Of a DNA stretch of 64,000 nt, positions 1-64,000 are shown piece after piece. The notes under the pieces were generated by a model. It was given only the letters and a program-made list of their open reading frames with translations, was not told the origin of the DNA and did no database searches. The translations under genes and the position numbers were made by a program. This stretch comes from a bacterium (lineage in GTDB: Bacteria; Cyanobacteriota; Vampirovibrionia; Gastranaerophilales; Gastranaerophilaceae), in assembly GCA_017629215.1 (NCBI GenBank), contig JAGBXP010000006.1, forward strand, positions 1-64,000, given 5' to 3'. How positions within the stretch are numbered: the first letter of the stretch is position 1; every line of letters starts with the position of its first letter.

Positions 1-127
1 GATATGATGTGAGGTGAGGAGTCTCTTTGCGTTAAAGTTTTCCAAAAAAATGCCGTATACTAAACATGTAAAGAGTAGTAGCTGGAATAAGTTTTTCGGC
101 ACAAGCAAAGAAAGGAAAACAATACGT
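1..127 (+). repeat. Promoter/leader cassette, copy 1 (left end cut)
   Basis: The sequence from base 1 to the start codon at 128 is nearly identical to 33010-33132, and its first ~60 bases also match 59790-59854. It carries the end of a pentanucleotide array (TGATG, TGAGG, TGAGG at 5-19), a sigma-28-like promoter, and a conserved ~60-base untranslated leader with an AAAGGAAA ribosome site near 111-118. The conserved block upstream of the array in the other copies lies outside the window here. Confidence 0.85.
33..59 (+). promoter_or_regulatory. Sigma-28 (FliA)-type promoter
   Basis: TAAAGTTT at 33-40, exactly 11 bases, then GCCGTATA at 52-59. The known sigma-28 consensus is TAAAGTTT-N11-GCCGATAA, so the -35 is perfect and the -10 differs at two positions. 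Transcription would start near 66 and read the gene at 128. Two other copies of the cassette keep the same spacing, which argues against chance. Confidence 0.75.
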
Positions 128-367
128 ATGAAGTTTTTTGATTTAGAACTTGGTGGATTAGGAGCAAAGCAGGCACGTTTTCCTACAAAGGATTGGCTTG
201 GAAGATGTACAATAGGCAACTATGCTGGTGGAACAACTAAAGATGAATGTGAGAGATCGGGTGAAAAATTAAATGGTGCAGACTCTTTTTATCGTGAATT
301 TTTACATGGTTGTAGTCCTGCTAATCAAGATGGTTGGATCTTTAATGTTAGAAGCGCTTGTAGTTAA
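128..367 (+). CDS. Small Cys-containing protein with MKFFDLELGGLG N-terminus
   Basis: 79 residues from the ATG at 128. An open frame continues upstream to 14, but that part is the promoter and leader shared with other copies, and AAAGGAAA sits just ahead of 128. The first 12 residues (MKFFDLELGGLG) are identical to the protein at 33133; after that the two diverge completely. This one has four Cys (27, 41, 62, 78), no obvious signal peptide and no transmembrane segment, so it could form two disulfides or bind metal. Function unknown. The shared N-terminus could be an export or processing signal; the flagellar-type promoter suggests co-expression with late flagellar genes. A double-glycine (GG) leader is an alternative reading. 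Confidence 0.75.
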   Translation: MKFFDLELGGLGAKQARFPTKDWLGRCTIGNYAGGTTKDECERSGEKLNGADSFYREFLHGCSPANQDGWIFNVRSACS

Positions 368-413
368 TAACTTATGGAGGGAAATCTCACAGTCGTAGGG
401 TGGGTTAAGCCTT

Positions 414-435
414 GTAGGCTGGGTGAAACCTAGCA
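414..435 (+). repeat. GTAGG stem-loop element, copy 1
   Basis: A 22-base element starting GTAGGCTGGGTGAAACC, able to fold with its own 3' end (GGCTGGGT against ACCTAGC). Related copies lie at 33388-33409, 47216-47239 (degenerate) and 63454-63474. It sits between the small gene's stop and the terminator, so it is probably part of the mRNA 3' end. A partial second copy (GTAGGGTGGGTTAAGCC) is directly upstream at 395-411. Confidence 0.6.
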
Positions 436-460
436 ATAATACTAAATTGAAAAACTAGGT

Positions 461-488
461 CGGCTGGGATTAAAAATCCCAGCCGATT
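461..488 (+). terminator. Strong intrinsic terminator of the small gene
   Basis: CGGCTGGGAT, a five-base loop, then ATCCCAGCCG followed by a T-run. The stem is perfect. The same stem occurs at 33449-33470 and a variant at 47286-47310, each followed by a conserved GAATTA(T/G) stretch, so this is a repeated 3'-end module. Confidence 0.85.
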
Positions 489-528
489 TTTTATCTGAAT
501 TATGTTTTTACAAGGTTTTATTTTTTTC

Positions 529-557
529 TGGATTGCTTCGTTTCACTCGCAAAGACG
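529..557. repeat. GGATTGCTTCG palindromic-type repeat, copy 1
   Basis: GGATTGCTTCGTTTCACTCG followed by CAAAGACG. The same repeat is at 47351-47380. Both copies lie about 45 bases after the repeated terminator and just ahead of the 3' end of a convergent gene. Similar short repeats are scattered in many bacterial genomes; role unknown. Confidence 0.65.
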
Positions 558-562
558 TGGAA

Positions 563-775
563 TTATTTATTAATCATTTTCCTTTTATTAATCCAATCAT
601 AGTATTTAATAGCTAATGTAACTCTATTATGAATTGATAATTTATAATACACATTTTCTAAAACAGCTTTAACCGTATGAAAAGAGATATATAATTTTTC
701 TCCAATTTCTTTATTAGTTAGCCCATTAAATAATAATTCAACAACTTCAAGTTCTCTTTCAGTTAATCTTTTCAT
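563..775 (-). CDS. Stand-alone LuxR-type helix-turn-helix protein
   Basis: 70 residues consisting almost entirely of a LuxR/GerE DNA-binding domain: LTERELEVVELLFNGLTNKE (residues 4-23) is the classic start, followed by the recognition-helix region ISFHTVKAVLENVYYKL. No receiver or ligand-binding domain is present, so it would act as a bare DNA-binding module or a partner of a regulator elsewhere. It converges on the small Cys-containing gene to its left. Target genes cannot be told from sequence. Confidence 0.8.
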   Translation of the reverse strand: MKRLTERELEVVELLFNGLTNKEIGEKLYISFHTVKAVLENVYYKLSIHNRVTLAIKYYDWINKRKMINK

Positions 776-999
776 AAAAATCTAACCTTTCTTTTTACCC
801 ATATATCTATCATACAATATTGTCAGATAATTTTTTTAATATATTTCCCAATTTGCAAAATTTACAAAAATTTACATTTGGGAGTAAAATTATAGCTTGT
901 GTTAATTAGTACAAATGGTTCAATAAAATACTTCCGAGAACAAGCATAAATGAAAGAATAATAGGGTTATATAGGTTAAGTGGCTATGATATATATTTG

Positions 1000-1045
1000 A
1001 ACAAATTATTTTTTTGTTTTATTGCATGTGCTGAAATAATTTGTT
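1000..1045. other. Long hairpin in the 311-base gap before the HNH gene
   Basis: AACAAATTATTT (1000-1011) and AAATAATTTGTT (1034-1045) are perfect 12-base inverted repeats around a 22-base spacer. They lie 40 bases upstream of the gene at 1087, where they could be an operator or an mRNA leader structure. The rest of 776-1086 is very AT-rich with TTTACAAAAATTTACA near 859-874; I see no gene in it. Confidence 0.5.
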
Positions 1046-1086
1046 ATCATGAGGATATGAGAATAGCATCCTGAAAAAGAGCTTTT

Positions 1087-2142
1087 ATGCAATTAAAAAA
1101 GAATAAAAGAATTACATCCCAGAATTATTTAAAATATTATTATGACATTCCCTACGAAGGTAAAACTTCTGCTGGCAGGGCGTTACGTAGATTGAAAAAT
1201 ATTACCTGTCCATATCGTGGAATAAAAATTATTTCAACAGATACAATAAAAGGTTTTGAAAAAAATTTGGCAAGATGTAAGACCGCTCAAGATGCAGTTA
1301 ATCTTCTTGAGCCTTATCAACAAAACATGTTGCCAGTTGAAAAATCAATTTTTGCCATATTTAAGGATTTTATTAGGCTAAATCCTGATGATAATCTTCA
1401 AAATTGTTTGCAAATGATAAAAATGAACTGTCTTATGAAGCTAAAATTAGAAGAAATGGAAGTGCTTGATGATGTTGATATGTTAACAAGAAAGCTCTCT
1501 CCGCAAACAGCTATGAAAGTTCGAGAAAAAACAACTCGTTGTCGACAAATAATTTTGAGTAATTGTAAACAAGATTGCTTTAAACGTAAAACTTTTTTAA
1601 ACTCTTTAGAAGAAATTATACCAAAGGATAACGAACGTGATATTTTTAATAATATAAAAAATAAAGCACTTTTCCTTCCAACATCAGAAAGTAGCCGTAA
1701 TGCTTTTGTTGTTAAGTATTCGAAAAGAAAGCAGGTAGAGATTGTAAGAAGGCTTTTTATTGCTTCTACGGGTTCTATTGAACATATAACTCCTCAATCA
1801 TTAGGTGGTATCAATACAATAGGGAATTTTTTGTTAACTTCTGCTAGTGGTAATCGCTATCGAGAGAACATGCCATTGTCTGAATATATTAAACGACACC
1901 CTAAAATACCTCTATATATGCAAATGTATGTTAATGATATAATCCGTGAAATTCATGCCGGAAATCTTGAGGGTAACGAAACATATCCATATAAAATCAA
2001 GAAAAAATTAATGGAAGAGTCCGAAGGTAGAATTATGATAAGCTTATCTGAATATAAATACTCTGAAGAAGATGCTGCTAAGGCAGTTGAAGAATATGAA
2101 AATAGATGGGCTAATTATAATAAGCAAAAGTCTAATAAATAA
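1087..2142 (+). CDS. HNH-endonuclease-like protein
   Basis: 351 residues. The C-terminal half contains SIEHITPQSLGGINTIGNF (about residues 235-253), which resembles the His-rich first strand and N-containing turn of HNH nucleases, followed by NRYRENMPLSEYI, a typical third element. The N-terminal ~200 residues are basic, probably helical, and unfamiliar; several Cys (around 145-170) could bind metal. Function as a nuclease is inferred from the motif only. There is no toxin partner or methylase beside it. A homing-type or defence nuclease is possible. The ribosome site is weak (AAAAAGAG), and a 12-bp inverted repeat lies upstream. Confidence 0.6.
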   Translation: MQLKKNKRITSQNYLKYYYDIPYEGKTSAGRALRRLKNITCPYRGIKIISTDTIKGFEKNLARCKTAQDAVNLLEPYQQNMLPVEKSIFAIFKDFIRLNPDDNLQNCLQMIKMNCLMKLKLEEMEVLDDVDMLTRKLSPQTAMKVREKTTRCRQIILSNCKQDCFKRKTFLNSLEEIIPKDNERDIFNNIKNKALFLPTSESSRNAFVVKYSKRKQVEIVRRLFIASTGSIEHITPQSLGGINTIGNFLLTSASGNRYRENMPLSEYIKRHPKIPLYMQMYVNDIIREIHAGNLEGNETYPYKIKKKLMEESEGRIMISLSEYKYSEEDAAKAVEEYENRWANYNKQKSNK

Positions 2143-2195
2143 TTTGATAAAAAATTATTATCGTTTATATAATATATTAGATGGATAAATTATAT

Positions 2196-2230
2196 TAAAA
2201 AAGCGAGCTCATTGCTGAACTCGCTTTTTA
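2196..2230. terminator. Bidirectional terminator between HNH gene and rpsG
   Basis: AAAAAGCGAG, an 11-base loop, then CTCGCTTTTT. A-run and T-run flank the stem on both sides, so it can stop the HNH gene from the left and rpsG from the right. Confidence 0.85.
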
Positions 2231-2247
2231 AAATTATTATCAGATAA

Positions 2248-2718
2248 TTAGTATCTGTAGTGAGCAAACGCTTTGTTAGCTTCTGCCATTCTGTGGGTGT
2301 CTTCACGTTTTTTGCATGCTGCACCAGTACCGTTTGAAGCATCGATTAATTCGTTAGTAAGTTTTTCAACGAATGATTTTCCGCCTCTGTTTTTAGCAGC
2401 TGCAATTAACCAAGAAGAAGCAAGAGCAAAACCTCTGTCAGCTTTAACGTCGATAGGTACTTGATAAGTAGAACCACCGATACGTCTAGCTTTTACTTCT
2501 AATAATGGAGTTGCATTTGTTAAAGCTTTTTGGAAAATTTCCAAACCGCTTTCGTTTGTTCTTTCTTTAATTCTTTCGATTGTAGCATAGAAAATTCTTT
2601 CAGCTAAAGATTTTTTACCACGTCTCATAACACGGTTAATGAATTTAGATACATCAACGCTGTTATAAATAGGGTCAGCTGAAGGAATTCTTCTTTCTGG
2701 TTTAGATCTTCTAGACAT
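2248..2718 (-). CDS. rpsG: 30S ribosomal protein S7
   Basis: 156 residues, the standard S7 length. It begins [16 protein letters not shown] and contains the conserved VSKFINRVMRRGKKSLAE and ALTNATPLLEVKARRIGG segments. S7 binds the 3' major domain of 16S rRNA and starts assembly of the 30S head. Its ATG overlaps the stop of rpsL (TAATG), so the two are translationally coupled. In many bacteria fusA and tuf follow; here a terminator follows and an unrelated gene converges, so the str operon is split. Confidence 0.97.
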   Translation of the reverse strand: MSRRSKPERRIPSADPIYNSVDVSKFINRVMRRGKKSLAERIFYATIERIKERTNESGLEIFQKALTNATPLLEVKARRIGGSTYQVPIDVKADRGFALASSWLIAAAKNRGGKSFVEKLTNELIDASNGTGAACKKREDTHRMAEANKAFAHYRY

Positions 2719-3101
2719 TATTTCTTACCTCCTTTAGCTCTCTTAGCACCATATTTAGAACGGCTTTGTGTTCTATTAGCAACACCAGCTGTATCTAAAG
2801 TACCACGAACGATGTGATATCTTACACCAGGAAGGTCTTTAACCCTTCCACCTCTAATAAGAACAACAGAGTGCTCTTGTAAGTTGTGTCCGATACCTGG
2901 GATGTATGAAGTTACTTCAAATCCGTTAGTAAGTCTAACTCTGGCAACTTTTCTTAATGCTGAGTTTGGTTTTTTAGGGGTTGTTGTGTAAACCCTAGTA
3001 CAAACACCGCGTCTTTGTGGACATTCCATAAGAGCCGGTGATTTGGTTTTGTCTGTTAGTTTTTTACGTTCAGAACGCACTAACTGGTTAATTGTAGGCA
3101 T
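2718..3101 (-). CDS. rpsL: 30S ribosomal protein S12
   Basis: 127 residues. It contains [20 protein letters not shown] and [20 protein letters not shown], the conserved decoding-centre loop. The lysine of TPKKPNS, which is the usual streptomycin-resistance position, is wild type. It is the first gene of a two-gene operon with rpsG and is preceded by a ~260-base leader and a good sigma-70 promoter at 3372-3400. The ribosome site is AAAAGGAGAAAAAC just before the ATG. Confidence 0.97.
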
Positions 3102-3365
3102 GTTTTTCTCCTTTTACCTATTTTTGTAATACTTTTGCTTTAAGTGAATAAGTTAATAAGTTAATAGGTGAATAAGTTCTTTATGGCTTCGCCAATTTTT
3201 TCAAATATTCTCCGGCTACTTATATTTCTTTTTCAATAAAACATCTTGTGGCGACAAACGAGTTCTTGCTTCTATAAAAACGTCCAACCTGTAGTCTTTA
3301 TTTTAGCTGGGCTCTTTTACCCCACCCTCTAAGCCGTCAAATCCGGCAGAAATTTCGACTAGAGT
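3102..3365 (-). promoter_or_regulatory. Long 5' leader of rpsL-rpsG
   Basis: About 260 untranslated bases separate the promoter from rpsL. The distal half is less AT-rich than its surroundings (GGGTGGGG, GCCCAGC, TGCCGGATTTGACGGC), as expected of structured RNA. A 23-codon frame with a TTG start (3216-3287) reads LDVFIEARTRLSPQDV..., but there is no clear ribosome site. Ribosomal-protein operons are commonly autoregulated through such leaders; that this one is, is inference. Confidence 0.45.
3144..3175. repeat. Tandem octamer array GTGAATAA
   Basis: Four adjacent 8-base units (GTGAATAA, GTTAATAA, GTTAATAG, GTGAATAA) lie in the rpsL leader. A closely similar four-unit array is at 40577-40608 just upstream of the Xer recombinase gene, on the other strand. 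Role unknown. Confidence 0.6.
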
Positions 3366-3371
3366 ACTTTA

Positions 3372-3400
3372 ATCGTATGACGAACATGATTAAGTGTCAA
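3372..3400 (-). promoter_or_regulatory. Sigma-70 promoter of rpsL-rpsG
   Basis: On the minus strand TTGACA (3400-3395), a 17-base spacer, then TACGAT (3377-3372). The -35 is perfect and the spacing optimal. It is the only good promoter found ahead of rpsL. Confidence 0.75.
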
Positions 3401-3467
3401 TCATGACAAGGGATTAAAGTAAAGAAATATGAAACAAAAGTATTTTAAAAGAAAATTATTTACCCCC

Positions 3468-3498
3468 TTTACAAAAAAAAATTATTTGATAATATAAT
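3468..3498 (+). promoter_or_regulatory. Probable tRNA-Asn promoter
   Basis: TTTACA (3468-3473) and TATAAT (3493-3498) with a 19-base spacer, about 50 bases ahead of the tRNA. The spacing is long, so confidence is moderate. Confidence 0.4.
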
Positions 3499-3546
3499 AA
3501 ATGTGAGGGCGATGTACTTCATGCTAGTTGAATAAACTGGAAATAA

Positions 3547-3618
3547 TCCTCAGTAGCTCAATGGCGGAGCAACCGGCTGTTAACCGGTAGGTTGTTGGTT
3601 CGAGTCCAACCTGGGGAG
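3547..3618 (+). tRNA. tRNA-Asn (anticodon GTT)
   Basis: Cloverleaf seen directly: acceptor TCCTCAG pairs with CTGGGGA (one G-T), D-stem GCTC/GAGC, anticodon stem ACCGG/CCGGT with loop CTGTTAA, T-stem GTTGG/CCAAC around TTCGAGT. The CCA end is not encoded. The 3' end marks the left edge of the accessory island: the recombinase gene runs into it from the other strand, which makes this tRNA the likely attachment site. Confidence 0.95.
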
Positions 3619-5100
3619 TTTTTTATTACAATTTAACCCCAAAGCGAAGAAATTGAACGGTAATTTGTACTCATAGTGCAAGGTTTCGCCCTCTACTAAA
3701 AAGTTCTGAAGTACATAATTGATTAATTTTTGCTTTTCTTCATTATTCGCAAATTTATAGAGTTCTGGAATTTCTGAACAAATCTTTAAAAATTCTTCTG
3801 AAGATTGAATGTAATTCATCTTAGTTTTTTCATAAGCCAAAATTTTATTTTGAATTTTAGACAAAGAAGCAGACCATTCTTCATGCTTTTGTAACCAAAA
3901 TTCTTCAGTTATCTTGCCGTCTAGTTTATCTAAATAAATTGTTTCTATTCTTTTTGAAAGAATTTCTTTTTGTTTATTCAAGCTGTTTAACATAGTTTTA
4001 GTATATTTTTGCTCATCTTTAAAACTTTCTGCAAGTACTGTTTGTATCCAGCTTTTTTGTTTTTCATCAATTTTTATTCTTTCAATAGCTTCGACAATCT
4101 GTCTTTCAATAACAGATTCTCTGATATATTTATGTTTTTGTTCACAGGGGCGTTTAGCCCCTGTGCAACTGTAATAAATGTATTTACCTTTTTTAATTTC
4201 GCCACTAACTATGCAACCACAATTAGCACATCTTAAGACGCCACCGAATAAAAAATCTCTTGCAATAAGGTGTTTAGGTTTATTATCTTTTTTAAAAGCT
4301 TTTTGCACTTCATCAAAAAGTTCTTTTGAAATTAGAGGTTTGTGTACTCCTTGATAAATTTCATCTTTAAAACAAACCATTCCATAATAAAAAGGGTTTT
4401 TTAAAATATGTTCTAATTGTGAACGATAAATGCGTGGTTGATTATTTTTATAGCAAAAACCCTCATCAAGTAATTTCTGGCAAGTTTTTTCTAATGAAAT
4501 GTTTCCTGCTGAATATATTTGAAACGCACGTCTAACAAAAGGTGCAGTATATTCATCAATTATAGTATCATTTTTATTTTTCTTCGTATATCCATAAGGA
4601 GCTTTCCCTGTAACATAACCCTCACGAGCTTTTTGTCTTAAACCTTTTCTAACTTCTTCTGAAAGATTATCAATATAATTCTTTGCCATTAAAACCTTAA
4701 TGCCGTGAACAAATTTGTCATGAGATCTAGAATCTTCGCATATAATGCTGTTTTCTTTAACCAAATGCACCTCTAAATCATAGTTTTCAAGGTTTACATA
4801 GTCTTTTAAATTGCGATATAATCTATCAGTTTTTTCTACTAATAAAATTCTAGTATCGCTGTGTTCGCTAAAATATTCTATCATTTTTTTATAATTTGTT
4901 CTTCCTGCTTTTTTTGCAGTTTCAACATCTTCAAACTCTTTAACAACAGTATAATTGTTTTTTTGAGCATATTGCCTTAGCAAATCTAATTGTGCTGGGA
5001 TTGAAAAGCCTTCTCTTTCTTGTTCTTTGCTAGAAACTCTTGCATAAATAACAGCTTTTCTTGTTGGTAAATTGTTTTGGATTTTTTTGAGTTTTTTCAT
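3580..5100 (-). CDS. Large serine recombinase (site-specific integrase)
   Basis: 506 residues. The N-terminal resolvase domain begins AVIYARVSSKEQEREGFSIP with the catalytic Ser in the ARVSS motif; then a recombinase domain (KAPYGYTKKN, about 170-180), a zinc-ribbon (LRCANCGCIVSG with further Cys, about 290-330), and a C-terminal coiled coil. These form the standard large serine integrase layout used by phages and integrative elements. The last 12 codons (LPRLDSNQQPTG) are antisense to tRNA-Asn, so the frame was extended or closed by the insertion junction. The gene faces the tRNA at the island edge, as expected of an integrase next to its attachment site. Confidence 0.93.
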   Translation of the reverse strand: MKKLKKIQNNLPTRKAVIYARVSSKEQEREGFSIPAQLDLLRQYAQKNNYTVVKEFEDVETAKKAGRTNYKKMIEYFSEHSDTRILLVEKTDRLYRNLKDYVNLENYDLEVHLVKENSIICEDSRSHDKFVHGIKVLMAKNYIDNLSEEVRKGLRQKAREGYVTGKAPYGYTKKNKNDTIIDEYTAPFVRRAFQIYSAGNISLEKTCQKLLDEGFCYKNNQPRIYRSQLEHILKNPFYYGMVCFKDEIYQGVHKPLISKELFDEVQKAFKKDNKPKHLIARDFLFGGVLRCANCGCIVSGEIKKGKYIYYSCTGAKRPCEQKHKYIRESVIERQIVEAIERIKIDEKQKSWIQTVLAESFKDEQKYTKTMLNSLNKQKEILSKRIETIYLDKLDGKITEEFWLQKHEEWSASLSKIQNKILAYEKTKMNYIQSSEEFLKICSEIPELYKFANNEEKQKLINYVLQNFLVEGETLHYEYKLPFNFFALGLNCNKKLPRLDSNQQPTG

Positions 5101-5246
5101 TGTTTTCTCCTTTTCTTTTTTTCTCTAGTATTATCTTCTGACATTTTTCAAGAATTATAAACGTTATCACTTTTATACCTTTTATAGCTCTGTTCCTGTA
5201 TTTTGGGTGTATTTAGCTAGGGTAACGCTTATACCTTTTAAATTCA

Positions 5247-5265
5247 CTTATACAGAGTGTATAAG
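5247..5265. promoter_or_regulatory. Operator-like inverted repeat upstream of the recombinase
   Basis: CTTATAC, five bases, GTATAAG: a perfect 7-bp inverted repeat in the 247-base gap between the recombinase and the replication gene. The half-site TTATAC recurs nearby (about 5173 and 5229). It is a good candidate operator for the island's own XRE regulator at 8333; this pairing is inference. Confidence 0.5.
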
Positions 5266-5347
5266 TATAATATGAAGTTTTTATCGTTACCTTTTGCTAA
5301 ACACTTGTAAATTAAGGGTTTGAGGTTATAAATGAATAAAACAGTAA

Positions 5348-7396
5348 CTATTTATAAAAGAAAAATGTTAAACCTTTTTTCTCACCCTTATAAAGTCTTC
5401 CATAGCCCATATTTGCAAGAATTAAAAGTATATCTCGAGCATCTTCTAATTTTGCATAGCGACTTTTATTACTTCTATGTAGTTTACTAGGTGAAATTGT
5501 TTTGAAACCTTTTGTTTTTATATAGTCTAGTGCAGAATAAACTAATTCATTACTTTTGCTATCAAAACTAATATTTGCTATCTTTTGGAAAGATTTAACA
5601 AAATAATTACTTAACTCAATAGCATTTTTAACAGTTTCTGCAGTTATTTCACAAGCTAAATCATTATGTATACAATGAAGAACTATGGAAAACCGAGCGA
5701 CGTAACTTGTTTGTTTTTGTAGGTAATTTTTCATCAAATCTGTTAAGCCATTACTCTTTTTCCTCTCGGTAACTTCACGAATAAAGTCTAAAAAGATTTC
5801 TTTTGCCTCATCTGAGAAGTAAAAATCTTGAACAGTTTCATTTTCATAAAGTCGAGTATAAATTCTTTCAACAATACTTGTATCCAAACATCCTGCTTGG
5901 TGCAGTTCGCCTTTTTCTTCGTGATCAGTACAAACAAAAAGCCAACGTTCTATCATTCCATTAATTGAGTCAAAACCTTCTTTAAAAAGAGTTTTATCTA
6001 ATACTTTAGGTTGTATTGCACCAAGAATATTATGGCTAGGATATATTAAATAGTTTTCCTCAGTACTTTTACGAGTTATACGATAAGGTTGTTTTTGCCA
6101 TGCCTGTAAAAAGTATTCCTCATCTGATCCATTGCCATTTTTATATTGACCAAAGCTTTTTAAAAATGAAGCCAATTCATCAACAAATATACCTACGCCT
6201 CGTTTTTGGTTATTTTTAACCAAAGTTGCAAGAGCTTCTTTTGTAGTGTCTTGAACAGTTACAACCATAGGATAAGGTTTTATCGGTTCTTCAGGTATTT
6301 CAACATAAGTGCCTTGCTTGGCTTTTTTAGCTTGATTAAGCTTAATTTTGTATTCCTCCATATCTTTTTTATATTTTTGCAACTTTTTTTCATATTCTGC
6401 TTGTAGCTTTTCTTCAAATGTTGCTAATATCCTGCGAATTATGTTTATACTTGGAGTTTTCTTTTGTGAAGGACCTCCAACAATAGCTCCCCATAAAATG
6501 GGGTATTCTATCCAATTACTACTAGAATTGGCTGTTAGTTTATAATATCCGTCCATTAAAACACTTGCACCAATTAAAAAACTTGTTGCTAGATATTCAA
6601 TAGGAGAATCCAATCTATTAGCAGTATCAACTAAGAAATTTCTTATTTCATTATTAAAAACATTTATTGGAAAAGCTAATTTTTGTGTGGTATCTCCTGA
6701 TAGAATTTCTTGAATTTGTTTAAGTGTTATTTCTTGTGCATTATCTAGTAAAATTTTAAAATTATTACTACCATGTGCTATAAGATAATCATCTAAACCT
6801 TTTTCTTCTCCTTTAGGTAAGATAACAATTTTAACTTTTACCTTTCTTTCGGCAATTAAATAGGCTGCTAACTGATATAATGCTGATTTAACACTATCTT
6901 TTTCCCACATATCAGAGTCAAAGCATAATGCTATTTTAGTAGCATTTAAGTTAAGCAAATCAGGTATGATTCCCTGTATTTCGGTATCTTCATTATCATT
7001 CTCAGGCTTGCATTTCCAACACCAAACTCCACTTAAAGCTATGCAGTTAAAACCCTCTTGAACTGCTTTAATGGCTTTTTTCTCGCCCTCAGTTAGTATT
7101 AACCATTCATCTTGGATAAGATTTAAGTCTAAATTTATCGGTCGAAATAACCTCGAGGTCATACCTTTAGGTTTAATATACTTTTTGCCATTAGAACAAT
7201 CCTTTAAACGTTTGTTAAAGTACTCTGTTGGAATGTTTTGATAGAGTTCTGGATAGATAATTTTATATCCGTCATTATCAATTTGAATGTAACCGAGATT
7301 TTTATAAGATCGGCACAGATAATCTACTATGCCACTTTTTGCAAAATCTTGTTCTACAAAATCTGTAAGCTGATTGTTGCAAGAGAAATTAGACAT
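5348..7396 (-). CDS. Mobile-element primase/helicase-like replication protein (TOPRIM-like + DUF3987-like)
   Basis: 682 residues. The N-terminal part resembles a TOPRIM-type DUF3854 domain: WLILTEGEKKAIKAVQEGFN (acidic motif EGEKKA, about 98-117), IALCFDSDMW (the DxD motif, about 155-164), and KGLDDYLIAHG. The second half resembles DUF3987, with a degenerate nucleotide-binding region GAIVGGPSQKKTPSINII and the Walker-B-like strand RGVGIFVDELASF. A Lys/Glu-rich coiled coil (about 335-370) lies between them. Such proteins start DNA replication or primer synthesis on plasmids and integrative elements. Its ribosome site AAAGGAGG lies inside the small upstream gene, which overlaps it. Confidence 0.75.
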   Translation of the reverse strand: MSNFSCNNQLTDFVEQDFAKSGIVDYLCRSYKNLGYIQIDNDGYKIIYPELYQNIPTEYFNKRLKDCSNGKKYIKPKGMTSRLFRPINLDLNLIQDEWLILTEGEKKAIKAVQEGFNCIALSGVWCWKCKPENDNEDTEIQGIIPDLLNLNATKIALCFDSDMWEKDSVKSALYQLAAYLIAERKVKVKIVILPKGEEKGLDDYLIAHGSNNFKILLDNAQEITLKQIQEILSGDTTQKLAFPINVFNNEIRNFLVDTANRLDSPIEYLATSFLIGASVLMDGYYKLTANSSSNWIEYPILWGAIVGGPSQKKTPSINIIRRILATFEEKLQAEYEKKLQKYKKDMEEYKIKLNQAKKAKQGTYVEIPEEPIKPYPMVVTVQDTTKEALATLVKNNQKRGVGIFVDELASFLKSFGQYKNGNGSDEEYFLQAWQKQPYRITRKSTEENYLIYPSHNILGAIQPKVLDKTLFKEGFDSINGMIERWLFVCTDHEEKGELHQAGCLDTSIVERIYTRLYENETVQDFYFSDEAKEIFLDFIREVTERKKSNGLTDLMKNYLQKQTSYVARFSIVLHCIHNDLACEITAETVKNAIELSNYFVKSFQKIANISFDSKSNELVYSALDYIKTKGFKTISPSKLHRSNKSRYAKLEDARDILLILANMGYGRLYKGEKKGLTFFFYK

Positions 7397-7559
7397 TTTC
7401 TGCCTCCTTTCGTCTTTGACTTAACTGTACAAGTAACTTTGAAAAATCTCCAAAATTTCTGATAATATTGATAATTTCCTGTAAGTCTAAATCAATATCA
7501 TTGATTACTATAAAATCGTCTTTTATACATTTTATTATTTTTTTATTAATAATTTTCAT
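7389..7559 (-). CDS. Small protein translationally coupled to the replication gene
   Basis: 56 residues starting MKIINKKIIKCIKDDF and ending KEAENV. Its stop lies 8 bases inside the replication gene, and that gene's AGGAGG ribosome site is within its last codons. An AAAGGT ribosome site precedes its ATG. No known domain is recognised; it is mostly helical with an acidic middle. Coupling suggests it helps set expression of the replication protein. Confidence 0.55.
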   Translation of the reverse strand: MKIINKKIIKCIKDDFIVINDIDLDLQEIINIIRNFGDFSKLLVQLSQRRKEAENV

Positions 7560-7680
7560 AAATTTACCTTTCTATCTTTTTTTACTCAAGTGCATCTTAC
7601 TACTCGTTCGAACACTTTTATTATGAAAGATTCTAGGTAACTTAAAAAAGGGGTACTTTAGTTACTAAATTTAATAACTT

Positions 7681-8343
7681 TTAAAGATGTTTTCTGTAAC
7701 TACTCATTGTATTTTTTACATATTGTTCGGTTGTATTTAATATGTCTGCAACCCTTTTATATGAATAATTATGTTTATTTACAAGTTCAATTATTTCAAT
7801 TTTTTTTGATTTTTTTAGTCTTAATTTAAAAACATCAGCTTCTTGTTCAGAATTATACATTTGTTTTTTTATTTCTAAAATATCAATTAAACATTTTCTA
7901 TAACTACAAGCATAAGCACATAATATATCTTCTTTTTCAGGGCAATATTTTCTTAATTCTTCTATAGTTTCTACCATAGTACGTTGTATATTATATTTTT
8001 TTAAAATTTGATCGGTTTCTAAAATATTTTTATATTCAGGATTAGATAATATGACAAAAGCCATTGATTCTAATTTATTCAAAAGTTTCTTTTTTGAAGG
8101 TTTTTTGTGTTTATTTTCCACTTCTGTTAATAGATTTATATATTTAATTAGTACTCTATCATAGTATGTTGCAAGAGATTCTTCTCCATTTTTTAACAGA
8201 AATTGTTCAATTTCATATAATTGTTTATTTATAAAAGTATTTCGTTGCTTTACAGCCTTAAAAATTTTTAAGACGTTCTCATATTTTTTAATATCCCCTT
8301 TATCATTTGGAATGTCGTAAAAATCTATATCATTATTCTTCAT
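7681..8343 (-). CDS. Island protein with C-terminal helix-turn-helix
   Basis: 220 residues from the ATG at 8343, preceded by AAGGAG at a 10-base spacing; an upstream ATG at 8364 lies deeper in the XRE gene. The protein is Lys-rich and helical; its last ~40 residues (IEIIELVNKHNYSYKRVADI, then LNTTEQYVKNTMSSYRKHL) look like a sigma-4 or Trp-repressor-like HTH. It overlaps the XRE gene by 11 bases, so the two are one transcript. Probably a DNA-binding control protein of the element; exact family not recognised. Confidence 0.6.
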   Translation of the reverse strand: MKNNDIDFYDIPNDKGDIKKYENVLKIFKAVKQRNTFINKQLYEIEQFLLKNGEESLATYYDRVLIKYINLLTEVENKHKKPSKKKLLNKLESMAFVILSNPEYKNILETDQILKKYNIQRTMVETIEELRKYCPEKEDILCAYACSYRKCLIDILEIKKQMYNSEQEADVFKLRLKKSKKIEIIELVNKHNYSYKRVADILNTTEQYVKNTMSSYRKHL

Positions 8344-8605
8344 AGAAATGAAACTCCTTACCAAGTCGTTTTTCTATTAGATTTAGTAGTTTTGACGGTG
8401 ATATTTCTAATGCTTCTGCCAACTTCCAAAAAGTTACAAGTTTAACTTCGATTGAACCTTTTTCAATACGACTTGTATTACCGACATCTAAGTCATATTC
8501 ATGGGCAAATTTATTTATCGACAAATTTTTGTCTTCACGGAGCTCTGTAATAATTGCCCCTACAGTGTTTGCGAATAATAAAGTCTTGTCATTCTTCTGT
8601 TGCAT
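8333..8605 (-). CDS. XRE-family transcriptional regulator
   Basis: 90 residues with a lambda-repressor-like HTH: IITELREDKNLSINKFAHEY (about 14-33), then LDVGNTSRIEKGSIEVKLVT and FWKLAEALEISPSKLL. This is the typical small repressor of integrative elements. It is the first gene of the leftward run and is preceded by a 14-bp palindrome at 8640-8653, a likely autoregulatory operator. Confidence 0.88.
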   Translation of the reverse strand: MQQKNDKTLLFANTVGAIITELREDKNLSINKFAHEYDLDVGNTSRIEKGSIEVKLVTFWKLAEALEISPSKLLNLIEKRLGKEFHFYEE

Positions 8606-8639
8606 GTATACATTATATGTGTTAGAGTAAGAGTAATTG

Positions 8640-8653
8640 TTGTATCAATACAA
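8640..8653. promoter_or_regulatory. Palindrome upstream of the XRE gene
   Basis: TTGTATCAATACAA is a perfect 14-base palindrome in the 102-base divergent gap between the XRE gene and the secreted-protein gene. Position and symmetry fit a repressor operator controlling either or both genes. Confidence 0.5.
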
Positions 8654-8707
8654 TAAAAATCCGGCTAAGATTACTTGTATATTTTGATAAAAAGAGGTTT
8701 ATCAGGT

Positions 8708-9622
8708 ATGAAAAATAAGAAATTAATATTGTGGATACTATTAGTAGTTATTTTAATCACTCAAAACAGCTCTTTTGCAAGTTTTAAAGAAGGTGTAAAA
8801 TCATATTTTCAATTAGAAGATTTTGTATCAGAAGAACAAGCAAAACAAGAATTTATAAACGAAATATTTTTAAAAGAACTCGATAAAGCCTGTGAGCCGC
8901 ATTTAAAAGCATACGAAAAAGATAACAAAGATATTCAAGATATGTATCAAAAGTTCAAAGCAAATAAAAATAATATGTATCAAAATAGACTTTTGTATGA
9001 AATGGCACATGATTTTGCAAAAGACAATGAAAATATATTTGAAACGCAGTTAAACAACTTATTTAGAGCACATAATCATTATAAATATACATCTAAATAT
9101 GGCAGATATTCATATTATTTAACCTTTGAAGACAAGGAACTTGAACAATACGGCATTGTACAGATTTATAAAATTAAAAATATGTACAAAGAATGGGAAC
9201 GAATTGCCGACGAAGTTTGGAATTACAGTTATGATTATGAAACAAAGAAAAGAGATAATTACTACAAATCTAAGTATAATGCAGTATACGGAGGCAATAT
9301 AGATACGTTATTATTGGCACCATATTCATCACCTAAAATTGGAGAATATTACACAACGCAAATGCACTTAAATGTATTACAGGCTTTGAATGGAGGTGTA
9401 CTTGTTTCGTCTGGGCAAGCACACGCATACGGCTATCAACCACATTTTAAGAACGCTTATATAGTTACAAATAAATCTTACGTAACAGGGCAAAATATAA
9501 CAGGTTACTTTCAATATATCGGAACTTACACATACACGACTACACTAGGAGCAAAAAATACTGTTTGGAAATTTAAAGAAATTACTCCTCCGTCAGATAC
9601 GTTTTATTTTGTACATAAGTAA
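8708..9622 (+). CDS. Secreted protein of unknown function
   Basis: 304 residues from the ATG at 8708 (an in-frame ATG at 8675 would add 11 residues ahead of a normal signal peptide). MKNKKLILWILLVVILITQN followed by SSFA is a clear Sec signal peptide with likely cleavage after FA. The mature part is rich in Tyr, Asn and Lys: a helical first half, then a probable beta-rich C-terminal half (about 200-304) containing GGVLVSSGQAHAYGYQPHF and repeated Tyr/Thr strands. No family recognised. It is divergent from the XRE gene and could be a cargo surface or exported protein of the island. Confidence 0.7.
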   Translation: MKNKKLILWILLVVILITQNSSFASFKEGVKSYFQLEDFVSEEQAKQEFINEIFLKELDKACEPHLKAYEKDNKDIQDMYQKFKANKNNMYQNRLLYEMAHDFAKDNENIFETQLNNLFRAHNHYKYTSKYGRYSYYLTFEDKELEQYGIVQIYKIKNMYKEWERIADEVWNYSYDYETKKRDNYYKSKYNAVYGGNIDTLLLAPYSSPKIGEYYTTQMHLNVLQALNGGVLVSSGQAHAYGYQPHFKNAYIVTNKSYVTGQNITGYFQYIGTYTYTTTLGAKNTVWKFKEITPPSDTFYFVHK

Positions 9623-9660
9623 TAATTTGATTAGTAAAGCATATGTGTTTCTTGGCAATA

Positions 9661-10797
9661 TTACTTTAATAATGGGTTAATTGTCTCTTTGAAGAAAAAT
9701 CTCGGATTCCAAGATAATAAATTATTTAGATAAAACTCATCTAAAAGGGAAACAATATTGCCTCCTAGCAATGATAAACCACCTGTAGCAGGTAATAGTA
9801 CGCCAGAAACTGTATTTACAGATATTGTTTTTATTGCCCTTCCTATATTTGATGACCAAAAATTCTTGTTATTATCAATAAAATCTAAATACTCCTTACA
9901 ATCAAATGATTCAATATCTTGAAGAGTCGTAGAAGTAATCCATTTTCTAAAATTTATAGAAATTTTATTATTACGTAATTTCGGAATATCAATAGGTTTA
10001 ATTTTCCCCATATCTAAAAGCATTTCAAAATTAGGTACTTTTTCAAACTGAAAAGTTGCATTTGTATATTTTTCAATGTTTTTTGTTCTTTCTAAAGATT
10101 GCATTTCTTCATTATTCAATATATGTAGTGGGAAAGAATCAATAGACGAATATTTTAGTTTCGCAATAATTGCAAGGTCATAATACAAATTAGCGATTTG
10201 CCCTATTTTTTCGGATTCTATTGCTGAAAAATTGGTTAATTCGTTGAAATAGGGTAACCCTAAATCTTTAAAAAAATTATTTGCATATTCTTTATAAACT
10301 GATTCAACAACTCTTGTATCTATGTTATCAATAGGTTTTTCATAACATTTTAGTACTTTTTTTGTGATACATCTTTTGTATTTTCTATCAAATTGTTTTG
10401 CAGAAAATTTCAAACCATAATTTATTGATTCTTCTGCAGTAGCCGAAGGTCCTTCCTTAAATAAACCAGTAGATAATGGATTTACACCCTTAACAGGTGT
10501 CACCATATGCATTATCGGTTTACTTTGTAAGAAAAATCTAATAGCACCCTGCTCTAATAATGATTCAAAACCTTTTTCTGAAAAAAGATTTATAAGAAAT
10601 GGAATTGCTATATTTTCAGCACTAATTTCCATACATATTGAATCATAATATAGTAATAAACTGCATATGTGCTTTTTTATTTCATTGGTATCTTTTACAA
10701 GTGTTTTTAATAATTTTGTTGTATTTTCGCCTTGTTTTTTTATGTAATATTTTCTTAAATATTGATCAATTTTTTTGTCATAAATAGTTATTGTCAT
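9661..10797 (-). CDS. Unknown protein beside the nucleotidyltransferase module
   Basis: 378 residues, largely helical, no signal peptide. Near the C-terminus VSGVLLPATGGLSLLGGNIV (about 335-354) is a Gly-rich hydrophobic stretch that could insert in or lie on a membrane. No known domain is recognised. It is transcribed away from the nucleotidyltransferase gene across a 147-base gap that carries an 18-base palindrome. Its place in a probable defence locus is suggestive only. Confidence 0.6.
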   Translation of the reverse strand: MTITIYDKKIDQYLRKYYIKKQGENTTKLLKTLVKDTNEIKKHICSLLLYYDSICMEISAENIAIPFLINLFSEKGFESLLEQGAIRFFLQSKPIMHMVTPVKGVNPLSTGLFKEGPSATAEESINYGLKFSAKQFDRKYKRCITKKVLKCYEKPIDNIDTRVVESVYKEYANNFFKDLGLPYFNELTNFSAIESEKIGQIANLYYDLAIIAKLKYSSIDSFPLHILNNEEMQSLERTKNIEKYTNATFQFEKVPNFEMLLDMGKIKPIDIPKLRNNKISINFRKWITSTTLQDIESFDCKEYLDFIDNNKNFWSSNIGRAIKTISVNTVSGVLLPATGGLSLLGGNIVSLLDEFYLNNLLSWNPRFFFKETINPLLK

Positions 10798-10915
10798 AAT
10801 ATTTTAGCTTATAAATAATTCCTTTTAACAAAAATTTTTATTCAACTTTATCTAAGTATATTACAAAGTTACAAATTATGATTATTTATTAGGTTTATTA
10901 ATATTAAATAGATTT

Positions 10916-10933
10916 CATGTTAATATTAACATG
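10916..10933. promoter_or_regulatory. 18-base palindrome upstream of the nucleotidyltransferase gene
   Basis: CATGTTAATATTAACATG is a perfect palindrome whose right edge is 11 bases from the ATG at 10945 and touches the GAGGG ribosome site. Such a site could bind a dimeric repressor or fold in the mRNA and mask the ribosome site. Confidence 0.55.
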
Positions 10934-10944
10934 AGGGATATTAA

Positions 10945-11712
10945 ATGACAGAAAACCAATACTTACTGAACATAATTAATGAGTACATAGCATCACAAAA
11001 TTCAGATTCAATAATAAGGACTCAGTTGTATAGTTTATTGAATGAAATACAGTTATGGGCAAATGGGTATTTATTGGATATTATCACATCAGGCTCACGA
11101 GCAAAAGGTACTGCGATAAAGGGTAGTTCTGATATTGATTTTCTTATATCTTTATCTTCGTCGACTCCAAATACACTTGCTGAAATTTATAATTTGCTTT
11201 ATGATTGGCTCGTTTCAAAAAATTTTCAGGTTAGAAAGCAAAATGTTTCTTTGGGCATAACATATAAAGGTTATAATGTAGATTTAGTACCCGCAAAAAA
11301 ATACCAAGGAAATACAAACTACCATTCTTTATATTGCAGAAGACGTAATTCTTGGATGCAAACCAATATACAACAACATATAAATTATGTTATCAACTCA
11401 GGAAGGATAAATGAAATAAAAATTATAAAAATATGGGCCAAGTTACATAATTTGGTTTTTCCTTCTATATATTTAGAACATATAGTTATAGAAGCTCTTA
11501 AAAATAAAAACAAAGGCAATAATTTTTTAGGAAGAAATGTAATGTTTGTTTTTCAATATATAATTGATAATTTATTAAAAGCAAGAATAATTGATATTTC
11601 AAACACAAATAATATTATATCAGATGATTTAACACAAAATGAAAAATTGGCTATCGTTAATAAGGCTAAAGATTCCAAACAACAGGCATATTGGGAGAAA
11701 ATTGTATGGTAG
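10945..11712 (+). CDS. CD-NTase-like nucleotidyltransferase (possible CBASS cyclase)
   Basis: 255 residues. The N-terminal Pol-beta fold carries GSRAKGTAIKGSSDIDFLIS (about 50-69): the GS motif and the DxD metal ligands. The third acidic residue follows in YNVDLVPAKK (about 111-120). The C-terminal part has EIKIIKIWAKL and YLEHIVIEAL, the helical OAS/PAP-like core. This arrangement is shared by the OAS/cGAS/DncV class that makes cyclic-oligonucleotide alarms in CBASS; CCA-adding enzymes lack the VDLVPA form. The stop overlaps the start of the nuclease-like gene by 7 bases, so both are made together. Product and clade cannot be read from sequence. Confidence 0.7.
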   Translation: MTENQYLLNIINEYIASQNSDSIIRTQLYSLLNEIQLWANGYLLDIITSGSRAKGTAIKGSSDIDFLISLSSSTPNTLAEIYNLLYDWLVSKNFQVRKQNVSLGITYKGYNVDLVPAKKYQGNTNYHSLYCRRRNSWMQTNIQQHINYVINSGRINEIKIIKIWAKLHNLVFPSIYLEHIVIEALKNKNKGNNFLGRNVMFVFQYIIDNLLKARIIDISNTNNIISDDLTQNEKLAIVNKAKDSKQQAYWEKIVW

Positions 11713-12452
11713 AAACTATTGTTGAAAATGAAAGAATGCAACATTTGTTTATGGTACTACAAAGAAAAATGCTAACCGAATTAGAAGGAGCACGAACCAT
11801 ATTAGAACACCCTACAACAATGGGAGATAGTTTTGAATTGGAATGGATCAATTGGTTAAAAAAATATCTTCCAGAACGATATTGTATAGATAAGGCTCAA
11901 GTAATTGATTCCGAAGGAAATTTAAGCCAGCAAATAGATATTATAATATATGATAGACAGTATACGCCTTTTATTTTTAATGATAATGGAGCAATTTATG
12001 TTCCTGCAGAAAGTGTATATGCGGTATTTGAAGTTAAACCAATGCTTAACAAAGCAAATATGATATATGCTGCCGAAAAAGCAGAATCGGTGAGAAATTT
12101 ACATAGGACATCCGCTCCAATAATTCATGCGGGAGGAAGATTCGACGCAGTTGCCCCAAAGCAAATAATTGCAGGAATTTTAACATATGATTGTGAATGG
12201 GTTGAAGGTTTAAAAGATACTTTTATAAAAAATTTAGAAGCTTTACGAAATAACCAAATCCTTAATATAGGATGTTCATTAAAAAAAGGAACTTTTTATA
12301 TGAATTCAGAAACAGATACAATACAGGTCAGTTCCGCAGATGAATCATTAGTATATTTCTTTCTAAAATTATTTAAAGAATTACAGAATGTAGGTACAGT
12401 ACCTGCTATGGATATTAATGAATATGGTAAATTTTTAGAAAATTTTCAATAA
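11706..12452 (+). CDS. DUF6602-like PD-(D/E)XK nuclease-fold protein (possible effector)
   Basis: 248 residues from the ATG at 11706 (GGGAG ahead; a TTG at 11691 is less likely). Pattern: SFELEWINWLKKYLPERYCI, then SQQIDIIIYD with the first acidic residue, and VYAVFEVKPML with E-x-K (about 108-118). The spacing D...E-V-K matches the PD-(D/E)XK core, and the flanking text matches what I know as DUF6602. It directly follows the nucleotidyltransferase and overlaps it, so a signal-activated nuclease effector is a reasonable hypothesis. No SAVED or other nucleotide sensor is obvious, which is the main weakness. Confidence 0.6.
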   Translation: MVETIVENERMQHLFMVLQRKMLTELEGARTILEHPTTMGDSFELEWINWLKKYLPERYCIDKAQVIDSEGNLSQQIDIIIYDRQYTPFIFNDNGAIYVPAESVYAVFEVKPMLNKANMIYAAEKAESVRNLHRTSAPIIHAGGRFDAVAPKQIIAGILTYDCEWVEGLKDTFIKNLEALRNNQILNIGCSLKKGTFYMNSETDTIQVSSADESLVYFFLKLFKELQNVGTVPAMDINEYGKFLENFQ

Positions 12453-12556
12453 AGTATTATTCGAAATGAAAAATTTATAATTAAAAAATTAAGCTACATT
12501 TTCTAAAAGCCAGTTTCTGAAATCGTACACTAAAGTGAGTTTTTTATTGTCAAAAT

Positions 12557-12588
12557 TAAAGCGAGGCTTGTCCTCGCTTTGGTTTTAT
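12557..12588. terminator. Terminator between the CBASS-like module and the LysM gene
   Basis: TAAAGCGAGG, five-base loop, CCTCGCTTTGG then TTTT. A-rich on the left and T-rich on the right, so it can serve both convergent transcripts. Confidence 0.75.
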
Positions 12589-13327
12589 TATAATGTAACT
12601 TCGCTTAAATTATTTGATTTGTCGAAGTAATGAACCTTGTTTTCTTTGTCTCTCATCGCAATATATTCTTTACCATTAACTTTTTCTGTTGCAAATAATG
12701 TAATATTGTTATCGGATTTAGTATTATCAAAATATGCGTGAGTTTCTTTTTTACCGTTATATTCAGTTTCTCTAACTGTATAGTCATCAGCATTCATTGA
12801 AAGAGCAAATTTATATGCATCTGTTTGTTCAAGTTTAAATCCGCCACCAACAGTTTCACCACCTTTAGTCCATGTTCCTATTTGTTTAGCAAATATATCT
12901 CTCATTTTTGCATCTCTAGAAGTTTCATTTGTAAAAAATCCTCTCACATTAGCAACAACATTTTCTACATATTCAGTAGTTTTTGTTGTTATTCGATTCA
13001 ATGCCGATTCAACAGGAACTTGATCTGGATATTCTTGTTTTTTTGTTGCTGTATCTCCAAAAATTTCATTCGCTCTATAATAATTTTTTTCATTTGTTTT
13101 TAAAGTTTCTTTATCATTTTCTGCAAATATAGTTACATTATTAAGTCTTAATTGTTCTGGTAAAATAAGCTCTTGATTAACTTTAATAAGATTAATATTT
13201 TTTAAATTATTTTTTCTTTGATTAAATTAACAGCATTCATGATATCCGTTTTGTTTGTTAAATCATATTCACGTTTAACAATCTTAATTAAAGTATCGCC
13301 AGTTTTTACAGTAATATTGTCAGTCAT
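12588..13327 (-). pseudogene. LysM-domain protein gene with a frameshift in a homopolymer
   Basis: Starting at the ATG at 13327 (ribosome site AGGAGC), the frame reads ITVKTGDTLIKIVKREYDL, a LysM domain start, then stops after about 42 codons. One base added in the A6 run (plus-strand T6 at 13212-13217) restores the frame, which continues KNNLKNINLIKVNQELILPE (the rest of LysM) and then about 200 residues to 12588. The downstream part alone is open from a TTG near 13001. LysM binds peptidoglycan; the C-terminal part (GGGFKLEQTDAYKFALSMNA) is unfamiliar. This may be real decay, a phase-variable switch, slippage decoding, or a sequencing error. Confidence 0.75.
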
Positions 13328-13418
13328 ATAAGCTCCTCTTGTTTAATATATTTATATAAAGTCTTTTTTTCTCAAAAAATTGCCTTTTTTGCCTAAGTTT
13401 GTAACGCAAAGTTTACAA

Positions 13419-13451
13419 AATAAACTGGTGATAAATTATCACCAGTTTATT
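13419..13451. terminator. Terminator upstream of the LysM gene
   Basis: AATAAACTGGTGATA, three bases, TATCACCAGTTTATT: a perfect 15-bp stem. It lies 28 bases past the stop of the small leftward gene at 13479 and ends its transcript. Confidence 0.75.
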
Positions 13452-13478
13452 GATTTTATTATATTTTATAATCCTAAG

Positions 13479-13673
13479 TTAATTATGATAGCAATTTTTT
13501 GCGATATTAATTAAGTTAATATTATCACGCATAGATGGAAATGCTTTTTTGAACAATTCTACAAAAACTGCTTCTTGAATTTTAAAATTATATTCATACT
13601 GATTGCGAGATTTCGCAATCTGAGCCGCTGTTGTAAACATATTTTGAAGTTCTAATGCTTCTTTATAGTTCAT
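13479..13673 (-). CDS. Small hypothetical protein
   Basis: 64 residues, helical and soluble (MNYKEALELQNMFTTAAQIA, then KSRNQYEYNFKIQEAVF). The ribosome site GGAAAC lies before the ATG, and a strong terminator follows the stop; both support a real gene. No family recognised. Confidence 0.5.
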   Translation of the reverse strand: MNYKEALELQNMFTTAAQIAKSRNQYEYNFKIQEAVFVELFKKAFPSMRDNINLINIAKNCYHN

Positions 13674-13752
13674 TATAAAGTTTCCTTTGCAAATTTGTAT
13701 ATTTTATCAAATGTCAATTGTAATTCTTCATTTATTATAACACCACTTTCAT

Positions 13753-14997
13753 TTATTCCCAAAAATAACACACAGGCACTGCCCAAATATTATCTGAAAG
13801 AGGAAATACTTCATTACCTGAATACAATACAATACCTTTTTTAAACTTATCACCACAAACTTCTTTTAACTCTTGTAATCCAGATAAATACTTCTTGTCT
13901 ATGGTTTTAGAAGATTTAACTTCAATACCAATAACTTCACCTTTAGAATTTTCTAATACAAAATCTGCTTCACTACCAGATTGAGTCCTAAAATGTGATA
14001 ATTCTACGTCATTAAACTTAGCAGTTTTATATAGTTCACTTGCTACAAAGTTTTCAAAAATATGCCCAAACATTTGTTTATCAGTGTTATAAATTTCATC
14101 CAAATTTCTCTTTAAGATATAAGACAAGAAATTGCAATCAGTAAAGTATAGCTTAGGTGATTTTACATATCGTTTATTCAATTTGTTAGGTTTTGCCCAA
14201 GGTTTAATATTAAACAAAATAAAGCTATTTAAAGCAAATGTAAACATCTTTTCATAAGTTCTATAATCAATACTCATTTCGCTTGCAATAGCAGTATTGT
14301 TTAATAATCCTCCTGTTCTAACAGATAGGATAGATAATAAACTTACCATCATATCTGGATTTTTTAAATCAGATATTGATTTCACATCTCGATTTAATAT
14401 AGTTGTAAGATAGCTATCAAACCATTTAATTCTATCAATAGAAGTATCAAGTGCAATTTCTGGATAAGTCGCTTTTTTGATAGTATCTACGATATTAAAG
14501 TTCTCATATTGTGAAATCTTTAAATTTTCGTTGAATAATCTATCTATTAATGAAGTATTAAATCCACAAACTTCACTTGCAGAGAATGGATAAAGTGTTA
14601 ATACAGACATTCTGCCAACTAATGCTTCTGATAAATTAGGCAATGCTAATAAGTTTGCAGAACCAGTCAAAAGAAACTTCTGTTTTGTATTGCCTTGCAA
14701 ACGATTGTTATCTATTTTCATTTTTAAATAAGGAAATATTTCCGGTGCAAATTGAACCTCATCTATGATACTTAACATATCATCTGGCAAATTATCAACA
14801 AAAGAACTAGGATCATTTTTAGCAGAATTCAATAGCAATGGGGAATCAAAAGTCATTTGATTAACTTTAATATCTTTCGATAAATGGGAACATAATGTTG
14901 ATTTTCCAACTTGTCTGCCACCATTTAAATATGTTAGTGGTCGTGTTTCAATACTCTTTAAAAGTTCTTTTGTAATGTTGCGTTCAATATAACTCAT
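13753..14997 (-). CDS. AAA ATPase with DUF4143 domain
   Basis: 414 residues from the ATG at 14997 (AAGGA ahead); the frame stays open to 15045 but has no ribosome site there. Walker A is GGRQVGKST (about 26-34) and Walker B is MLSIIDEVQFAPEIF (about 76-90); a sensor-like LLTGSANLL follows. The C-terminal half is the DUF4143 region, ending with SEADFVLENSKGEVIGIEVK, a PD-(D/E)XK-like strand pair. This large family is widespread and poorly understood; roles in defence or stress are proposed. It stands alone here, with an inverted repeat in its promoter region. Confidence 0.88.
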   Translation of the reverse strand: MSYIERNITKELLKSIETRPLTYLNGGRQVGKSTLCSHLSKDIKVNQMTFDSPLLLNSAKNDPSSFVDNLPDDMLSIIDEVQFAPEIFPYLKMKIDNNRLQGNTKQKFLLTGSANLLALPNLSEALVGRMSVLTLYPFSASEVCGFNTSLIDRLFNENLKISQYENFNIVDTIKKATYPEIALDTSIDRIKWFDSYLTTILNRDVKSISDLKNPDMMVSLLSILSVRTGGLLNNTAIASEMSIDYRTYEKMFTFALNSFILFNIKPWAKPNKLNKRYVKSPKLYFTDCNFLSYILKRNLDEIYNTDKQMFGHIFENFVASELYKTAKFNDVELSHFRTQSGSEADFVLENSKGEVIGIEVKSSKTIDKKYLSGLQELKEVCGDKFKKGIVLYSGNEVFPLSDNIWAVPVCYFWE

Positions 14998-15036
14998 ATA
15001 AAATCCTTGCATTATTATGTTGTAATTTATTGTAGT

Positions 15037-15061
15037 ATAATACAATATTTTCTTGTATTAT
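15037..15061. promoter_or_regulatory. Inverted repeat in the ATPase promoter
   Basis: ATAATACAA, seven bases, TTGTATTAT: a perfect 9-bp inverted repeat 40 bases upstream of the ATPase start. It overlaps TATAAT-like boxes on the minus strand, fitting an operator. The TACAA/TTGTA half-site resembles the palindrome at 8640. Confidence 0.45.
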
Positions 15062-15105
15062 AATCCAATAATTACAAAAAGTCAATACATGTGTAAGTCA
15101 TTGCT

Positions 15106-15255
15106 TTACGCTAATCTTTTTATCTGCTTGATATTTGGGATAATTTTGTAATCTGAAATTGTAATTATATTTTCATGCAGTTCGTTTATAAAGTGTTCCA
15201 ATACCGATATGCTCGGGAAAGTTTTTATTGTAGAGATAAATATATTATCTTGCCG
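15106..15255 (-). pseudogene. C-terminal gene fragment inside repeat copy 1
   Basis: On the minus strand the frame RQDNIFISTIKTFPSISVLE, then HFINELHENIITISDYKIIP and NIKQIKRLA, ends at TAA (15108-15106). No start codon exists; the frame is closed upstream by TAG at 15256-15258. The second copy at 17 kb encodes the same start but carries a one-base difference that shifts the frame, after which SDYKIIPNI is readable in another frame. So both are dead 3' ends of the same gene. Family not recognised. Confidence 0.6.
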
Positions 15256-15301
15256 CTAAAATTTATTTATTATTCATGCAATGAATTGCACGCTACTAGC
15301 T
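15131..15301. repeat. ~170 bp repeat flanking the TPR/membrane gene pair, copy 1
   Basis: Direct repeat of 17014-17183. The right 107 bases (15195-15301) differ from the second copy at a single position; the left part is more diverged. The repeat ends with TGCAATGAATTGCA (a 6-bp inverted repeat) and GCACGCTACTAGCT. Together the copies bracket the two genes at 15430-16986. The remaining part of this 384-base gap (15302-15429) is AT-rich with no gene seen. Confidence 0.85.
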
Positions 15302-15429
15302 GAATTTTTAATAAATAATTTAGTTAAAATTATTTTATATCATACTAAGTTTGATTTCTCTAAACTAAAAACAATTAACTAGATTTTACAGTTTAAGTTT
15401 GTTATACTTGTCTAAGCAGAGGAGATAGC

Positions 15430-16227
15430 ATGTTAAAAGATTTGTTTTTTTATATTTGGTATGATGAAATGGGTAGTGGCTGGCTATTGTTAACTATAAT
15501 ATTATTTTTGTTTTCTATGTCTTTTTTAATATATAAACTTGCAAGAATTAAGTCTACAAATAGTCAATTCTGCAAAAAACATTTTATTTGTTTAGGAATT
15601 ATTATTACAATTTGCTATCAAATAATACCAGTTTCAATTGATTTTATAGCAAATGCTATTAGTGTTTCTAACATTAATAAAGCTATTAAATTTGAAAAAG
15701 TTGCAATAAAAACTTCTATGATACCTTGGCAAAAAGGTGGATATTATTGCAAATTAGCAAACTTATATCTTTTAAATAAAGATTACAATGAAATGTATAA
15801 TACATACGATACCGCATATAAATACTTGAAAAGTTATAAGTGTCCATGTTGGGGAATAAGTTATTTATCATTTTATACAAAAGGCGATTATGATACAGCA
15901 ATAGAGATTGCTAAAAATTGGAGAGTAGGGAATGCTCCGTTTCAATTTATAGCAAATTGCTATCTTATGAAAAATGATATACAAAATGCTGAATTATATA
16001 TTAACAAGGCAATTCAACAAAGGGAATTTTATTTAAATTATGCGGCAAAAGCATATATTTTAAAGATAACTGGAAAGAAATCAGAATCTATTACTTATTA
16101 TAAAAAAGCAATAGATTTATGTAGAAACGAAAAAGAAAAGAACCGTGTAAAAAGGACATACGAAAATTTTGTAGAAAATGAAAATATTAGACTGGCTCTT
16201 CTAAGAAAACAACAAGGTCTAAAATAG
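15430..16227 (+). CDS. Membrane-anchored TPR-like protein
   Basis: 265 residues. Two N-terminal membrane segments: WLLLTIILFLFSMSFLIYKL (about 18-37) and FICLGIIITICYQIIPVSI (about 52-70). From residue ~95 a helical repeat region follows (YYCKLANLYLLNKDYNEMYN, then QFIANCYLMKNDIQNAELYI and YAAKAYILKITGKKSESITY), which reads as three to four degenerate TPRs. It is 9 bases upstream of the next membrane gene. TPRs normally scaffold protein contacts. Cargo between the two repeat copies; function unknown. Confidence 0.7.
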   Translation: MLKDLFFYIWYDEMGSGWLLLTIILFLFSMSFLIYKLARIKSTNSQFCKKHFICLGIIITICYQIIPVSIDFIANAISVSNINKAIKFEKVAIKTSMIPWQKGGYYCKLANLYLLNKDYNEMYNTYDTAYKYLKSYKCPCWGISYLSFYTKGDYDTAIEIAKNWRVGNAPFQFIANCYLMKNDIQNAELYINKAIQQREFYLNYAAKAYILKITGKKSESITYYKKAIDLCRNEKEKNRVKRTYENFVENENIRLALLRKQQGLK

Positions 16228-16236
16228 GAGATTTTA

Positions 16237-16986
16237 ATGAAAAAAGCTTTTAATTATATGTTCTTAGATAATCATTTTTTTAAAAAATTTATTACCTTTT
16301 TTGTGTATGTATTTATATTGGTATATTGTTCAAACTTTTCATTAACAGGTTGCAATGGAACAATATCGTTAAATTTTTTTAATGGTATTATTCTAATGCT
16401 AATTTTTTTATTAGGATATTCGATTTTTGAGGGTTATAAAATAGCGATTATTAAATCAATCGATATTGAAAAAGATAAATATACAATTTTACCTGTGTTT
16501 AATATAAAAAAAGATTTAGAAATTGGTATAAAATATTTGATTTCATTTTTAATATTTTCTATACCGATATTTTGTATAATTGGAGCATTTGGTTTTATTG
16601 TAGGTTTTGCACCAATGTTAAACATGCCAACTTTTCTAACTAATACATCTTGCATTCTGCTCTTTTTGTCTGTATTTGTTTATATTGTATATTTTATCTG
16701 TTTTTTACCTGCGAACATTATTATTTTTACAAAAACAAACTGTATTTGGAGTTTTTATAAATTCGAAGAAATATTTAAACTAGTATCCATTAATAAAAAA
16801 GAATATATAAAAACAACAATAATGTTTTTTATATTAGGAATAGCTATAGAAGAATGTTATAGAGTATCTTTAATTCTAAATAGTCAGTCAATAATATTAT
16901 TTCTATTAATATCATTTTTGATGGCTGGTATAATAACATATCTAACATTTGTTGGTTGTTATGTAGTAGCTAGAATAAAGCAATAA
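16237..16986 (+). CDS. Multi-pass membrane protein
   Basis: 249 residues with about six hydrophobic segments (FITFFVYVFILVYCSNFSL, IILMLIFLLGYSIF, YLISFLIFSIPIFCIIGAFG, ILLFLSVFVYIVYFICFLPA, IMFFILGIAIEECY, IILFLLISFLMAGIITYLTF). No transporter signature recognised. It shares a transcript with the TPR protein upstream (ribosome site AGGAGA), so the pair probably works as one membrane complex. Confidence 0.65.
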   Translation: MKKAFNYMFLDNHFFKKFITFFVYVFILVYCSNFSLTGCNGTISLNFFNGIILMLIFLLGYSIFEGYKIAIIKSIDIEKDKYTILPVFNIKKDLEIGIKYLISFLIFSIPIFCIIGAFGFIVGFAPMLNMPTFLTNTSCILLFLSVFVYIVYFICFLPANIIIFTKTNCIWSFYKFEEIFKLVSINKKEYIKTTIMFFILGIAIEECYRVSLILNSQSIILFLLISFLMAGIITYLTFVGCYVVARIKQ

Positions 16987-17013
16987 AATTAAGCCAACAT
17001 TCTTATTCGTTCT

Positions 17014-17183
17014 ATATTTGGGATAATTTTATAATCTGAAGAAGTAACGATATTTTATGCGATTTATTCACAAAAAGTTCCAATACCGATATGTTCGGGA
17101 AAGTTTTTATTGTAGAGATAAATATATTATCTTGCCGCTAAAATTTATTTATTATTCATGCAATGAATTGCACGCTACTAGCT
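17014..17183. repeat. ~170 bp repeat flanking the TPR/membrane gene pair, copy 2
   Basis: Same orientation as 15131-15301, one base shorter. The base pairs 17077-17183 match 15195-15301 with a single difference. The minus strand carries the same dead gene end as copy 1. The rest of this gap (17184-17324) contains only a small hairpin (AAAGGC/GCCTTT, 17275-17289) after flhA. Confidence 0.85.
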
Positions 17184-17324
17184 AACTTTAAATACAATTG
17201 AAAAAGTCGCAAAATATTTAGGTAGACGTATTGTTTTATTATTTGTTCAATGTTCCATGTGTTTGAGAACCAACAAAGGCGGAGCCTTTGGAGGATACAG
17301 CTTTCTTGTCCACTTGTATTGAGA

Positions 17325-19412
17325 TTAGTAACCTGCTGATTCTCCAATTGTATCAACGGCTTCAACTTTAATATCTGTAATAAGCTCAGAATATGAAATT
17401 ACTACAATTGTCGGTATATGACGTTCAAGAAGTTGATAAAGAGGTAGTCTAATTCTTGGAGAGCATAATATTACAGGCTGTGTCCCTATTGTTTGATGAG
17501 CTCTCATCAAGGTCATCGCTGTAGATTCGATTAAGTCTTGAACTTGCATTGGATTTAACAAGAACATTGTACCCAATTCAGTTCTTTGACAACTATCATC
17601 AAGAGTTTTTTCCCATTCTGGAGAAAGAGTCAATGCGTAAAGAACTTTATCTCTATCAACATTTGTTAAACATATTTGACGACCAAGCGCTGCTCTAAGT
17701 CTTTCTGATAGGATATCAGGTTCCTTTGAAAATCTTGCATAATCACAAAGTCGTTCAAATACAAAAATAATATCCTTTATTGAAACCTTTTCTCTGATAA
17801 GATTTACAAAGATTTTTCTTAAATCTGATGTTGAAATAATTGCAGGTACGAGGTCGTTGACCAATGTAGGGTCTTGAGAACGCACAAGTTCCATAAGTTT
17901 AAGAACATCGGTTTTTGTCATTACTTCATCAACGTGTTTTCTTACACATTCTTGTAAATGAGTAACAAGAACGTCAGTAGCATCAACTGCTGTAACATTT
18001 TTAGTGGCTTTTGCATCTTCTTCATTTATCCAATATGCTTGGGTTTGATATGTTGGATCAACACCAATAATTGCATCTTCTGGAATGGTCTTTTTCACAG
18101 AATCCCACTGATCTGCAATTACCATGTATTTGTTTGGATAAACAAAGCCAGAAGCGACAACATTATTACGAATTGATATAACGTACTCATTAGCTTCTAA
18201 GGCAGATGAATCCATGATGCGAATATTTGGCAAAATATATCCCAATTCATCAGTAACTCTTTGACGAAGAGCTGCAATTTTAGCAAGTAATTGACCTTCC
18301 TGATCTGGGTCTGCTATAACAAGAAGTCCTGCTCCAACTTGAAGGCTTAATACGTCAACGCCAAGTCTTTCGTACATTTTATTAGGGTTAACTAAATCTT
18401 GCATATTTTGACGCACGCTTTCTAATTGACCTAATTGAGATTGTACGTCTGCGTTAACTAATACAGAGAAGCCTGCTATTGCAAGGATTATTGTGAATAT
18501 CAAAAATGGTAAGAATGGTAGACCTGTGATTGGACAAGTAACAGTTATTAGTCCTAAGAATAATGCTGCAAAAAATAGTGAATAAGGCTTTGCCATTATT
18601 TGGTTTGTTAAATCACCACCCAATGATGTATTACCAGCAGAAGCACGAGTCATGACAATACCTGCTGCGATTGACATTAGTAAAGATGGTAGCTGTGAAG
18701 CAAGACCATCACCGATGGTTAAGACAGTATATTTACTAACAGCATCTCCTATCGGCATTTTGTCAACTAAACAACCAATTGTTAAACCACCAATAATATT
18801 AATTATAACGATGATGATACCAGCCATAGTATCACCTTTTACAAACTTCATAGAACCGTCCATTGAACCGAATAAACTTGATTCTCTTTGTAGGTCTTCA
18901 CGTTTCTGAACAGCTTCTTCTGGAGAGATTAAGCCTGCGTTAAAATCGGCATCAATAGTCATTTGTTTACCAGGCATAGCGTCTAATGCAAAACGAGCTG
19001 CAACTTCTGCAATACGCTCTGCACCTTTCGTAATTACCATAAATTGTACAACGGTAATAATTAAGAATATTACACCACCAACAATCATGTTTCCACCTGT
19101 TACAAATGTCCCAAATGCGTGGATAACTTCTCCAGCATCTCCCTTTGCTAGGATCAAACGTGTTGATGCAATTGAAAGAACCAGTCGGAACATTGTACCT
19201 ATAAGGATAATTGATGGAAATGCAGCTAATTCAAGAGGTTTTTGTACATATAGGGATATCATCAAAAGAACAATACCCAAGGTGATATTTAAACTTATTG
19301 AAAAATTGATAACCCAATTAGGCATCTCCATAATAAGAATCAAAACTAATGTCATTACGAATAATGCCAAAAATATTTCCGATATAGGTTTGTTTTGCCC
19401 TTCTGCTGCCAT
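17325..19412 (-). CDS. flhA: Flagellar export gate protein FlhA
   Basis: 695 residues, normal length. The N-terminal half has about eight membrane helices and the FHIPEP-family signature RFALDAMPGKQMTIDADFNA (about 147-166). The C-terminal half is the cytosolic substrate-docking domain (EVMTKTDVLKLMELVR is a typical segment). FlhA forms the nonameric export gate. It could in principle be the injectisome paralogue SctV, but FliE, full-length FliF and hook genes nearby make it flagellar. It follows fliH with no gap. Confidence 0.95.
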   Translation of the reverse strand: MAAEGQNKPISEIFLALFVMTLVLILIMEMPNWVINFSISLNITLGIVLLMISLYVQKPLELAAFPSIILIGTMFRLVLSIASTRLILAKGDAGEVIHAFGTFVTGGNMIVGGVIFLIITVVQFMVITKGAERIAEVAARFALDAMPGKQMTIDADFNAGLISPEEAVQKREDLQRESSLFGSMDGSMKFVKGDTMAGIIIVIINIIGGLTIGCLVDKMPIGDAVSKYTVLTIGDGLASQLPSLLMSIAAGIVMTRASAGNTSLGGDLTNQIMAKPYSLFFAALFLGLITVTCPITGLPFLPFLIFTIILAIAGFSVLVNADVQSQLGQLESVRQNMQDLVNPNKMYERLGVDVLSLQVGAGLLVIADPDQEGQLLAKIAALRQRVTDELGYILPNIRIMDSSALEANEYVISIRNNVVASGFVYPNKYMVIADQWDSVKKTIPEDAIIGVDPTYQTQAYWINEEDAKATKNVTAVDATDVLVTHLQECVRKHVDEVMTKTDVLKLMELVRSQDPTLVNDLVPAIISTSDLRKIFVNLIREKVSIKDIIFVFERLCDYARFSKEPDILSERLRAALGRQICLTNVDRDKVLYALTLSPEWEKTLDDSCQRTELGTMFLLNPMQVQDLIESTAMTLMRAHQTIGTQPVILCSPRIRLPLYQLLERHIPTIVVISYSELITDIKVEAVDTIGESAGY

Positions 19413-20186
19413 CTATATATTACCTTTTAATGCTTGTTTGATGATTTCTATTTGTGTATTAACCGAAGCGTCTACAATACCATTATTGGTTTGTAATATA
19501 CACCCACCATCTTCAATTGATGGGTCAGATATAATATTTATTTTGGTATCTATGCCATATTGATATGTTATGTTTGGAATTGTATCTTTAATAAATTGAA
19601 CAGCTTGTGGTTTTACTCTTATTGTAATTTTTTGTTCACTTTTAGATACGGTTTTAAGAATGTCAATTATTGTATTAATAATAGCTTGTGGATCAGAATC
19701 AAGCTCTTTTTTTACTATGGTTTTTGCAATATTAACACTTATTTCTAAAATATCAGGAGCAATATATTCAAAGACTTCTTTTGTCGCATTCATAAAGTTG
19801 GACATTTCAGCTCTAAATTTTTCAATATCGGAATTAGCTTTTTCTAGTCCCAAACGATAACCTTCTTCAAATGCTGATTTTTTAATATTTTCTGATTCTT
19901 CTTGGGCTCTTGAAATAAGATTTCTATCATCAATTCTACGATATCCTCTTCTTCGAGATCCTCTTCGTTTTTCTTGTCTTTGAGTAAAATCAATGTTTTC
20001 TATGTCAAATAAATCTATTTCTTGAGGTTTAACTTCTGTTTCAATTTGAGTTTCTTCAATTTTATTTTTTGGAACTTCAATTTCAACCTCTTCTTTAAGG
20101 CTGGTAGTAATTTCTTCCTGAATAGGAAGCTCTTTTATTGGCTTATTATTTATTTTATTTTTTTGATTATTTTTTTTTATAATCAT
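19413..20186 (-). CDS. fliH: Flagellar assembly protein FliH
   Basis: 257 residues. The first ~100 are acidic and low in complexity with a basic patch (RQEKRRGSRRRGYRR); then FEEGYRLGLEKANSDIEKFR, the glycine-repeat helix region of FliH, and a C-terminal domain (EISVNIAKTIVKKELDSDPQ, LKTVSKSEQKITIRV, CILQTNNGIVDASVNTQIE) matching FliH/SctL/V-ATPase E. It tethers and inhibits the export ATPase FliI. fliI, which normally follows, is not in this window. Stop and flhA start adjoin. Confidence 0.85.
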   Translation of the reverse strand: MIIKKNNQKNKINNKPIKELPIQEEITTSLKEEVEIEVPKNKIEETQIETEVKPQEIDLFDIENIDFTQRQEKRRGSRRRGYRRIDDRNLISRAQEESENIKKSAFEEGYRLGLEKANSDIEKFRAEMSNFMNATKEVFEYIAPDILEISVNIAKTIVKKELDSDPQAIINTIIDILKTVSKSEQKITIRVKPQAVQFIKDTIPNITYQYGIDTKINIISDPSIEDGGCILQTNNGIVDASVNTQIEIIKQALKGNI

Positions 20187-20193
20187 TTTTATT

Positions 20194-21249
20194 CTATACG
20201 CTTTCTTCTAAATACTGTACAACTATGCCAGCAACTTTAAGTGGTAGATTACCATATTCGCCATCATTAGCTTGAGAGACAAATCTTTTAACAAATGGTC
20301 GCTCTCTTTTGAGTGCTTTTTCAACTTTTTCTCTAGATGCTGTTTTATAAAGTCTCATTATATCCGTAACAACATTTTCTTTTGTAAGCTTTTTCTTTAT
20401 TGGTAGAAAATCTTTCATTTCTTTAAGGCAATCTGTTAACAAATCGCTATCAATTTGAGATTCTAAATTCGCCATATTCATATATTGTGAAATTTTAAGC
20501 GAATCGTTTGAATTAAATTTGTTTAATATTGTGGTAACTTTATCTTGTGAAAGTATTTTAAGTACAAGTGCTAAGGTCATTAACCTCATTTGTTTGTTGG
20601 TAATACAGTTATTAGCTATTGTATTTTGGGCAATTTCTTTTTCTTTTTCTCTTTTTTGTTTATTTTTTCTTTCTTCTCTTTGTTTTCTAGCCTCTGCGGC
20701 ATTTCTTTCAGACTCCTCTGCTAATTCTTGTTGTTTTTTCATTTGTTCAGCTTGAGCCTGTTGTGCCATTGAGTCAATATTAGATTGACTTTCTGCTTTG
20801 TTTTTTGTTTCAGAGTCAATAATACCCTTTTTTTCTAATTCTTCAATAGACTCTTTGTAAACTTTTATAACGTGATGTTCTACAGCTTGTAATAATTGAT
20901 CTTGTGGGATTTTACGTATAACAGCTTGTTTTGCGATTTCAAAGATTGTAAACGCTATTTTTTGCATAATACTATCCCAGTATTGAGGAAGTATGCCTGA
21001 ATGAATAAGGTCTATTGATTTATGAAATGACCATTCAGCAATAATTTGTGTGATAAGAACAGCTTGTTCGGCATTAAGGTTTAAAGAAGTATCATTATAT
21101 AACGCTTCTCCTGCAAGATGTGTAAAATTCCCTAAAGTTTTTACAATATATTCTTTTTCATTATCATTCAATTCGGCAGGTACTAATTCTTTAGCTTGCT
21201 CTGCCATTGAAGTCGCAAATTCTTTATAATCAAAACCTTCTATTGCCAT
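20194..21249 (-). CDS. Probable divergent FliG-like switch protein
   Basis: 351 residues. It sits exactly where fliG belongs (between fliF and fliH). The N-terminal ~120 residues are helical and unfamiliar; a charged coiled coil (about 155-205) follows. The C-terminal ~150 residues (QMRLMTLALVLKILSQDKVT, SLKISQYMNMANLE, REKVEKALKRERPFVKRFVS) show the alternating helix pattern of FliG domains, including an LxxLxxxxxxxxL-type start resembling FliG's ILLLSLGEDVAA repeats. The well-known charged torque helix is not clear. Calling it FliG rests mostly on position, so I leave the symbol empty. Confidence 0.5.
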   Translation of the reverse strand: MAIEGFDYKEFATSMAEQAKELVPAELNDNEKEYIVKTLGNFTHLAGEALYNDTSLNLNAEQAVLITQIIAEWSFHKSIDLIHSGILPQYWDSIMQKIAFTIFEIAKQAVIRKIPQDQLLQAVEHHVIKVYKESIEELEKKGIIDSETKNKAESQSNIDSMAQQAQAEQMKKQQELAEESERNAAEARKQREERKNKQKREKEKEIAQNTIANNCITNKQMRLMTLALVLKILSQDKVTTILNKFNSNDSLKISQYMNMANLESQIDSDLLTDCLKEMKDFLPIKKKLTKENVVTDIMRLYKTASREKVEKALKRERPFVKRFVSQANDGEYGNLPLKVAGIVVQYLEESV

Positions 21250-21441
21250 TAAAAATTTCCCCAGTCTGAGATATAGTTAACCCAATCTTATTATATATTT
21301 AAAAATGTGTTATATCCTCATATATATTAATGATTTTAATGCAAAAAACTATATTTTTTTAACAAAAGTTTACAAATTCAAGTTGATAGACTGGAAAAAG
21401 TTAGGTCTGTAAATTGGTTTGTATTTTAATTTTAAATTTAT

Positions 21442-23106
21442 TTAGCTTTCAATCCAGCTTCTAATTCTTTCACCAGCTTCGGATTCATCAACACCATCAA
21501 ATTCTCTTTTAAGTTCTTTAAGAGCATTTTTGATATCAGAACCAGAAGCTTTGATACTAGGTCTATTTTGTTGTTCTAATAAGCCTTGCTGTAGCTGAGA
21601 TTGTTTTGCAATCATATCTGCTGCATTTGCACTTAAATCTTTTATTTGTCTTTCTTGAATTTCATTTTGTTCTCTTAGTCTGATAAGCTCTTCTTCTTGT
21701 GCAGCTCTTGCAGAATTGATTTTTTGAGTTAGAGCTTTTTGTCCAAAGAATAGACCAAATGCAAGGAGTGCAATAGCTAACCACCAAGGATTGCCGTGTT
21801 CTGCTTTTATTGGCGCTTTTACATTTTTATCTCCAGCCATGAAAGGATCTAATGATTCAGCAAAAGCTATTGTAACATTATCAGGATTAGCTTTAGGACT
21901 AGCTGCGTGAGCTATAAGCTCTTTTAATTCTTCTAAAGATAAATCTAGTGGTAAAGCATCTTTTTCAAGAGTAACTGCAATAGAGATTTCTTCAAGCACC
22001 CCTGGTGATATAAATTCATTTGTTTGAATTTTTGTTACGCCAAATTGAGTTTCTTTAGCAGTTCTTGAATAACTTCTATTTTGGCTTGAATCAGAACTGC
22101 CAGCAGGAAGTCCGTTAGGAAGATAAACACTTACTGCGTTAGTGTTTTTATTTACATCTTGAGTTTGATCTCCTAGACCTTCAGAGAAGGTTTGTTCGTT
22201 TACGGATGTCTTTCTATTTGGATCGTATTCTATAGTGAATTTTTCTACAGGAGCTTGTTTTAAGAATGTTGAAACTGTAGCTACATATTTTCCAGAGCCA
22301 ACTAACCTATTTAATTGAGCTTGGACTTTTTCTTGCATATATTTATCTTGTTGCTGTATTCTTTCAATCATTTCTGATTGAGCATCAATTAAGCTACTAT
22401 ATACATGTCCATTTGTGTCTGTTATTGAAATGTTTTGAGCTGTTAAACCTGATACACTACCTATTAAAAGGTTTGATACAGCTTTTATTGTTCCCATATT
22501 TAAGGTTTGACCAATAGCTACTGTAAGTTGAACTGTTGCAGTAATCGGTTTTTGCATTGATGTAAACATTGATTGCTCTGGTATAGAAATAAATACAGAA
22601 GCGTTTTCAATTCCATCAATTCTTTTTATTAAACGAGCTAATTCGCCGTTCATAGCTCTTACTAAGCGAATTCTTTTATCTTCTTTAGTTGATGTAAAAT
22701 CGCCTTTATCAAAAACTTCAAGACCTACGTTTTGGTCGTATAAGCCACTTTCAACGATTAACATAATTGCCATATCTCGTTTTTCTGTTGTACATTTTCC
22801 AGGAGTTGTTGTACAACTTTTTGGTTCGAGTCTTAAAACTGATTTAGTACCGTCTACAGCTCTTGTTGCAACAATACCATGTTTTGCGAGTAATGCTTGT
22901 ATTTCTAAAGCTTTGCCAAGATTATCAGTAGTTAATAAATCAACAGGATTTCTTAAAGGGATATTTGAAACTTCGATTTGTTCGTTGCCAGGTTTCTTTG
23001 TTGCTGAGATTGTTGAACAAACAATAGATACAACAAGCAATAAAACTATGCCTCCAACAATTGAAGCTAATAATATTTTGTTTTCTAATAATTGTTTTAT
23101 ATCCAT
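21442..23106 (-). CDS. fliF: Flagellar M-ring protein FliF
   Basis: 554 residues. First membrane helix LASIVGGIVLLLVVSIVC (about 13-30), two ring-building YscJ/FliF domains (LGKALEIQALLAKHGIVATR; GIENASVFISIPEQSMF), a long periplasmic region, second membrane helix PWWLAIALLAFGLFFGQ (about 438-454), and a C-terminal cytosolic tail ending FDGVDESEAGERIRSWI, the FliG-binding segment. The normal C-tail implies a FliG partner exists. A pair of Cys (CTTTPGKC, about 98-105) in the ring domain is unusual. Confidence 0.95.
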   Translation of the reverse strand: MDIKQLLENKILLASIVGGIVLLLVVSIVCSTISATKKPGNEQIEVSNIPLRNPVDLLTTDNLGKALEIQALLAKHGIVATRAVDGTKSVLRLEPKSCTTTPGKCTTEKRDMAIMLIVESGLYDQNVGLEVFDKGDFTSTKEDKRIRLVRAMNGELARLIKRIDGIENASVFISIPEQSMFTSMQKPITATVQLTVAIGQTLNMGTIKAVSNLLIGSVSGLTAQNISITDTNGHVYSSLIDAQSEMIERIQQQDKYMQEKVQAQLNRLVGSGKYVATVSTFLKQAPVEKFTIEYDPNRKTSVNEQTFSEGLGDQTQDVNKNTNAVSVYLPNGLPAGSSDSSQNRSYSRTAKETQFGVTKIQTNEFISPGVLEEISIAVTLEKDALPLDLSLEELKELIAHAASPKANPDNVTIAFAESLDPFMAGDKNVKAPIKAEHGNPWWLAIALLAFGLFFGQKALTQKINSARAAQEEELIRLREQNEIQERQIKDLSANAADMIAKQSQLQQGLLEQQNRPSIKASGSDIKNALKELKREFDGVDESEAGERIRSWIES

Positions 23107-23154
23107 AAATCCTTCCCTACATTATTATACACATATTAGGCAATTATGAGAAGT

Positions 23155-23496
23155 CTAAATCTGTAATTGCATGATTTTATCATACGCTTGTATGACTTTT
23201 CCTGTAACAGTAGTTGTTATGTTAACTGCTAATTCTGCTTTTGACATAGCTGTCATAACATCGTGTATATCGACATTTTGATTACCCATCATAGCGTCTT
23301 TTAATAAGTTATCAGGAGCTTCCATTGTAGTATTTAAGTTTTCTACTAATCCAGACATTACCGATGAAAAATCAGCAGTACCGATTTCTTCAACTCTATT
23401 CATTCGAGCTGAAGGCATATTGTAACCCCAGGAATCCAGTTTAGTATGTTGTATTCTTGCTTCTAATTCGTATCTTGGATAAAAACCTTTAAACAT
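23155..23496 (-). CDS. fliE: Flagellar hook-basal body protein FliE
   Basis: 113 residues. The C-terminal half matches FliE: FSSVMSGLVENLNTTMEAPD, then VHDVMTAMSKAELAVNITTT-type text and the ending VIQAYDKIMQLQI, where FliE normally ends AYxEIMxMQI. The N-terminal ~40 residues are longer than usual. FliE joins the MS ring to the rod. It is the first gene of fliE-fliF-X-fliH-flhA, with a sigma-28-like promoter upstream. Confidence 0.92.
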   Translation of the reverse strand: MFKGFYPRYELEARIQHTKLDSWGYNMPSARMNRVEEIGTADFSSVMSGLVENLNTTMEAPDNLLKDAMMGNQNVDIHDVMTAMSKAELAVNITTTVTGKVIQAYDKIMQLQI

Positions 23497-23517
23497 ATCA
23501 TTACCTCTTTTTTATTT

Positions 23518-23544
23518 TTATCGGATAATTTGTTATAAATTTTA
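23518..23544 (-). promoter_or_regulatory. Sigma-28-like promoter of the fliE operon
   Basis: On the minus strand TAAAATTT (23544-23537), exactly 11 bases, TCCGATAA (23525-23518). This differs from the sigma-28 consensus at two of 16 positions. The start would be about 10-15 bases before the fliE ATG, with AAGAGG in between. Confidence 0.5.
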
Positions 23545-23594
23545 ATGTTTGCTAATAAAAATCATCCATTTATACTATCGTTTTTAATCATTCT

Positions 23595-23628
23595 TAAAGA
23601 AAAGTCAAATTCTGTCGTTAACTATAAT
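23595..23628 (+). promoter_or_regulatory. Weak promoter(s) of the CHASE2-GGDEF/trmFO run
   Basis: TAAAGAAA-N11-GTCGTTAA (23595-23621) is a poor sigma-28 match with correct spacing; TATAAT at 23623-23628 overlaps its end and could be a sigma-70 -10 box without a good -35. Either would place the start just ahead of the small gene at 23642. Confidence 0.3.
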
Positions 23629-23641
23629 GAGAGGATTTATT

Positions 23642-23803
23642 ATGAATTTACACGAAGAATGCTTACTTAAATATTTATTAAACCCAAAGAATTTATTTAC
23701 ATCTACAGAGATGTTAAAAGTTAATAATGATTTGATAGAGAAAGGGTTAATTGGGAATAATCTTTTTACAAATTATCAAATTAAACAAAATCCTGTTATA
23801 TGA
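23642..23803 (+). CDS. Small protein upstream of the CHASE2-GGDEF gene
   Basis: 53 residues (MNLHEECLLKYLLNPKNLFT onwards, ending QIKQNPVI). GAGAGGA lies before the ATG at good spacing. The stop overlaps an ATG (ATGA at 23800) that is in frame with the next gene, suggesting coupling. No domain recognised. Confidence 0.5.
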   Translation: MNLHEECLLKYLLNPKNLFTSTEMLKVNNDLIEKGLIGNNLFTNYQIKQNPVI

Positions 23804-23820
23804 TAGGCTTAGGAGGTCTT

Positions 23821-25641
23821 GTGAAAAAAAATATTAAAATGAAATGGTTTACATTTTGTACTTATCTATTATTAGTACTAGCAGTATTTTTAATAGGTTT
23901 TGTTATGTTGAATAATAATAAGGTCTTAAATAATGTTATAACTTCATTTTTTGAAGTAGCTGAAAATAGAGCTTTTGATTATAGACAGACGTTAAGGGTA
24001 ATTCATAAACAACCAATACCAAGTGATGAAATTATTGTTTTGGCTATTGATGATGCAAGTTTAGAAATGCTTTGGGATAAGTATGGAGAATGGCCAATCC
24101 CAAGAAATGTTTATTCGGATGTGATAAATTATATTGAACAAAAATTTCCACAATCAATAATTTTTGATTTATTATTTATAAAATCAATTAGGAAAGAGCA
24201 AGAAGCTGATAAAGCGTTAACATCAACTATTGATAAATATAATAATATATATGTTGGTATGAATTTTGATGCACAAGATTTGTCAATAAGGACTCCGATT
24301 GATTTGCCAAAAAGACTTGAAGTAAAGTTAGATAACAAGTCAAAAGTCGATTTTGCTAAAAAATATTCATTTCCTAATTGTAGACCAATTTTATCTGAAT
24401 TATTGAATAGCAAAGTGCATGTTGGGATAACAAATGTAACACGGAATAGCGATGGTATTATAAGAAAAATGCCTACATTAATGATGTATAAAAATAAATA
24501 TTATCCTAGCTTGTCTTTTAATGCAGGTAGTAATTATATTTTAGGCGAGGCTACTGATAAGTTTGTTATAGATAAAAATTCACACTTGTTATTAAAAGAC
24601 ATTAAATTACCTTTAACTAATGAAGGAGATGTTATATTAAATTGGTATGGACAAAGTGGAACTCACAAAATTTATCCTTTCTATAAGTTGATTAATGAGA
24701 TAGATGGAAAATTTATAGGAGAAAAATTGGATTTTAAAAATAAAATTGTTATTATTGGAACTACAGCTGTAGCTTTACATGATACAAAAAGTGTACCAAT
24801 TCAAAATAATGTATATCCTGGAGTTGAAATTCATGCTACATTTTTGAATAATATTTTAGATAATAATTTTATTAAGCAAACTAATAAAACATCAGATTAT
24901 ATAATTATATTGGCAGTTGTCGCAATTGTTGGACTTATAGTTATGTATTCTACATCCACAATATTTGCATTGTTATCAACAATTTTATTTTCAATTGCTT
25001 ATTTATTTATATCATATTATTTAATGGTTATGTGTAATCTTTGGATTCCAGTTGTTTTACCATTAATTTCAATAATAATGGCATTTGCTATATCATTCTT
25101 GGCAAAGTATTTAATAAAATCAAGAGATTTTGAATACCAATATAAACTTGCAACTGTTGATGGTCTAACTGAGTTGCACAATCATAGATATTTCCAGGAG
25201 GCTTTAAAAAATCAAATAGAAATTTCTAAGCGTTATGGGCAAGAGTTTTCATTAATACTTATAGATATTGATTATTTTAAAAAGTTTAATGACACTTATG
25301 GTCATCAAGCTGGTGATGCTGTCTTAAAACAAGTTGCTCAGGTACTGAAGAAGAATTCTCGAACAACAGATTTTGTATGCCGATATGGTGGAGAAGAAAT
25401 GGCCATAATTTTACCAAACACAAAAGTTGAGGAAGCTTTTTTCAATGCTAATCGTATTAATAAAGCTGTGGCAGAAAAAGAATTTCACTTAAATTCTACA
25501 GAAGTAGGAAATGTAACAATAAGCTTAGGTGTTGCAACATTCCCTAACGATGCAGATGATGCTCCTGGTTTGATTGAACATGCTGATAAGAGTTTATATT
25601 ATGCAAAAGAACACGGTAGAAATCAGGTAGGTAGAATATAA
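23821..25641 (+). CDS. CHASE2-domain diguanylate cyclase
   Basis: 606 residues from the GTG at 23821 (AGGAGG four bases ahead); an in-frame ATG at 23800 is the alternative. One N-terminal membrane helix, a CHASE2 sensor domain outside the membrane (FDYRQTLRVIHKQPIPSDEI; GVTNVTRNSDGIIRKMP-type text; KIVIIGTTAVALHD), three membrane helices (about 350-430), then a GGDEF domain: LTELHNHRYFQEAL, ILIDIDYFKKFNDTYGHQAG, and the active site CRYGGEEMAIIL, where GGEE is a functional variant. It should make cyclic di-GMP in response to an external signal, fitting its place inside the flagellar region. Its stop overlaps the trmFO ATG. Confidence 0.93.
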   Translation: MKKNIKMKWFTFCTYLLLVLAVFLIGFVMLNNNKVLNNVITSFFEVAENRAFDYRQTLRVIHKQPIPSDEIIVLAIDDASLEMLWDKYGEWPIPRNVYSDVINYIEQKFPQSIIFDLLFIKSIRKEQEADKALTSTIDKYNNIYVGMNFDAQDLSIRTPIDLPKRLEVKLDNKSKVDFAKKYSFPNCRPILSELLNSKVHVGITNVTRNSDGIIRKMPTLMMYKNKYYPSLSFNAGSNYILGEATDKFVIDKNSHLLLKDIKLPLTNEGDVILNWYGQSGTHKIYPFYKLINEIDGKFIGEKLDFKNKIVIIGTTAVALHDTKSVPIQNNVYPGVEIHATFLNNILDNNFIKQTNKTSDYIIILAVVAIVGLIVMYSTSTIFALLSTILFSIAYLFISYYLMVMCNLWIPVVLPLISIIMAFAISFLAKYLIKSRDFEYQYKLATVDGLTELHNHRYFQEALKNQIEISKRYGQEFSLILIDIDYFKKFNDTYGHQAGDAVLKQVAQVLKKNSRTTDFVCRYGGEEMAIILPNTKVEEAFFNANRINKAVAEKEFHLNSTEVGNVTISLGVATFPNDADDAPGLIEHADKSLYYAKEHGRNQVGRI

Positions 25642-26960
25642 TGGAAGTAAAAATAATAGGTGCAGGTCTTGCTGGCTCTGAAGCAGCATTACAGCTTTCA
25701 AAAAGGGGTATTAAAGTCAAATTGTATGAAATGCGACCAAATAAAACGACTGGGGCGCATGTGGGAGCTGATTGTGCTGAATTTGTTTGTTCAAATAGCT
25801 TGGGATCATTAGATATAACAAATGCAAGTGGTCTTTTAAAGAAAGAAATGGAATTATTAGGTGGTGAATTAATTAAGGTTGCTTTAAAAAATTCTGTGCC
25901 TGCGGGTAGTGCTTTAGCTATAGCAAGAGAAGATTTTTCAAAAGCTATAACTAAAATGATAGAATTGGATGAAAATATTGAGTTAATAAGAGAAGAATTG
26001 ATTGAAATCCCTGAAGGAAATGTTATTGTAGCTTCAGGGCCGTTGACGAGCGATAAATTAGCTTTAAGTATTAAGAGTTTTACAAATGATGAACACTTGC
26101 ATTTTTTTGATGCGATTGCACCAATTGTAGAAGTTGATTCAATTAATTTTGATAAAGCTTTTTGGGCTTCAAGATATGATAAAGGTGAAGCTTCATATAT
26201 AAATTGTCCAATGAATAAGGAAGAATATGAAAGGTTTTATAATATATTAATTAATGCACCTCGAATTGAACAGCATGAAGTTGATAAAAAATCGAAGTTT
26301 TTTGAGTCTTGTCTGCCAGTTGAAGTGTTAGCTTCACGTGGAGTAGATACTTTAAGATTTGGACCAATGAAGCCTGTTGGCTTAATTGATAAACGGACAG
26401 GTGTGGAAAATTACGCAGTAGTTCAATTAAGGCAAGACAATTCAGCTAAAACTTTGTTTAATTTAGTAGGTTTTCAAACGAATTTAAAATGGGGCGCACA
26501 AAAAGAATTGTTGCAATCAATTCCTGGCTTAGAAAATGTAAATATTGTAAGGTATGGAGTTATGCACAGAAACACTTTTATAAATAGTCCTCAGGTTTTA
26601 AAACCTACGTTGGAAGCTAAAAATAGAGAATGCTTGTTTTTTGCTGGACAATTGACAGGTACAGAAGGTTATACTGAATCAATAGCAACAGGAATGTATG
26701 CTGGTATAAATATGGCTAGAAGAATTATGGGGCAAGAGCCTATGCAACTGCCAAAAGAAACGATTTTAGGAGCATTAGTGCAATATATTTCTAATTCTGA
26801 GCATAAAGATTTTCAACCAATAAATTCTAATTGGGCTTTAGTTCCTCCTATAGAATTACCGAAAAAAGAACGAAAAAATAAAAGGTTAAAAAATGAATTA
26901 TTGGCAAAACGTTCGTTGGAAACTTTAGAAAAATTTTTAGATATTAATCAGGAATTGTAA
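25641..26960 (+). CDS. trmFO: Methylenetetrahydrofolate-tRNA-(uracil-5-)-methyltransferase TrmFO
   Basis: 439 residues, normal length. FAD-binding start VKIIGAGLAGSEAALQLSKR, then LYEMRPNKTTGAH, CAEFVCSNSLGS and the later FAGQLTGTEGYTESIATGM, all diagnostic of TrmFO. It makes ribothymidine at tRNA position 54 using methylene-THF. Start overlaps the GGDEF gene's stop (TAATG), an unusual partner for a tRNA modification gene. Confidence 0.97.
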   Translation: MEVKIIGAGLAGSEAALQLSKRGIKVKLYEMRPNKTTGAHVGADCAEFVCSNSLGSLDITNASGLLKKEMELLGGELIKVALKNSVPAGSALAIAREDFSKAITKMIELDENIELIREELIEIPEGNVIVASGPLTSDKLALSIKSFTNDEHLHFFDAIAPIVEVDSINFDKAFWASRYDKGEASYINCPMNKEEYERFYNILINAPRIEQHEVDKKSKFFESCLPVEVLASRGVDTLRFGPMKPVGLIDKRTGVENYAVVQLRQDNSAKTLFNLVGFQTNLKWGAQKELLQSIPGLENVNIVRYGVMHRNTFINSPQVLKPTLEAKNRECLFFAGQLTGTEGYTESIATGMYAGINMARRIMGQEPMQLPKETILGALVQYISNSEHKDFQPINSNWALVPPIELPKKERKNKRLKNELLAKRSLETLEKFLDINQEL

Positions 26961-27064
26961 TAATTCATCTATATATATGATGGTTGTCATGCCTACATGC
27001 TGTAAAGTGTTAGAAGTACTAAGTGTGCTTGTCTGTATGCTTGGTGGAGAAGAGGTAAGGAAAA

Positions 27065-27508
27065 TTGAAAAAATTCAAGTTTCGATTACAGACCGTACTT
27101 GATATGCGAGAAAACGAGCTTGAACAACGTCAAATGGAAGCAGCTAAAATTCTTGTAGTTTTAAAGAGACAAGAAGGTGAACTCCAAGAAATTTTTGAAT
27201 CTCAAAGCCTAAATAGTGAACAATTAGAGAGTTTATACACATTAGGAACTCTAGATATTCAACAGGTAGAAGCTCATAGGCAATATGGTTTAAAATTGAT
27301 TGTAGATGCAAAAAATAAGGAAAGAATTATAGCGAACACAAAGATGTTATTAGAAAAAAAACAAATTGAGGTTCGTGAAGCTCACAAGAAGGTAGAAATA
27401 TTAAAAAAGCTTAAAGAAAAACAAGAACAAGAATATTACAAGAATTTTTTAGATTTAGAAATAAAGGAAATAGATGATATAACATCAGCAAGGTTTAATT
27501 TTAGATGA
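27065..27508 (+). CDS. fliJ: Flagellar export chaperone FliJ
   Basis: 147 residues starting at TTG (AGAGGTAAGG ahead). FKFRLQTVLDMRENELEQRQ at the N-terminus is the standard FliJ opening; the rest is one long coiled coil. FliJ is the stalk-like component of the FliH-FliI export ATPase. Its stop overlaps the fliK start (ATGA). Confidence 0.85.
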   Translation: MKKFKFRLQTVLDMRENELEQRQMEAAKILVVLKRQEGELQEIFESQSLNSEQLESLYTLGTLDIQQVEAHRQYGLKLIVDAKNKERIIANTKMLLEKKQIEVREAHKKVEILKKLKEKQEQEYYKNFLDLEIKEIDDITSARFNFR

Positions 27509-28905
27509 CACAAGCAGTAGGAAATACTTTGAATAATTTAGAACAGCTACTTTTATCACAAAAAGAAGCTCAGAATCTTGCTGAAAAACCTTTTTCTGGC
27601 ATGGATAAGTATGTTGATTTTAAGAAGATTTTTGATGATAAGCTTGAAAAAAATCAAAATACTATAGAAGATTTAAAAAAGATGTCTCTATGCGATAAAA
27701 ATATAAACGTGTCTATAAATGTTAATCTTTGTAATATACAAGATGAGGACGCTTTAATTGAGCAGGAGACTTTAATATCTGCAGAAGATTTTAAAGAAAT
27801 TTTAGATAAAGAAATAGATGAGGTAAATGTTGAGACTTCTTTGGATTTAACATTAGCAAAAGACATTGAAGAAATAATTTCTCAATTAAAAGAAGCTATT
27901 GAAGATACGGTTAAGATTATAGACGAGTCTAAAACATCTGAGAAATCACTTGATGACGAGACTAAAACACCATTAGAGGGACTCATAGCTATTTGTGATA
28001 ATAATGTTAGTACAACATTGCCAACTGTTGATGATTTGGATAGCTCTCTTGAATCAATTGTTAATTTAGCTAACAAAATTACAACATTGAATAATTCTGA
28101 AGGTAAATTATTAGAATTTAATGAACAAAATAGTGATGAAGCTTTGAATTTAGATAAGTTTGAATTAACTCAGGATGAAATTATGGAATTTGTCGATGCT
28201 AATATTGATGAAACTATTACAAGTAGACAAACCAAAGAAAATTCTAGTATAACTCAAAACTTGGAATTAGATGAAGAGATTATTAAAGAATTGAAAATAG
28301 AATCTTTGTCAGCTCAAAGTGAAAGTTCTAATAATAGCACTTTTATGCAACAACAGACACCAGAAGAACACGCTGTTAAAGTTGCTATAAATTCAAGTAT
28401 TGAAGGTTTTGAATTAAAATTGGAATCTGCGCAAAATGGTCAAAATATTCAAAATATTCAACAAGTAGTGCAAAAATCTGTAGATGTAAATCCTAGTAGA
28501 ATATTAGATCAGATTACAAAACATCTTGAAGGTTTACAAAACGGTAATAAGGTAAATATTGTTCTTAATCCTGACTCTCTAGGTAAGGTTAATATTCAAT
28601 TAATGACTACAAAGGATGGTTTAACAGCTCAGTTTACTGTAACAACTCAAGAAGCTCGTGATATGTTAACAAAAGGCTTAGATGGTTTAAAAGAAGCTTT
28701 AGGTACTCATGGAGTTGCTGTTGATAATGTGTCTGTGAAGTTTACTGAAACTCAAAAATCTGAATATAATCAGGATTGGACAGAACAAGAAGGCTCTAGA
28801 GGTGGGAATAAAAAACAAGAGCAACAAAATCGTGAAGAAAAGCAAAAAGGCTTGTTTGAAAAGATGTTAGCTCAAACAACAAATGATGAAAATGGTAATG
28901 TATAA
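27505..28905 (+). CDS. fliK: Flagellar hook-length control protein FliK
   Basis: 466 residues. The first ~330 are acidic and poorly conserved; the C-terminal Flg_hook domain (about 335-420) carries VNIVLNPDSLGKVNIQLMTT, then GLTAQFTVTTQEARDML and LKEALGTHGVAVDNVSVKF. FliK is secreted and switches export from hook to filament. A Gln/Glu/Lys-rich tail follows the domain. Confidence 0.9.
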   Translation: MTQAVGNTLNNLEQLLLSQKEAQNLAEKPFSGMDKYVDFKKIFDDKLEKNQNTIEDLKKMSLCDKNINVSINVNLCNIQDEDALIEQETLISAEDFKEILDKEIDEVNVETSLDLTLAKDIEEIISQLKEAIEDTVKIIDESKTSEKSLDDETKTPLEGLIAICDNNVSTTLPTVDDLDSSLESIVNLANKITTLNNSEGKLLEFNEQNSDEALNLDKFELTQDEIMEFVDANIDETITSRQTKENSSITQNLELDEEIIKELKIESLSAQSESSNNSTFMQQQTPEEHAVKVAINSSIEGFELKLESAQNGQNIQNIQQVVQKSVDVNPSRILDQITKHLEGLQNGNKVNIVLNPDSLGKVNIQLMTTKDGLTAQFTVTTQEARDMLTKGLDGLKEALGTHGVAVDNVSVKFTETQKSEYNQDWTEQEGSRGGNKKQEQQNREEKQKGLFEKMLAQTTNDENGNV

Positions 28906-28924
28906 ATAAAGGTGGGAGAAGGTT

Positions 28925-29431
28925 ATGACATCAGTTAGTAGTGAAATTACAAATATGCAAAACCAAACAGCTTATAATAATATGCTGACAGGTGTTAATA
29001 AAACAACTAAAGATAATGATAGCAATATGTTCTTAACATTAATGCTACAACAGCTTCAAAATCAAGATCCAACACAACCTACGGATAATACTGAATGGTT
29101 GGCGCAATTAGCTCAGTATTCTTCTTTGGAACAAATGACGCAGATGAATCAAGGTTTAACTGATTGTATGAGCTATTTATCTGCAATGTATAATGATATG
29201 TCTATGAATTCTGAAATTACTCAAACTCTTTCTTTGATTGGCAAAGAAGTAACATTGAAGGATCCAAGTGATGAGGCTGGTAAGAAAACTATTACAGGCA
29301 AAGTTTCAGAAGCAAGTTTTGAGGATGGAACTGGTAAAGTTAAGGTTGGAAATGAATATTATTCAATTGGTAATATTATTTCTGTTAAAGATGAAACCAT
29401 TAGCACAGCTACAGTAGCTGGAACGGTTTAA
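28925..29431 (+). CDS. flgD: Flagellar hook cap protein FlgD
   Basis: 168 residues. MFLTLMLQQLQNQDPTQPTD, then NTEWLAQLAQYSSLEQMTQM (about 34-75) is the conserved N-terminal FlgD core. The C-terminal half is shorter than in enterobacteria. FlgD caps the growing hook and guides FlgE. AGGTGGGAGAAGG provides the ribosome site. Confidence 0.95.
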   Translation: MTSVSSEITNMQNQTAYNNMLTGVNKTTKDNDSNMFLTLMLQQLQNQDPTQPTDNTEWLAQLAQYSSLEQMTQMNQGLTDCMSYLSAMYNDMSMNSEITQTLSLIGKEVTLKDPSDEAGKKTITGKVSEASFEDGTGKVKVGNEYYSIGNIISVKDETISTATVAGTV

Positions 29432-29484
29432 TCATTATTTTATGAAATTTAATTAATATTATATTATGGACTTACGGAGGAAAA

Positions 29485-31161
29485 ATGACACAGGCATTAC
29501 AAACATCAGCAACTGGTATTAACGTTGGTCAACAACAGATTAACGTAATTGCTAATAACGTTGCAAATATTAACACTGTAGCTTACAAGTCAGCAAATAT
29601 GACTTTTGAAACATTGTTTTCAAATACACTATCACAAGGTAGTGCAGCAACCAAAGAAGGTGGCGGTACAAACCCAAAACAAATAGGACTTGGTGTTAAA
29701 ATCGGTGGAATATCAAGAAATTTTGAGATTGGTACTTTTGTAAATACAGGACGTGATACTGATGTTATGATTTCTGGAAATGGCTATTTTGTTGTACAAG
29801 ATGGTGATGGAAAACAATATTATACACGTGATGGTGTGTTTACAACAGATTCTAATGGTAATTTGGTAACACAATCTGGTATGAAAGTTGTTGGAGCTTC
29901 TGCTCCTTATTCTGGAACTCCATCGAGCACAACAGTTAGAATTCCAACCAACTTAAAAGCTACAGTTACTGAATCAACTTCTGATATTATTAATGATAAG
30001 CTTATAAAAGATTTAAACAATGTATCAATTAGTAGTGGTAGTTTTAATATAAAATTTGATACTATGATTCCTGATTCAACCCTTAAAACTAAGACTATTG
30101 AAACATTAAACAATGTTAATATTGATTCTGGTACATTCACAATTACAATGTCTGGAGAGACAACTCCTCTTTCTTATACTGTTAATGATCAACAATCTTT
30201 AGAAGCGAATATAGCTGCATGGAATAATGTGGACGGAAGGTTGACATTTGGTCTTGACAATGGAAAGCTAAAAATTACTATTAACAATCCAGATCATTCT
30301 ATTTCTCAAGTAAATTCTGGTGATACAAACTTTTTTGAAGCAACAGGCATTGATACAGAAAATTTAACTTCAAAATTGTTATTTAGTAGTGGAAATAGTG
30401 AAACATTGTCATTCCATGTGGATACATTAGATACCATGGGTGATAATATAGCAGCTTGGAATCAAATTATCGATGAGTTTAATGCAGATGCAACTAAAGA
30501 TAATATTGATTTGAGGTTTGAAATAACAGAAAATGGGCAACTGAAAATTGGTTGCTCAGAAACTCTTGAATTTGAACCAATTGATACAAACTTTTTTGCT
30601 GAAACAAAAATTTCGCCAGTTAATTTAACTTCTAAGACTTTGAATTATAGCGCAGTTCTTCAAGACTTATTAGATTATAATGATGCTGATGGTATTGCTG
30701 TATCATCTGTAACAATTATCGATGAAAACGGAATTGTATCTTGTTCTTATTCAGATGGTTCAAATCTAACAACTCAACTTAATGAATTAAATCAAGCTGA
30801 GTGGAGATATACAACTCCAGATGGCACAGTTATTACAGGCTCGGATGTAACTCCTAAGGGCTCAATTAATATAAATTCAAACATGATTGTAGAATTGGCA
30901 TCTTTTGTTAACGAAGAAGGCTTGGTATCTATCAATAACAACTTGTGGCAATGGGGTCCTGATGCTGGTGAAATATTCTATGGTATGGCTGGAGAAATGG
31001 CTTTTGGGTCTTTGGAATCAGGTGGTTACGAAGGATCTAATGTCGATATTGCAGTTGAGCTTTCAAATATGATTACTGCACAAAGACTTATTCAGATGAA
31101 TTCAAGAGTGTTCGGCACAGCAAGTTCTATAATGGAAACCTTGGCATATTTAGGACAATAG
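29485..31161 (+). CDS. flgE: Flagellar hook protein FlgE
   Basis: 558 residues. N-terminal rod signature NVIANNVANINTVAYKSANM (about 20-39) and C-terminal VDIAVELSNMITAQRLIQMN with the closing SSIMETLAYLGQ; both ends form the D0 coiled coil. The middle is long and holds an internal duplication: NIAAWN...NLTSK at about 242-297 recurs at about 321-384. FlgE subunits build the hook. It is the last gene of fliJ-fliK-flgD-flgE, and a CATG-rich hairpin follows. Confidence 0.95.
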   Translation: MTQALQTSATGINVGQQQINVIANNVANINTVAYKSANMTFETLFSNTLSQGSAATKEGGGTNPKQIGLGVKIGGISRNFEIGTFVNTGRDTDVMISGNGYFVVQDGDGKQYYTRDGVFTTDSNGNLVTQSGMKVVGASAPYSGTPSSTTVRIPTNLKATVTESTSDIINDKLIKDLNNVSISSGSFNIKFDTMIPDSTLKTKTIETLNNVNIDSGTFTITMSGETTPLSYTVNDQQSLEANIAAWNNVDGRLTFGLDNGKLKITINNPDHSISQVNSGDTNFFEATGIDTENLTSKLLFSSGNSETLSFHVDTLDTMGDNIAAWNQIIDEFNADATKDNIDLRFEITENGQLKIGCSETLEFEPIDTNFFAETKISPVNLTSKTLNYSAVLQDLLDYNDADGIAVSSVTIIDENGIVSCSYSDGSNLTTQLNELNQAEWRYTTPDGTVITGSDVTPKGSININSNMIVELASFVNEEGLVSINNNLWQWGPDAGEIFYGMAGEMAFGSLESGGYEGSNVDIAVELSNMITAQRLIQMNSRVFGTASSIMETLAYLGQ

Positions 31162-31253
31162 TGCTGAATATCGTAGACATTGAGTTGACTATTTGATGAA
31201 GTTTCTATATTTATAGGGATTTTACCAGTGGTCTCAAGATTGAAAATTTAAGA

Positions 31254-31290
31254 GGCATGCTCTGGCATGAAAAAAGCATGCCAATTTTGT
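31254..31290 (+). terminator. Possible terminator after flgE
   Basis: GGCATGC (31254-31260) pairs with GCATGCC (31276-31282), followed by AATTTTG. The loop is long and could itself pair differently (GGCATG recurs), and the T-run is short, so termination is likely but not certain. Confidence 0.5.
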
Positions 31291-31438
31291 AAAATTTCTT
31301 GTCAAGTTCTTAACAAAACTCATGAAATTTACAAAACTTAACATATTCGACATGGTTGAAATCCATGCATGTCATGGGTTTCGGCATGTTGGTTAAAATT
31401 CAAAAAACTGTTACAATTTAGGACTTGTGCAGGTCATG
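31256..31438. repeat. Cluster of ten CATG tetramers in the flgE-yggS gap
   Basis: CATG occurs at 31256, 31266, 31277, 31321, 31351, 31364, 31368, 31373, 31385 and 31435. Several form short inverted repeats, such as CATGG/CCATG (31351-31367). This is far denser than expected in AT-rich DNA. The 313-base gap (31162-31474) otherwise holds only the hairpin and the yggS promoter. Confidence 0.6.
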
Positions 31439-31454
31439 ATATGTATTATATAAT
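31425..31454 (+). promoter_or_regulatory. Sigma-70 promoter of yggS-sepF
   Basis: TTGTGC (31425-31430), 18 bases, TATAAT (31449-31454), then AGAGAGG ahead of the ATG at 31475. The -10 is perfect; the -35 has two mismatches. Confidence 0.55.
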
Positions 31455-31474
31455 ACAAGAGAGGTCGAGGGGAA

Positions 31475-32224
31475 ATGTCTCATAATTATGAGCAGGCTGA
31501 CAATCATAAATTAAATGGAGCTTGTATTCCAGCTAGTTGTTGGAATCAAGAGGTGTTTATTGATGAAGTTTTGGTGGGACATAGGCTTTTCGATATCAAG
31601 AATAAAATCGCACCTTGTAAACCGAGAATAATTGGAGTTACGAAATACTTTGGCTTAGAAGCTGTAACCAAGGGCTATAAAGCAGGACTTGTTGATTTTG
31701 GTGAGTCAAGAGCAGTAGATGCAATCAAAAAGATTAATTCATTACCAAAAGAAATTAGAGAGAACGCGAAGTTTCATTTTATAGGACATTTACAGTCAAA
31801 TAAGGCAGAGAAAGTAGTTGAATATTTTGATTATATTCATTCTGTAGACTCTTTGAAATTAGCGAGAGTTATTTCAGAGACAGCCTGTCGTTTAAATAAG
31901 AAAGAGAAAGTTTTAATACAGGTAAATAATACAGGTGAGGAGCAAAAATTTGGCTATAGTAAACAACAGCTAGAGTTAGAGATAAGAGAGATTATTAAGC
32001 TTTCAGGTCTAGAGGTTGTTGGCTTGATGAACTTAGCACCGTTAGGAGCAAGTGAACTTGAGTTGAGAGCGATATTTCGTGATTTAAGAGAATATAGAGA
32101 TTTTCTTGAAAGAGAATTTTGTATTACGCTACCTGAATTATCAATGGGGATGAGTAATGATTATCATATTGCTGTTCAGGAAGGTGCAACAATGATTAGA
32201 GTAGGCAGAAAATTGTTTAGTTAA
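31475..32224 (+). CDS. yggS: PLP homeostasis protein (YggS/PROSC family)
   Basis: 249 residues. The PLP-lysine lies in IIGVTKYFGLEAV (about 52-64), followed by DFGESRA, KFHFIGHLQSNKAEKVV, LIQVNNTGEEQKFGY and LSMGMSNDYHIAVQEGATMI, the full family signature. It binds pyridoxal phosphate and keeps free PLP in balance. The ~30-residue N-terminal extension is unusual. The partner gene sepF follows by 17 bases, an order also common in Gram-positives and cyanobacteria. Confidence 0.94.
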   Translation: MSHNYEQADNHKLNGACIPASCWNQEVFIDEVLVGHRLFDIKNKIAPCKPRIIGVTKYFGLEAVTKGYKAGLVDFGESRAVDAIKKINSLPKEIRENAKFHFIGHLQSNKAEKVVEYFDYIHSVDSLKLARVISETACRLNKKEKVLIQVNNTGEEQKFGYSKQQLELEIREIIKLSGLEVVGLMNLAPLGASELELRAIFRDLREYRDFLEREFCITLPELSMGMSNDYHIAVQEGATMIRVGRKLFS

Positions 32225-32241
32225 ATATATTGGAGGAGATA

Positions 32242-32751
32242 ATGGCACTATCAGAAGGTTTAAAAAGTTTTGTAGGATTTTTCACAAGAAGTTTTAATGA
32301 CGGAAGTGATGAAGGCGCATTTGAGTTTGAGAGCGATATCGCAGATTATAGTAATGATATTGACGGTACACTTGCATTAGATACAATGTATGGTACAAGA
32401 GTTAAACCAGAAAGAAGTTTTGAAAGAGAATCAAAAGTAGTTAGCCATCCTAATACATATAAATCTGGAGAGGTTACTGTAATTGAACCTCGTTCATTTA
32501 GTGAATCTGCTCAAATTGTAAAAAAATTGATTGATAAGAAAACAGTTATATTACATTTAGATTTATTAGATAAAGAACAATGTCAAAGAACAATTGATTT
32601 TGTATGTGGTGCAGCTTATGCTCTTAATGGAACAGCACAAAAGATTAGTGATATGGTGTTCATCGTTACTCCTAGTAATGTTTCTTTGTCAGTAGAAAAT
32701 GCTGCAGTTCAAAATAAATTTTCAGAATCACTTTGGAATAAACCTCTATAG
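32242..32751 (+). CDS. sepF: Cell division protein SepF
   Basis: 169 residues from the ATG at 32242 (GGAGGAG ahead). The N-terminal amphipathic segment (MALSEGLKSFVGFFTRSF) would bind membrane; an acidic linker follows; the C-terminal domain has VTVIEPRSFSESAQIVKKLI, VILHLDLLDKEQCQRTIDFV and CGAAYALNGTAQKISDMVFI. SepF anchors FtsZ rings to the membrane and bundles them. FtsZ is encoded 11 kb away. Presence of SepF points away from Proteobacteria. Confidence 0.94.
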   Translation: MALSEGLKSFVGFFTRSFNDGSDEGAFEFESDIADYSNDIDGTLALDTMYGTRVKPERSFERESKVVSHPNTYKSGEVTVIEPRSFSESAQIVKKLIDKKTVILHLDLLDKEQCQRTIDFVCGAAYALNGTAQKISDMVFIVTPSNVSLSVENAAVQNKFSESLWNKPL

Positions 32752-32810
32752 TTTTATTTAAAGTGTTAAAGTTATTAAATAATACATTGATTTGTGATAG
32801 TTGGATTTTC

Positions 32811-32835
32811 AGGATGCTTTAAGCATCCTTTTTAT
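32811..32835 (+). terminator. Terminator of yggS-sepF
   Basis: AGGATGC, TTTAA loop, GCATCCT and a T-rich tail. Confidence 0.88.
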
Positions 32836-33000
32836 TTATTTATTTTTTAAGATAAAATGCTCCCAAAAATTAAAAAAATCACCTTCAAATTTCATATCAA
32901 AATCATCAGCTTTTGTAACAAAACTTCACAATATCCTTCATTGTAACGATTTGTAAAGATAAGTTTTCATGAGGCTCAAATCCACTTATAATGCCCTATA

Positions 33001-33025
33001 TGATGTGATGTGATATGATGTGAGG
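33001..33025 (+). repeat. Pentanucleotide array (5 units) in cassette copy 2
   Basis: TGATG, TGATG, TGATA, TGATG, TGAGG. Copy 3 has six units in a different mix. Arrays of this kind between upstream elements and a -35 box can change promoter strength when copy number changes by slippage. Confidence 0.75.
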
Positions 33026-33038
33026 AGTCTCTTTGCGT

Positions 33039-33065
33039 TAAAGTTTTCCAAAAAAATGCCGTATA
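33039..33065 (+). promoter_or_regulatory. Sigma-28 (FliA)-type promoter
   Basis: TAAAGTTT (33039-33046), 11 bases, GCCGTATA (33058-33065). Same match and spacing as copy 1. It reads the small gene at 33133 through a ~60-base leader. Confidence 0.75.
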
Positions 33066-33132
33066 TTAAACATGTATAGAGTAGTAGCTGGAATAAGTTT
33101 TTCAGCACAAGCAAAGAAAGGAAAACAAAATT

Positions 33133-33369
33133 ATGAAATTTTTCGATTTAGAGCTTGGTGGATTAGGTAGTAGTCCAATGAGGGTTGTTACAAATAAAGG
33201 AAATGATGGGAATGGTAATTGTACTCAAGTTACATTTGGACGCAATTCTGATTTGAGCTGTAAGGATTGTCCAGCTGAGTTTGTAACTACTAATAAATAT
33301 TTTATAAGACAACAAAATGGTAAATTAAAAAATGTAAATCCTGTAAATCCTGAGCAATTTATTCCATAA
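33133..33369 (+). CDS. Small Cys-containing protein with MKFFDLELGGLG N-terminus
   Basis: 78 residues. Residues 1-12 are identical to the gene at 128; the remainder (SSPMRVVTNKGNDGNGNC onwards) is unrelated, with Cys at 30, 43 and 46 (CKDC). Start supported by AAAGGAAAAC ahead and by the shared leader. No signal peptide or membrane helix. The pattern of constant head and variable tail, with the same promoter, suggests the head is a targeting signal or a site recognised by a processing enzyme. Function unknown. Confidence 0.78.
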   Translation: MKFFDLELGGLGSSPMRVVTNKGNDGNGNCTQVTFGRNSDLSCKDCPAEFVTTNKYFIRQQNGKLKNVNPVNPEQFIP

Positions 33370-33387
33370 TATATTATTTGTAGTCCA

Positions 33388-33409
33388 GTAGGTTGGGTGA
33401 AACCCAACA
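33388..33409 (+). repeat. GTAGG stem-loop element, copy 2
   Basis: GTAGGTTGGGTGAAACCCAA then CA: GGTTGGGT pairs with ACCCAAC around a short loop. It lies between the small gene's stop and its terminator, as in copy 1. Confidence 0.65.
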
Positions 33410-33448
33410 AAATAGCTATGTTGGGAGAAAGCAAATAATAAACTTTGT

Positions 33449-33476
33449 CGGCTGGGATTTATCCCAGCCGATTTTG
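33449..33476 (+). terminator. Repeated strong terminator, copy 2
   Basis: CGGCTGGGAT, TT, ATCCCAGCCG, then ATTTTGATTTGAATTATG. Stem identical to 461-485; downstream bases are also conserved. Confidence 0.85.
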
Positions 33477-33662
33477 ATTTGAATTATGCTTTGTAGGCTA
33501 ATGAAGGTAATTTTTTCTTAGCTTCCATGATAAAAAAAAATAACCTAAACGAATTGTTAAAAAATACAATAAGTTTTTCTATATTTTATGTTAAATGTAT
33601 AAAGAACAAACCTAACTATTTAATTATTTAACCTACTAATTATTTAAAATAAGGAGATTAAA

Positions 33663-34994
33663 ATGACATTTAACGCATTAAAAGAAAAAGGACTACCATT
33701 AGAAAAACAACTTAGGAATTGGCATTTAATTGTAAGAGAACCTTATAATAAAAACGAGGTTGATTGTTACTCTAGAACTCGTCAAATATTAATGAATGGT
33801 ATTGAAATCGAAGCTTGGAATTTTAAACATGCATTTTCACGTTTTTGTCCTGATTTAGATGATTGTAAATCAATTGCTATGATTCGTAAAATTGAAGATC
33901 AACAACAAACTACTATAAATTGGCTTGCACCAAAAGATCAATCTGTTTTAGAAACAACATTAGGTTATGAACAAGTAGCTGTTGATTTGACAGCTTGGCT
34001 TGCTCAAAACGAACCAGATAAATATGTTAAGGAAACTTATGATTTTGGACTTTTAGAAGATTTTGATCATTTATATAGATATGCTCAATGGGCTTATATG
34101 GAAGAAGGAATATGTCCTAATGAAATAGTACAAGGGCAAACTGATATTATAGTAGGGAGACCAACACAACATCATCATAATTGTAATGCTTTACGTTTGA
34201 GAAAGCATTATGATAAATCAACCACTGTGCCTCAAACAAAAATTAATTTGTTAACATTAGTATCTGCAGAACAGCAAACTCATAACTATTATGCTGAACA
34301 CGGATTTTGCTATGGAAACCATGTCCTAAGAGAAACTTATGCAGAAATTAAGGATGTTGAGGAAGAACACGTAACAATGTATGAATCCTTAATTGATCCA
34401 ACTGAGAGTATTTATGAAAAACTACTTTTACACGAATTTACAGAAGTATGTAATTATTATACTTGTGTTGAAGATGAAGTGGATAGTCGTCTCAAAAAGA
34501 TTTGGGAATTTATGCTTGATGTTGAATTAGGTCATCTGCAAATTGCTTCAGAATTATTTAAAAAATACGAAAAACGTGATCCTGAAGAAGTTATTGGTGA
34601 AGATATTATTATTCCTTGTAGATTTTTATCTCAAAAAGAATATGTTACCAAGATTTTAACCTCACAAATAAATAAACGCTTAGGTGTGGATAAAAATTAT
34701 ATGAATATTGATGAATTACCGAGTGATTGGGTAAGTTATGATATTCAAAGAAAAATTAATGAATTAGGCTCTCCAACGGAAGCTACTATTTCAATTGTTT
34801 CAGAGCATTTGGGTAGAGATATTGTAAAAGCTGATAAAAAATTAAAAGATAAAGAAGTGGAGCTTCTTAAAAAAGGACTTCAAAAAGAAGCTTTAGCACC
34901 TGATACTGTAATGCCAGAAAGCTTACAAAAGATGATTGATGAATATGACGAAAGTCAAACTATTAAAGAAAAATTAGAAGATGAAATATATTAA
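33663..34994 (+). CDS. Ferritin-like di-iron domain protein, function unknown
   Basis: 443 residues. The middle has the spacing of a four-helix di-iron bundle: LVSAEQQTHNYYAEHG (E/H), EIKDVEEEHVTMYESLID (E..EH), LLLHEFTEVCNYYTCVEDE and FMLDVELGHLQIASELFKKY (E..H). Flanking regions, including PTQHHHNCNALRLRKHYDK (about 168-186), are unfamiliar. No signal peptide. It could protect from oxygen or iron stress or be a specialised oxidase. Stands alone between two terminators, so it has its own promoter in the AT-rich gap upstream. Confidence 0.65.
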   Translation: MTFNALKEKGLPLEKQLRNWHLIVREPYNKNEVDCYSRTRQILMNGIEIEAWNFKHAFSRFCPDLDDCKSIAMIRKIEDQQQTTINWLAPKDQSVLETTLGYEQVAVDLTAWLAQNEPDKYVKETYDFGLLEDFDHLYRYAQWAYMEEGICPNEIVQGQTDIIVGRPTQHHHNCNALRLRKHYDKSTTVPQTKINLLTLVSAEQQTHNYYAEHGFCYGNHVLRETYAEIKDVEEEHVTMYESLIDPTESIYEKLLLHEFTEVCNYYTCVEDEVDSRLKKIWEFMLDVELGHLQIASELFKKYEKRDPEEVIGEDIIIPCRFLSQKEYVTKILTSQINKRLGVDKNYMNIDELPSDWVSYDIQRKINELGSPTEATISIVSEHLGRDIVKADKKLKDKEVELLKKGLQKEALAPDTVMPESLQKMIDEYDESQTIKEKLEDEIY

Positions 34995-35018
34995 AGGTGG
35001 CATTTGCCACCTTTTTCG
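34995..35018 (+). terminator. Terminator of the ferritin-like gene
   Basis: AGGTGGC, ATTT, GCCACCT followed by TTTTC, immediately after the stop codon. Confidence 0.88.
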
Positions 35019-35090
35019 TTAGCAAAAACTTACTTCTTGAATGAAAAAACTATTTGTTTTATGCTGTAAAAAAAGGATGGGAGATATAAA

Positions 35091-36374
35091 ATGGCTAAAT
35101 CAATAATACTTGCAGCAGGTAAAGGTACAAGAATGAAATCAGAAACCTCTAAAGTTTTACATAAAATTTTTGATAAAACTCTTGTTGGATATGTTATAGA
35201 AGCTGTTAATAAAACAGGTATTGTTGATGAAAATTTTGTAATCGTTGGACATCAAGCTGAAAGTGTTGAAAAACATATAAAAGAAAATTATACTAACTCA
35301 AAAACTGTACTTCAATCGCCTCAGTTAGGAACAGGACACGCTGTTAGTATGGTCTTACCATATTTAGATAACTATTCAGGAGATATAATAATACTTTGTG
35401 GTGATACTCCACTAATTACAGAAAAAACTTTGAAAAGTTTTATTGATTCCCACAAAGCTAATAATTCGGATTTAACAGTAATGAGTGCAATCTTTGATAA
35501 TCCTACAAACTATGGCAGAATTATACGAAACGCAGATGGTAGTATAAATTCTATTGTAGAAGAAAAAGACGCTAATATTGAGCAAAAAGCTATAAAAGAA
35601 GTTAATGCTGGTATATATTGTCTTAATTGGGAAAAAATTAAGCCTGTATTTAAGGAATTAAAAACCAATAATGCACAGGGTGAGTATTATTTAACAGATA
35701 TTATTAAATGGGCAAAAGAACAATCTCTTAAAGTTGATGCGTATGTGCTTAAAAACAATGATGAGATTTTTGGGATTAATTCAAAAGCGCATCTTGCAGA
35801 AGCATCAAAAATTTTAAATCAAAGAACAATACAAAAACATTTAGATAATGGAGTTACTATAATAGATCCTAACTCTACTTGGATTTCACCAGAAACAGAA
35901 ATTGAAGCAGATACTATTATTTATCCATCGTGTTATATAACTGGTAAAAATATAATTGGCAAAAACTGTAAAATAGGACCTTTTGCTCATCTTAGAGGAG
36001 ATGTAATATTAGAAGATAATGTAAAGATAGGAAACTTTGTTGAAGTAAAGAAAACAACAATAAAATCCAACACAAACGCTTGTCATTTATCTTATCTTGG
36101 AGATAGCGAAATTGGTTCAAATGTAAATATTGGAGCTGGAACTATTACCGCAAATTATAATCCATTAACAAAAATTAAAAATAAAACTATAATTGAAAAC
36201 GAAGTTAAAATTGGCTCGAATTCAGTATTGGTTGCACCAGTTGAAATAAAAGAAGGTGCTAATGTTGCTGCATTAAGCGTTATTACTAAAAACATTCCAT
36301 CTTGGTCTTTAGCTATTACACGTGCACCATTAAGGATTTTGGAAGAATGGGTAACCAAAATAATGAAATCTTAA
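35091..36374 (+). CDS. glmU: Bifunctional UDP-GlcNAc pyrophosphorylase / GlcN-1-P acetyltransferase
   Basis: 427 residues, slightly shorter than the usual ~455. N-terminal nucleotidyltransferase start SIILAAGKGTRMKSETSKVL and VEEKDANIEQKAIKEVNAGI; C-terminal left-handed beta helix with FAHLRGDVILEDNVKIGNFV and the acetyl-CoA region LGDSEIGSNVNIGAGTITAN. It makes UDP-GlcNAc for peptidoglycan and lipid precursors. The shortening is at the C-terminal tail. Confidence 0.95.
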   Translation: MAKSIILAAGKGTRMKSETSKVLHKIFDKTLVGYVIEAVNKTGIVDENFVIVGHQAESVEKHIKENYTNSKTVLQSPQLGTGHAVSMVLPYLDNYSGDIIILCGDTPLITEKTLKSFIDSHKANNSDLTVMSAIFDNPTNYGRIIRNADGSINSIVEEKDANIEQKAIKEVNAGIYCLNWEKIKPVFKELKTNNAQGEYYLTDIIKWAKEQSLKVDAYVLKNNDEIFGINSKAHLAEASKILNQRTIQKHLDNGVTIIDPNSTWISPETEIEADTIIYPSCYITGKNIIGKNCKIGPFAHLRGDVILEDNVKIGNFVEVKKTTIKSNTNACHLSYLGDSEIGSNVNIGAGTITANYNPLTKIKNKTIIENEVKIGSNSVLVAPVEIKEGANVAALSVITKNIPSWSLAITRAPLRILEEWVTKIMKS

Positions 36375-36509
36375 TTGTTTCTTGTGTAATGATATAATAA
36401 AAAAAATATAATTTAACGACAAATCTTTTAAGCCTCTTTACAAGTCTTTGTTTTGGATATAAGATTATATGGTTGATGTGTTTATATTAAATTAAGTGAG
36501 TAAGAGTAT

Positions 36510-38159
36510 ATGAGAATTTGTCCGATTAATCAAGCTAATGTGCATGTCGCAACTAAGCAGACTAAACAGAACAATAAAGGTCATTTAAGTTTTAAAGCAT
36601 TGCCAAGGCATTATGATAAATCCTTGCTTATTATATTAGATGGGTTTGGAATAAAATCAGGAGGAAATTTTAATCCTTTTCTAAAATCAAGAATGCCTTT
36701 TTTTCATACTTTGCAATTAAACTCTTGGGGAGATACTTTATATAGAACAATACAAGCGTCAGGAATACATGTTGGATTGCCAAAAGGATTAGCTGGTAGC
36801 TCTGAGGTTGGGCATAATAATTTAGGTGCAGGAAGGTTAATTCCACAAGATTTAATGGCAATAGATAATTCTATAGATGATGGTACTTTTTTTAAGAATA
36901 AAGAGTTTTTAAATGCAATAAATCATGCAAAAAATAAAGGATCTACATTACATTTAATGACATTATTAAGTGATGGATATGTACATTCTTCAACAAGGCA
37001 TTTGCATGAACTTATTAAAATGGCAAAAGCAAATGAAGTGCAAAATCTTAAAGTACACGCATTTTTAGATGGTAGAGATGTTCCAGAAGGCTCTTCAAAA
37101 GACTATATAAATGCTACAAATAAAATTTTAAGCGAAAACGGCTATGATAATATTGCTTCTTTAATTGGGATGAAATATCCAATGGATAGAGCAAGAGATT
37201 GGGGAAAAACAGAAAAAGCTTATAATTTGTTAGTTAATGGAAAATCCGATTATTCTGTAGAAAAATTTGAAAATCTATGGGAAAAACTACACGAGGAAGA
37301 AAAAATAAAAGAAAAAGATTTTCCTGCAATAATATTAGATAAATTTGCACCAATAAAAAATAGCGACTCTGTAATTTTTACAAATTACAGAAATGATAGG
37401 ACTAGACAGCTAGCAGATGTATTAACACAAGCTACTAGCACAGCTCCGTTTCTTGAAAATGCAGATCGACTACAAGATTTATATTTTGTTTGTATGACTG
37501 AGTATGATCCTTCATTCCATCTCCCAGTTGCGTTTCCTGTACAAATACATTCTAATACACTCACTCAGGTGCTGAATGACCAAAATTGTAGACCTTTTAT
37601 TGCTGCAGAAACAGAAAAACAAGCGCACATGACCTTCTTTTTAGATGGAAAAAAACATATACGTTATTCAAATACAAGTTATTTCTTCCCTGCATCCGAT
37701 CACGAAGCTTTAACTCCAGAGATGCAAGGAAAAACTATTAAGGATTTGATTTCACTTTGGATGAATAATAAAAAATCAAAGGCTATGTTAGTAAATTTTG
37801 CTAACGCTGATATGATTGGACATGAACAAGATTTCAAAAAAGGCATAAAAACCTTAGATTACATAGATAATATTCTTCAAAATATTGTTGAGTCTGCAAG
37901 AAAAAGAAATATCGCAACTATTATAACTGCTGATCATGGAAATATTGAAGACTTCTCTCATGGTGGACATACAAGTAATCCTGTGCCTTTCGTAGCAGTA
38001 TTGCCAAAATGTGAAAAACATATTGAATCAAATCATCTGTTTTTAGATGATGATCCAGAGGCAGCGATTAGCAGAGTTGCACCAAGTTTTATTGACACAA
38101 TACGAGATATTAAAAAACCTAATATTATGTATGATAGCTTATTTAAGATGAAAAAATAA
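36510..38159 (+). CDS. gpmI: 2,3-bisphosphoglycerate-independent phosphoglycerate mutase with N-terminal tag
   Basis: 549 residues. Metal and catalytic motifs are intact: LLIILDGFGIKSGG, LAGSSEVGHNNLGAGR (phosphoserine), FLDGRDVPEGSS, NFANADMIGHEQDF, ITADHGNIEDFSHGGHTSNP. It interconverts 3- and 2-phosphoglycerate. About 35 extra residues (MRICPINQANVHV to LSFKALP) precede the normal start and carry an LSFKA motif shared with other proteins in this window. The next gene follows by 9 bases. Confidence 0.93.
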   Translation: MRICPINQANVHVATKQTKQNNKGHLSFKALPRHYDKSLLIILDGFGIKSGGNFNPFLKSRMPFFHTLQLNSWGDTLYRTIQASGIHVGLPKGLAGSSEVGHNNLGAGRLIPQDLMAIDNSIDDGTFFKNKEFLNAINHAKNKGSTLHLMTLLSDGYVHSSTRHLHELIKMAKANEVQNLKVHAFLDGRDVPEGSSKDYINATNKILSENGYDNIASLIGMKYPMDRARDWGKTEKAYNLLVNGKSDYSVEKFENLWEKLHEEEKIKEKDFPAIILDKFAPIKNSDSVIFTNYRNDRTRQLADVLTQATSTAPFLENADRLQDLYFVCMTEYDPSFHLPVAFPVQIHSNTLTQVLNDQNCRPFIAAETEKQAHMTFFLDGKKHIRYSNTSYFFPASDHEALTPEMQGKTIKDLISLWMNNKKSKAMLVNFANADMIGHEQDFKKGIKTLDYIDNILQNIVESARKRNIATIITADHGNIEDFSHGGHTSNPVPFVAVLPKCEKHIESNHLFLDDDPEAAISRVAPSFIDTIRDIKKPNIMYDSLFKMKK

Positions 38160-38168
38160 GGAGAAAAT

Positions 38169-39656
38169 ATGAAAATAGTACCTCTTTCCAATCACTATAA
38201 TGCTAGTTATTTAACAAAAAAAAGAAATCTTTTTGCAAATGATAATGAGAAAGAGCAATCAACATTAGGTTTAGATAAGCTTATGAATTATAATATTTCT
38301 CAAATAAATTTTCAAAGCAATACAATAAAATTAATTAAGGATATAAATCAAACAAGGTTATACTCAGATTTTATAAATAGCAAGAAAAGTCTTTTCCAAT
38401 TTATAAAAACATCAAGTGTTAACCCAGCATTAATTTATGAATTTTTATTTGGAATTACAAAAAACGAAAATCTTGCTAAAGATTTTATTACAGAAATTAA
38501 TGCAGAGCCAAGAAAAGCCGATGAGTATACAAATATATTATTAAATAAGATTGGTTCTGTTGAAAATTTTAAAACTTGGTATTATCATCAAGACGGATAT
38601 CAAAGAGCTTATGAAAGGTATTTCAAAAAAGAAATTTTTGAAAATAATGATGTAAGCGTAGGTGATATGGCCAAGATTTCACCTAATATAATGATTGAAG
38701 CTTTGAAACTCAAGAGTTTAAGGACAACAGGCACACAAGATTTTATAATTGGAGAAGTGCCAAATGATATTGGTTCAATTCAAGATTTTAGAAATTTGAC
38801 TGAGAAAGTAAGAAAATCTAGTTTAGTAAAAGAATTTATAAAGTTTAGAAACTTTATGGAAGATTTAGACGCGTTTGCAGAAAAATATCCTGAGGCTAAG
38901 AAAAATGCTGTTAATCCAGCAAGATTTGCTAAGGATTTTCTAAAAACAAACATTACAGCTTATCGTAATGCCGTAAGTAAAGAAGAAAAATTAAAATTAG
39001 AACAAAAAATCCCATTCTTAAAATATATGAAAGAAACTACTGTTCAAGTAGGAGATAAAAAATATAAATATAATCCGATTTTACGTCCATATTCAACCAA
39101 GCTTTTGTTTGCGCTAGAACCAGAAGGCACAACAAATAAGTATTTTGTAACAATGGAGATGTTTAATGATTTAAAAAAGACCTGTAAAAATGTTGTTGAT
39201 AAAGAAAATTCAGCAATGCGTCCTGACTCTCCATATCTAAATGCTATATACGATTATTATTTAAAACAAAATGGATGTGAAAACGTACCTGATATGAAGT
39301 TTTACGATTATGCTTCAAATGCTGTTGTTTATCCATTTATAAAAGGTACATCAATTAAACCTGAAGGTAGGACTGATAATTTAGGAGTAATCTTTGAAAA
39401 TACAGCTTTAAAAAATGAGCTAAAGCCTTTAGCTGAATTAAATGTTTTTGTAACTGATTGTTTTTATGAAAATTTTATGCTTGATTCTACAACGGGCAAA
39501 ACTTTAATGGTTGATAATGGTCATGCTAAATATTCTAATGCTTTAAAACCAGGAGTAAAATTTATACACATGAATTTTGCTGATTTATATGGCAGAGATT
39601 TTGTCTCTCTTGATGCGAGTATAAATAGAGCTAATCAAATAAATCAAACACATTAA
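38169..39656 (+). CDS. Unknown protein with kinase-like catalytic motifs
   Basis: 495 residues. The N-terminus (MKIVPLSNHYNAS, then QINFQSNTIKLI) resembles the tags on neighbouring proteins. Near the C-terminus LNVFVTDCFYENFMLDSTTG and KTLMVDNGHAKYS (about 425-455) match the order of a protein-kinase/APH fold: D-x4-N of the catalytic loop, then DxG (here DNG) metal site. KLLFALEPEGTTNKYFVTME (about 318-337) could be the ATP-binding strands. So it may be a divergent kinase or phosphotransferase. Overall family not recognised. Co-transcribed with gpmI. Confidence 0.5.
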   Translation: MKIVPLSNHYNASYLTKKRNLFANDNEKEQSTLGLDKLMNYNISQINFQSNTIKLIKDINQTRLYSDFINSKKSLFQFIKTSSVNPALIYEFLFGITKNENLAKDFITEINAEPRKADEYTNILLNKIGSVENFKTWYYHQDGYQRAYERYFKKEIFENNDVSVGDMAKISPNIMIEALKLKSLRTTGTQDFIIGEVPNDIGSIQDFRNLTEKVRKSSLVKEFIKFRNFMEDLDAFAEKYPEAKKNAVNPARFAKDFLKTNITAYRNAVSKEEKLKLEQKIPFLKYMKETTVQVGDKKYKYNPILRPYSTKLLFALEPEGTTNKYFVTMEMFNDLKKTCKNVVDKENSAMRPDSPYLNAIYDYYLKQNGCENVPDMKFYDYASNAVVYPFIKGTSIKPEGRTDNLGVIFENTALKNELKPLAELNVFVTDCFYENFMLDSTTGKTLMVDNGHAKYSNALKPGVKFIHMNFADLYGRDFVSLDASINRANQINQTH

Positions 39657-40565
39657 TTAAGCGTGAGGATGTGAAGTGTCGTATACTGTTTGTAAATGCT
39701 TCATTGAAATATGCGTATAAATTTGTGTATTTGAAATCCCAGCGTGTCCAAGAAGTTCTTGTACAACTCTTAAATCAGCACCATTTTCGATTAAATGGGT
39801 CGCAAAGCTATGTCTAAAAACATGGGGAGTTACTTTCTTGGGTAATTCAATTTTTTCTACAACTGCATTAATCGCATTTCTTATTGTTTTATTTTGTAGT
39901 CTATACCCAGTATTGTTTATAAATAAGGGGCTGTTTTCGTTTATTTCTTCTATATTATAACCTGGAGCAAGGAGATTTCTTGCAGTATTTATATATTGAA
40001 CAAGATATTGTTTCGCTCTACTTGAAATAAGAACTATTCTTTCTTTTGCACCTTTCCCAAAAACTCTTATTTCATTGTCCTCAAGATTTAGGTCTCCAAA
40101 ATTAAGGTTGCTTAATTCTGAAACACGCATGCCAGTCGCCCATAGTAATTCTAAAATAACACGATTTCTAAAGCCAGCTGGAGTATCGATGCTAATATTA
40201 TTTAATATTTTTTCAATCTCATTAACTGTTAAGAATTTGGGCAAAGATTTTGGCTTTTTAGGTGCAGAAAGAGAAATTGCAGGATTTGAATCTATAAATC
40301 TTTCTCTGAATAAATATTTATAAAAAGTTCTAATAGAAGCTATTTTTCTAGCAATTGTAGCTTTTTTATAATCAAATTTTTGTATAAAATGTATGTATTC
40401 ACGAAGTTTATTAAAATCAACATCAACACAACTAATTCCATTTAGCCAAAGAATATAGCTTATAACATCAGAACAATAAGCGTTTAATGTATGTTCAGAA
40501 AAATTTTTCTCTACGCTTAAGTATGATTTAAAATCTTCAACAAAAATTTTTTCTCTTGTGTTCAA
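39657..40565 (-). CDS. xerC: Tyrosine recombinase XerC/XerD
   Basis: 302 residues, standard length. N-terminal SAM-like domain FLSYLSVEKNFSEHTL-type text; catalytic residues in LLWATGMRVSELSNL (Arg), GKGAKERIVLI (Lys), TPHVFRHSFATHLIENGADL (His, Arg), LLGHAGISNTQIYTHIS (His, Tyr). It resolves chromosome dimers at dif. XerC versus XerD cannot be decided from sequence alone. A GTGA(A/T)TAA octamer array lies directly upstream. Confidence 0.92.
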   Translation of the reverse strand: MNTREKIFVEDFKSYLSVEKNFSEHTLNAYCSDVISYILWLNGISCVDVDFNKLREYIHFIQKFDYKKATIARKIASIRTFYKYLFRERFIDSNPAISLSAPKKPKSLPKFLTVNEIEKILNNISIDTPAGFRNRVILELLWATGMRVSELSNLNFGDLNLEDNEIRVFGKGAKERIVLISSRAKQYLVQYINTARNLLAPGYNIEEINENSPLFINNTGYRLQNKTIRNAINAVVEKIELPKKVTPHVFRHSFATHLIENGADLRVVQELLGHAGISNTQIYTHISMKHLQTVYDTSHPHA

Positions 40566-40576
40566 AATTAACTTTC

Positions 40577-40608
40577 TTAATCACTCAATCACTTATTCAC
40601 TTAATCAC
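40577..40608. repeat. Tandem octamer array GTGA(A/T)TAA upstream of the Xer gene
   Basis: Four units on the minus strand: GTGATTAA, GTGAATAA, GTGATTGA, GTGATTAA. The array lies 12-43 bases upstream of the Xer start codon, partly where a promoter or leader would be. The related array is in the rpsL leader (3144-3175). Confidence 0.65.
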
Positions 40609-40654
40609 TTTTTTATTATACAATATTTTATAGCAAGATAGAAGTAATTGAAGT

Positions 40655-40903
40655 ATGAATATTTTTAAAACCTTTGAAACTTTTTTAAAAGAACCATTAA
40701 GCATACTAAAAGATAATATCATTCAAATAGTTAGTATCCAAACTGGAAATATATTTGAAAATAAACCTTCTTGTGATGTTACAATAATGAAAGATAAAAC
40801 TCAGATAACAGTTGTAAACAATGAAAAGCTTTATAAGTTTTTATCATTAGTAAATCACAAAACAAAAAACAAAGATACAAAGGAAAGCCAAGAAGTTTAT
40901 TAA
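40655..40903 (+). CDS. Small hypothetical protein upstream of engB
   Basis: 82 residues, soluble (MNIFKTFETFLKEPLSILKD; later CDVTIMKDKTQITVVNNEKL). The stop is one base from the engB ATG, so the pair is co-translated. No family recognised. Confidence 0.55.
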   Translation: MNIFKTFETFLKEPLSILKDNIIQIVSIQTGNIFENKPSCDVTIMKDKTQITVVNNEKLYKFLSLVNHKTKNKDTKESQEVY

Positions 40904-40904
40904 A

Positions 40905-41480
40905 ATGAAACAATTACAAGCAAAATTTATAATTAGTGCAGAAAAATTATCACAATGTCCAGATTTTCTATTTCCAGAATTTCCGTTACTTGGTCGTTCA
41001 AATGTTGGTAAATCTTCTTTTATTAATGCCTTAGCAAATAATAAAAAGATTGCTAAAACATCTAATACACCAGGGAAAACACGTTTGATTAATTTTTTTA
41101 ATTTTTCAGATTTATTTATGGTTGCAGATCTTCCTGGATATGGCTATGCAAAAGTATCTAAAGAAGCACAAGCTAAGTGGCAAAAATATTTAGAAGAATA
41201 TCTTTTAAATCGTAAACAAATAAAATCATTAATACAATTTATTGATGCACGACATGAAATTCAAAAAAATGATTTCCAAATGAGAAAATGGGTAGAGGCT
41301 TATGATTTACCAATTTTTACTATTGTAACAAAGGTTGATTGTATACAACGTAGTAAAATCCAAAGTGTAATAGCAAGTGTAAAAAAAGAATTTGGAGGAG
41401 AAGTTTTACCTTTTTCATCAGAGGATAGGTATTATTGTGAAAATACAATTAAATACTTGATAGATTTAACTAATAAATAG
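40905..41480 (+). CDS. engB: Ribosome-biogenesis GTPase EngB (YsxC/YihA)
   Basis: 191 residues. G1 LLGRSNVGKSSFINAL, G2 TSNTPGKTRLINFF, G3 VADLPGYGYAKVS, G4 IVTKVDCI; the RSNVGKS form is characteristic. It is needed for 50S assembly. Confidence 0.96.
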   Translation: MKQLQAKFIISAEKLSQCPDFLFPEFPLLGRSNVGKSSFINALANNKKIAKTSNTPGKTRLINFFNFSDLFMVADLPGYGYAKVSKEAQAKWQKYLEEYLLNRKQIKSLIQFIDARHEIQKNDFQMRKWVEAYDLPIFTIVTKVDCIQRSKIQSVIASVKKEFGGEVLPFSSEDRYYCENTIKYLIDLTNK

Positions 41481-41490
41481 GGAGAGTCAA

Positions 41491-42432
41491 GTGTTTAAGT
41501 TAGCTGAAAATGTAGAGTTGAGTCAGATTTCTTTAACTGGAATAAGAGCGTTGATTTTTATAGGGCTTTTGATTGTTCAACCACGTTCTTTTGATGAAAT
41601 TAAAAAGAAATTTATTGATTTAAAAATAATGGATGAAAATCATTCAGATGATATTATTAGAATAGATTTGAATACTATAAAAATTATGGGTTGTGATATC
41701 GCAAGGTCATCTCCAAAAACAAATGGTAAATACGTTCTTACAAAACATCCTTTCACGCTTAAAATTCAACAAGAAGAACTGGATGTGCTAAAAAAAGTAT
41801 ATAATGTCTTAAAAACAAAAGTTGACTTGAGAACATTAATTGAATATGACGAATTATTTAAAAAAATAGCATCTCATATTTGTGATGAAACAAGTAAAGA
41901 AGCATTGTTAGGAATTTCTTCGCTTAAATATTACAATATTCAAACTATTAAAGACTTATTACTTGATTGTAAACATAAACGCACACTTGATTTGATTTAT
42001 AAAAAATCAAATAGCACAAACGAAACAAGAAGGCTTATTGTTGCTCAAGATATAAAATTTAAGAATGATAAAGTGTATCTTTATGGATTTGATTTAGAAT
42101 CAAACAAATCAATTGTCTTAAATTTGAGACGCATAAAATCAATAATTGCAAGATTGATAAAAAAAGATAATGTTGAAACTAACAATGTTATAGTTAAATT
42201 TGCTATAAAAGATATTGATATAGATGATTTGGATATAAATGAAGAAGTTATTGCGAAATCTGATGATGAATATATTGTAGAAGGTTCTTATCACAATGAT
42301 TTTATTGCAATGCAACGCATTTTATCTTTTGGTTCAAAATGCATAGTGTTAGAACCAGAATTCTTTAAAAAGAACATTATTAATAAAATTAAAGAAATGA
42401 GAAAAATATATGAGTGCAACTCAGATAGCTAA
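41491..42432 (+). CDS. WYL-domain regulator (PafB/C-like), first of a pair
   Basis: 313 residues. N-terminal winged-helix-like part, then the WYL region (RRLIVAQDIKFKNDKVYLYG, FDLESNKSIVLNLRRIKSII) and a C-terminal WCX-like part with EGSYHNDFIAMQRILSFGSK and LEPEFFKKNIINKIKEM. Such pairs of WYL proteins (PafB and PafC in actinobacteria) act as one heterodimer in the DNA-damage response. The next gene overlaps it by 23 bases and has the same design, which supports this. Confidence 0.72.
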   Translation: MFKLAENVELSQISLTGIRALIFIGLLIVQPRSFDEIKKKFIDLKIMDENHSDDIIRIDLNTIKIMGCDIARSSPKTNGKYVLTKHPFTLKIQQEELDVLKKVYNVLKTKVDLRTLIEYDELFKKIASHICDETSKEALLGISSLKYYNIQTIKDLLLDCKHKRTLDLIYKKSNSTNETRRLIVAQDIKFKNDKVYLYGFDLESNKSIVLNLRRIKSIIARLIKKDNVETNNVIVKFAIKDIDIDDLDINEEVIAKSDDEYIVEGSYHNDFIAMQRILSFGSKCIVLEPEFFKKNIINKIKEMRKIYECNSDS

Positions 42433-43276
42433 AAAAAATATTTCTGGTATGCAAGTTATAAAAACCTTGCAATTACTATTAGAAGATAATTATACAATGA
42501 AAGAGCTTATTGATAAGCTGAATGCCAATGAAGAAAAATCTGTTTTTAATAATAGTGTTGTAAGTAAATATATTAACACTTGTCGATATTGTGGAATTGA
42601 AATATTAAAAATTCATAATAAGTATTTTGTTTCAAATTTACCATTTGGTTTAAAATTTTCAATAGAAGAAATAAGACTTATAGAGCAATTACAAAAGTTA
42701 GCATTAGATAAACTAACAAACAAATCTCTTTTACTATTTAATAATTTCATCAATAAATTAAATAAATATTCTAATAAAGATATTGTAAATGTACACAAAA
42801 AAACAAAAGAAATGGTTTATGAATTATTTAATAAAGCCTTATTAGAACGAAGAAAAGTTTGTTTAATGTTAAAAACGAAGGCGTCATTAGAATGTATTCC
42901 TGTAGATATAGTCAATCAACAAGAAAAAACTTTTTTTAAGGTCTTATATAAAGGTAAATATAGAAATTTATCTGTCAGTAGAGTCTCTGGATTAGAAATA
43001 CTTGGCAAAAGTTTTTCTCTTGTAAAAACTTCAGGGCAACGAATCGAATATAAGCTTACTGGAGGCTTAGCCAAAAGGTATACTTTGCGTGAGCACGAAG
43101 AACTATTAAGAACAGGAATTGATTGTATATATATAGCTTGTGATGGCGAGAACAAAGAGGAATTACTATCTCGTCTTTTGCGTTATGATAAAGATTGTGA
43201 AATTATCAAGCCTCAGTCATATAGAGATGAAATGAGAAAAATGCTTAATAATATGCTTGCTAATTATGGAGAATAG
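42410..43276 (+). CDS. WYL-domain regulator (PafB/C-like), second of a pair
   Basis: 288 residues. N-terminal helix-turn-helix (VIKTLQLLLEDNYTMKELID), WYL-like strands (CIPVDIVNQQEKTFFKVLYK, GKYRNLSVSRVSGLEILGKS), and the typical C-terminus LLSRLLRYDKDCEIIKPQSY, then RDEMRKMLNNMLANY. Overlaps the previous gene by 23 bases; coaX follows by 3 bases. Confidence 0.75.
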   Translation: MSATQIAKKNISGMQVIKTLQLLLEDNYTMKELIDKLNANEEKSVFNNSVVSKYINTCRYCGIEILKIHNKYFVSNLPFGLKFSIEEIRLIEQLQKLALDKLTNKSLLLFNNFINKLNKYSNKDIVNVHKKTKEMVYELFNKALLERRKVCLMLKTKASLECIPVDIVNQQEKTFFKVLYKGKYRNLSVSRVSGLEILGKSFSLVKTSGQRIEYKLTGGLAKRYTLREHEELLRTGIDCIYIACDGENKEELLSRLLRYDKDCEIIKPQSYRDEMRKMLNNMLANYGE

Positions 43277-43279
43277 AAA

Positions 43280-44041
43280 ATGCTACTTGTCGTTGATATT
43301 GGAAATACTAATATAACATTAGGAATTTTTAATAAAGAATACCTAATAGATACCTTGCGTTTAACTTCAGATAAAAATTTTACAGAAAAAGAATATGAAA
43401 TACTGTTAAAATCGTTATGCGAAAAATATAATATAAGCTCTTGCGTAATTGGTTCTGTTTTTGAAGAATTAAATTTAACTATTAAACAAGCTGTTGATAA
43501 TGTTTTTAATATAAATTCTTTATTGATATCAAAACATTCTAAATTTGGAATTGATATTTTATTAAAAAACCCAGAAACTGTTGGTATAGATAGAATAGCA
43601 AATGCTGTTTACGCAAAAGAAAATTATCAATTACCAGCAATTATAGTTGATATAGGAACTGCAATAACATTTGATGTTGTTTCAAAAGATAAAATATTCC
43701 TTGGTGGTGCAATTATGCCTGGTATAAATATGCAACTTGATGCATTGTCTAAAAATACGTCAAAGCTTCCAAAAATTGAGCCTAAATTTTCAGAAAAGGC
43801 TATTGGAAATTCAACTGAAAATGCAATATTATCTGGAGTTATGAGAGGAATTGCTTGTGCAGTAGAAGGATTAATAAAACAATGCGAAATAGAACTTTTT
43901 GATAAGGCAACTATTGTTGCTACTGGTGGACAATGTGAACTTGTAGCAGAATATTTATCCAGAAAATTTGATTTTGTAGACAAAGCTATAACCTTAAAAG
44001 GTCTAAAAATATTTTATGAGCTAAATAAGAAATTAAATTAA
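43280..44041 (+). CDS. coaX: Type III pantothenate kinase
   Basis: 253 residues. Phosphate-binding start LLVVDIGNTNITLGIFN, the segment VGIDRIANAVYAK, AIIVDIGTAITFDVVS, GGAIMPGINMQLDAL and VATGGQCELVAEYL. CoaX makes 4'-phosphopantothenate, the first step of CoA synthesis, and is not inhibited by CoA. It lies immediately after the WYL pair. Confidence 0.96.
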   Translation: MLLVVDIGNTNITLGIFNKEYLIDTLRLTSDKNFTEKEYEILLKSLCEKYNISSCVIGSVFEELNLTIKQAVDNVFNINSLLISKHSKFGIDILLKNPETVGIDRIANAVYAKENYQLPAIIVDIGTAITFDVVSKDKIFLGGAIMPGINMQLDALSKNTSKLPKIEPKFSEKAIGNSTENAILSGVMRGIACAVEGLIKQCEIELFDKATIVATGGQCELVAEYLSRKFDFVDKAITLKGLKIFYELNKKLN

Positions 44042-44110
44042 TATTTTCCATGTAAATTTATATTAACAATCAGCAAAAAAATACCCTAAAAAACTTTACA
44101 ATTTTTCCTA

Positions 44111-44140
44111 TTTACAATAGTATGTTATTATATTGATAAT
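44111..44140 (+). promoter_or_regulatory. Probable ftsZ promoter
   Basis: TTTACA (44111-44116), 17-18 bases, TGATAAT (44134-44140). TTTACAATTTTTCCTATTTACA just upstream repeats the -35-like word, so two overlapping promoters are possible. Confidence 0.5.
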
Positions 44141-44169
44141 AGTGTAGTTATGAAAAAAGAGGAAAAATC

Positions 44170-45375
44170 GTGGATAACATGGGACCAGATATTTATGGAA
44201 GACAAGGTGAAAGCTCAACTACTAATGATTTAGTATATGGTATGTTTTCATCTACAGATAGTGTAACTCAATCTACACCAGCACCTGCGCCAGGCATTAG
44301 TCCTGCAAAAATCAAAGTTGTTGGTGTTGGCGGTGGCGGTGGAAATGCTGTTAATCGAATGATTAAATCAGGTTTAACAGGTGTTGAATTCTGGTTAATG
44401 AACACTGATTTACAGATTTTAAATACATCAATTTGTAAGAATAAAATTCAACTTGGACCAAAACTAACAAATGGTCTTGGTGCAGGTGGAGAACCTCAAG
44501 TTGGAGAAAAAGCTGCTGAAGAAGCACAACAAGAAATTACACAAGCACTAGAAGGTGCTGATATGGTATTCGTTACAGCAGGTATGGGTGGTGGAACTGG
44601 AACAGGTGCAGCTCCTATTGTTGCTAAGATTGCTAAAGATTTAGGTATTTTAACAATTGGTGTTGTAACAAAACCATTCTCTTTTGAAGGTAAAAGAAGA
44701 GCAAACCAAGCTCAACAAGGTCTAGAAAAATTAAGAGAATCTGTTGATGCATTGATTGTTATTCCTAATGATAAATTATTAGATGTTGTAGATAGAAGAG
44801 TCTCTCTTCAAGAGTCTTTCATCGTAGTAGATGAAGTTTTATTAAGAGGTGTTCAAGGTATTTCAGATATCATCACAATTCCTGGTTTAATTAACGTAGA
44901 CTTTGCTGACGTTAAATCAGTAATGCAAGCTTCAGGTTCTGCATTAATGGGTATTGGTCGTGGTACTGGAGAAGGTAGAGCAGTTGAAGCAGCTAAAATT
45001 GCAATCAATTCTCAACTTCTTGAAACTTCAATCAATGGCGCAAGTGGTGTAATTGTTAATATTACAGGTGGACCTGATATGACATTACACGAAGTAACAG
45101 ATGCTACAAACATCATTAATGATGCAGTTCTTGACGATGCTAGAGTTATTATTGGAGCAGTTGTTGATGATAATATTCAAGGTGAAATTCAAATAACTGT
45201 TATTGCAACAGGTTTTGAATTACGTTCACAAATGCCAGTTGAAGAAAAGGTTGAAAACCGTTCAATTAGTGCAGCAGAATTCTTTAGTGGTGCATTTAAT
45301 TCAACAGCAGCACCAAAAGCTCCAACAATGTCTAATTTCTCAGAAATTCAGATACCTGACTTTTTAAGAAAATAA
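44170..45375 (+). CDS. ftsZ: Cell division protein FtsZ
   Basis: 401 residues from a GTG (AAGAGGAAAA ahead). [19 protein letters not shown], the tubulin signature [19 protein letters not shown], and [21 protein letters not shown]-terminal peptide [10 protein letters not shown] for FtsA/SepF binding. It polymerises into the division ring. The N-terminal ~45 residues are longer than in most bacteria. Alone in its operon, with no ftsA/ftsQ beside it. Confidence 0.98.
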
Positions 45376-45390
45376 ACATAGCTTTATAAT

Positions 45391-45428
45391 AAAAAATAGG
45401 ATGACTACTTTTGTCATCCTATTTTTTT
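45391..45428. terminator. Bidirectional terminator between ftsZ and the disulfide reductase
   Basis: AAAAAATAGGATGAC, a loop, GTCATCCTATTTTTTT: a long perfect stem with A- and T-runs on opposite sides, serving both convergent genes. Confidence 0.92.
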
Positions 45429-45439
45429 GTAGTGAAAAC

Positions 45440-46789
45440 CTATGATAGTTTAGATTTAAGCATTCTTGCTCCTGAATGAAGAATATCAACGCTTGTTGAA
45501 AATGGAGGAGCATAAGTGAAATCAACGTCTAATAAGTTTTCAACAGTTACTCGATTTGAAAGTCCTATTGAAATACTGTTAATTTTTTTATCTGCATCTC
45601 CACAACCTATAGCTTGTGCGCCAAGTATTCTATGCGAACGTCTATCAGCAACAAGTTTAAGTGTGATATTTTCTACTTCAGGCATGTAGCCTGCTTTATC
45701 TTTTTTTGTTATAACAACTGAAACAGTATCATAACCTAATTTTTGAGCAAATTTTTCACTTAACCCTGTCATTGAGATAGTTAAATCCAAGTATCTAGTT
45801 ACAGCAGAGCCTAAAATTCCTTCAAAATCTTCTGTGCCACCACAGAGATTAACAGCAGCGACTCGCCCTTCTTTGTTAGCTGTAGAACCAAGAGGAATCC
45901 ACACTGGTGAGTTAGAGATTATGTTTATTTTTTCTGTACAATCTCCACAAGCATAGATATCAGGAATACTTGTTTCCATTCGGCTATTAACTTTTATAGC
46001 TCCAGTTATTCCCAGTGCAATCCCTGCTTCTTCTGCAATATCAACCACTGGTCTTACTCCTGCTGAGATAACAACCATTTCTGTTTCAAAGCCTGAGCCT
46101 TTTGCTGTTAATACCCCTTTTATAGTTTCTTCTCCTAAAAATTCGCTTACAATATCGTCTGTTATAAGCTTTACCCTATTATCACAATTTTCTAATATGT
46201 AGGTTTGAATAAGTGAAGATATATCTTCGTCAAAAACTGAAAGTATATATGGCGTTTTTTCTATCAATGTAACTTTTTTTCCGTTTTTAACAAATGCTTC
46301 TAGAAGCTCAATACTTATATATCCACCACCAATTATAGTTATATTTTCAACCTCATTCATAGTTTGTTTTATTGCAATACCATCTTCTAAAGTTCTTAGT
46401 GTGTAGATATTTTTAAGATTAATATTAGGAAAATCCGACATTCTAGGAGCCGATCCAGTAGCAATAACTAATTTATCGTATTCAACAAAACTAAGCTTTT
46501 CTGTATTCAAATCTTTGACTATAATTTTTTTATCGATTGGTAAAATTTTTATAACTCTGTTCAATAGATGAATATGTATATTATTTTTTTCAAATTCATC
46601 AACAGATCGTATAATTAATTTTTGCCAATCTTCGAAATTACCCTCAATATAATAAGGTAATCCACAGGCTGAATATGAAACATGGGTATCTTGAGTGTAG
46701 ATATCAATTTCAGCATCTGGTAACATTCTTCTTGATTTAGCAGCTGCTTTTGCACCTGCAGCAACACCACCGATTATAACAATTTTCAT
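45440..46789 (-). CDS. CoA-disulfide reductase / NAD(P)H oxidase family flavoprotein
   Basis: 449 residues. FAD motif MKIVIIGGVAAGAKAAAKSR; single redox Cys in YSACGLPYYIEG (about residue 43), as in CoADR and Nox; NAD motif ITIIGGGYISIELLEAFV; then PDIYACGDCTEKINI and the dimerisation domain ending FSTSVDILHSGARML. It reduces CoA disulfide (or oxygen) with NAD(P)H, a thiol-redox role. The two functions cannot be separated by eye. No rhodanese domain is fused. Confidence 0.88.
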   Translation of the reverse strand: MKIVIIGGVAAGAKAAAKSRRMLPDAEIDIYTQDTHVSYSACGLPYYIEGNFEDWQKLIIRSVDEFEKNNIHIHLLNRVIKILPIDKKIIVKDLNTEKLSFVEYDKLVIATGSAPRMSDFPNINLKNIYTLRTLEDGIAIKQTMNEVENITIIGGGYISIELLEAFVKNGKKVTLIEKTPYILSVFDEDISSLIQTYILENCDNRVKLITDDIVSEFLGEETIKGVLTAKGSGFETEMVVISAGVRPVVDIAEEAGIALGITGAIKVNSRMETSIPDIYACGDCTEKINIISNSPVWIPLGSTANKEGRVAAVNLCGGTEDFEGILGSAVTRYLDLTISMTGLSEKFAQKLGYDTVSVVITKKDKAGYMPEVENITLKLVADRRSHRILGAQAIGCGDADKKINSISIGLSNRVTVENLLDVDFTYAPPFSTSVDILHSGARMLKSKLS

Positions 46790-46934
46790 AACTTGATTGT
46801 TTAATCTTTGATGATTTAATTCAATTAGACAAGTTGGGAAGATTCATTATAAAAATCTCATATATTTATAGGATGTTAGATTTTAAAAAAGTTATATGAT
46901 ATGGTTAGGAGATTATCAACTTGGGGATAAAAAA

Positions 46935-47135
46935 ATGTTAAACACATTAACGCAGCCAGTTACACCAATTTCGGATTCAATAACAAAAAACTGGACAGAA
47001 CAAGCTTTAGAATGTTATCAACTTAATGGGAATTGCTCAGAATGTTCAATTATGAAGGGACATTATTCATTTGAATGTCAAATGCCAAAAATTGTTGAAA
47101 TTTTAAAATTAACAGTTGGTGAGCCAAAAATTTAG
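46935..47135 (+). CDS. Small Cys-rich protein with CxxC motif
   Basis: 66 residues from the ATG at 46935 (GGGGATA ahead); the frame is open from 46896 but without a ribosome site. WTEQALECYQLNGNCSECSI, then KGHYSFECQMPKIVEIL: Cys at 27, 34, 37 and 48. I recall similar small proteins (W-T-E-x-A-x-x-C-Y then C-x-x-C then C-x-M) in gut bacteria, unverified; they may bind metal or an Fe-S cluster. Followed by the repeated 3' module. Confidence 0.65.
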   Translation: MLNTLTQPVTPISDSITKNWTEQALECYQLNGNCSECSIMKGHYSFECQMPKIVEILKLTVGEPKI

Positions 47136-47215
47136 ATATAGTTTGATTAAAAAGTTGGTCGTGAGTCTGTTCGTAATTTTAGGTTGGTTTTTAACCTGAA
47201 AGGATAAACAATAGG

Positions 47216-47239
47216 GTATAGGTTTGGTGAAATCTAACA
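47216..47239 (+). repeat. GTAGG stem-loop element, degenerate copy 3
   Basis: GTATAGGTTTGGTGAAATCT then AACA, matching the elements at 414 and 33388 with two inserted bases and a few changes. A separate AGGTT/AACCT hairpin lies just upstream near 47184. Confidence 0.4.
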
Positions 47240-47285
47240 AAAATAAATAAAATATAGCTTGTTTTATAAGATTGAAAGAAACAGT

Positions 47286-47313
47286 CTGCTGGGATTTTTT
47301 ATCCTAGCAGATT
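47286..47313 (+). terminator. Repeated terminator, copy 3
   Basis: CTGCTGGGAT, loop, ATCCTAGCAG, then ATTTTGATTTGAATTAG. Same shape and same downstream bases as 461 and 33449. Confidence 0.8.
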
Positions 47314-47350
47314 TTGATTTGAATTAGTTTTATGCAATGTTTTACTTTTT

Positions 47351-47380
47351 TGGATTGCTTCGCTTCGCTCGCAAAGACGG
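47351..47380. repeat. GGATTGCTTCG palindromic-type repeat, copy 2
   Basis: GGATTGCTTCGCTTCGCTCG followed by CAAAGACGG; matches 529-557. Placed after the repeated terminator and before the stop of the convergent permease gene. Confidence 0.65.
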
Positions 47381-47423
47381 AAAAATCACAGTTGCAAAAA
47401 CTGAAATATATTAAGTAATTATT

Positions 47424-48230
47424 TTAACCTTCTTTGCCAATACCTTCTTGGGTGTTGATTAAATATTTTTTACCAATTAAAAATATACTTAGTACAGGGA
47501 TTAAACAAATACATGAACATGCCATTAGCTCTGACCATAAAGTGATTTCCCTAAACGAACCTTTAAAAACAGCTAGTCCTACTGCTAGAGTCCTCATTGA
47601 ATCTGTATTTGTAACAATTAGTGGCCACATAAAACTATTCCAAGATGTAATAAATGTAAATATCCCGAGTGTTGCAATAGCAGGTGTAGCCATTGGTATT
47701 GCGATTTTATAAAACACTTGCCAAGTATTACATCCATCAAGTTTAGAAGCTTCTTCCAATTCTTGAGAAAAATTTTGAAAATATTGTTTCATTAAAAAGA
47801 CTCCAAAACCACCAAATATTCCTGGAATAATTAAAGCCTCATAGCTATTTATCCAACCCAACTTACTCATTAAATAGAATAAAGGAACAATATTTACCTG
47901 AGGGGGAACCATCATTGTAAGTATTATAATGAAAAATAAAAAATCAGAACCTTTGAATTTTACCTTAGCAAATCCATAACCTGCTAGAGTTGAAATAAAG
48001 ATTTGTCCAAGTGTTGTTAATGTAGCAACTATCAAGCTATTCAAAAAATATTTGATAACTGGAATGGAATTAAATACATTTTTATATGCACAAAATGATA
48101 AGTTTATATTTTTATAATCAATAAAAATACTCTCATTTCCGTTTAAGGAGATAAGAAACATTATAAAAAATGGCAAAATCATGGAAATAGCCATTAGTAT
48201 TAAAATAAAATATAAAAGAATTCTTTTCAT
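47424..48230 (-). CDS. Carbohydrate ABC transporter permease (MalG-like)
   Basis: 268 residues, six membrane helices. The EAA loop LEEASKLDGCNTWQVFYKIA then IPMATPAIATLGIFTF is the typical contact to the ATPase. Sequence resembles the second permease (UgpE/MalG) of sugar importers. No partner permease, binding protein or ATPase is nearby, so partners are elsewhere or lost. It is 17 bases downstream of the next gene and may share its transcript. Confidence 0.88.
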   Translation of the reverse strand: MKRILLYFILILMAISMILPFFIMFLISLNGNESIFIDYKNINLSFCAYKNVFNSIPVIKYFLNSLIVATLTTLGQIFISTLAGYGFAKVKFKGSDFLFFIIILTMMVPPQVNIVPLFYLMSKLGWINSYEALIIPGIFGGFGVFLMKQYFQNFSQELEEASKLDGCNTWQVFYKIAIPMATPAIATLGIFTFITSWNSFMWPLIVTNTDSMRTLAVGLAVFKGSFREITLWSELMACSCICLIPVLSIFLIGKKYLINTQEGIGKEG

Positions 48231-48247
48231 AAAATAAATAATTGCTA

Positions 48248-48994
48248 TTAACTTTTATGATCTTTAATAAATGTTAAAAGAGCATCAATTTTTTGTCTTA
48301 AAATTTCGTTTTCTTCTTTCAAACGAGTATTTTCAACCCTAATATCATAGCTTTCTTTTTCAAGCGTCATATTAGGAACTTCATTTGGGTTAAGTGAAAA
48401 TCTTTTTCCTGCTTCTTCTTTCATAAATATAATACTTTTCACATCCATTTCTCTAACAAAACCCATTTGAACCATCAACTCAGCAATAAAAATATGTTTT
48501 CCAGCTTCGTTCATTTCTTGTTGCTTATTTAATACTTCATCAAGTTGTTCAATTGTCATTTTACCAGCACGTATAAAATACTCACCTGTTCTATATTTAC
48601 TAGCAATAAATCCTGCAATAGCTGCTATTAGATTTGGAACATCTTTTGAGAAAAAACCTGATGTTTTACAGAAAGTAAAAGCTTTTGATACTTCTTCCAT
48701 TGTGAAATTATTTTCAATAGCTATTTCGATTAAAGACATGCCTTTTGAGCAACAGTTTAAAAAAGAATATATGCTTTCATCAAAATTTGATTCTTTAGTT
48801 AAAAGCTCTGTTTGACCAAGCTCAGATAATTCTGGTTTATAAATATGGAATAATTCGCCTTCTCCAACATCTAAAAATTCGTTACTTAAATATGTATTCA
48901 AATCTTTAGATAAATTTAAGAAAATTGTTTGTTTAATCCAAAGAGGAAACCCTAACATTTTTTCCATAAATTCAATAAACAAGCTCTTACTCAT
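48248..48994 (-). CDS. Unknown protein with MshEN/GspE-N-like segment and coiled coil
   Basis: 248 residues. The middle GEYFIRAGKMTIEQLDEVLN followed by KQQEMNEAGKHIFIAELMVQ and MGFVREMDVKSI (about 135-185) follows the pattern of the MshEN/GspE N-terminal domain (G-x-I-T-x-x-Q-L...Q...G-x-x-L-x-x-G), which binds cyclic di-GMP or partners. The last ~40 residues are a coiled coil. Divergent from flaG, so a link to motility signalling is possible. No ATPase domain. Confidence 0.5.
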   Translation of the reverse strand: MSKSLFIEFMEKMLGFPLWIKQTIFLNLSKDLNTYLSNEFLDVGEGELFHIYKPELSELGQTELLTKESNFDESIYSFLNCCSKGMSLIEIAIENNFTMEEVSKAFTFCKTSGFFSKDVPNLIAAIAGFIASKYRTGEYFIRAGKMTIEQLDEVLNKQQEMNEAGKHIFIAELMVQMGFVREMDVKSIIFMKEEAGKRFSLNPNEVPNMTLEKESYDIRVENTRLKEENEILRQKIDALLTFIKDHKS

Positions 48995-49080
48995 AAATAA
49001 TTCCTTCTTTTATATGATAACCTTAATTTTATTATATCATAAGATATAATTAGAGAACATTTGTAAAGGATTTTTTATAT

Positions 49081-49530
49081 ATGGGCATGGATGGATTATC
49101 AATGGCAAACACAGGAGCTCTTAAAGAGTCTACTTCTGCTGATTTTACTAACCGTGCAGAGCAAGCAATTCAAATAGATAGAGCAAATGATTCAAAACAA
49201 GTACAGACAATGAGTACAAACCCTCGTATTAAAGAAAAAGAAGAGGATGAAGAAAGCAAAAAGCAGCAACAACAACAAAAAAAATCTGATGATATAGAGG
49301 ATGAATATTTACCAACCGATAAGGAATCCCTTGAAGAAGATTTTGATGTTGAAGAAATTGAAAACCCAAATAAAGATTTTTATGTAAAATTAAATGCAAA
49401 AGATGATATAATAGAATTATATGATAGCTCTTCTGATAGATTAATCGAAACAATATCTGGAAATGAGCTTTCAGAATTAGTAAAAAAACTAAACTTGGCA
49501 TCTGGCATATTTGTAAATAAGAAGGTGTAA
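49081..49530 (+). CDS. flaG: FlaG-family flagellar protein
   Basis: 149 residues. The N-terminal ~95 are low complexity, rich in Glu, Lys and Gln. The C-terminal ~55 (KDFYVKLNAKDDIIELYDSS, SDRLIETISGNELSELVKKL, then ASGIFVNKKV) match FlaG, where the form is G-x-x-I-R-x-I-P-x-E...G-x-F-V-D-x-K-V. FlaG influences filament length. It is directly followed by fliS, the normal gene order, but fliD is missing between them. Confidence 0.72.
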   Translation: MGMDGLSMANTGALKESTSADFTNRAEQAIQIDRANDSKQVQTMSTNPRIKEKEEDEESKKQQQQQKKSDDIEDEYLPTDKESLEEDFDVEEIENPNKDFYVKLNAKDDIIELYDSSSDRLIETISGNELSELVKKLNLASGIFVNKKV

Positions 49531-49531
49531 A

Positions 49532-49987
49532 TTGGCAAATCCTTATAATAGATATATTAAACAATACCAAACTAATAATATTACAACGGCAACACCAGAG
49601 AAGCTTATGATAATGCTATTTGATGGAGCTGTTCAGTTTCTACAAAAAGCTAAGGTTGCTATAGAGGAAAAGAATTTACAAGAACGAGCTAATAACATCG
49701 AAGCAACAAGGAAAATTCTTAGAGAACTTATGCGTACTATTGATTTAGAAAATGGAAATGATGTATCAAAATCCCTATTTAGATTATACAATCGAATGGT
49801 TATGAAATTAATAAAAGCAAATGTTTCTCGGGATATTAATTTAATTGATGAAGTAATTACAGATTTAGTTAATATAAGATGGGGTTTTCAAAAAGCTATC
49901 GAAATCCAATCAGGGATTACAACTGTTGAGAATGTCATGCAGGAACGTAATGATATAATGGATAAAGGTGAAGATAATGCAGGATGA
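49532..49987 (+). CDS. fliS: Flagellin chaperone FliS
   Basis: 151 residues from a TTG (AAGAAGGTG ahead). NPYNRYIKQYQTNNITTATP and EKLMIMLFDGAVQFLQKAKV are the FliS signature; LVNIRWGFQKAIEIQSGI closes the helical bundle. The C-terminal ~20 residues exceed the usual length. It binds flagellin and prevents early polymerisation. Confidence 0.94.
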   Translation: MANPYNRYIKQYQTNNITTATPEKLMIMLFDGAVQFLQKAKVAIEEKNLQERANNIEATRKILRELMRTIDLENGNDVSKSLFRLYNRMVMKLIKANVSRDINLIDEVITDLVNIRWGFQKAIEIQSGITTVENVMQERNDIMDKGEDNAG

Positions 49988-50351
49988 TAAACAGTTTGAA
50001 CAATTAATATTACAGTATACTCAACTCAAGAACGGTGCTATAGATATCCGTAAAATGATTGAAAATGAAGACTTTGACAGTGCTTTGACAATGGTTAAGT
50101 TAAGAGAAGAAGTCTTTTTAAGCTGTAAATGCATGCGTAAATACCTTGAATTAACACCTGAACAAGAAAAAAATTTGAATGAGTTATTAGAAGAACTTAG
50201 AGAGCTTGAATTAGAAAATATAAGAATGTTATCAAAAAGAATGGATGATGTTAAATTTGAGCTAAGAAAAACCCAAAAAACTGAAAAAATACAGCATGCT
50301 TATGATTTTAACGAAAATCAGAGTGGAAATTTTATAAATGTAGAAGAGTAA
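49977..50351 (+). CDS. FliT-like flagellar chaperone
   Basis: 124 residues from the ATG at 49977 (AAAGGTGAAG ahead), overlapping fliS by 11 bases. Helical, with FEQLILQYTQLKNGAIDIRK and LREEVFLSCKCMRKYLELTP, EQEKNLNELLEELRELELEN: a FliT-like antiparallel coiled coil. Position after fliS supports this. FliT normally binds FliD. Similarity is weak, so no symbol is given. Confidence 0.55.
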   Translation: MQDDKQFEQLILQYTQLKNGAIDIRKMIENEDFDSALTMVKLREEVFLSCKCMRKYLELTPEQEKNLNELLEELRELELENIRMLSKRMDDVKFELRKTQKTEKIQHAYDFNENQSGNFINVEE

Positions 50352-50526
50352 TAAAGGCTTGTAGTGCAAGTGTTTGAGGCGCTTTTTAGGAAGTGCTATT
50401 GTTGTATGTTTTATAATTTTATAGCTATAAGTCAATTAGTAAAGGTATTTCAACTAAAAAAAGTACTTGCATTATTGATTTTTATTAGTATAATTAATTT
50501 TGTAGAAATGAGAAAGGAGTTTTATC

Positions 50527-50805
50527 ATGAACAAAGAAGAATTAGTACAAGAAATTTCAAAAAAAGCTAAAGTTACTCAAAAAGAAGCTAACGAAGTATT
50601 ATCAGCTTTAATCGAAACAGTTGAAAAAACAGTTTCTAAAGGTAAAAAAGTTACTTTAGTTGGTTTTGGTACTTTCGAACCACGTAAGAGAGCTGCTAGA
50701 AATGGTAGAAACCCTCAAACTGGTAAAGAAATTAAAATCCCAGCTAAAACAGTTCCTGTATTCTCAGCTGGTAAAAAATTCAAAGAAGTTGTTAACGGAA
50801 AATAG
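50527..50805 (+). CDS. hup: HU-family DNA-binding protein
   Basis: 92 residues. MNKEELVQEISKKAKVTQKE, then VTLVGFGTFEPRKRAARNGR with NPQTGKEIKIPAKTVPVF is the HU arm. It bends and packs DNA. AGAAAGGAG precedes the ATG. Confidence 0.96.
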   Translation: MNKEELVQEISKKAKVTQKEANEVLSALIETVEKTVSKGKKVTLVGFGTFEPRKRAARNGRNPQTGKEIKIPAKTVPVFSAGKKFKEVVNGK

Positions 50806-50829
50806 TTAATACTTTAATGAAAAGTTTGG

Positions 50830-50864
50830 ACAAGCGATGTTTTTTTGACATCGCTTGTTTTTTT
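50830..50864 (+). terminator. Terminator of hup
   Basis: ACAAGCGATGT, TTTTTTG, ACATCGCTTGT, then TTTTTTT. Very strong. Confidence 0.92.
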
Positions 50865-50888
50865 ATTTTTGCGATATAATCAATGATT

Positions 50889-51941
50889 ATGGGATTAGGA
50901 ATAAGAAAAAATCGTAAAATTACTCTTTCAGACATGGAGCCACATGTTCATAGTTTTTTACCTCATGAAAACAAAGTCAATAAGATTTATAATTGGCTTT
51001 CTTCTTGGATTAAATTATCTTTAGAATGTGGGAAAATATCACCTTATGATTTATTACCAACAAAAGCTGATTTAGCATGCCATATAAGTGTTAGTCAAGG
51101 TACTGTTCAAAGTGTTTACAGGCTTTTAGAAGATGCAGGCTTTGTTGAATCAAAACAACGCCTGGGAACATATATAAAGGATCCACGTTTAAAGAAATCA
51201 CTCGATAAGCTAACTTCTAAACGTGAACTTGCAATCGAAGTAATAAAAAAACATATATTAGAAAATGGATATCAAATTGGAGATAGAATTACCTCTGCAA
51301 GAAGCATCGCTCGGAAAACTGGTTTGCCCAATTCAACTGTAAGATTTGCAATAACTAGCTTAATGACTTCTGGTATACTTTATAAAAAACAAAACATATT
51401 TATTCTTAAAAGCATAGATTTTTCATGCCAAAATATTGAATTAAAAACTCTTGTAGAAAAAGTAGCAGACTCTATGCAACAATATATCAAAGAGGAGCTT
51501 GAACCTGGAGAAAAATTGCCGTCAAGCGTGGTTTTAAAAGAAAAATTCAATGTGAGCTTAAAAACAATTCACGATGCGATAAAAATTTTATCTAAAGAAG
51601 GTCTTTTATACTCAAGAAGGGGACAATACGGTACAATTGTTTTGGGAGATCATAATAGGACAAAAGAAGATTATTACTACGAAAAGATAGAGAAAAATAT
51701 AAGACAGTATATTATTGAAACCTGTCAGATTGGCGATAAACTGCCTTCTATCAAGGAGTTTGCCCAAATGTATAAAACTAGCGAGAAAACTGTAAAAAAA
51801 TCTTTAAACAATTTGTCTGAAGAAGGCTATTTAACATTTACACGAGGTCGTTATGGTGGGACATTTGTAATGGACATTCCGCAACCAACAGCAGAAGCAT
51901 ATAAATGGTTAGCATTAAATTCGGATTACAAACTTGATTAA
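50889..51941 (+). CDS. Regulator with four tandem GntR-type winged helices
   Basis: 350 residues from the ATG at 50889 (ATG at 50883 also possible). Counting from 50889, four units of one pattern follow: about 30-95 (LLPTKADLACHISVSQGTVQ), 110-168 (RITSARSIARKTGLPNSTVR), 186-252 (KLPSSVVLKEKFNVSLKTIH) and 264-328 (KLPSIKEFAQMYKTSEKTVK). Each has the GntR features G-x-x-L-P-S, HTH, then L-x-x-x-G-x-x-x-x-x-x-x-G wing. Units 3 and 4 are closest to the canonical form. No effector-binding domain is present. TATAAT at 50875-50880 is only 8 bases from the ATG at 50889 and no ribosome site is visible, so the mRNA may be leaderless. Confidence 0.82.
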   Translation: MGLGIRKNRKITLSDMEPHVHSFLPHENKVNKIYNWLSSWIKLSLECGKISPYDLLPTKADLACHISVSQGTVQSVYRLLEDAGFVESKQRLGTYIKDPRLKKSLDKLTSKRELAIEVIKKHILENGYQIGDRITSARSIARKTGLPNSTVRFAITSLMTSGILYKKQNIFILKSIDFSCQNIELKTLVEKVADSMQQYIKEELEPGEKLPSSVVLKEKFNVSLKTIHDAIKILSKEGLLYSRRGQYGTIVLGDHNRTKEDYYYEKIEKNIRQYIIETCQIGDKLPSIKEFAQMYKTSEKTVKKSLNNLSEEGYLTFTRGRYGGTFVMDIPQPTAEAYKWLALNSDYKLD

Positions 51942-52053
51942 TAAATTATAAATTAAGATATTAATATTTATACTAAAACAATAATAACTACTTGAAAAAT
52001 AGTTAAGTCGTGCTATTATAGGACATGTAGAACATATATAAGGAGACATAGTC

Positions 52054-52599
52054 ATATCTAACGAAGAAAGAGGCGTTAATAGAAACGCCAGCAAGGATAA
52101 ACCACTTATTAATGAAAAAATTAGAGCAAAAGAAGTTCGCCTAATTGATGAAAATGGTAATAATCATGGGATAGTATCTACGCTTCAAGCATTGAGAATG
52201 GCAGAGGAAGCAGATTTAGATTTAGTTGTTATTAGCCCAAATCAAGCTCCACCGGTAGCTAAAATTTTAAACTACGGTAAATATAGATATGAGCTTGAGA
52301 AAAAAGCAAAAGAAGCTAAGAAGAAGCAACATGTTGTTGACGTAAAAGAAGTAAAAGTACGCTATAAAATTGATACACATGATTATGAAGTACGATTAAA
52401 AAATATTAGAAAATTCATATCTCAAGGCAATAAAGTTAAGATTGTTGTAATGCTAAGAGGACGTGAGATGCAACATTCACATTTAGCTGTTGAGTTAGCA
52501 GAAAGATTTATAGCTGATTTAGCTAACGATCCAATTACTGTTGAGAAAAAACCAATGGTAGAAGGTAGAAACGTAACAGCTTGGTTAGCACCACAATAG
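52054..52599 (+). CDS. infC: Translation initiation factor IF-3 with probable AUA start
   Basis: 181 residues if started at ATA 52054, 8 bases after AGGAG (52041-52045). The text upstream of the first ATG (52192) is clearly IF-3: ISNEERGVNRNASKDKPLIN and EKIRAKEVRLIDENGNNHGI are the conserved N-terminal domain. Later KILNYGKYRYELEKKAKEAK and GKVKIVVMLRGREMQ-type text match the C-terminal domain. infC genes often start with AUU or similar so that IF-3 limits its own translation; AUA would serve the same end. rpmI and rplT, the usual partners, do not follow. Confidence 0.92.
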   Translation: MSNEERGVNRNASKDKPLINEKIRAKEVRLIDENGNNHGIVSTLQALRMAEEADLDLVVISPNQAPPVAKILNYGKYRYELEKKAKEAKKKQHVVDVKEVKVRYKIDTHDYEVRLKNIRKFISQGNKVKIVVMLRGREMQHSHLAVELAERFIADLANDPITVEKKPMVEGRNVTAWLAPQ

Positions 52600-52679
52600 A
52601 ATAATCTAAGTTAAATTTTATACTTGATTAAAAATTTTCAGCGAATATAATAAACTTATATTGAAAATTAAAAAAGTTT

Positions 52680-52752
52680 GCCACAATAGCTCAGTTGGTA
52701 GAGCAAGGGACTGAAAATCCCTGTGTCCTTGGTTCGATTCCGAGTTGTGGCA
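52680..52752 (+). tRNA. tRNA-Phe (anticodon GAA)
   Basis: 73 bases. Acceptor GCCACAA/TTGTGGC, D-stem GCTC/GAGC, anticodon stem GGGAC/.. loop CTGAAAA, T-arm GGTTCGATTCC. CCA is not encoded. It lies after infC, followed by a T-run. Confidence 0.95.
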
Positions 52753-52936
52753 AATTTTTTTTGTGTATTTGATTAATTTATAAATAGTTGTTTTATTAAT
52801 GTTTAAAATAAAAAAGTTTGTAAATTTTTGTAAATAGGACTTAAAAAAAAATCTTTATATGTTTTAATTACATGGGTAAGTTTTATAACACTTATAAAGT
52901 ATCCAATAGTCCAGATTAGCAAAAGGAGTGTGTATA

Positions 52937-54490
52937 ATGATATCATTGGTTAGTATGGCTGCGTTACATTTTGCAAATCCGAATGTAGCAACTAATGCAA
53001 CTGTCGATAATAATCAAGTTGTTGAGGTGCAAAATGTTGAGCAAAAATTAGTTAAAGCACCTTTAGATGTTTACCAGTCATATACAATGGTAAAAAGAGT
53101 TAGTTTTAATGGCTACAAACAAGTTATTAAGTTGCCAGAGCAAAATAAAACTAGCTTCAAGAACTTCAATGAAGTAATCACAAGTTATGAAAAGCCAATG
53201 AAAAATGTTATCAATGAATTTAATACTCGAAAAAATATTGATGGACAATTCTTAAAATGGGTTGAATTACCTAAAAATCAATTGAAAAAAAATAGTGATG
53301 GCGTTAGCCACCTAGATGAAATTTACTATCAAGCAAGATTGTTAAAGTCAAATACAAATTCTGATGGTTCAGTAAGACCTTTGGTTTTGCTTGGCATTGG
53401 TGGGTCAAGGCATACTGCTGAATTTTTATTGAATATGAATGGAGAAGGTAATACTGGTAAGGTGCTTTTCTATTCTGATATTGATAACGGAAGTTTTAAT
53501 AATTTTGTAAGAAAAAATGGCGGAGATGTTAAAAAATTAAATTTCTTGGTTGCTTCAAAGTCTGGAACAACATTTGAGACAGCTGATGGTTTTAAACGAT
53601 TTGAGAATGCTTTAATTGATTCTTACAAAAAAGAAGGCTTGAGTGAAGAAGATGCAATATTAAAAGCACAAAGTCATTTTGCGATTTGTACAGATGCGAA
53701 AGCTACAGAAAAAAATCTAAGAGGCAAAATCGGAGACAAAAATGGCGAAAGAAATAATTATATAAAAGAACTTTATATACATGATGATGTCGGTGGTAGA
53801 TTTAGCATGTTTGATGACGCTGGGTTGTTCGTTCTTGCTTATGCAAATGTACCTAAAGAAACAACTGCAAGAATTCTTAAATCTGCTGCTAATACAAGTG
53901 AAAAACTTACAAAAACTGATAATATTAATGAAAATACAGCAGCAAAAAGTGCAATTTATAATGTGTTTTCAAGAGATAATGGCTTTACTCTAATTCAACA
54001 TCAATATTTTGGGGATGTTTTTGAAGGTGGTGGAGAAAATTGGTCTAAGCAATTATATCTTGAAAGCTTAAAAGATTTTGATTACATGGTTGGAACAGCT
54101 CCTCAATCAATGCATTATGCAACAGAAGGACAATTCAATCCTGCGAATAGAACTTCTTATAATACTATTTTGACCATTAAAGGACAAGATGGTAAAAACA
54201 ATTATGCTACTTATACAGATGCAATAGCAAAAACTTATAACGAAACTACTCCTTTGCAATTAGAAGTCTTAGAAGTAGTTGGAGAAGGTGAAAAAATTAA
54301 GCCTGAAACGATAGGTGAATATATTCAATCAAAACATTTTGAAACGGTTTACATGGGCATGCTTCGTCGTGAAACTGCTAATATAAAAAATGACATGAAT
54401 AAACCTTTAGCAGAAGTAGTACAACCATCTGTAGAAACGTATAAGAACAAGTTTAAAGAAGGTAAATATCAGTTAAAGGTAGGAGAATAG
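52937..54490 (+). CDS. pgi: Glucose-6-phosphate isomerase with atypical N-terminus
   Basis: 517 residues from the ATG at 52937 (AAAGGAG ahead). PGI motifs: LVLLGIGGSRHTAEFLLN, LVASKSGTTFETADGFKR, DDVGGRFSMFDDAGLFVLAY, and GENWSKQLYLESLKDF. It interconverts glucose-6-P and fructose-6-P. The first ~60 residues are unlike normal PGI: a hydrophobic start (MISLVSMAALHFANPNVATN) and then KRVSFNGYKQ, matching the SF tag seen on neighbours. Some catalytic positions are drifted, so activity should not be assumed. Confidence 0.85.
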   Translation: MISLVSMAALHFANPNVATNATVDNNQVVEVQNVEQKLVKAPLDVYQSYTMVKRVSFNGYKQVIKLPEQNKTSFKNFNEVITSYEKPMKNVINEFNTRKNIDGQFLKWVELPKNQLKKNSDGVSHLDEIYYQARLLKSNTNSDGSVRPLVLLGIGGSRHTAEFLLNMNGEGNTGKVLFYSDIDNGSFNNFVRKNGGDVKKLNFLVASKSGTTFETADGFKRFENALIDSYKKEGLSEEDAILKAQSHFAICTDAKATEKNLRGKIGDKNGERNNYIKELYIHDDVGGRFSMFDDAGLFVLAYANVPKETTARILKSAANTSEKLTKTDNINENTAAKSAIYNVFSRDNGFTLIQHQYFGDVFEGGGENWSKQLYLESLKDFDYMVGTAPQSMHYATEGQFNPANRTSYNTILTIKGQDGKNNYATYTDAIAKTYNETTPLQLEVLEVVGEGEKIKPETIGEYIQSKHFETVYMGMLRRETANIKNDMNKPLAEVVQPSVETYKNKFKEGKYQLKVGE

Positions 54491-54495
54491 TATAC

Positions 54496-54517
54496 AAGGA
54501 GGTATTACCTCCTTTTA
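54496..54517 (+). terminator. Terminator after pgi
   Basis: AAGGAGGT, ATT, ACCTCCTT then TT. Its arms contain both an SD-like and an anti-SD-like sequence. Confidence 0.8.
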
Positions 54518-54653
54518 TTGTGTTGTAAAGTTTTGTAAAATTAATGGTGTTAAGTGTGTATTGTTAGGCAAAAAAAGTTTTTTTCTGGTTTTATATAATA
54601 TAGAAGGCCAATCAATTTCTAAGTTATGTGTTGTAAAGTTGAAAGGATGATTT

Positions 54654-55847
54654 ATGTTGAAGGTGAACAACATACAAGGTTTAAACGGTAGATTTGTAAA
54701 ACAGCGTTTAAGTAATGACAGTAATACTGAAAATAGAACGAATTTATCTTTCACCAGTAATGTGGTTGAGAGTAATGAAAATGCTATAAAAGAAAAAGAT
54801 AAAGAGAAGAAAAGTAAGTTAAGTTTTAAAAAAATAACAAATGTTCTTGGGACATTAGCTGGTGTAGGGATTATTTCTTATGCTGGTTTTTCAATGGGGT
54901 TACGTCCTAAATGGATGAAAAACTTAACGAATAAAAACAAAAAATTAGAAACTAAATTAAAAGCGCAAATAGAAAAATTAAAGGTTAAAGAAGGACTTAA
55001 AGCTGGTACAGAAGAAAAAGGTAATGCATGGTATAATATTGGTGCAAAAGTCCAAGGAGCAGTGGAACAAATTGGTGAGGAGCTATCAAATAACTTGCTT
55101 TATGGTATTGGTACTTGTATCATAATGCCTTTAGTTTTATTATACAGTCCTTTCGGTAAAAAAGATTCAACAAAAGAAGATAAATTCTTTGCAGTTGCAA
55201 GACAACCATTATCATTTATCACAATGTTTTCTATGCAACTTACGTTTGATAAATTATTCTCTCGTTGGTCAAAATCAATTATTGACCAAAATGTATTAGA
55301 AACTAAAAATGTTCAGGATGCTTTAAGCAAAGGTGGAGATATTGATGAGAAGATTCTTGAGCAGATAAAATATAATGACAAACCTTTAAAATCTAGTTTC
55401 AAAAACGAATATACAAAATTCATTGAAGTACTAACAGGTAATGCAAAAGATGCAGATAAAGATATTACAATGCTAGATAAAATCAAAAGTCCAAGTGAGC
55501 AAATAAATGAATTTAAGGCTATTTTAACTAAATTAGAAAATGATCCAGAATATAAGGTCAAATTTAATAAAGATACAGCAACGAAATTAGAAAAATCTTT
55601 TGAAAGATATGTTAATGTTAAAAATAATTCAAAATTAAGAACAGAGTCAATTAAAATTGTAAGTAATGTATTAGTTTCACAAATTATTGGTTGTACATTA
55701 TTGAATGTAATTTATGGAAAAGCTATGAAAGGTTGGGCAAAATATAAAGAACAAAAGAAATTAAATGAATTACAAAATAATAATATTAACAATCAAGCTA
55801 TTGAAAATATAAATTCTGAGAATAAAAATGAAGGGAAGGTGGCGTAA
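54654..55847 (+). CDS. Membrane protein with SF-type N-terminal tag, first of a pair
   Basis: 397 residues (AAAGGATG ahead). N-terminus MLKVNNIQGLNGRF then TNLSFTSNVV; membrane segments VLGTLAGVGIISYAGFSMGL (about 63-82), LLYGIGTCIIMPLVLLYSPF (about 143-162) and VLVSQIIGCTLLNVIYG (about 340-356). Long Lys-rich helical regions between. No family recognised. Its stop overlaps the next start (TAATG), so the two probably form a complex. Confidence 0.65.
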   Translation: MLKVNNIQGLNGRFVKQRLSNDSNTENRTNLSFTSNVVESNENAIKEKDKEKKSKLSFKKITNVLGTLAGVGIISYAGFSMGLRPKWMKNLTNKNKKLETKLKAQIEKLKVKEGLKAGTEEKGNAWYNIGAKVQGAVEQIGEELSNNLLYGIGTCIIMPLVLLYSPFGKKDSTKEDKFFAVARQPLSFITMFSMQLTFDKLFSRWSKSIIDQNVLETKNVQDALSKGGDIDEKILEQIKYNDKPLKSSFKNEYTKFIEVLTGNAKDADKDITMLDKIKSPSEQINEFKAILTKLENDPEYKVKFNKDTATKLEKSFERYVNVKNNSKLRTESIKIVSNVLVSQIIGCTLLNVIYGKAMKGWAKYKEQKKLNELQNNNINNQAIENINSENKNEGKVA

Positions 55848-56797
55848 TGAAAATTAATAATGTATCAAATAATTTTGCAAGACCTTCTTTCAAAGCTACT
55901 GAAAATAAAGAACCTGAAAATATGACACCTGAAGAGTTTAATAGCAAATTTGAGGAAATCAAAAAAGGTCGTAAGAACGCAGGAAAAACTTATAAAATAA
56001 ATAGAAAGAATTTGGGTGAAGATAAAGCTTTAAAAACTTATAGAGAGACTTTAGTAGGTCTACAAGAAGAACTTAGTAATCTTGTAAAAAGATTTGAGAA
56101 TTCAATAGATCCAAAAACTGGTTTAAAATACAAAAACGTAGATAAAGCACCTGAATTTATACAGACAATTTATAGAAGGTTCTCGAATTCTTGGTTAATG
56201 AAAAAGTTATCAAGTAACGGTATAAATGGGAACAAGGTCGGTGGTATTACGATAGCGTTGGCGTTAGGTAATGTTCTAAAAGAACTTATGGGTACAACAT
56301 TCTATACAATCCAGGCCATGACTAATGAGGACTTACCACCAGATAAGAGAAAATTTGTTGGTATGTATGACTTGATTGTTGGTCTTGTATCTACATCATT
56401 CTCAATAGGATTTGGTGCGTTAGCAATATTTGGTCAAGATGCTGCTATTAAATGGGCACTTAAAAATAATAAAACTCAACATCATTCAAGATATGCAACT
56501 GCTTATGCAGGTTTAACTTTCCTAATTCCAAATTTATTACAAACAATTATTGGTAAGAGAATTGTTGCACCTGCAATAGGTACTCCAGCTGCAGGTAGAT
56601 GGAAAGAAAAACAATTAGCAAAACTTGAAGCTGAAAAAGCAAAAAATAATAATGATGTGCAGAATAAACAAGCTGAATCGAATACTGTAACCGATTTGAA
56701 ATTTACAGATAAAGGTTATATAGATCTTGAGGCTGTGGTTGAAGATGAAAAGCTTGCAAAAAAGAACACTAATGAAAAATCTTTAGCAACAGTATAA
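55847..56797 (+). CDS. Membrane protein with SF-type N-terminal tag, second of a pair
   Basis: 316 residues. MKINNVSNNFARPSFKATEN at the start is the clearest SFKA tag in the window. Membrane segments GITIALALGNVLKELMGTTF (about 140-160), LIVGLVSTSFSIGFGALAIF (about 183-202) and AGLTFLIPNLLQTIIG (about 225-240). C-terminal tail acidic and Asn-rich. No family recognised. Confidence 0.65.
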   Translation: MKINNVSNNFARPSFKATENKEPENMTPEEFNSKFEEIKKGRKNAGKTYKINRKNLGEDKALKTYRETLVGLQEELSNLVKRFENSIDPKTGLKYKNVDKAPEFIQTIYRRFSNSWLMKKLSSNGINGNKVGGITIALALGNVLKELMGTTFYTIQAMTNEDLPPDKRKFVGMYDLIVGLVSTSFSIGFGALAIFGQDAAIKWALKNNKTQHHSRYATAYAGLTFLIPNLLQTIIGKRIVAPAIGTPAAGRWKEKQLAKLEAEKAKNNNDVQNKQAESNTVTDLKFTDKGYIDLEAVVEDEKLAKKNTNEKSLATV

Positions 56798-56807
56798 TTA
56801 CTATTTA

Positions 56808-56850
56808 AAAATAAAAGAGGATGACTTTTTAAGTCATCCTCTTTTATTTA
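56808..56850. terminator. Terminator after the membrane-protein pair
   Basis: AAATAAAAGAGGATGACTT, TTT, AAGTCATCCTCTTTTATTT: a perfect 19-bp stem. Confidence 0.92.
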
Positions 56851-56964
56851 GCGTTGTTATTATTTATAATAAACTTGTAAAAATTTTAAATAAAGAGATT
56901 ATGAGAAAATAAATAATTTTTGAAGTATAATAAACACAAGAAAAGGTTTTAGAGGAAAATAATT

Positions 56965-59610
56965 ATGCTTAAAGGAAACGAAATTAGACAATTATACTTA
57001 GATTTTTTTGAAAAGAAATATCAACATACTATTGTTGAAAGCTCAAGTCTAGTACCAGATAATCCAACTGTTTTATTAACTACAGCTGGCATGTTGCAAT
57101 TTTTACCAATATTTTTAGGTATACAAAAATCACCTTATGATCCTGCTCGTGCAGCATCTTGTCAAAAATGCGCTCGTGCTGGTGGCAAGGATTCTGATAT
57201 TGAAAATGTAGGAAGAACTCCACGACATCATACATTCTTTGAGATGTTGGGTAATTTTTCTTTTGGAGATTATTATAAAAAAGAAATTATAGAATGGGCT
57301 TGGGAATTTGTAACAGAGGTTCTTAAACTGGATAAAGATAGACTTTGGATTACCATATTTGAAACAGATGACGAAGCTTATGAGCTTTGGAGAAATGTGG
57401 GAATTCCTGCTGAAAGAATTAAAAGAAAAGGCAAGAAGGATAATTTCTGGGGACCTCCAGGAGCTTCAGGTTCTTGTGGTCCTTGTTCTGAAATCCATTA
57501 TGATTTAGGTGAACAATACAAATGTTCTGATGATTGTGGTATTGATACTTGTGAATGTGATAGATGGGTTGAAATTTGGAACTTGGTATTCACAGAACTT
57601 TATCAAGATGAAGAAGGAAACCAGTCTCCACTTGAAAAGAAAAATGTTGACACAGGCATGGGCTTAGAAAGAATTACAATGGTATGCCAAGGTGTTGCAT
57701 CAACATTTGAAACAGATTTATTAAGACCAATTTTGGATAAAGTGTCTGAAATGTCAGGTGTTTCTTATAAAAAATCTGAAAAAACAGATGTTTCATTAAG
57801 GATTATTACTGACCATGCTAGATGTGTTTCATTCTTGATTTCTGATGGTGTAATTCCAGGTAACGAAGGTAGAAGCTATGTTTTAAGAATGATTTTAAGA
57901 CGTGCTTTAAGACATGGAAAAATCTTGGGTATGGAATTACCATTCTTATATAAACTTGTTGACACAGTTGTGGAATACTATGGGCAAGCTTATCCTGATT
58001 TAATAAAAAATAAAGAAAAAATCAAAGATACTATAAAGAAAGAAGAAGAAAGATTTAACAAAACCCTCGATAGAGGATATAAAATGCTTGATGAATTTAT
58101 TGCTGAAAAGAAAGATATTGATGGCGAAAGTGCATTCAAGCTTTATGATACTTTCGGATTTCCATTTGAGTTAACTCGAGAAATAGCAGAAGAAAATGGA
58201 CTAGCTGTTGATGAAGAAGGTTATCGCAAAGCTATGCAAGAGCAAAAAGAGCGTGCCAAGGCTGCAACTGCAAAGATTTCTGTAACTGGCGATATTAAGT
58301 ATGCAAAAGTTGAAGAAGAAGTTGGCTCAACTGAATTTTTAGGCTATGAAGAAGTTGCTTGCGAAGCAAAAATCCTTGCATTAATAGAAGGCGAAGGCTA
58401 TGTTGATGTTGTATTAGATAGAACTCCATTCTATGCAGAATGTGGTGGTCAAGTTGGTGATAGTGGATATATTGTAAACGAAAACTTGAAGGTCGAAGTT
58501 CTTACAACATTCAAAGTAAACCAATTATTCGTTCATAGATGTCAAGTTCTTACTGGCGAATTAGTTACTGGTGAAAGAGTTTTAGCTATTATTGACTCAG
58601 AAAGAAGAAATGAGATTAAAGTTCATCATACATCAGCTCACCTACTTCAAGCAGCTTTAATTAATGTCATCGGAGATGAAGTAAAACAGGCTGGCTCACA
58701 GGTTGAAGAAAATCGAATGAGATTTGACTTCACATTTTCAAGAGCAATGACTCCTCAAGAGGTTGAAAAAACTGAAGCACTTATGAATAAATGGATTGGT
58801 GAAAGACTTCCAGTTCAGACTGATGTTATGGACATTGAAGAAGCTAAATTAACTGGTGCAACTGCATTATTTGGTGAAAAATATGATGACGTTGTTCGTG
58901 TTGTTTCAATTGGTGGAGCTAAAAAATGTAAATGTGGGGGTGGCTGTAAATGCAAGCACGATGAAGAGCCAGAAGTTATATCAAGAGAATTTTGCGCAGG
59001 TACACACGCAAAGTCAACTGGTGATTTAAGACTTGTGAAAATTGTTTCAGAAGGTGCAATTGCAGCAGGAACTAGAAGAATAGAATTAGTTGTATCAAAA
59101 GCAGCTATTGAATACTTGAATAATAAAGTTAAAGTTACAAATGAGCTTGAATCAAGATTTAAAGTTCATACAGATGAAGTTCTTGAGCGTGTAGAAAAAC
59201 TTGCCGAAGAAAACAGAGAACTTCAAAAAGAGCTTGTACGTCTTAAAGAAGAACAAGCTAGAGGTAAGTTTGCAACATTTATTTCAAAAGCTCAAGATAT
59301 TGAAGGCGGTAAACTATTCATTTCCAAGATTGAAAACTTTGATGCTGATGCAATTAAAGCAGGTATTGAATTATTAGGTAACAAGCTTGGAGATAGTGTA
59401 ATTATCCTTGCAAGTGAAAAAATGGTTGTTGCAAAAGTTTCTGATAATTTTGTACAAAAAGGAATTAATGCAGGTAAGATAGTTGGAGAAATCGCTCGTG
59501 CAACAGGTGCAAATGGAGGTGGACGTCCTAATTTCGCGCAAGGCGGAGTAAAGGATGCTAGCTTGCTTGATGAAATCTTAGCAAAAATAGAGGCTGATAT
59601 TAAAGGATAA
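56965..59610 (+). CDS. alaS: Alanine-tRNA ligase with Cys-rich insertion
   Basis: 881 residues. Class II core: RQLYLDFFEKKYQHTIVESS, NPTVLLTTAGMLQFLPIFLG, GRTPRHHTFFEMLGNFSFGD; editing domain VHHTSAHLLQAALIN and EFCAGTHAKSTGDLRL; C-terminal domain with TGANGGGRPNFAQGGVKDAS. In the editing domain, just before the zinc Cys, an extra stretch KKCKCGGGCKCKHDEE (about 653-668) adds four Cys and one His that standard AlaRS lacks. CAGTHA replaces the usual CGGTHV. Confidence 0.96.
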   Translation: MLKGNEIRQLYLDFFEKKYQHTIVESSSLVPDNPTVLLTTAGMLQFLPIFLGIQKSPYDPARAASCQKCARAGGKDSDIENVGRTPRHHTFFEMLGNFSFGDYYKKEIIEWAWEFVTEVLKLDKDRLWITIFETDDEAYELWRNVGIPAERIKRKGKKDNFWGPPGASGSCGPCSEIHYDLGEQYKCSDDCGIDTCECDRWVEIWNLVFTELYQDEEGNQSPLEKKNVDTGMGLERITMVCQGVASTFETDLLRPILDKVSEMSGVSYKKSEKTDVSLRIITDHARCVSFLISDGVIPGNEGRSYVLRMILRRALRHGKILGMELPFLYKLVDTVVEYYGQAYPDLIKNKEKIKDTIKKEEERFNKTLDRGYKMLDEFIAEKKDIDGESAFKLYDTFGFPFELTREIAEENGLAVDEEGYRKAMQEQKERAKAATAKISVTGDIKYAKVEEEVGSTEFLGYEEVACEAKILALIEGEGYVDVVLDRTPFYAECGGQVGDSGYIVNENLKVEVLTTFKVNQLFVHRCQVLTGELVTGERVLAIIDSERRNEIKVHHTSAHLLQAALINVIGDEVKQAGSQVEENRMRFDFTFSRAMTPQEVEKTEALMNKWIGERLPVQTDVMDIEEAKLTGATALFGEKYDDVVRVVSIGGAKKCKCGGGCKCKHDEEPEVISREFCAGTHAKSTGDLRLVKIVSEGAIAAGTRRIELVVSKAAIEYLNNKVKVTNELESRFKVHTDEVLERVEKLAEENRELQKELVRLKEEQARGKFATFISKAQDIEGGKLFISKIENFDADAIKAGIELLGNKLGDSVIILASEKMVVAKVSDNFVQKGINAGKIVGEIARATGANGGGRPNFAQGGVKDASLLDEILAKIEADIKG

Positions 59611-59636
59611 ACTGATTAATATCAAAAAATAATTTT

Positions 59637-59671
59637 AAAGTGATATAAAATTCAATTTTATATCACTTTTT
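59637..59671. terminator. Terminator of alaS
   Basis: AAAGTGATATAAAAT, three bases, ATTTTATATCACTTT then TT. Perfect 15-bp stem. Confidence 0.9.
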
Positions 59672-59784
59672 AAATATGATTAAAATATGAAATGTATCTT
59701 AATAAAACTTCACAGAACAAGCAATTGTAACGATTTGTAAAGACGAGTTTTCATGAGGCTCAAATCCAGTTATAATGCCCTATA

Positions 59785-59814
59785 TGATATGATATGATAT
59801 GATGTGAGGTGAGG
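59785..59814 (+). repeat. Pentanucleotide array (6 units) in cassette copy 3
   Basis: TGATA, TGATA, TGATA, TGATG, TGAGG, TGAGG. Copy 2 has five units, so copy number and unit mix differ between loci. Confidence 0.75.
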
Positions 59815-59827
59815 AGTCTTTTTGCAT

Positions 59828-59854
59828 TAAAGTTTTTAAAAAATATGCCGATAA
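59828..59854 (+). promoter_or_regulatory. Perfect sigma-28 (FliA) consensus promoter
   Basis: TAAAGTTT (59828-59835), exactly 11 bases, GCCGATAA (59847-59854). All 16 consensus positions match. It reads the gene at 59930. Confidence 0.85.
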
Positions 59855-59929
59855 TAATTCTACAAGTAGATCTAAGTTAGCATGCAACGTAAGTCGTATT
59901 ATGTAGTAAAAAATAGAAAGGAGTACAAA

Positions 59930-61096
59930 ATGGTAGATCAAATTAATAATGCAGGTCCAAAAGTATCAAAATTTCTTAACAACGAAATTAAAGGCATAAT
60001 GAGTATGGAAGGAAAAAAGAATAAAATAGATACAGAAAAAGAATATAATAAGATTGGAGAACTTCTAGCTAAAGGTGATTATAGTGCTACAGAAAAAGAA
60101 TTTTTAGAAGGCTATAGACTTGAATATGAAAACGCACAAAAAGCTAAAGAGGCTAAGGATTTTGAAGATAAAATGACACCTGGTGTAAAAAAGGATGTTG
60201 ATAAATTGGTAAAAGAAATGAATAAAAAAAATAATTTAACTCCAGATTTACAAGCTCAAAAACTAACAATAATGCTAAATGATTCGAAAAACAAGTTAAA
60301 TTCAGCTGATGAACAATATATTAGAGAAGCTTTGATTAATAATGGTTATGGAAATTTAATATCTCAAAATAAAGGTATGGATGCTACTAAAGAAAAGATT
60401 GACGCTTCTAATAATAGTTCTTACAATACTGAAGCAACTGATATAAAAAATGTAGAAGCGCCAAAACTAGATGAAGTTACAGAATCGACAGGTACAGAAA
60501 AGCATAACGCTGATGAAGCATTCTCTCCAAAAACAGAAGCTTCTGAATCTTCTTCCAATGGGGCAATATCTAATGGGGTTGATACAAATACTCCCGCAAA
60601 ACGAACTCAAAATACAAAAGTTAGTATCTCTATAAAAGATAATGGGGCTGGAATAGCATTAGGCGACGACTTCGCGAAAGCAACTATTGATAAAAAAGAT
60701 CCAAAATTAATTAGAACAGTTTGTCAATCTATCACTAAAGATAACGCATATAGTTTTTTTAAATATTTAGATAAGTATCTTAGGTATGATGGAGATTTAG
60801 ATGGCAGAACAGAGTTTGTATTTACAACACGCATATTTAGTGTTAATGATCCAGGTAAATTAGTCAACACTAATCAAGCATTTAAAGCTATAAATAATTT
60901 AGTAGCTCAAGCAAAAGAAATGAAACTAAATAATACTAAAGCTTATAAGGAGCTTGCAACTCTAAATCGTGCTCTATATAACCAGGTTAATTCATCACCA
61001 GGTATGATAGGAGATTTAAGTATTGATCTACAAGTATCTGTTGATAAAGCAATTGAGGCTATGATAAAAGAAATGGATAAACATGTAATACAATAA
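59930..61096 (+). CDS. Low-complexity protein under sigma-28 promoter, function unknown
   Basis: 388 residues from the ATG at 59930 (AAAGGAG ahead); an upstream frame to 59882 lies in the leader. The N-terminal ~150 residues are helical and Lys-rich; about 155-225 is Ser/Thr/Asn/Glu-rich and probably disordered; then KVSISIKDNGAGIALGDDFA and a helical C-terminal domain (about 250-388). No signal peptide, no membrane helix, no Cys except one near 263. Such a layout is common in type III-exported proteins, and the promoter fits late flagellar control. Function is unknown. Confidence 0.72.
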   Translation: MVDQINNAGPKVSKFLNNEIKGIMSMEGKKNKIDTEKEYNKIGELLAKGDYSATEKEFLEGYRLEYENAQKAKEAKDFEDKMTPGVKKDVDKLVKEMNKKNNLTPDLQAQKLTIMLNDSKNKLNSADEQYIREALINNGYGNLISQNKGMDATKEKIDASNNSSYNTEATDIKNVEAPKLDEVTESTGTEKHNADEAFSPKTEASESSSNGAISNGVDTNTPAKRTQNTKVSISIKDNGAGIALGDDFAKATIDKKDPKLIRTVCQSITKDNAYSFFKYLDKYLRYDGDLDGRTEFVFTTRIFSVNDPGKLVNTNQAFKAINNLVAQAKEMKLNNTKAYKELATLNRALYNQVNSSPGMIGDLSIDLQVSVDKAIEAMIKEMDKHVIQ

Positions 61097-61112
61097 TTAT
61101 TTTAAAGATAAC

Positions 61113-61148
61113 TTCAGAAGGGTATTCAAAATAGAGTACCCTTTTGAA
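61113..61148 (+). terminator. Terminator after the sigma-28-driven gene
   Basis: TTCAGAAGGGTA, loop, TACCCTTTTGAA: 12-bp stem with one G-T pair and a T-run inside the second arm. Confidence 0.75.
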
Positions 61149-61238
61149 TTATTAGAGCATAATTGGCGAAACTTTTTTATTCTTTTGTGATATAATTAAT
61201 TAAAATATAATTATTTAGCATAGAGGAGTATTGAGAGA

Positions 61239-62249
61239 ATGATCAATAATGCAATACCATTGAGAATAGCTGGTGTTGGATATAGCGTGCCAAAAACCGT
61301 TATTACAAACGAAGATTTGACAAAATTATATGATACGTCTGATGTATGGATTTATTCTAGAACAGGGATTAAAGAAAGAAGAATTGTATCTGGTAATGAA
61401 GGTGCTTTTGAATTAGGTGTAGAAGCAGCTAAAAAAGCTCTAAGTAAATCTGGGATTAAGTCTGAAGATATAGAGATGATTATTGTAGCTACATCAGCTC
61501 CATCTCAGTTATATCCAGCAATGGGTTGTAGAATTCAAGCAGCATTAGAAATTCCAAACAATATACCTGCATTTGATATAACTGCTGCATGCTCAGGTTT
61601 AATCTATGCTCTAAGTATTGCAAGAGGTTATATTGCATCAGGCATGTACAAAAATATACTTATCGTGGCTACTGATAACAATTCAAAGTTATTAGACTGG
61701 TCTGATAGAACTTGTTCTATACTTTTTGGTGATGGTGCTGGTGCGATGGTTGTTACTGCTTCTGATGACGGTGTGGATGATATCATTTCTATTGATATTA
61801 AATCTGATGGTTCAATTGGTGATATTATTCAGCTTAATTTGACAGGCAAAAATTGCCCATTAGTTGAACCTAATGAGGAACAGCCTTTGTTTATTAAAAT
61901 GAACGGTAAAGAAGTTTATCGTTTTGTTGCTCGTGTTCTTCCTGAATATGTAGAAAAACTTATTGCAGATGCTGGCATGAAAGCTGAAGATATTGATTAT
62001 CTAATCCCTCATCAAGCTAATTTAAGAATTATTCAAGCTGTTCAAGAAAGACTTGGATATTCTGACGAAAAAGTTATTACTAATATTAAATACTATGGTA
62101 ATACTTCAGCAGCTTCTATTCCTTTAGCTATGGTGGAAGGTGTTGAAAATGGCAAAGTAAAACTTGGCTCAACTGCAATACTAACAGGCTTCGGTGCTGG
62201 CATGACTTGGGGTGGTTGCATTGTTAGATTGAGAGAAGGAATTTGTTGA
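61239..62249 (+). CDS. fabH: Beta-ketoacyl-ACP synthase III
   Basis: 336 residues. Catalytic Cys in FDITAACSGLIYALSIARG, His in DYLIPHQANLRIIQAVQERL, Asn in YGNTSAASIPLAMVEG. It starts fatty-acid synthesis from acetyl-CoA and malonyl-ACP. GAGGAG precedes the ATG. First of fabH-fabD-x-fabG; plsX, often first, is absent. Confidence 0.97.
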   Translation: MINNAIPLRIAGVGYSVPKTVITNEDLTKLYDTSDVWIYSRTGIKERRIVSGNEGAFELGVEAAKKALSKSGIKSEDIEMIIVATSAPSQLYPAMGCRIQAALEIPNNIPAFDITAACSGLIYALSIARGYIASGMYKNILIVATDNNSKLLDWSDRTCSILFGDGAGAMVVTASDDGVDDIISIDIKSDGSIGDIIQLNLTGKNCPLVEPNEEQPLFIKMNGKEVYRFVARVLPEYVEKLIADAGMKAEDIDYLIPHQANLRIIQAVQERLGYSDEKVITNIKYYGNTSAASIPLAMVEGVENGKVKLGSTAILTGFGAGMTWGGCIVRLREGIC

Positions 62250-62268
62250 TAAAAAGGAGAAAAAATAA

Positions 62269-63216
62269 ATGAAAAAAATAGCATTCTTATTTCCTGGACA
62301 AGGCTCACAAGCCGTAGGTATGGGAAAAGACTTATATGAAAGCTCAAATTCTGCTAAAGAAGTTTTTGAAATCGCAAATAAAACTTTGGGTAAAAGTGTT
62401 TCAGATTTGTGCTTTGAAGGTCCAGAAGAAAACTTAAAACAAACTGTAAATACTCAGCCTTGTATTGTTACAATGTCAATCGCTGCGATGGAAGCTTTGA
62501 GAGAAAAATGTAACATAACTCCAGACTATGTAGCAGGTCATTCTTTAGGTGAATACTGTGCAATGTTTTCTGCTGGTGTTATGTCTTTAGAAAACACTCT
62601 TAGGGCTATTCAAAAACGTGCTGATTTGATGAGCGAAGCTAAAGGTGGAGCTATGGCAGCGGTTCTTAATGCAAGCGAAGAAGTTTTAAAAGCTGGCTTA
62701 GAAGAAGGTAATAAGGTTGGCTATGTTGATGTTGCTAACTATAACTCTCCTGCTCAAGTTGTAATTACTGGTGCAGAAGATGCAGTTAAAGCTACAAGTG
62801 ATTATTTATTAGCAAATGGAGTAAGAAGAGTTGTTCCTCTTGCTGTATCTGGAGCATTCCATTCTAAATTCATGGAAAAAGCTGGTACTAGCTTTGCTGA
62901 ATTTATTGCTGATGTTGAATTAAATAATGCATCAATTCCTGTAATTACAAATGTTGATGCAGAAGCTACAGTTAATGCTGAAGACTTTAGAGCAAAAATG
63001 CCTAAACAAATTTATTCATCAGTATATTGGACTCAAACTATTGAAAAAATGGTATCTGAAGGTGTTGATACATTTATTGAAATTGGACCAGGAAAAGTTT
63101 TAGCTGGTTTAAATAAAAAAATTGCGCCAGAGGGGGTAAATGTATATAATGTCTACGACGTTGCTTCTTTAGAAGCAACAGTGGAAGCATTGAATACAGA
63201 ATTAGCAGGGGTATAG
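62269..63216 (+). CDS. fabD: Malonyl-CoA-ACP transacylase
   Basis: 315 residues. FLFPGQGSQAVGMGKDLY, nucleophile in VAGHSLGEYCAMFSAG, His in AVSGAFHSKFMEKAG, and FIEIGPGKVLAGLNKK. It moves malonyl groups from CoA to ACP. Confidence 0.97.
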   Translation: MKKIAFLFPGQGSQAVGMGKDLYESSNSAKEVFEIANKTLGKSVSDLCFEGPEENLKQTVNTQPCIVTMSIAAMEALREKCNITPDYVAGHSLGEYCAMFSAGVMSLENTLRAIQKRADLMSEAKGGAMAAVLNASEEVLKAGLEEGNKVGYVDVANYNSPAQVVITGAEDAVKATSDYLLANGVRRVVPLAVSGAFHSKFMEKAGTSFAEFIADVELNNASIPVITNVDAEATVNAEDFRAKMPKQIYSSVYWTQTIEKMVSEGVDTFIEIGPGKVLAGLNKKIAPEGVNVYNVYDVASLEATVEALNTELAGV

Positions 63217-63453
63217 ATGTATAAGATTCTTCCAAAGTTTAATAAATCAAAGGTGTATAAAACAAAAATAAATCCCAATAGTAGAGAGTTCTATAAAAAA
63301 CATCCAGATTTAGCTCCAAGAAATGTTTATTTGTATATGGGAAGAACTTTGGATTTAAAAACTGTACATAAATATTTAGATAATATTGGTAAGGAGTCAA
63401 TATTTGAAAGAATAAAAAATTGGTTTTCAAATTTATTTAATAAGAAAAAGTAG
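63217..63453 (+). CDS. Small basic protein inside the fab operon
   Basis: 78 residues, directly after the fabD stop. Very Lys-rich with a C-terminal amphipathic helix (ERIKNWFSNLFNKK) suited to membrane surface binding. No family recognised. A GTAGG element follows in the fabG leader. Confidence 0.55.
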   Translation: MYKILPKFNKSKVYKTKINPNSREFYKKHPDLAPRNVYLYMGRTLDLKTVHKYLDNIGKESIFERIKNWFSNLFNKKK

Positions 63454-63474
63454 TAGGTTGGGTTAAACTCAACA
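63454..63474 (+). repeat. GTAGG stem-loop element, copy 4
   Basis: GTAGGTTGGGTTAAACTCAA then C: GGTTGGGT-like arm against ACTCAAC. Here it sits between two operon genes and no terminator follows, unlike copies 1-3. Confidence 0.55.
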
Positions 63475-63497
63475 TTTAAAATAAGGAGAAATTAAAA

Positions 63498-64000
63498 ATG
63501 ACAGAAAGAAAAATTGCTTTAATTACAGGTGGTTCAAGAGGTATTGGTCTTGCTTGTGCTTTAGAATTAGCTAAGGCTGGTTGTGATATCATCATTAATG
63601 ATATTTGTGATGCAGAAAAAGCTCAACCTGCAATTGATGAAATCAAGGCTTGTGGTGTAAATGCTTATTTCTATAGCTTTGATGTATCTAACTTTGATGC
63701 TGTAAAAGAAAATGTTGATAAAATGGTTGCTGAACACGGCAAAATCGACATCTTATTAAACAACGCTGGTATCACAAGAGACGGTTTATTCTTAAGAATG
63801 GATATGAATCAATGGGAAAGCGTTATTAAAGTTAACTTAACTTCAGCTTTCTGTGTAACTAACGCAGTTATTAAACACATGTCAAAAGCAAGACAAGGTT
63901 CTATTATTAACATGTCATCTATTGTTGGTCGTCATGGTAATGCTGGTCAAGCTAACTACTCAGCTTCTAAAGCTGGTATGATTGGTTTTACTCAAACTCT
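63498..64000 (+). CDS. fabG: 3-oxoacyl-ACP reductase (cut by window end)
   Basis: First 167 residues; the gene continues past 64000. ALITGGSRGIGLACALELAK (NADP site), LLNNAGITRDGLFLRMD, catalytic Ser in IINMSSIVGRHGNAGQ and Tyr-Lys in NYSASKAGMIGFTQT. AAGGAG precedes the ATG. It performs the first reduction in fatty-acid elongation. Confidence 0.96.
   Translation, partial: MTERKIALITGGSRGIGLACALELAKAGCDIIINDICDAEKAQPAIDEIKACGVNAYFYSFDVSNFDAVKENVDKMVAEHGKIDILLNNAGITRDGLFLRMDMNQWESVIKVNLTSAFCVTNAVIKHMSKARQGSIINMSSIVGRHGNAGQANYSASKAGMIGFTQT

What the first reader, a model, noticed from the sequence alone, without database searches (positions are those of the whole stretch)
59930..61096. 388-residue disordered-middle protein under a perfect FliA promoter
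No known domain, no signal peptide, a Ser/Thr/Glu-rich central region, and late-flagellar promoter control. This fits a protein exported by the flagellar machinery or a flagellum-associated factor.
Basis: inference. Interest (0 to 1): 0.5.

Follow-up and report, generated by a model that had tools for sequence, protein, structure and literature searches.

The report
FliA-controlled modular putative secreted protein
A probable rumen bacterium related to cyanobacteria appears to switch on this two-domain protein with its late flagellar genes; it belongs to an unnamed, mix-and-match family that is probably shipped out of the cell by flagellum-type export machinery, which has not been tested in the laboratory.

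Summary
Window 59930-61096 (+) is a 388-codon gene with a ribosome site, an exact sigma-28 (FliA) box 102 bases upstream, a terminator-like hairpin, no signal peptide and a disordered middle (residues 147-228). The host is a Candidatus Gastranaerophilales, probably from rumen, with FliA, flagellins and two flagellum-type export systems. The protein is one of a shuffled two-module family, found only in its own genus among 17 genera examined, without Pfam or PDB sequence relatives. Of 26 module genes, 16 carry a FliA box (at least 13 of 16 positions), against 3 of 142 other genes. The N-module always begins the protein and is joined to different C-terminal parts, once to a calpain-like region. 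FliA boxes in the genus precede flagellins, FliD, many leaderless proteins, an export ATPase and, in weaker form, the operon of the second export system. Best reading: a late substrate of type III export, comparable with the Fed proteins of Campylobacter. Export is inferred. Against strict FliA control: 10 of 26 module genes, among them one clade of three, lack a near box. New variant of a known kind.

The parts
59828..59854 (+). FliA (sigma-28) promoter box TAAAGTTT-N11-GCCGATAA, exact
59917..59923 (+). ribosome-binding site (AAAGGAG) before the ATG
59930..61096 (+). 388-codon gene of the two-module family
59957..60364 (+). N-module (about residues 10-145), two similar helical halves; shared with proteins whose C-terminal parts differ
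60368..60613 (+). disordered linker, residues 147-228, rich in S, T, N, A and E
60605..61093 (+). C-module (about residues 226-388), helical, with a poorly predicted stretch at about 281-310; also found in other proteins
61100..61160 (+). strong terminator-like hairpin (-23.3 kcal/mol, z -7.7); the consensus scan listed no terminator here
17325..23496 (-). operon of the second flagellum-type export system: FliE- and FliG-like (by eye), FliF-, FliH- and FlhA-like genes
23518..23544 (-). FliA-like box (14 of 16) before that operon; its -10 element is conserved in the genus

Best explanation
The gene is transcribed, probably alone, by RNA polymerase carrying FliA, at the late stage when flagellins are made. 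Its product is a leaderless protein of two small helical domains joined by a disordered linker. It belongs to a family that shuffles its domains and has so far been found in one genus of Gastranaerophilales. Most likely the conserved N-terminal module and the unfolded stretches make it a substrate of type III export, through the flagellum or through the second flagellum-type apparatus, and the protein acts outside the cell on other cells or surfaces. Shown by computation: the promoter, the regulon, family membership, modularity and lack of a signal peptide. Inferred: binding by FliA, export, route, target and activity.
For: FliA over the TIGR02479 cut-off in 51 of 57 genomes, own 222.1 bits against 189.6; flagellin in 55 of 57. 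Box of up to 1 mismatch: own genome 16, reversed control 0. Boxes precede flagellins of two relatives (15 of 16) and a FliD (by eye; 16 of 16). Module genes with a box of at least 13 of 16 within 350 bases: 16 of 26; other ORFs 3 of 142; at 15 or more, 14 of 26 against 0 of 142. The N-module begins within the first 30 residues of the open frame in all 22 distinct genes that match it (25 frames, 3 of them second copies of one gene), before different C-terminal parts. First genes behind boxes: 0 of 55 have a hydrophobic N-terminus, window ORFs 6 of 38 (Fisher 0.004). Second export system: two FliP, two FliI/SctN ATPases over cut-off, one downstream of a 15-of-16 box with a small ORF between. CCGATA within 130 bases of the FliE-like start in 18 of 19 genus loci, 0 of 11 loci of other genera, 6 of 160 ORFs in general. 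Precedent: C. jejuni Fed proteins, which depend on sigma-28 for production and secretion, and FspA from a sigma-28 promoter (passages of PMC5223770 and PMC9856085).
Against: No secretion data exist. 10 of 26 module genes lack a box of 13 or more within 350 bases; of these L062 has a full box at -413 and L068 is second in a tandem pair behind a box. The clade L066, L067, L069 (support 97/93) has none close to its genes and shares another upstream element. The full protein is found in only 10 of 34 genomes of the genus, one or other module in 18 of 34, so it is accessory. 14 of the 76 boxes examined have no gene with a ribosome site within 420 bases, among them an exact one. Two genes further down from boxes (L077 at +348, L095 at +416) do begin with signal-peptide-like stretches. 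Of two flagellins examined in the own genome, one has 14 of 16 and the other only 11. FliA regulons also hold cytosolic proteins (general knowledge).
Confidence: 0.55

Rival explanations
1. It is a cytosolic protein co-expressed with flagella, for example a regulator, chaperone or scaffold of motility or of the second export system; the modules bind partners inside the cell.
For: Helical domains and a linker suit a scaffold; the C-module models resemble four-helix bundles, among them CheA phosphotransferase domains, at Z of about 6 to 6.6, which is not above background for helical models.
Against: The family is accessory (full protein in 10 of 34 genus genomes; a module in 18 of 34) and its N-module is joined to varied C-terminal parts, one of them calpain-like; a conserved motility part should be in all flagellated members. 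No match over cut-off to any chaperone or chemotaxis family.
Confidence: 0.25
2. It is a structural or surface protein of the flagellum or of the second apparatus (junction, cap, sheath or tip).
For: Its promoter is of the kind found before filament and cap genes.
Against: Found in only 10 of 34 genomes of a genus in which flagellin was found in all 34; no flagellin, hook or cap family match.
Confidence: 0.12
3. The box is a remnant or coincidence and the gene is controlled otherwise.
For: One clade of the family lacks a near box and shares another conserved upstream element; some boxes have no gene behind them.
Against: 16 of 26 against 3 of 142; the box is exact although the window protein shares at most 28% identity with its nearest relative over 334 columns.
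Confidence: 0.05

Closest known systems
Campylobacter jejuni Fed proteins and FspA (sigma-28-dependent, flagellum-linked non-flagellar proteins)
   Same: Sigma-28 promoter, made together with flagellin, not flagellar parts; ours likewise seems accessory and lacks a signal peptide
   Different: No sequence comparison with Fed or FspA was run; here the family is modular, lies in a cyanobacterium-related lineage, the set of boxed genes is large and includes part of a second export system; secretion is unproven
Late (class III) flagellar genes under FliA
   Same: Exact promoter architecture; shares the box with flagellin and FliD genes of relatives
   Different: Not a conserved flagellar component
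Non-flagellar type III secretion systems and their effectors
   Same: A second flagellum-type export gate, ATPase and ring operon exists; leaderless modular candidate cargo, some with enzyme-like regions
   Different: The second FlhA-like protein falls under the curated cut-offs of both FlhA and SctV; needle, secretin and translocators were not sought

Membership tests
FliA (sigma-28) late promoter | TAAAG(TTT)-N11-GCCGATAA with correct spacing (consensus recalled) | tested here: met
   0 mismatches at 59828-59854
FliA (sigma-28) late promoter | Cognate FliA sigma factor and flagellin in the genome | tested here: met
FliA (sigma-28) late promoter | Transcription start and FliA dependence | not testable with these tools
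   needs RNA mapping
Fed-type flagellum-secreted proteins | Sigma-28 promoter | tested here: met
Fed-type flagellum-secreted proteins | No Sec signal peptide | tested here: met
   hydrophobicity screen only
Fed-type flagellum-secreted proteins | Secretion that needs the flagellar export gate | not testable with these tools
   needs a culture or a heterologous assay
Fed-type flagellum-secreted proteins | Sequence homology to FedA-D | not tested
   no Fed sequence was fetched
Second export system as flagellar FlhA (TIGR01398) | Score over the curated cut-off | tested here: not met
   692.6 bits against 772.1
Second export system as injectisome SctV (TIGR01399) | Score over the curated cut-off | tested here: not met
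   585.3 bits against 692.25
EF-hand protein | Pfam match to an EF-hand model | tested here: not met
   no EF-hand among the families at E up to 0.1, 11 members scanned
Annexin | Pfam match to the annexin repeat | tested here: not met
   none at E up to 0.1, 11 members scanned
Annexin | Annexin fold | tested here: inconclusive
   annexin rows at Z about 5-6 over about 70-82 residues among unrelated helical proteins

The most novel reading that the evidence does not exclude
In this genus FliA has been recruited as the switch for a second, flagellum-derived secretion apparatus and its cargo. The 388-residue protein and its relatives are modular effectors whose N-module is a common export or targeting tag placed in front of interchangeable payloads, used by non-pathogenic rumen bacteria against other rumen microbes or protozoa.
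Probability: 0.3. Interest if true: 0.78.

Novelty: new variant of a known kind. Interest (0 to 1): 0.5.

Why it matters
Flagellum-dependent secretion of non-flagellar proteins is known mainly from a few pathogens. If right, this is an uncultured, cyanobacterium-related gut lineage that uses its flagellar sigma factor to run a large set of leaderless proteins together with part of a second export machine. The FliA box then becomes a simple sequence handle for listing that candidate secretome, and the N-module a testable export tag.

Tried and rejected
Pfam, NCBIfam and PDB sequence searches of the protein or family gave no match over a cut-off; a few weak Pfam rows for single relatives (best E 2.5e-4, a low-complexity repeat model) were not followed. 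Foldseek against the PDB gave no match at E up to 0.001 for either model; VIA-align gave Z of at most 7.0 and 7.8, mostly helical proteins, so no fold is named and a new fold is not claimed.

An EF-hand-like reading of the repeated 'KKxIDTxxE' motif and an annexin-like reading of the C-module were considered from eye and not supported by Pfam. A resemblance, seen by eye, of an 825-residue regulon protein (L089) to the C-module was dropped because the profile search did not report it. Viral contigs gave 0 confirmed relatives. No conserved gene neighbourhood: none of five neighbouring window proteins has a tblastn match at 1e-10 in L061-L070. Boxes without a convincing gene behind them (14 of 76, for example L079 and the exact box in L084) were not used as regulon members.

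Literature: searches for this order or class with type III secretion, effectors or flagella showed in their listed rows nothing on a FliA regulon or a second export system in this group; several listings were capped (for example 12 of 975), and of the papers only passages of PMC5877343, PMC4040986 and PMC3787301 were seen. Searches on FliA with effectors or injectisomes elsewhere list papers on links between flagellar and virulence-type secretion in Salmonella, Yersinia and others, so such links as a kind are not new. This is an absence in this library, not proof.

Full report
What is there. The ORF 59930-61096 (+) starts at an ATG with the ribosome site AAAGGAG and codes for 388 residues. The exact FliA box lies at 59828-59854. 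A strong hairpin follows the stop codon (the consensus scan listed no terminator), and the next gene, fabH-like by eye, starts about 140 bases further on, so the gene is probably transcribed alone. The window belongs to contig C49 of a 1.8-Mb draft genome, 97.6% complete. Of the ten named loci that hold relatives, five are labelled Candidatus Gastranaerophilales; several bear RUG or Rumen names (RUG as rumen is recalled), hence 'probably rumen'; the label 'Acinetobacter' on two others is a submitter's and does not fit.

Is the box more than chance? Allowing 1 mismatch, the own genome has 16 copies and none of the reversed pattern; 55 of 57 genomes have copies, 5 to 36 per genome in the own genus and 0 to 12 elsewhere. 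FliA passes its curated cut-off in 51 of 57 (own: yes) and flagellin occurs in 55 of 57. I read the genes behind 76 boxes: all 16 of the own genome, 18 of 19 in G018, 35 of 36 in G013 and 7 of 13 in G033. In 55 of 76 the first gene with a ribosome site and at least 50 codons starts within 200 bases; 14 have no such gene within 420 bases (overlapping duplicates removed by hand). Flagellins in G018 and G013 have boxes of 15 of 16 and a FliD (by eye) in G013 one of 16 of 16, so the motif is the late flagellar promoter. In the own genome one of two flagellins examined has 14 of 16 and the other only 11. Most of the other 55 first genes code for proteins I could not name; 28 of the 55 have 50-160 residues and 13 have 500 or more. 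Some of the large ones look EF-hand-like at the start by eye. L110 and L130 resemble each other (blastp about 3e-15), and L130 has a weak Pfam calpain match (E 4.6e-4, under its cut-off). None of the 55 first proteins has a hydrophobic N-terminus, against 6 of 38 window ORFs (Fisher 0.004); two genes further downstream of boxes, in L077 and L095, do.

The family. A search of 57 genomes with the protein finds it in 10, all of the own genus (34 genomes), at 26-37% identity for the others; the named collection gives 10 loci. The alignments show an N-module of about 135 residues made of two similar halves (each with a 'KKxIDTxxE' motif and a following helix pair), a linker without conservation, and a C-module of about 150 residues. 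AlphaFold2 gives mean pLDDT of about 80 for the N-module and 72-95 for most of the C-module (38-54 at residues 281-310), with the linker below 50; a model of the central relative L061 agrees. Neither has a convincing fold match.

Modularity. Profiles of the two modules find them apart as well (the E-values are for a small set of loci and the profile was iterated on it). One or other module is in 18 of 34 genus genomes and in none of 23 others. The C-module alone occurs in short genes of L062, L063 and L153 and near the end of open frames of over 600 residues (L154-L159). The N-module occurs in 22 distinct genes, always within the first 30 residues of the open frame, before different C-terminal parts (L168-L173, L175, L176). 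In L176 that part is homologous to L130 (phmmer E about 5e-8 in a three-sequence set), though L176 itself has no Pfam match. An element fixed at the N-terminus and shared by otherwise different proteins is what an export or targeting tag looks like; that is inference.

Link of family and promoter. I counted 26 distinct module genes with their upstream sequence at hand: 22 with the N-module, one borderline (second gene of L169, E 1.8e-4, kept; it has no box) and three with the C-module only; copies of one gene were counted once, and six long C-module frames were dropped because their upstream was not fetched. 16 of 26 have a box of at least 13 of 16 within 350 bases and 14 of 26 of at least 15. 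Of 142 non-module ORFs (100 codons or more with a ribosome-site pattern, 17 sources) 3 reach 13, one of which is the second-system operon, and none reaches 15. Of the 12 two-module genes, 7 have it. Exceptions: L068 is second in a tandem pair behind a box, L062 has a full box at -413, and the clade L066, L067, L069 has none near its genes (a 14 of 16 at -572 in L069 and a 15 of 16 at -686 of the first L067 gene are far off) but shares a palindrome-like element AATGTAAC...GTTACATT.

Two export systems. For the own genome one search counts three FHIPEP matches, two of them listed as full-length; there are two FliP, two FliI/SctN ATPases over cut-off and two FliE-like matches, the second weak. 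The set on contig C1 (FliP and FlhA with neighbours read by eye) I take as flagellar, by its higher Pfam score (859 against 716 bits) and context. The other FlhA-like protein lies in this window (17325-19412) with FliE-like (by eye), FliF-like and FliH-like genes and scores under the curated cut-offs of both FlhA and SctV. Before this operon the -10 element CCGATA stands within 130 bases of the start in 18 of 19 genus loci and in 0 of 11 loci from other genera of the order; ORFs in general, module genes included, have it in 6 of 160. The -35 half is weaker (11 of 19 with TAAA at the right spacing), and 14 of the 34 genus genomes were not in that search, so FliA control of the operon is likely but not certain. 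One of the two ATPases lies behind a small ORF with a 15-of-16 box.

Mechanism. Shown by computation: FliA-type promoter, late-flagellar regulon, leaderless modular family, two export systems. Inferred: the protein is made when the flagellar gate, or the second gate, is ready for late substrates; the N-module with its flexible start is recognised; the protein leaves the cell and acts there. The known parallel is the group of sigma-28-dependent Fed proteins of Campylobacter jejuni and FspA (passages of PMC5223770, and PMC9856085). Published work on this order reports flagella in some members (PMC3787301, PMC4040986, PMC5877343; passages only). My searches listed nothing on a second export system or FliA regulon there (listings capped).

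Verdict. The interest lies less in the single protein than in the regulon it reveals.

Noticed in passing
window 17325-23496 (-): Operon of a second flagellum-type export system (FliE-, FliF-, FliH-, FlhA-like), with relatives across the order; its FlhA-like protein is under the cut-offs of both flagellar FlhA and injectisome SctV.
   Followed up: partly
L066, L067 and L069, about 50-150 bases before the family genes: Three family members that lack a near FliA box share a palindrome-like upstream element, AATGTAAC...GTTACATT, suggesting a switch of regulator.
   Followed up: partly
L089, L091, L110, L115, L116, L127, L130, L131, L139 (regulon loci): Large leaderless proteins behind FliA boxes in relatives, some with EF-hand-like starts by eye or calpain-like regions; a candidate secretome.
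   Followed up: partly
window 36510-38159, 54654-55847, 55847-56797; L178 4882-9621: Several proteins, among them a phosphoglycerate mutase-like enzyme (by eye), begin with an extra N-terminal stretch ending in a short motif such as SFKA, SFTS or QFKG; a possible shared tag.
   Followed up: no
window 33-59 and 33039-33065: The same 27-base sequence TAAAGTTTTCCAAAAAAATGCCGTATA occurs twice, 33 kb apart; a repeat or duplicated promoter region.
   Followed up: no
boxes listed: By eye, the genus box often has a T- and A-rich spacer (TTTT..AAAAA) and often ends GATAT, beyond the usual FliA consensus.
   Followed up: no
L084 (G000 C49:69621-69647, -): An exact FliA box just outside the window, in an intergenic stretch, with no convincing gene behind it; possibly a small RNA or antisense transcript.
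   Followed up: no
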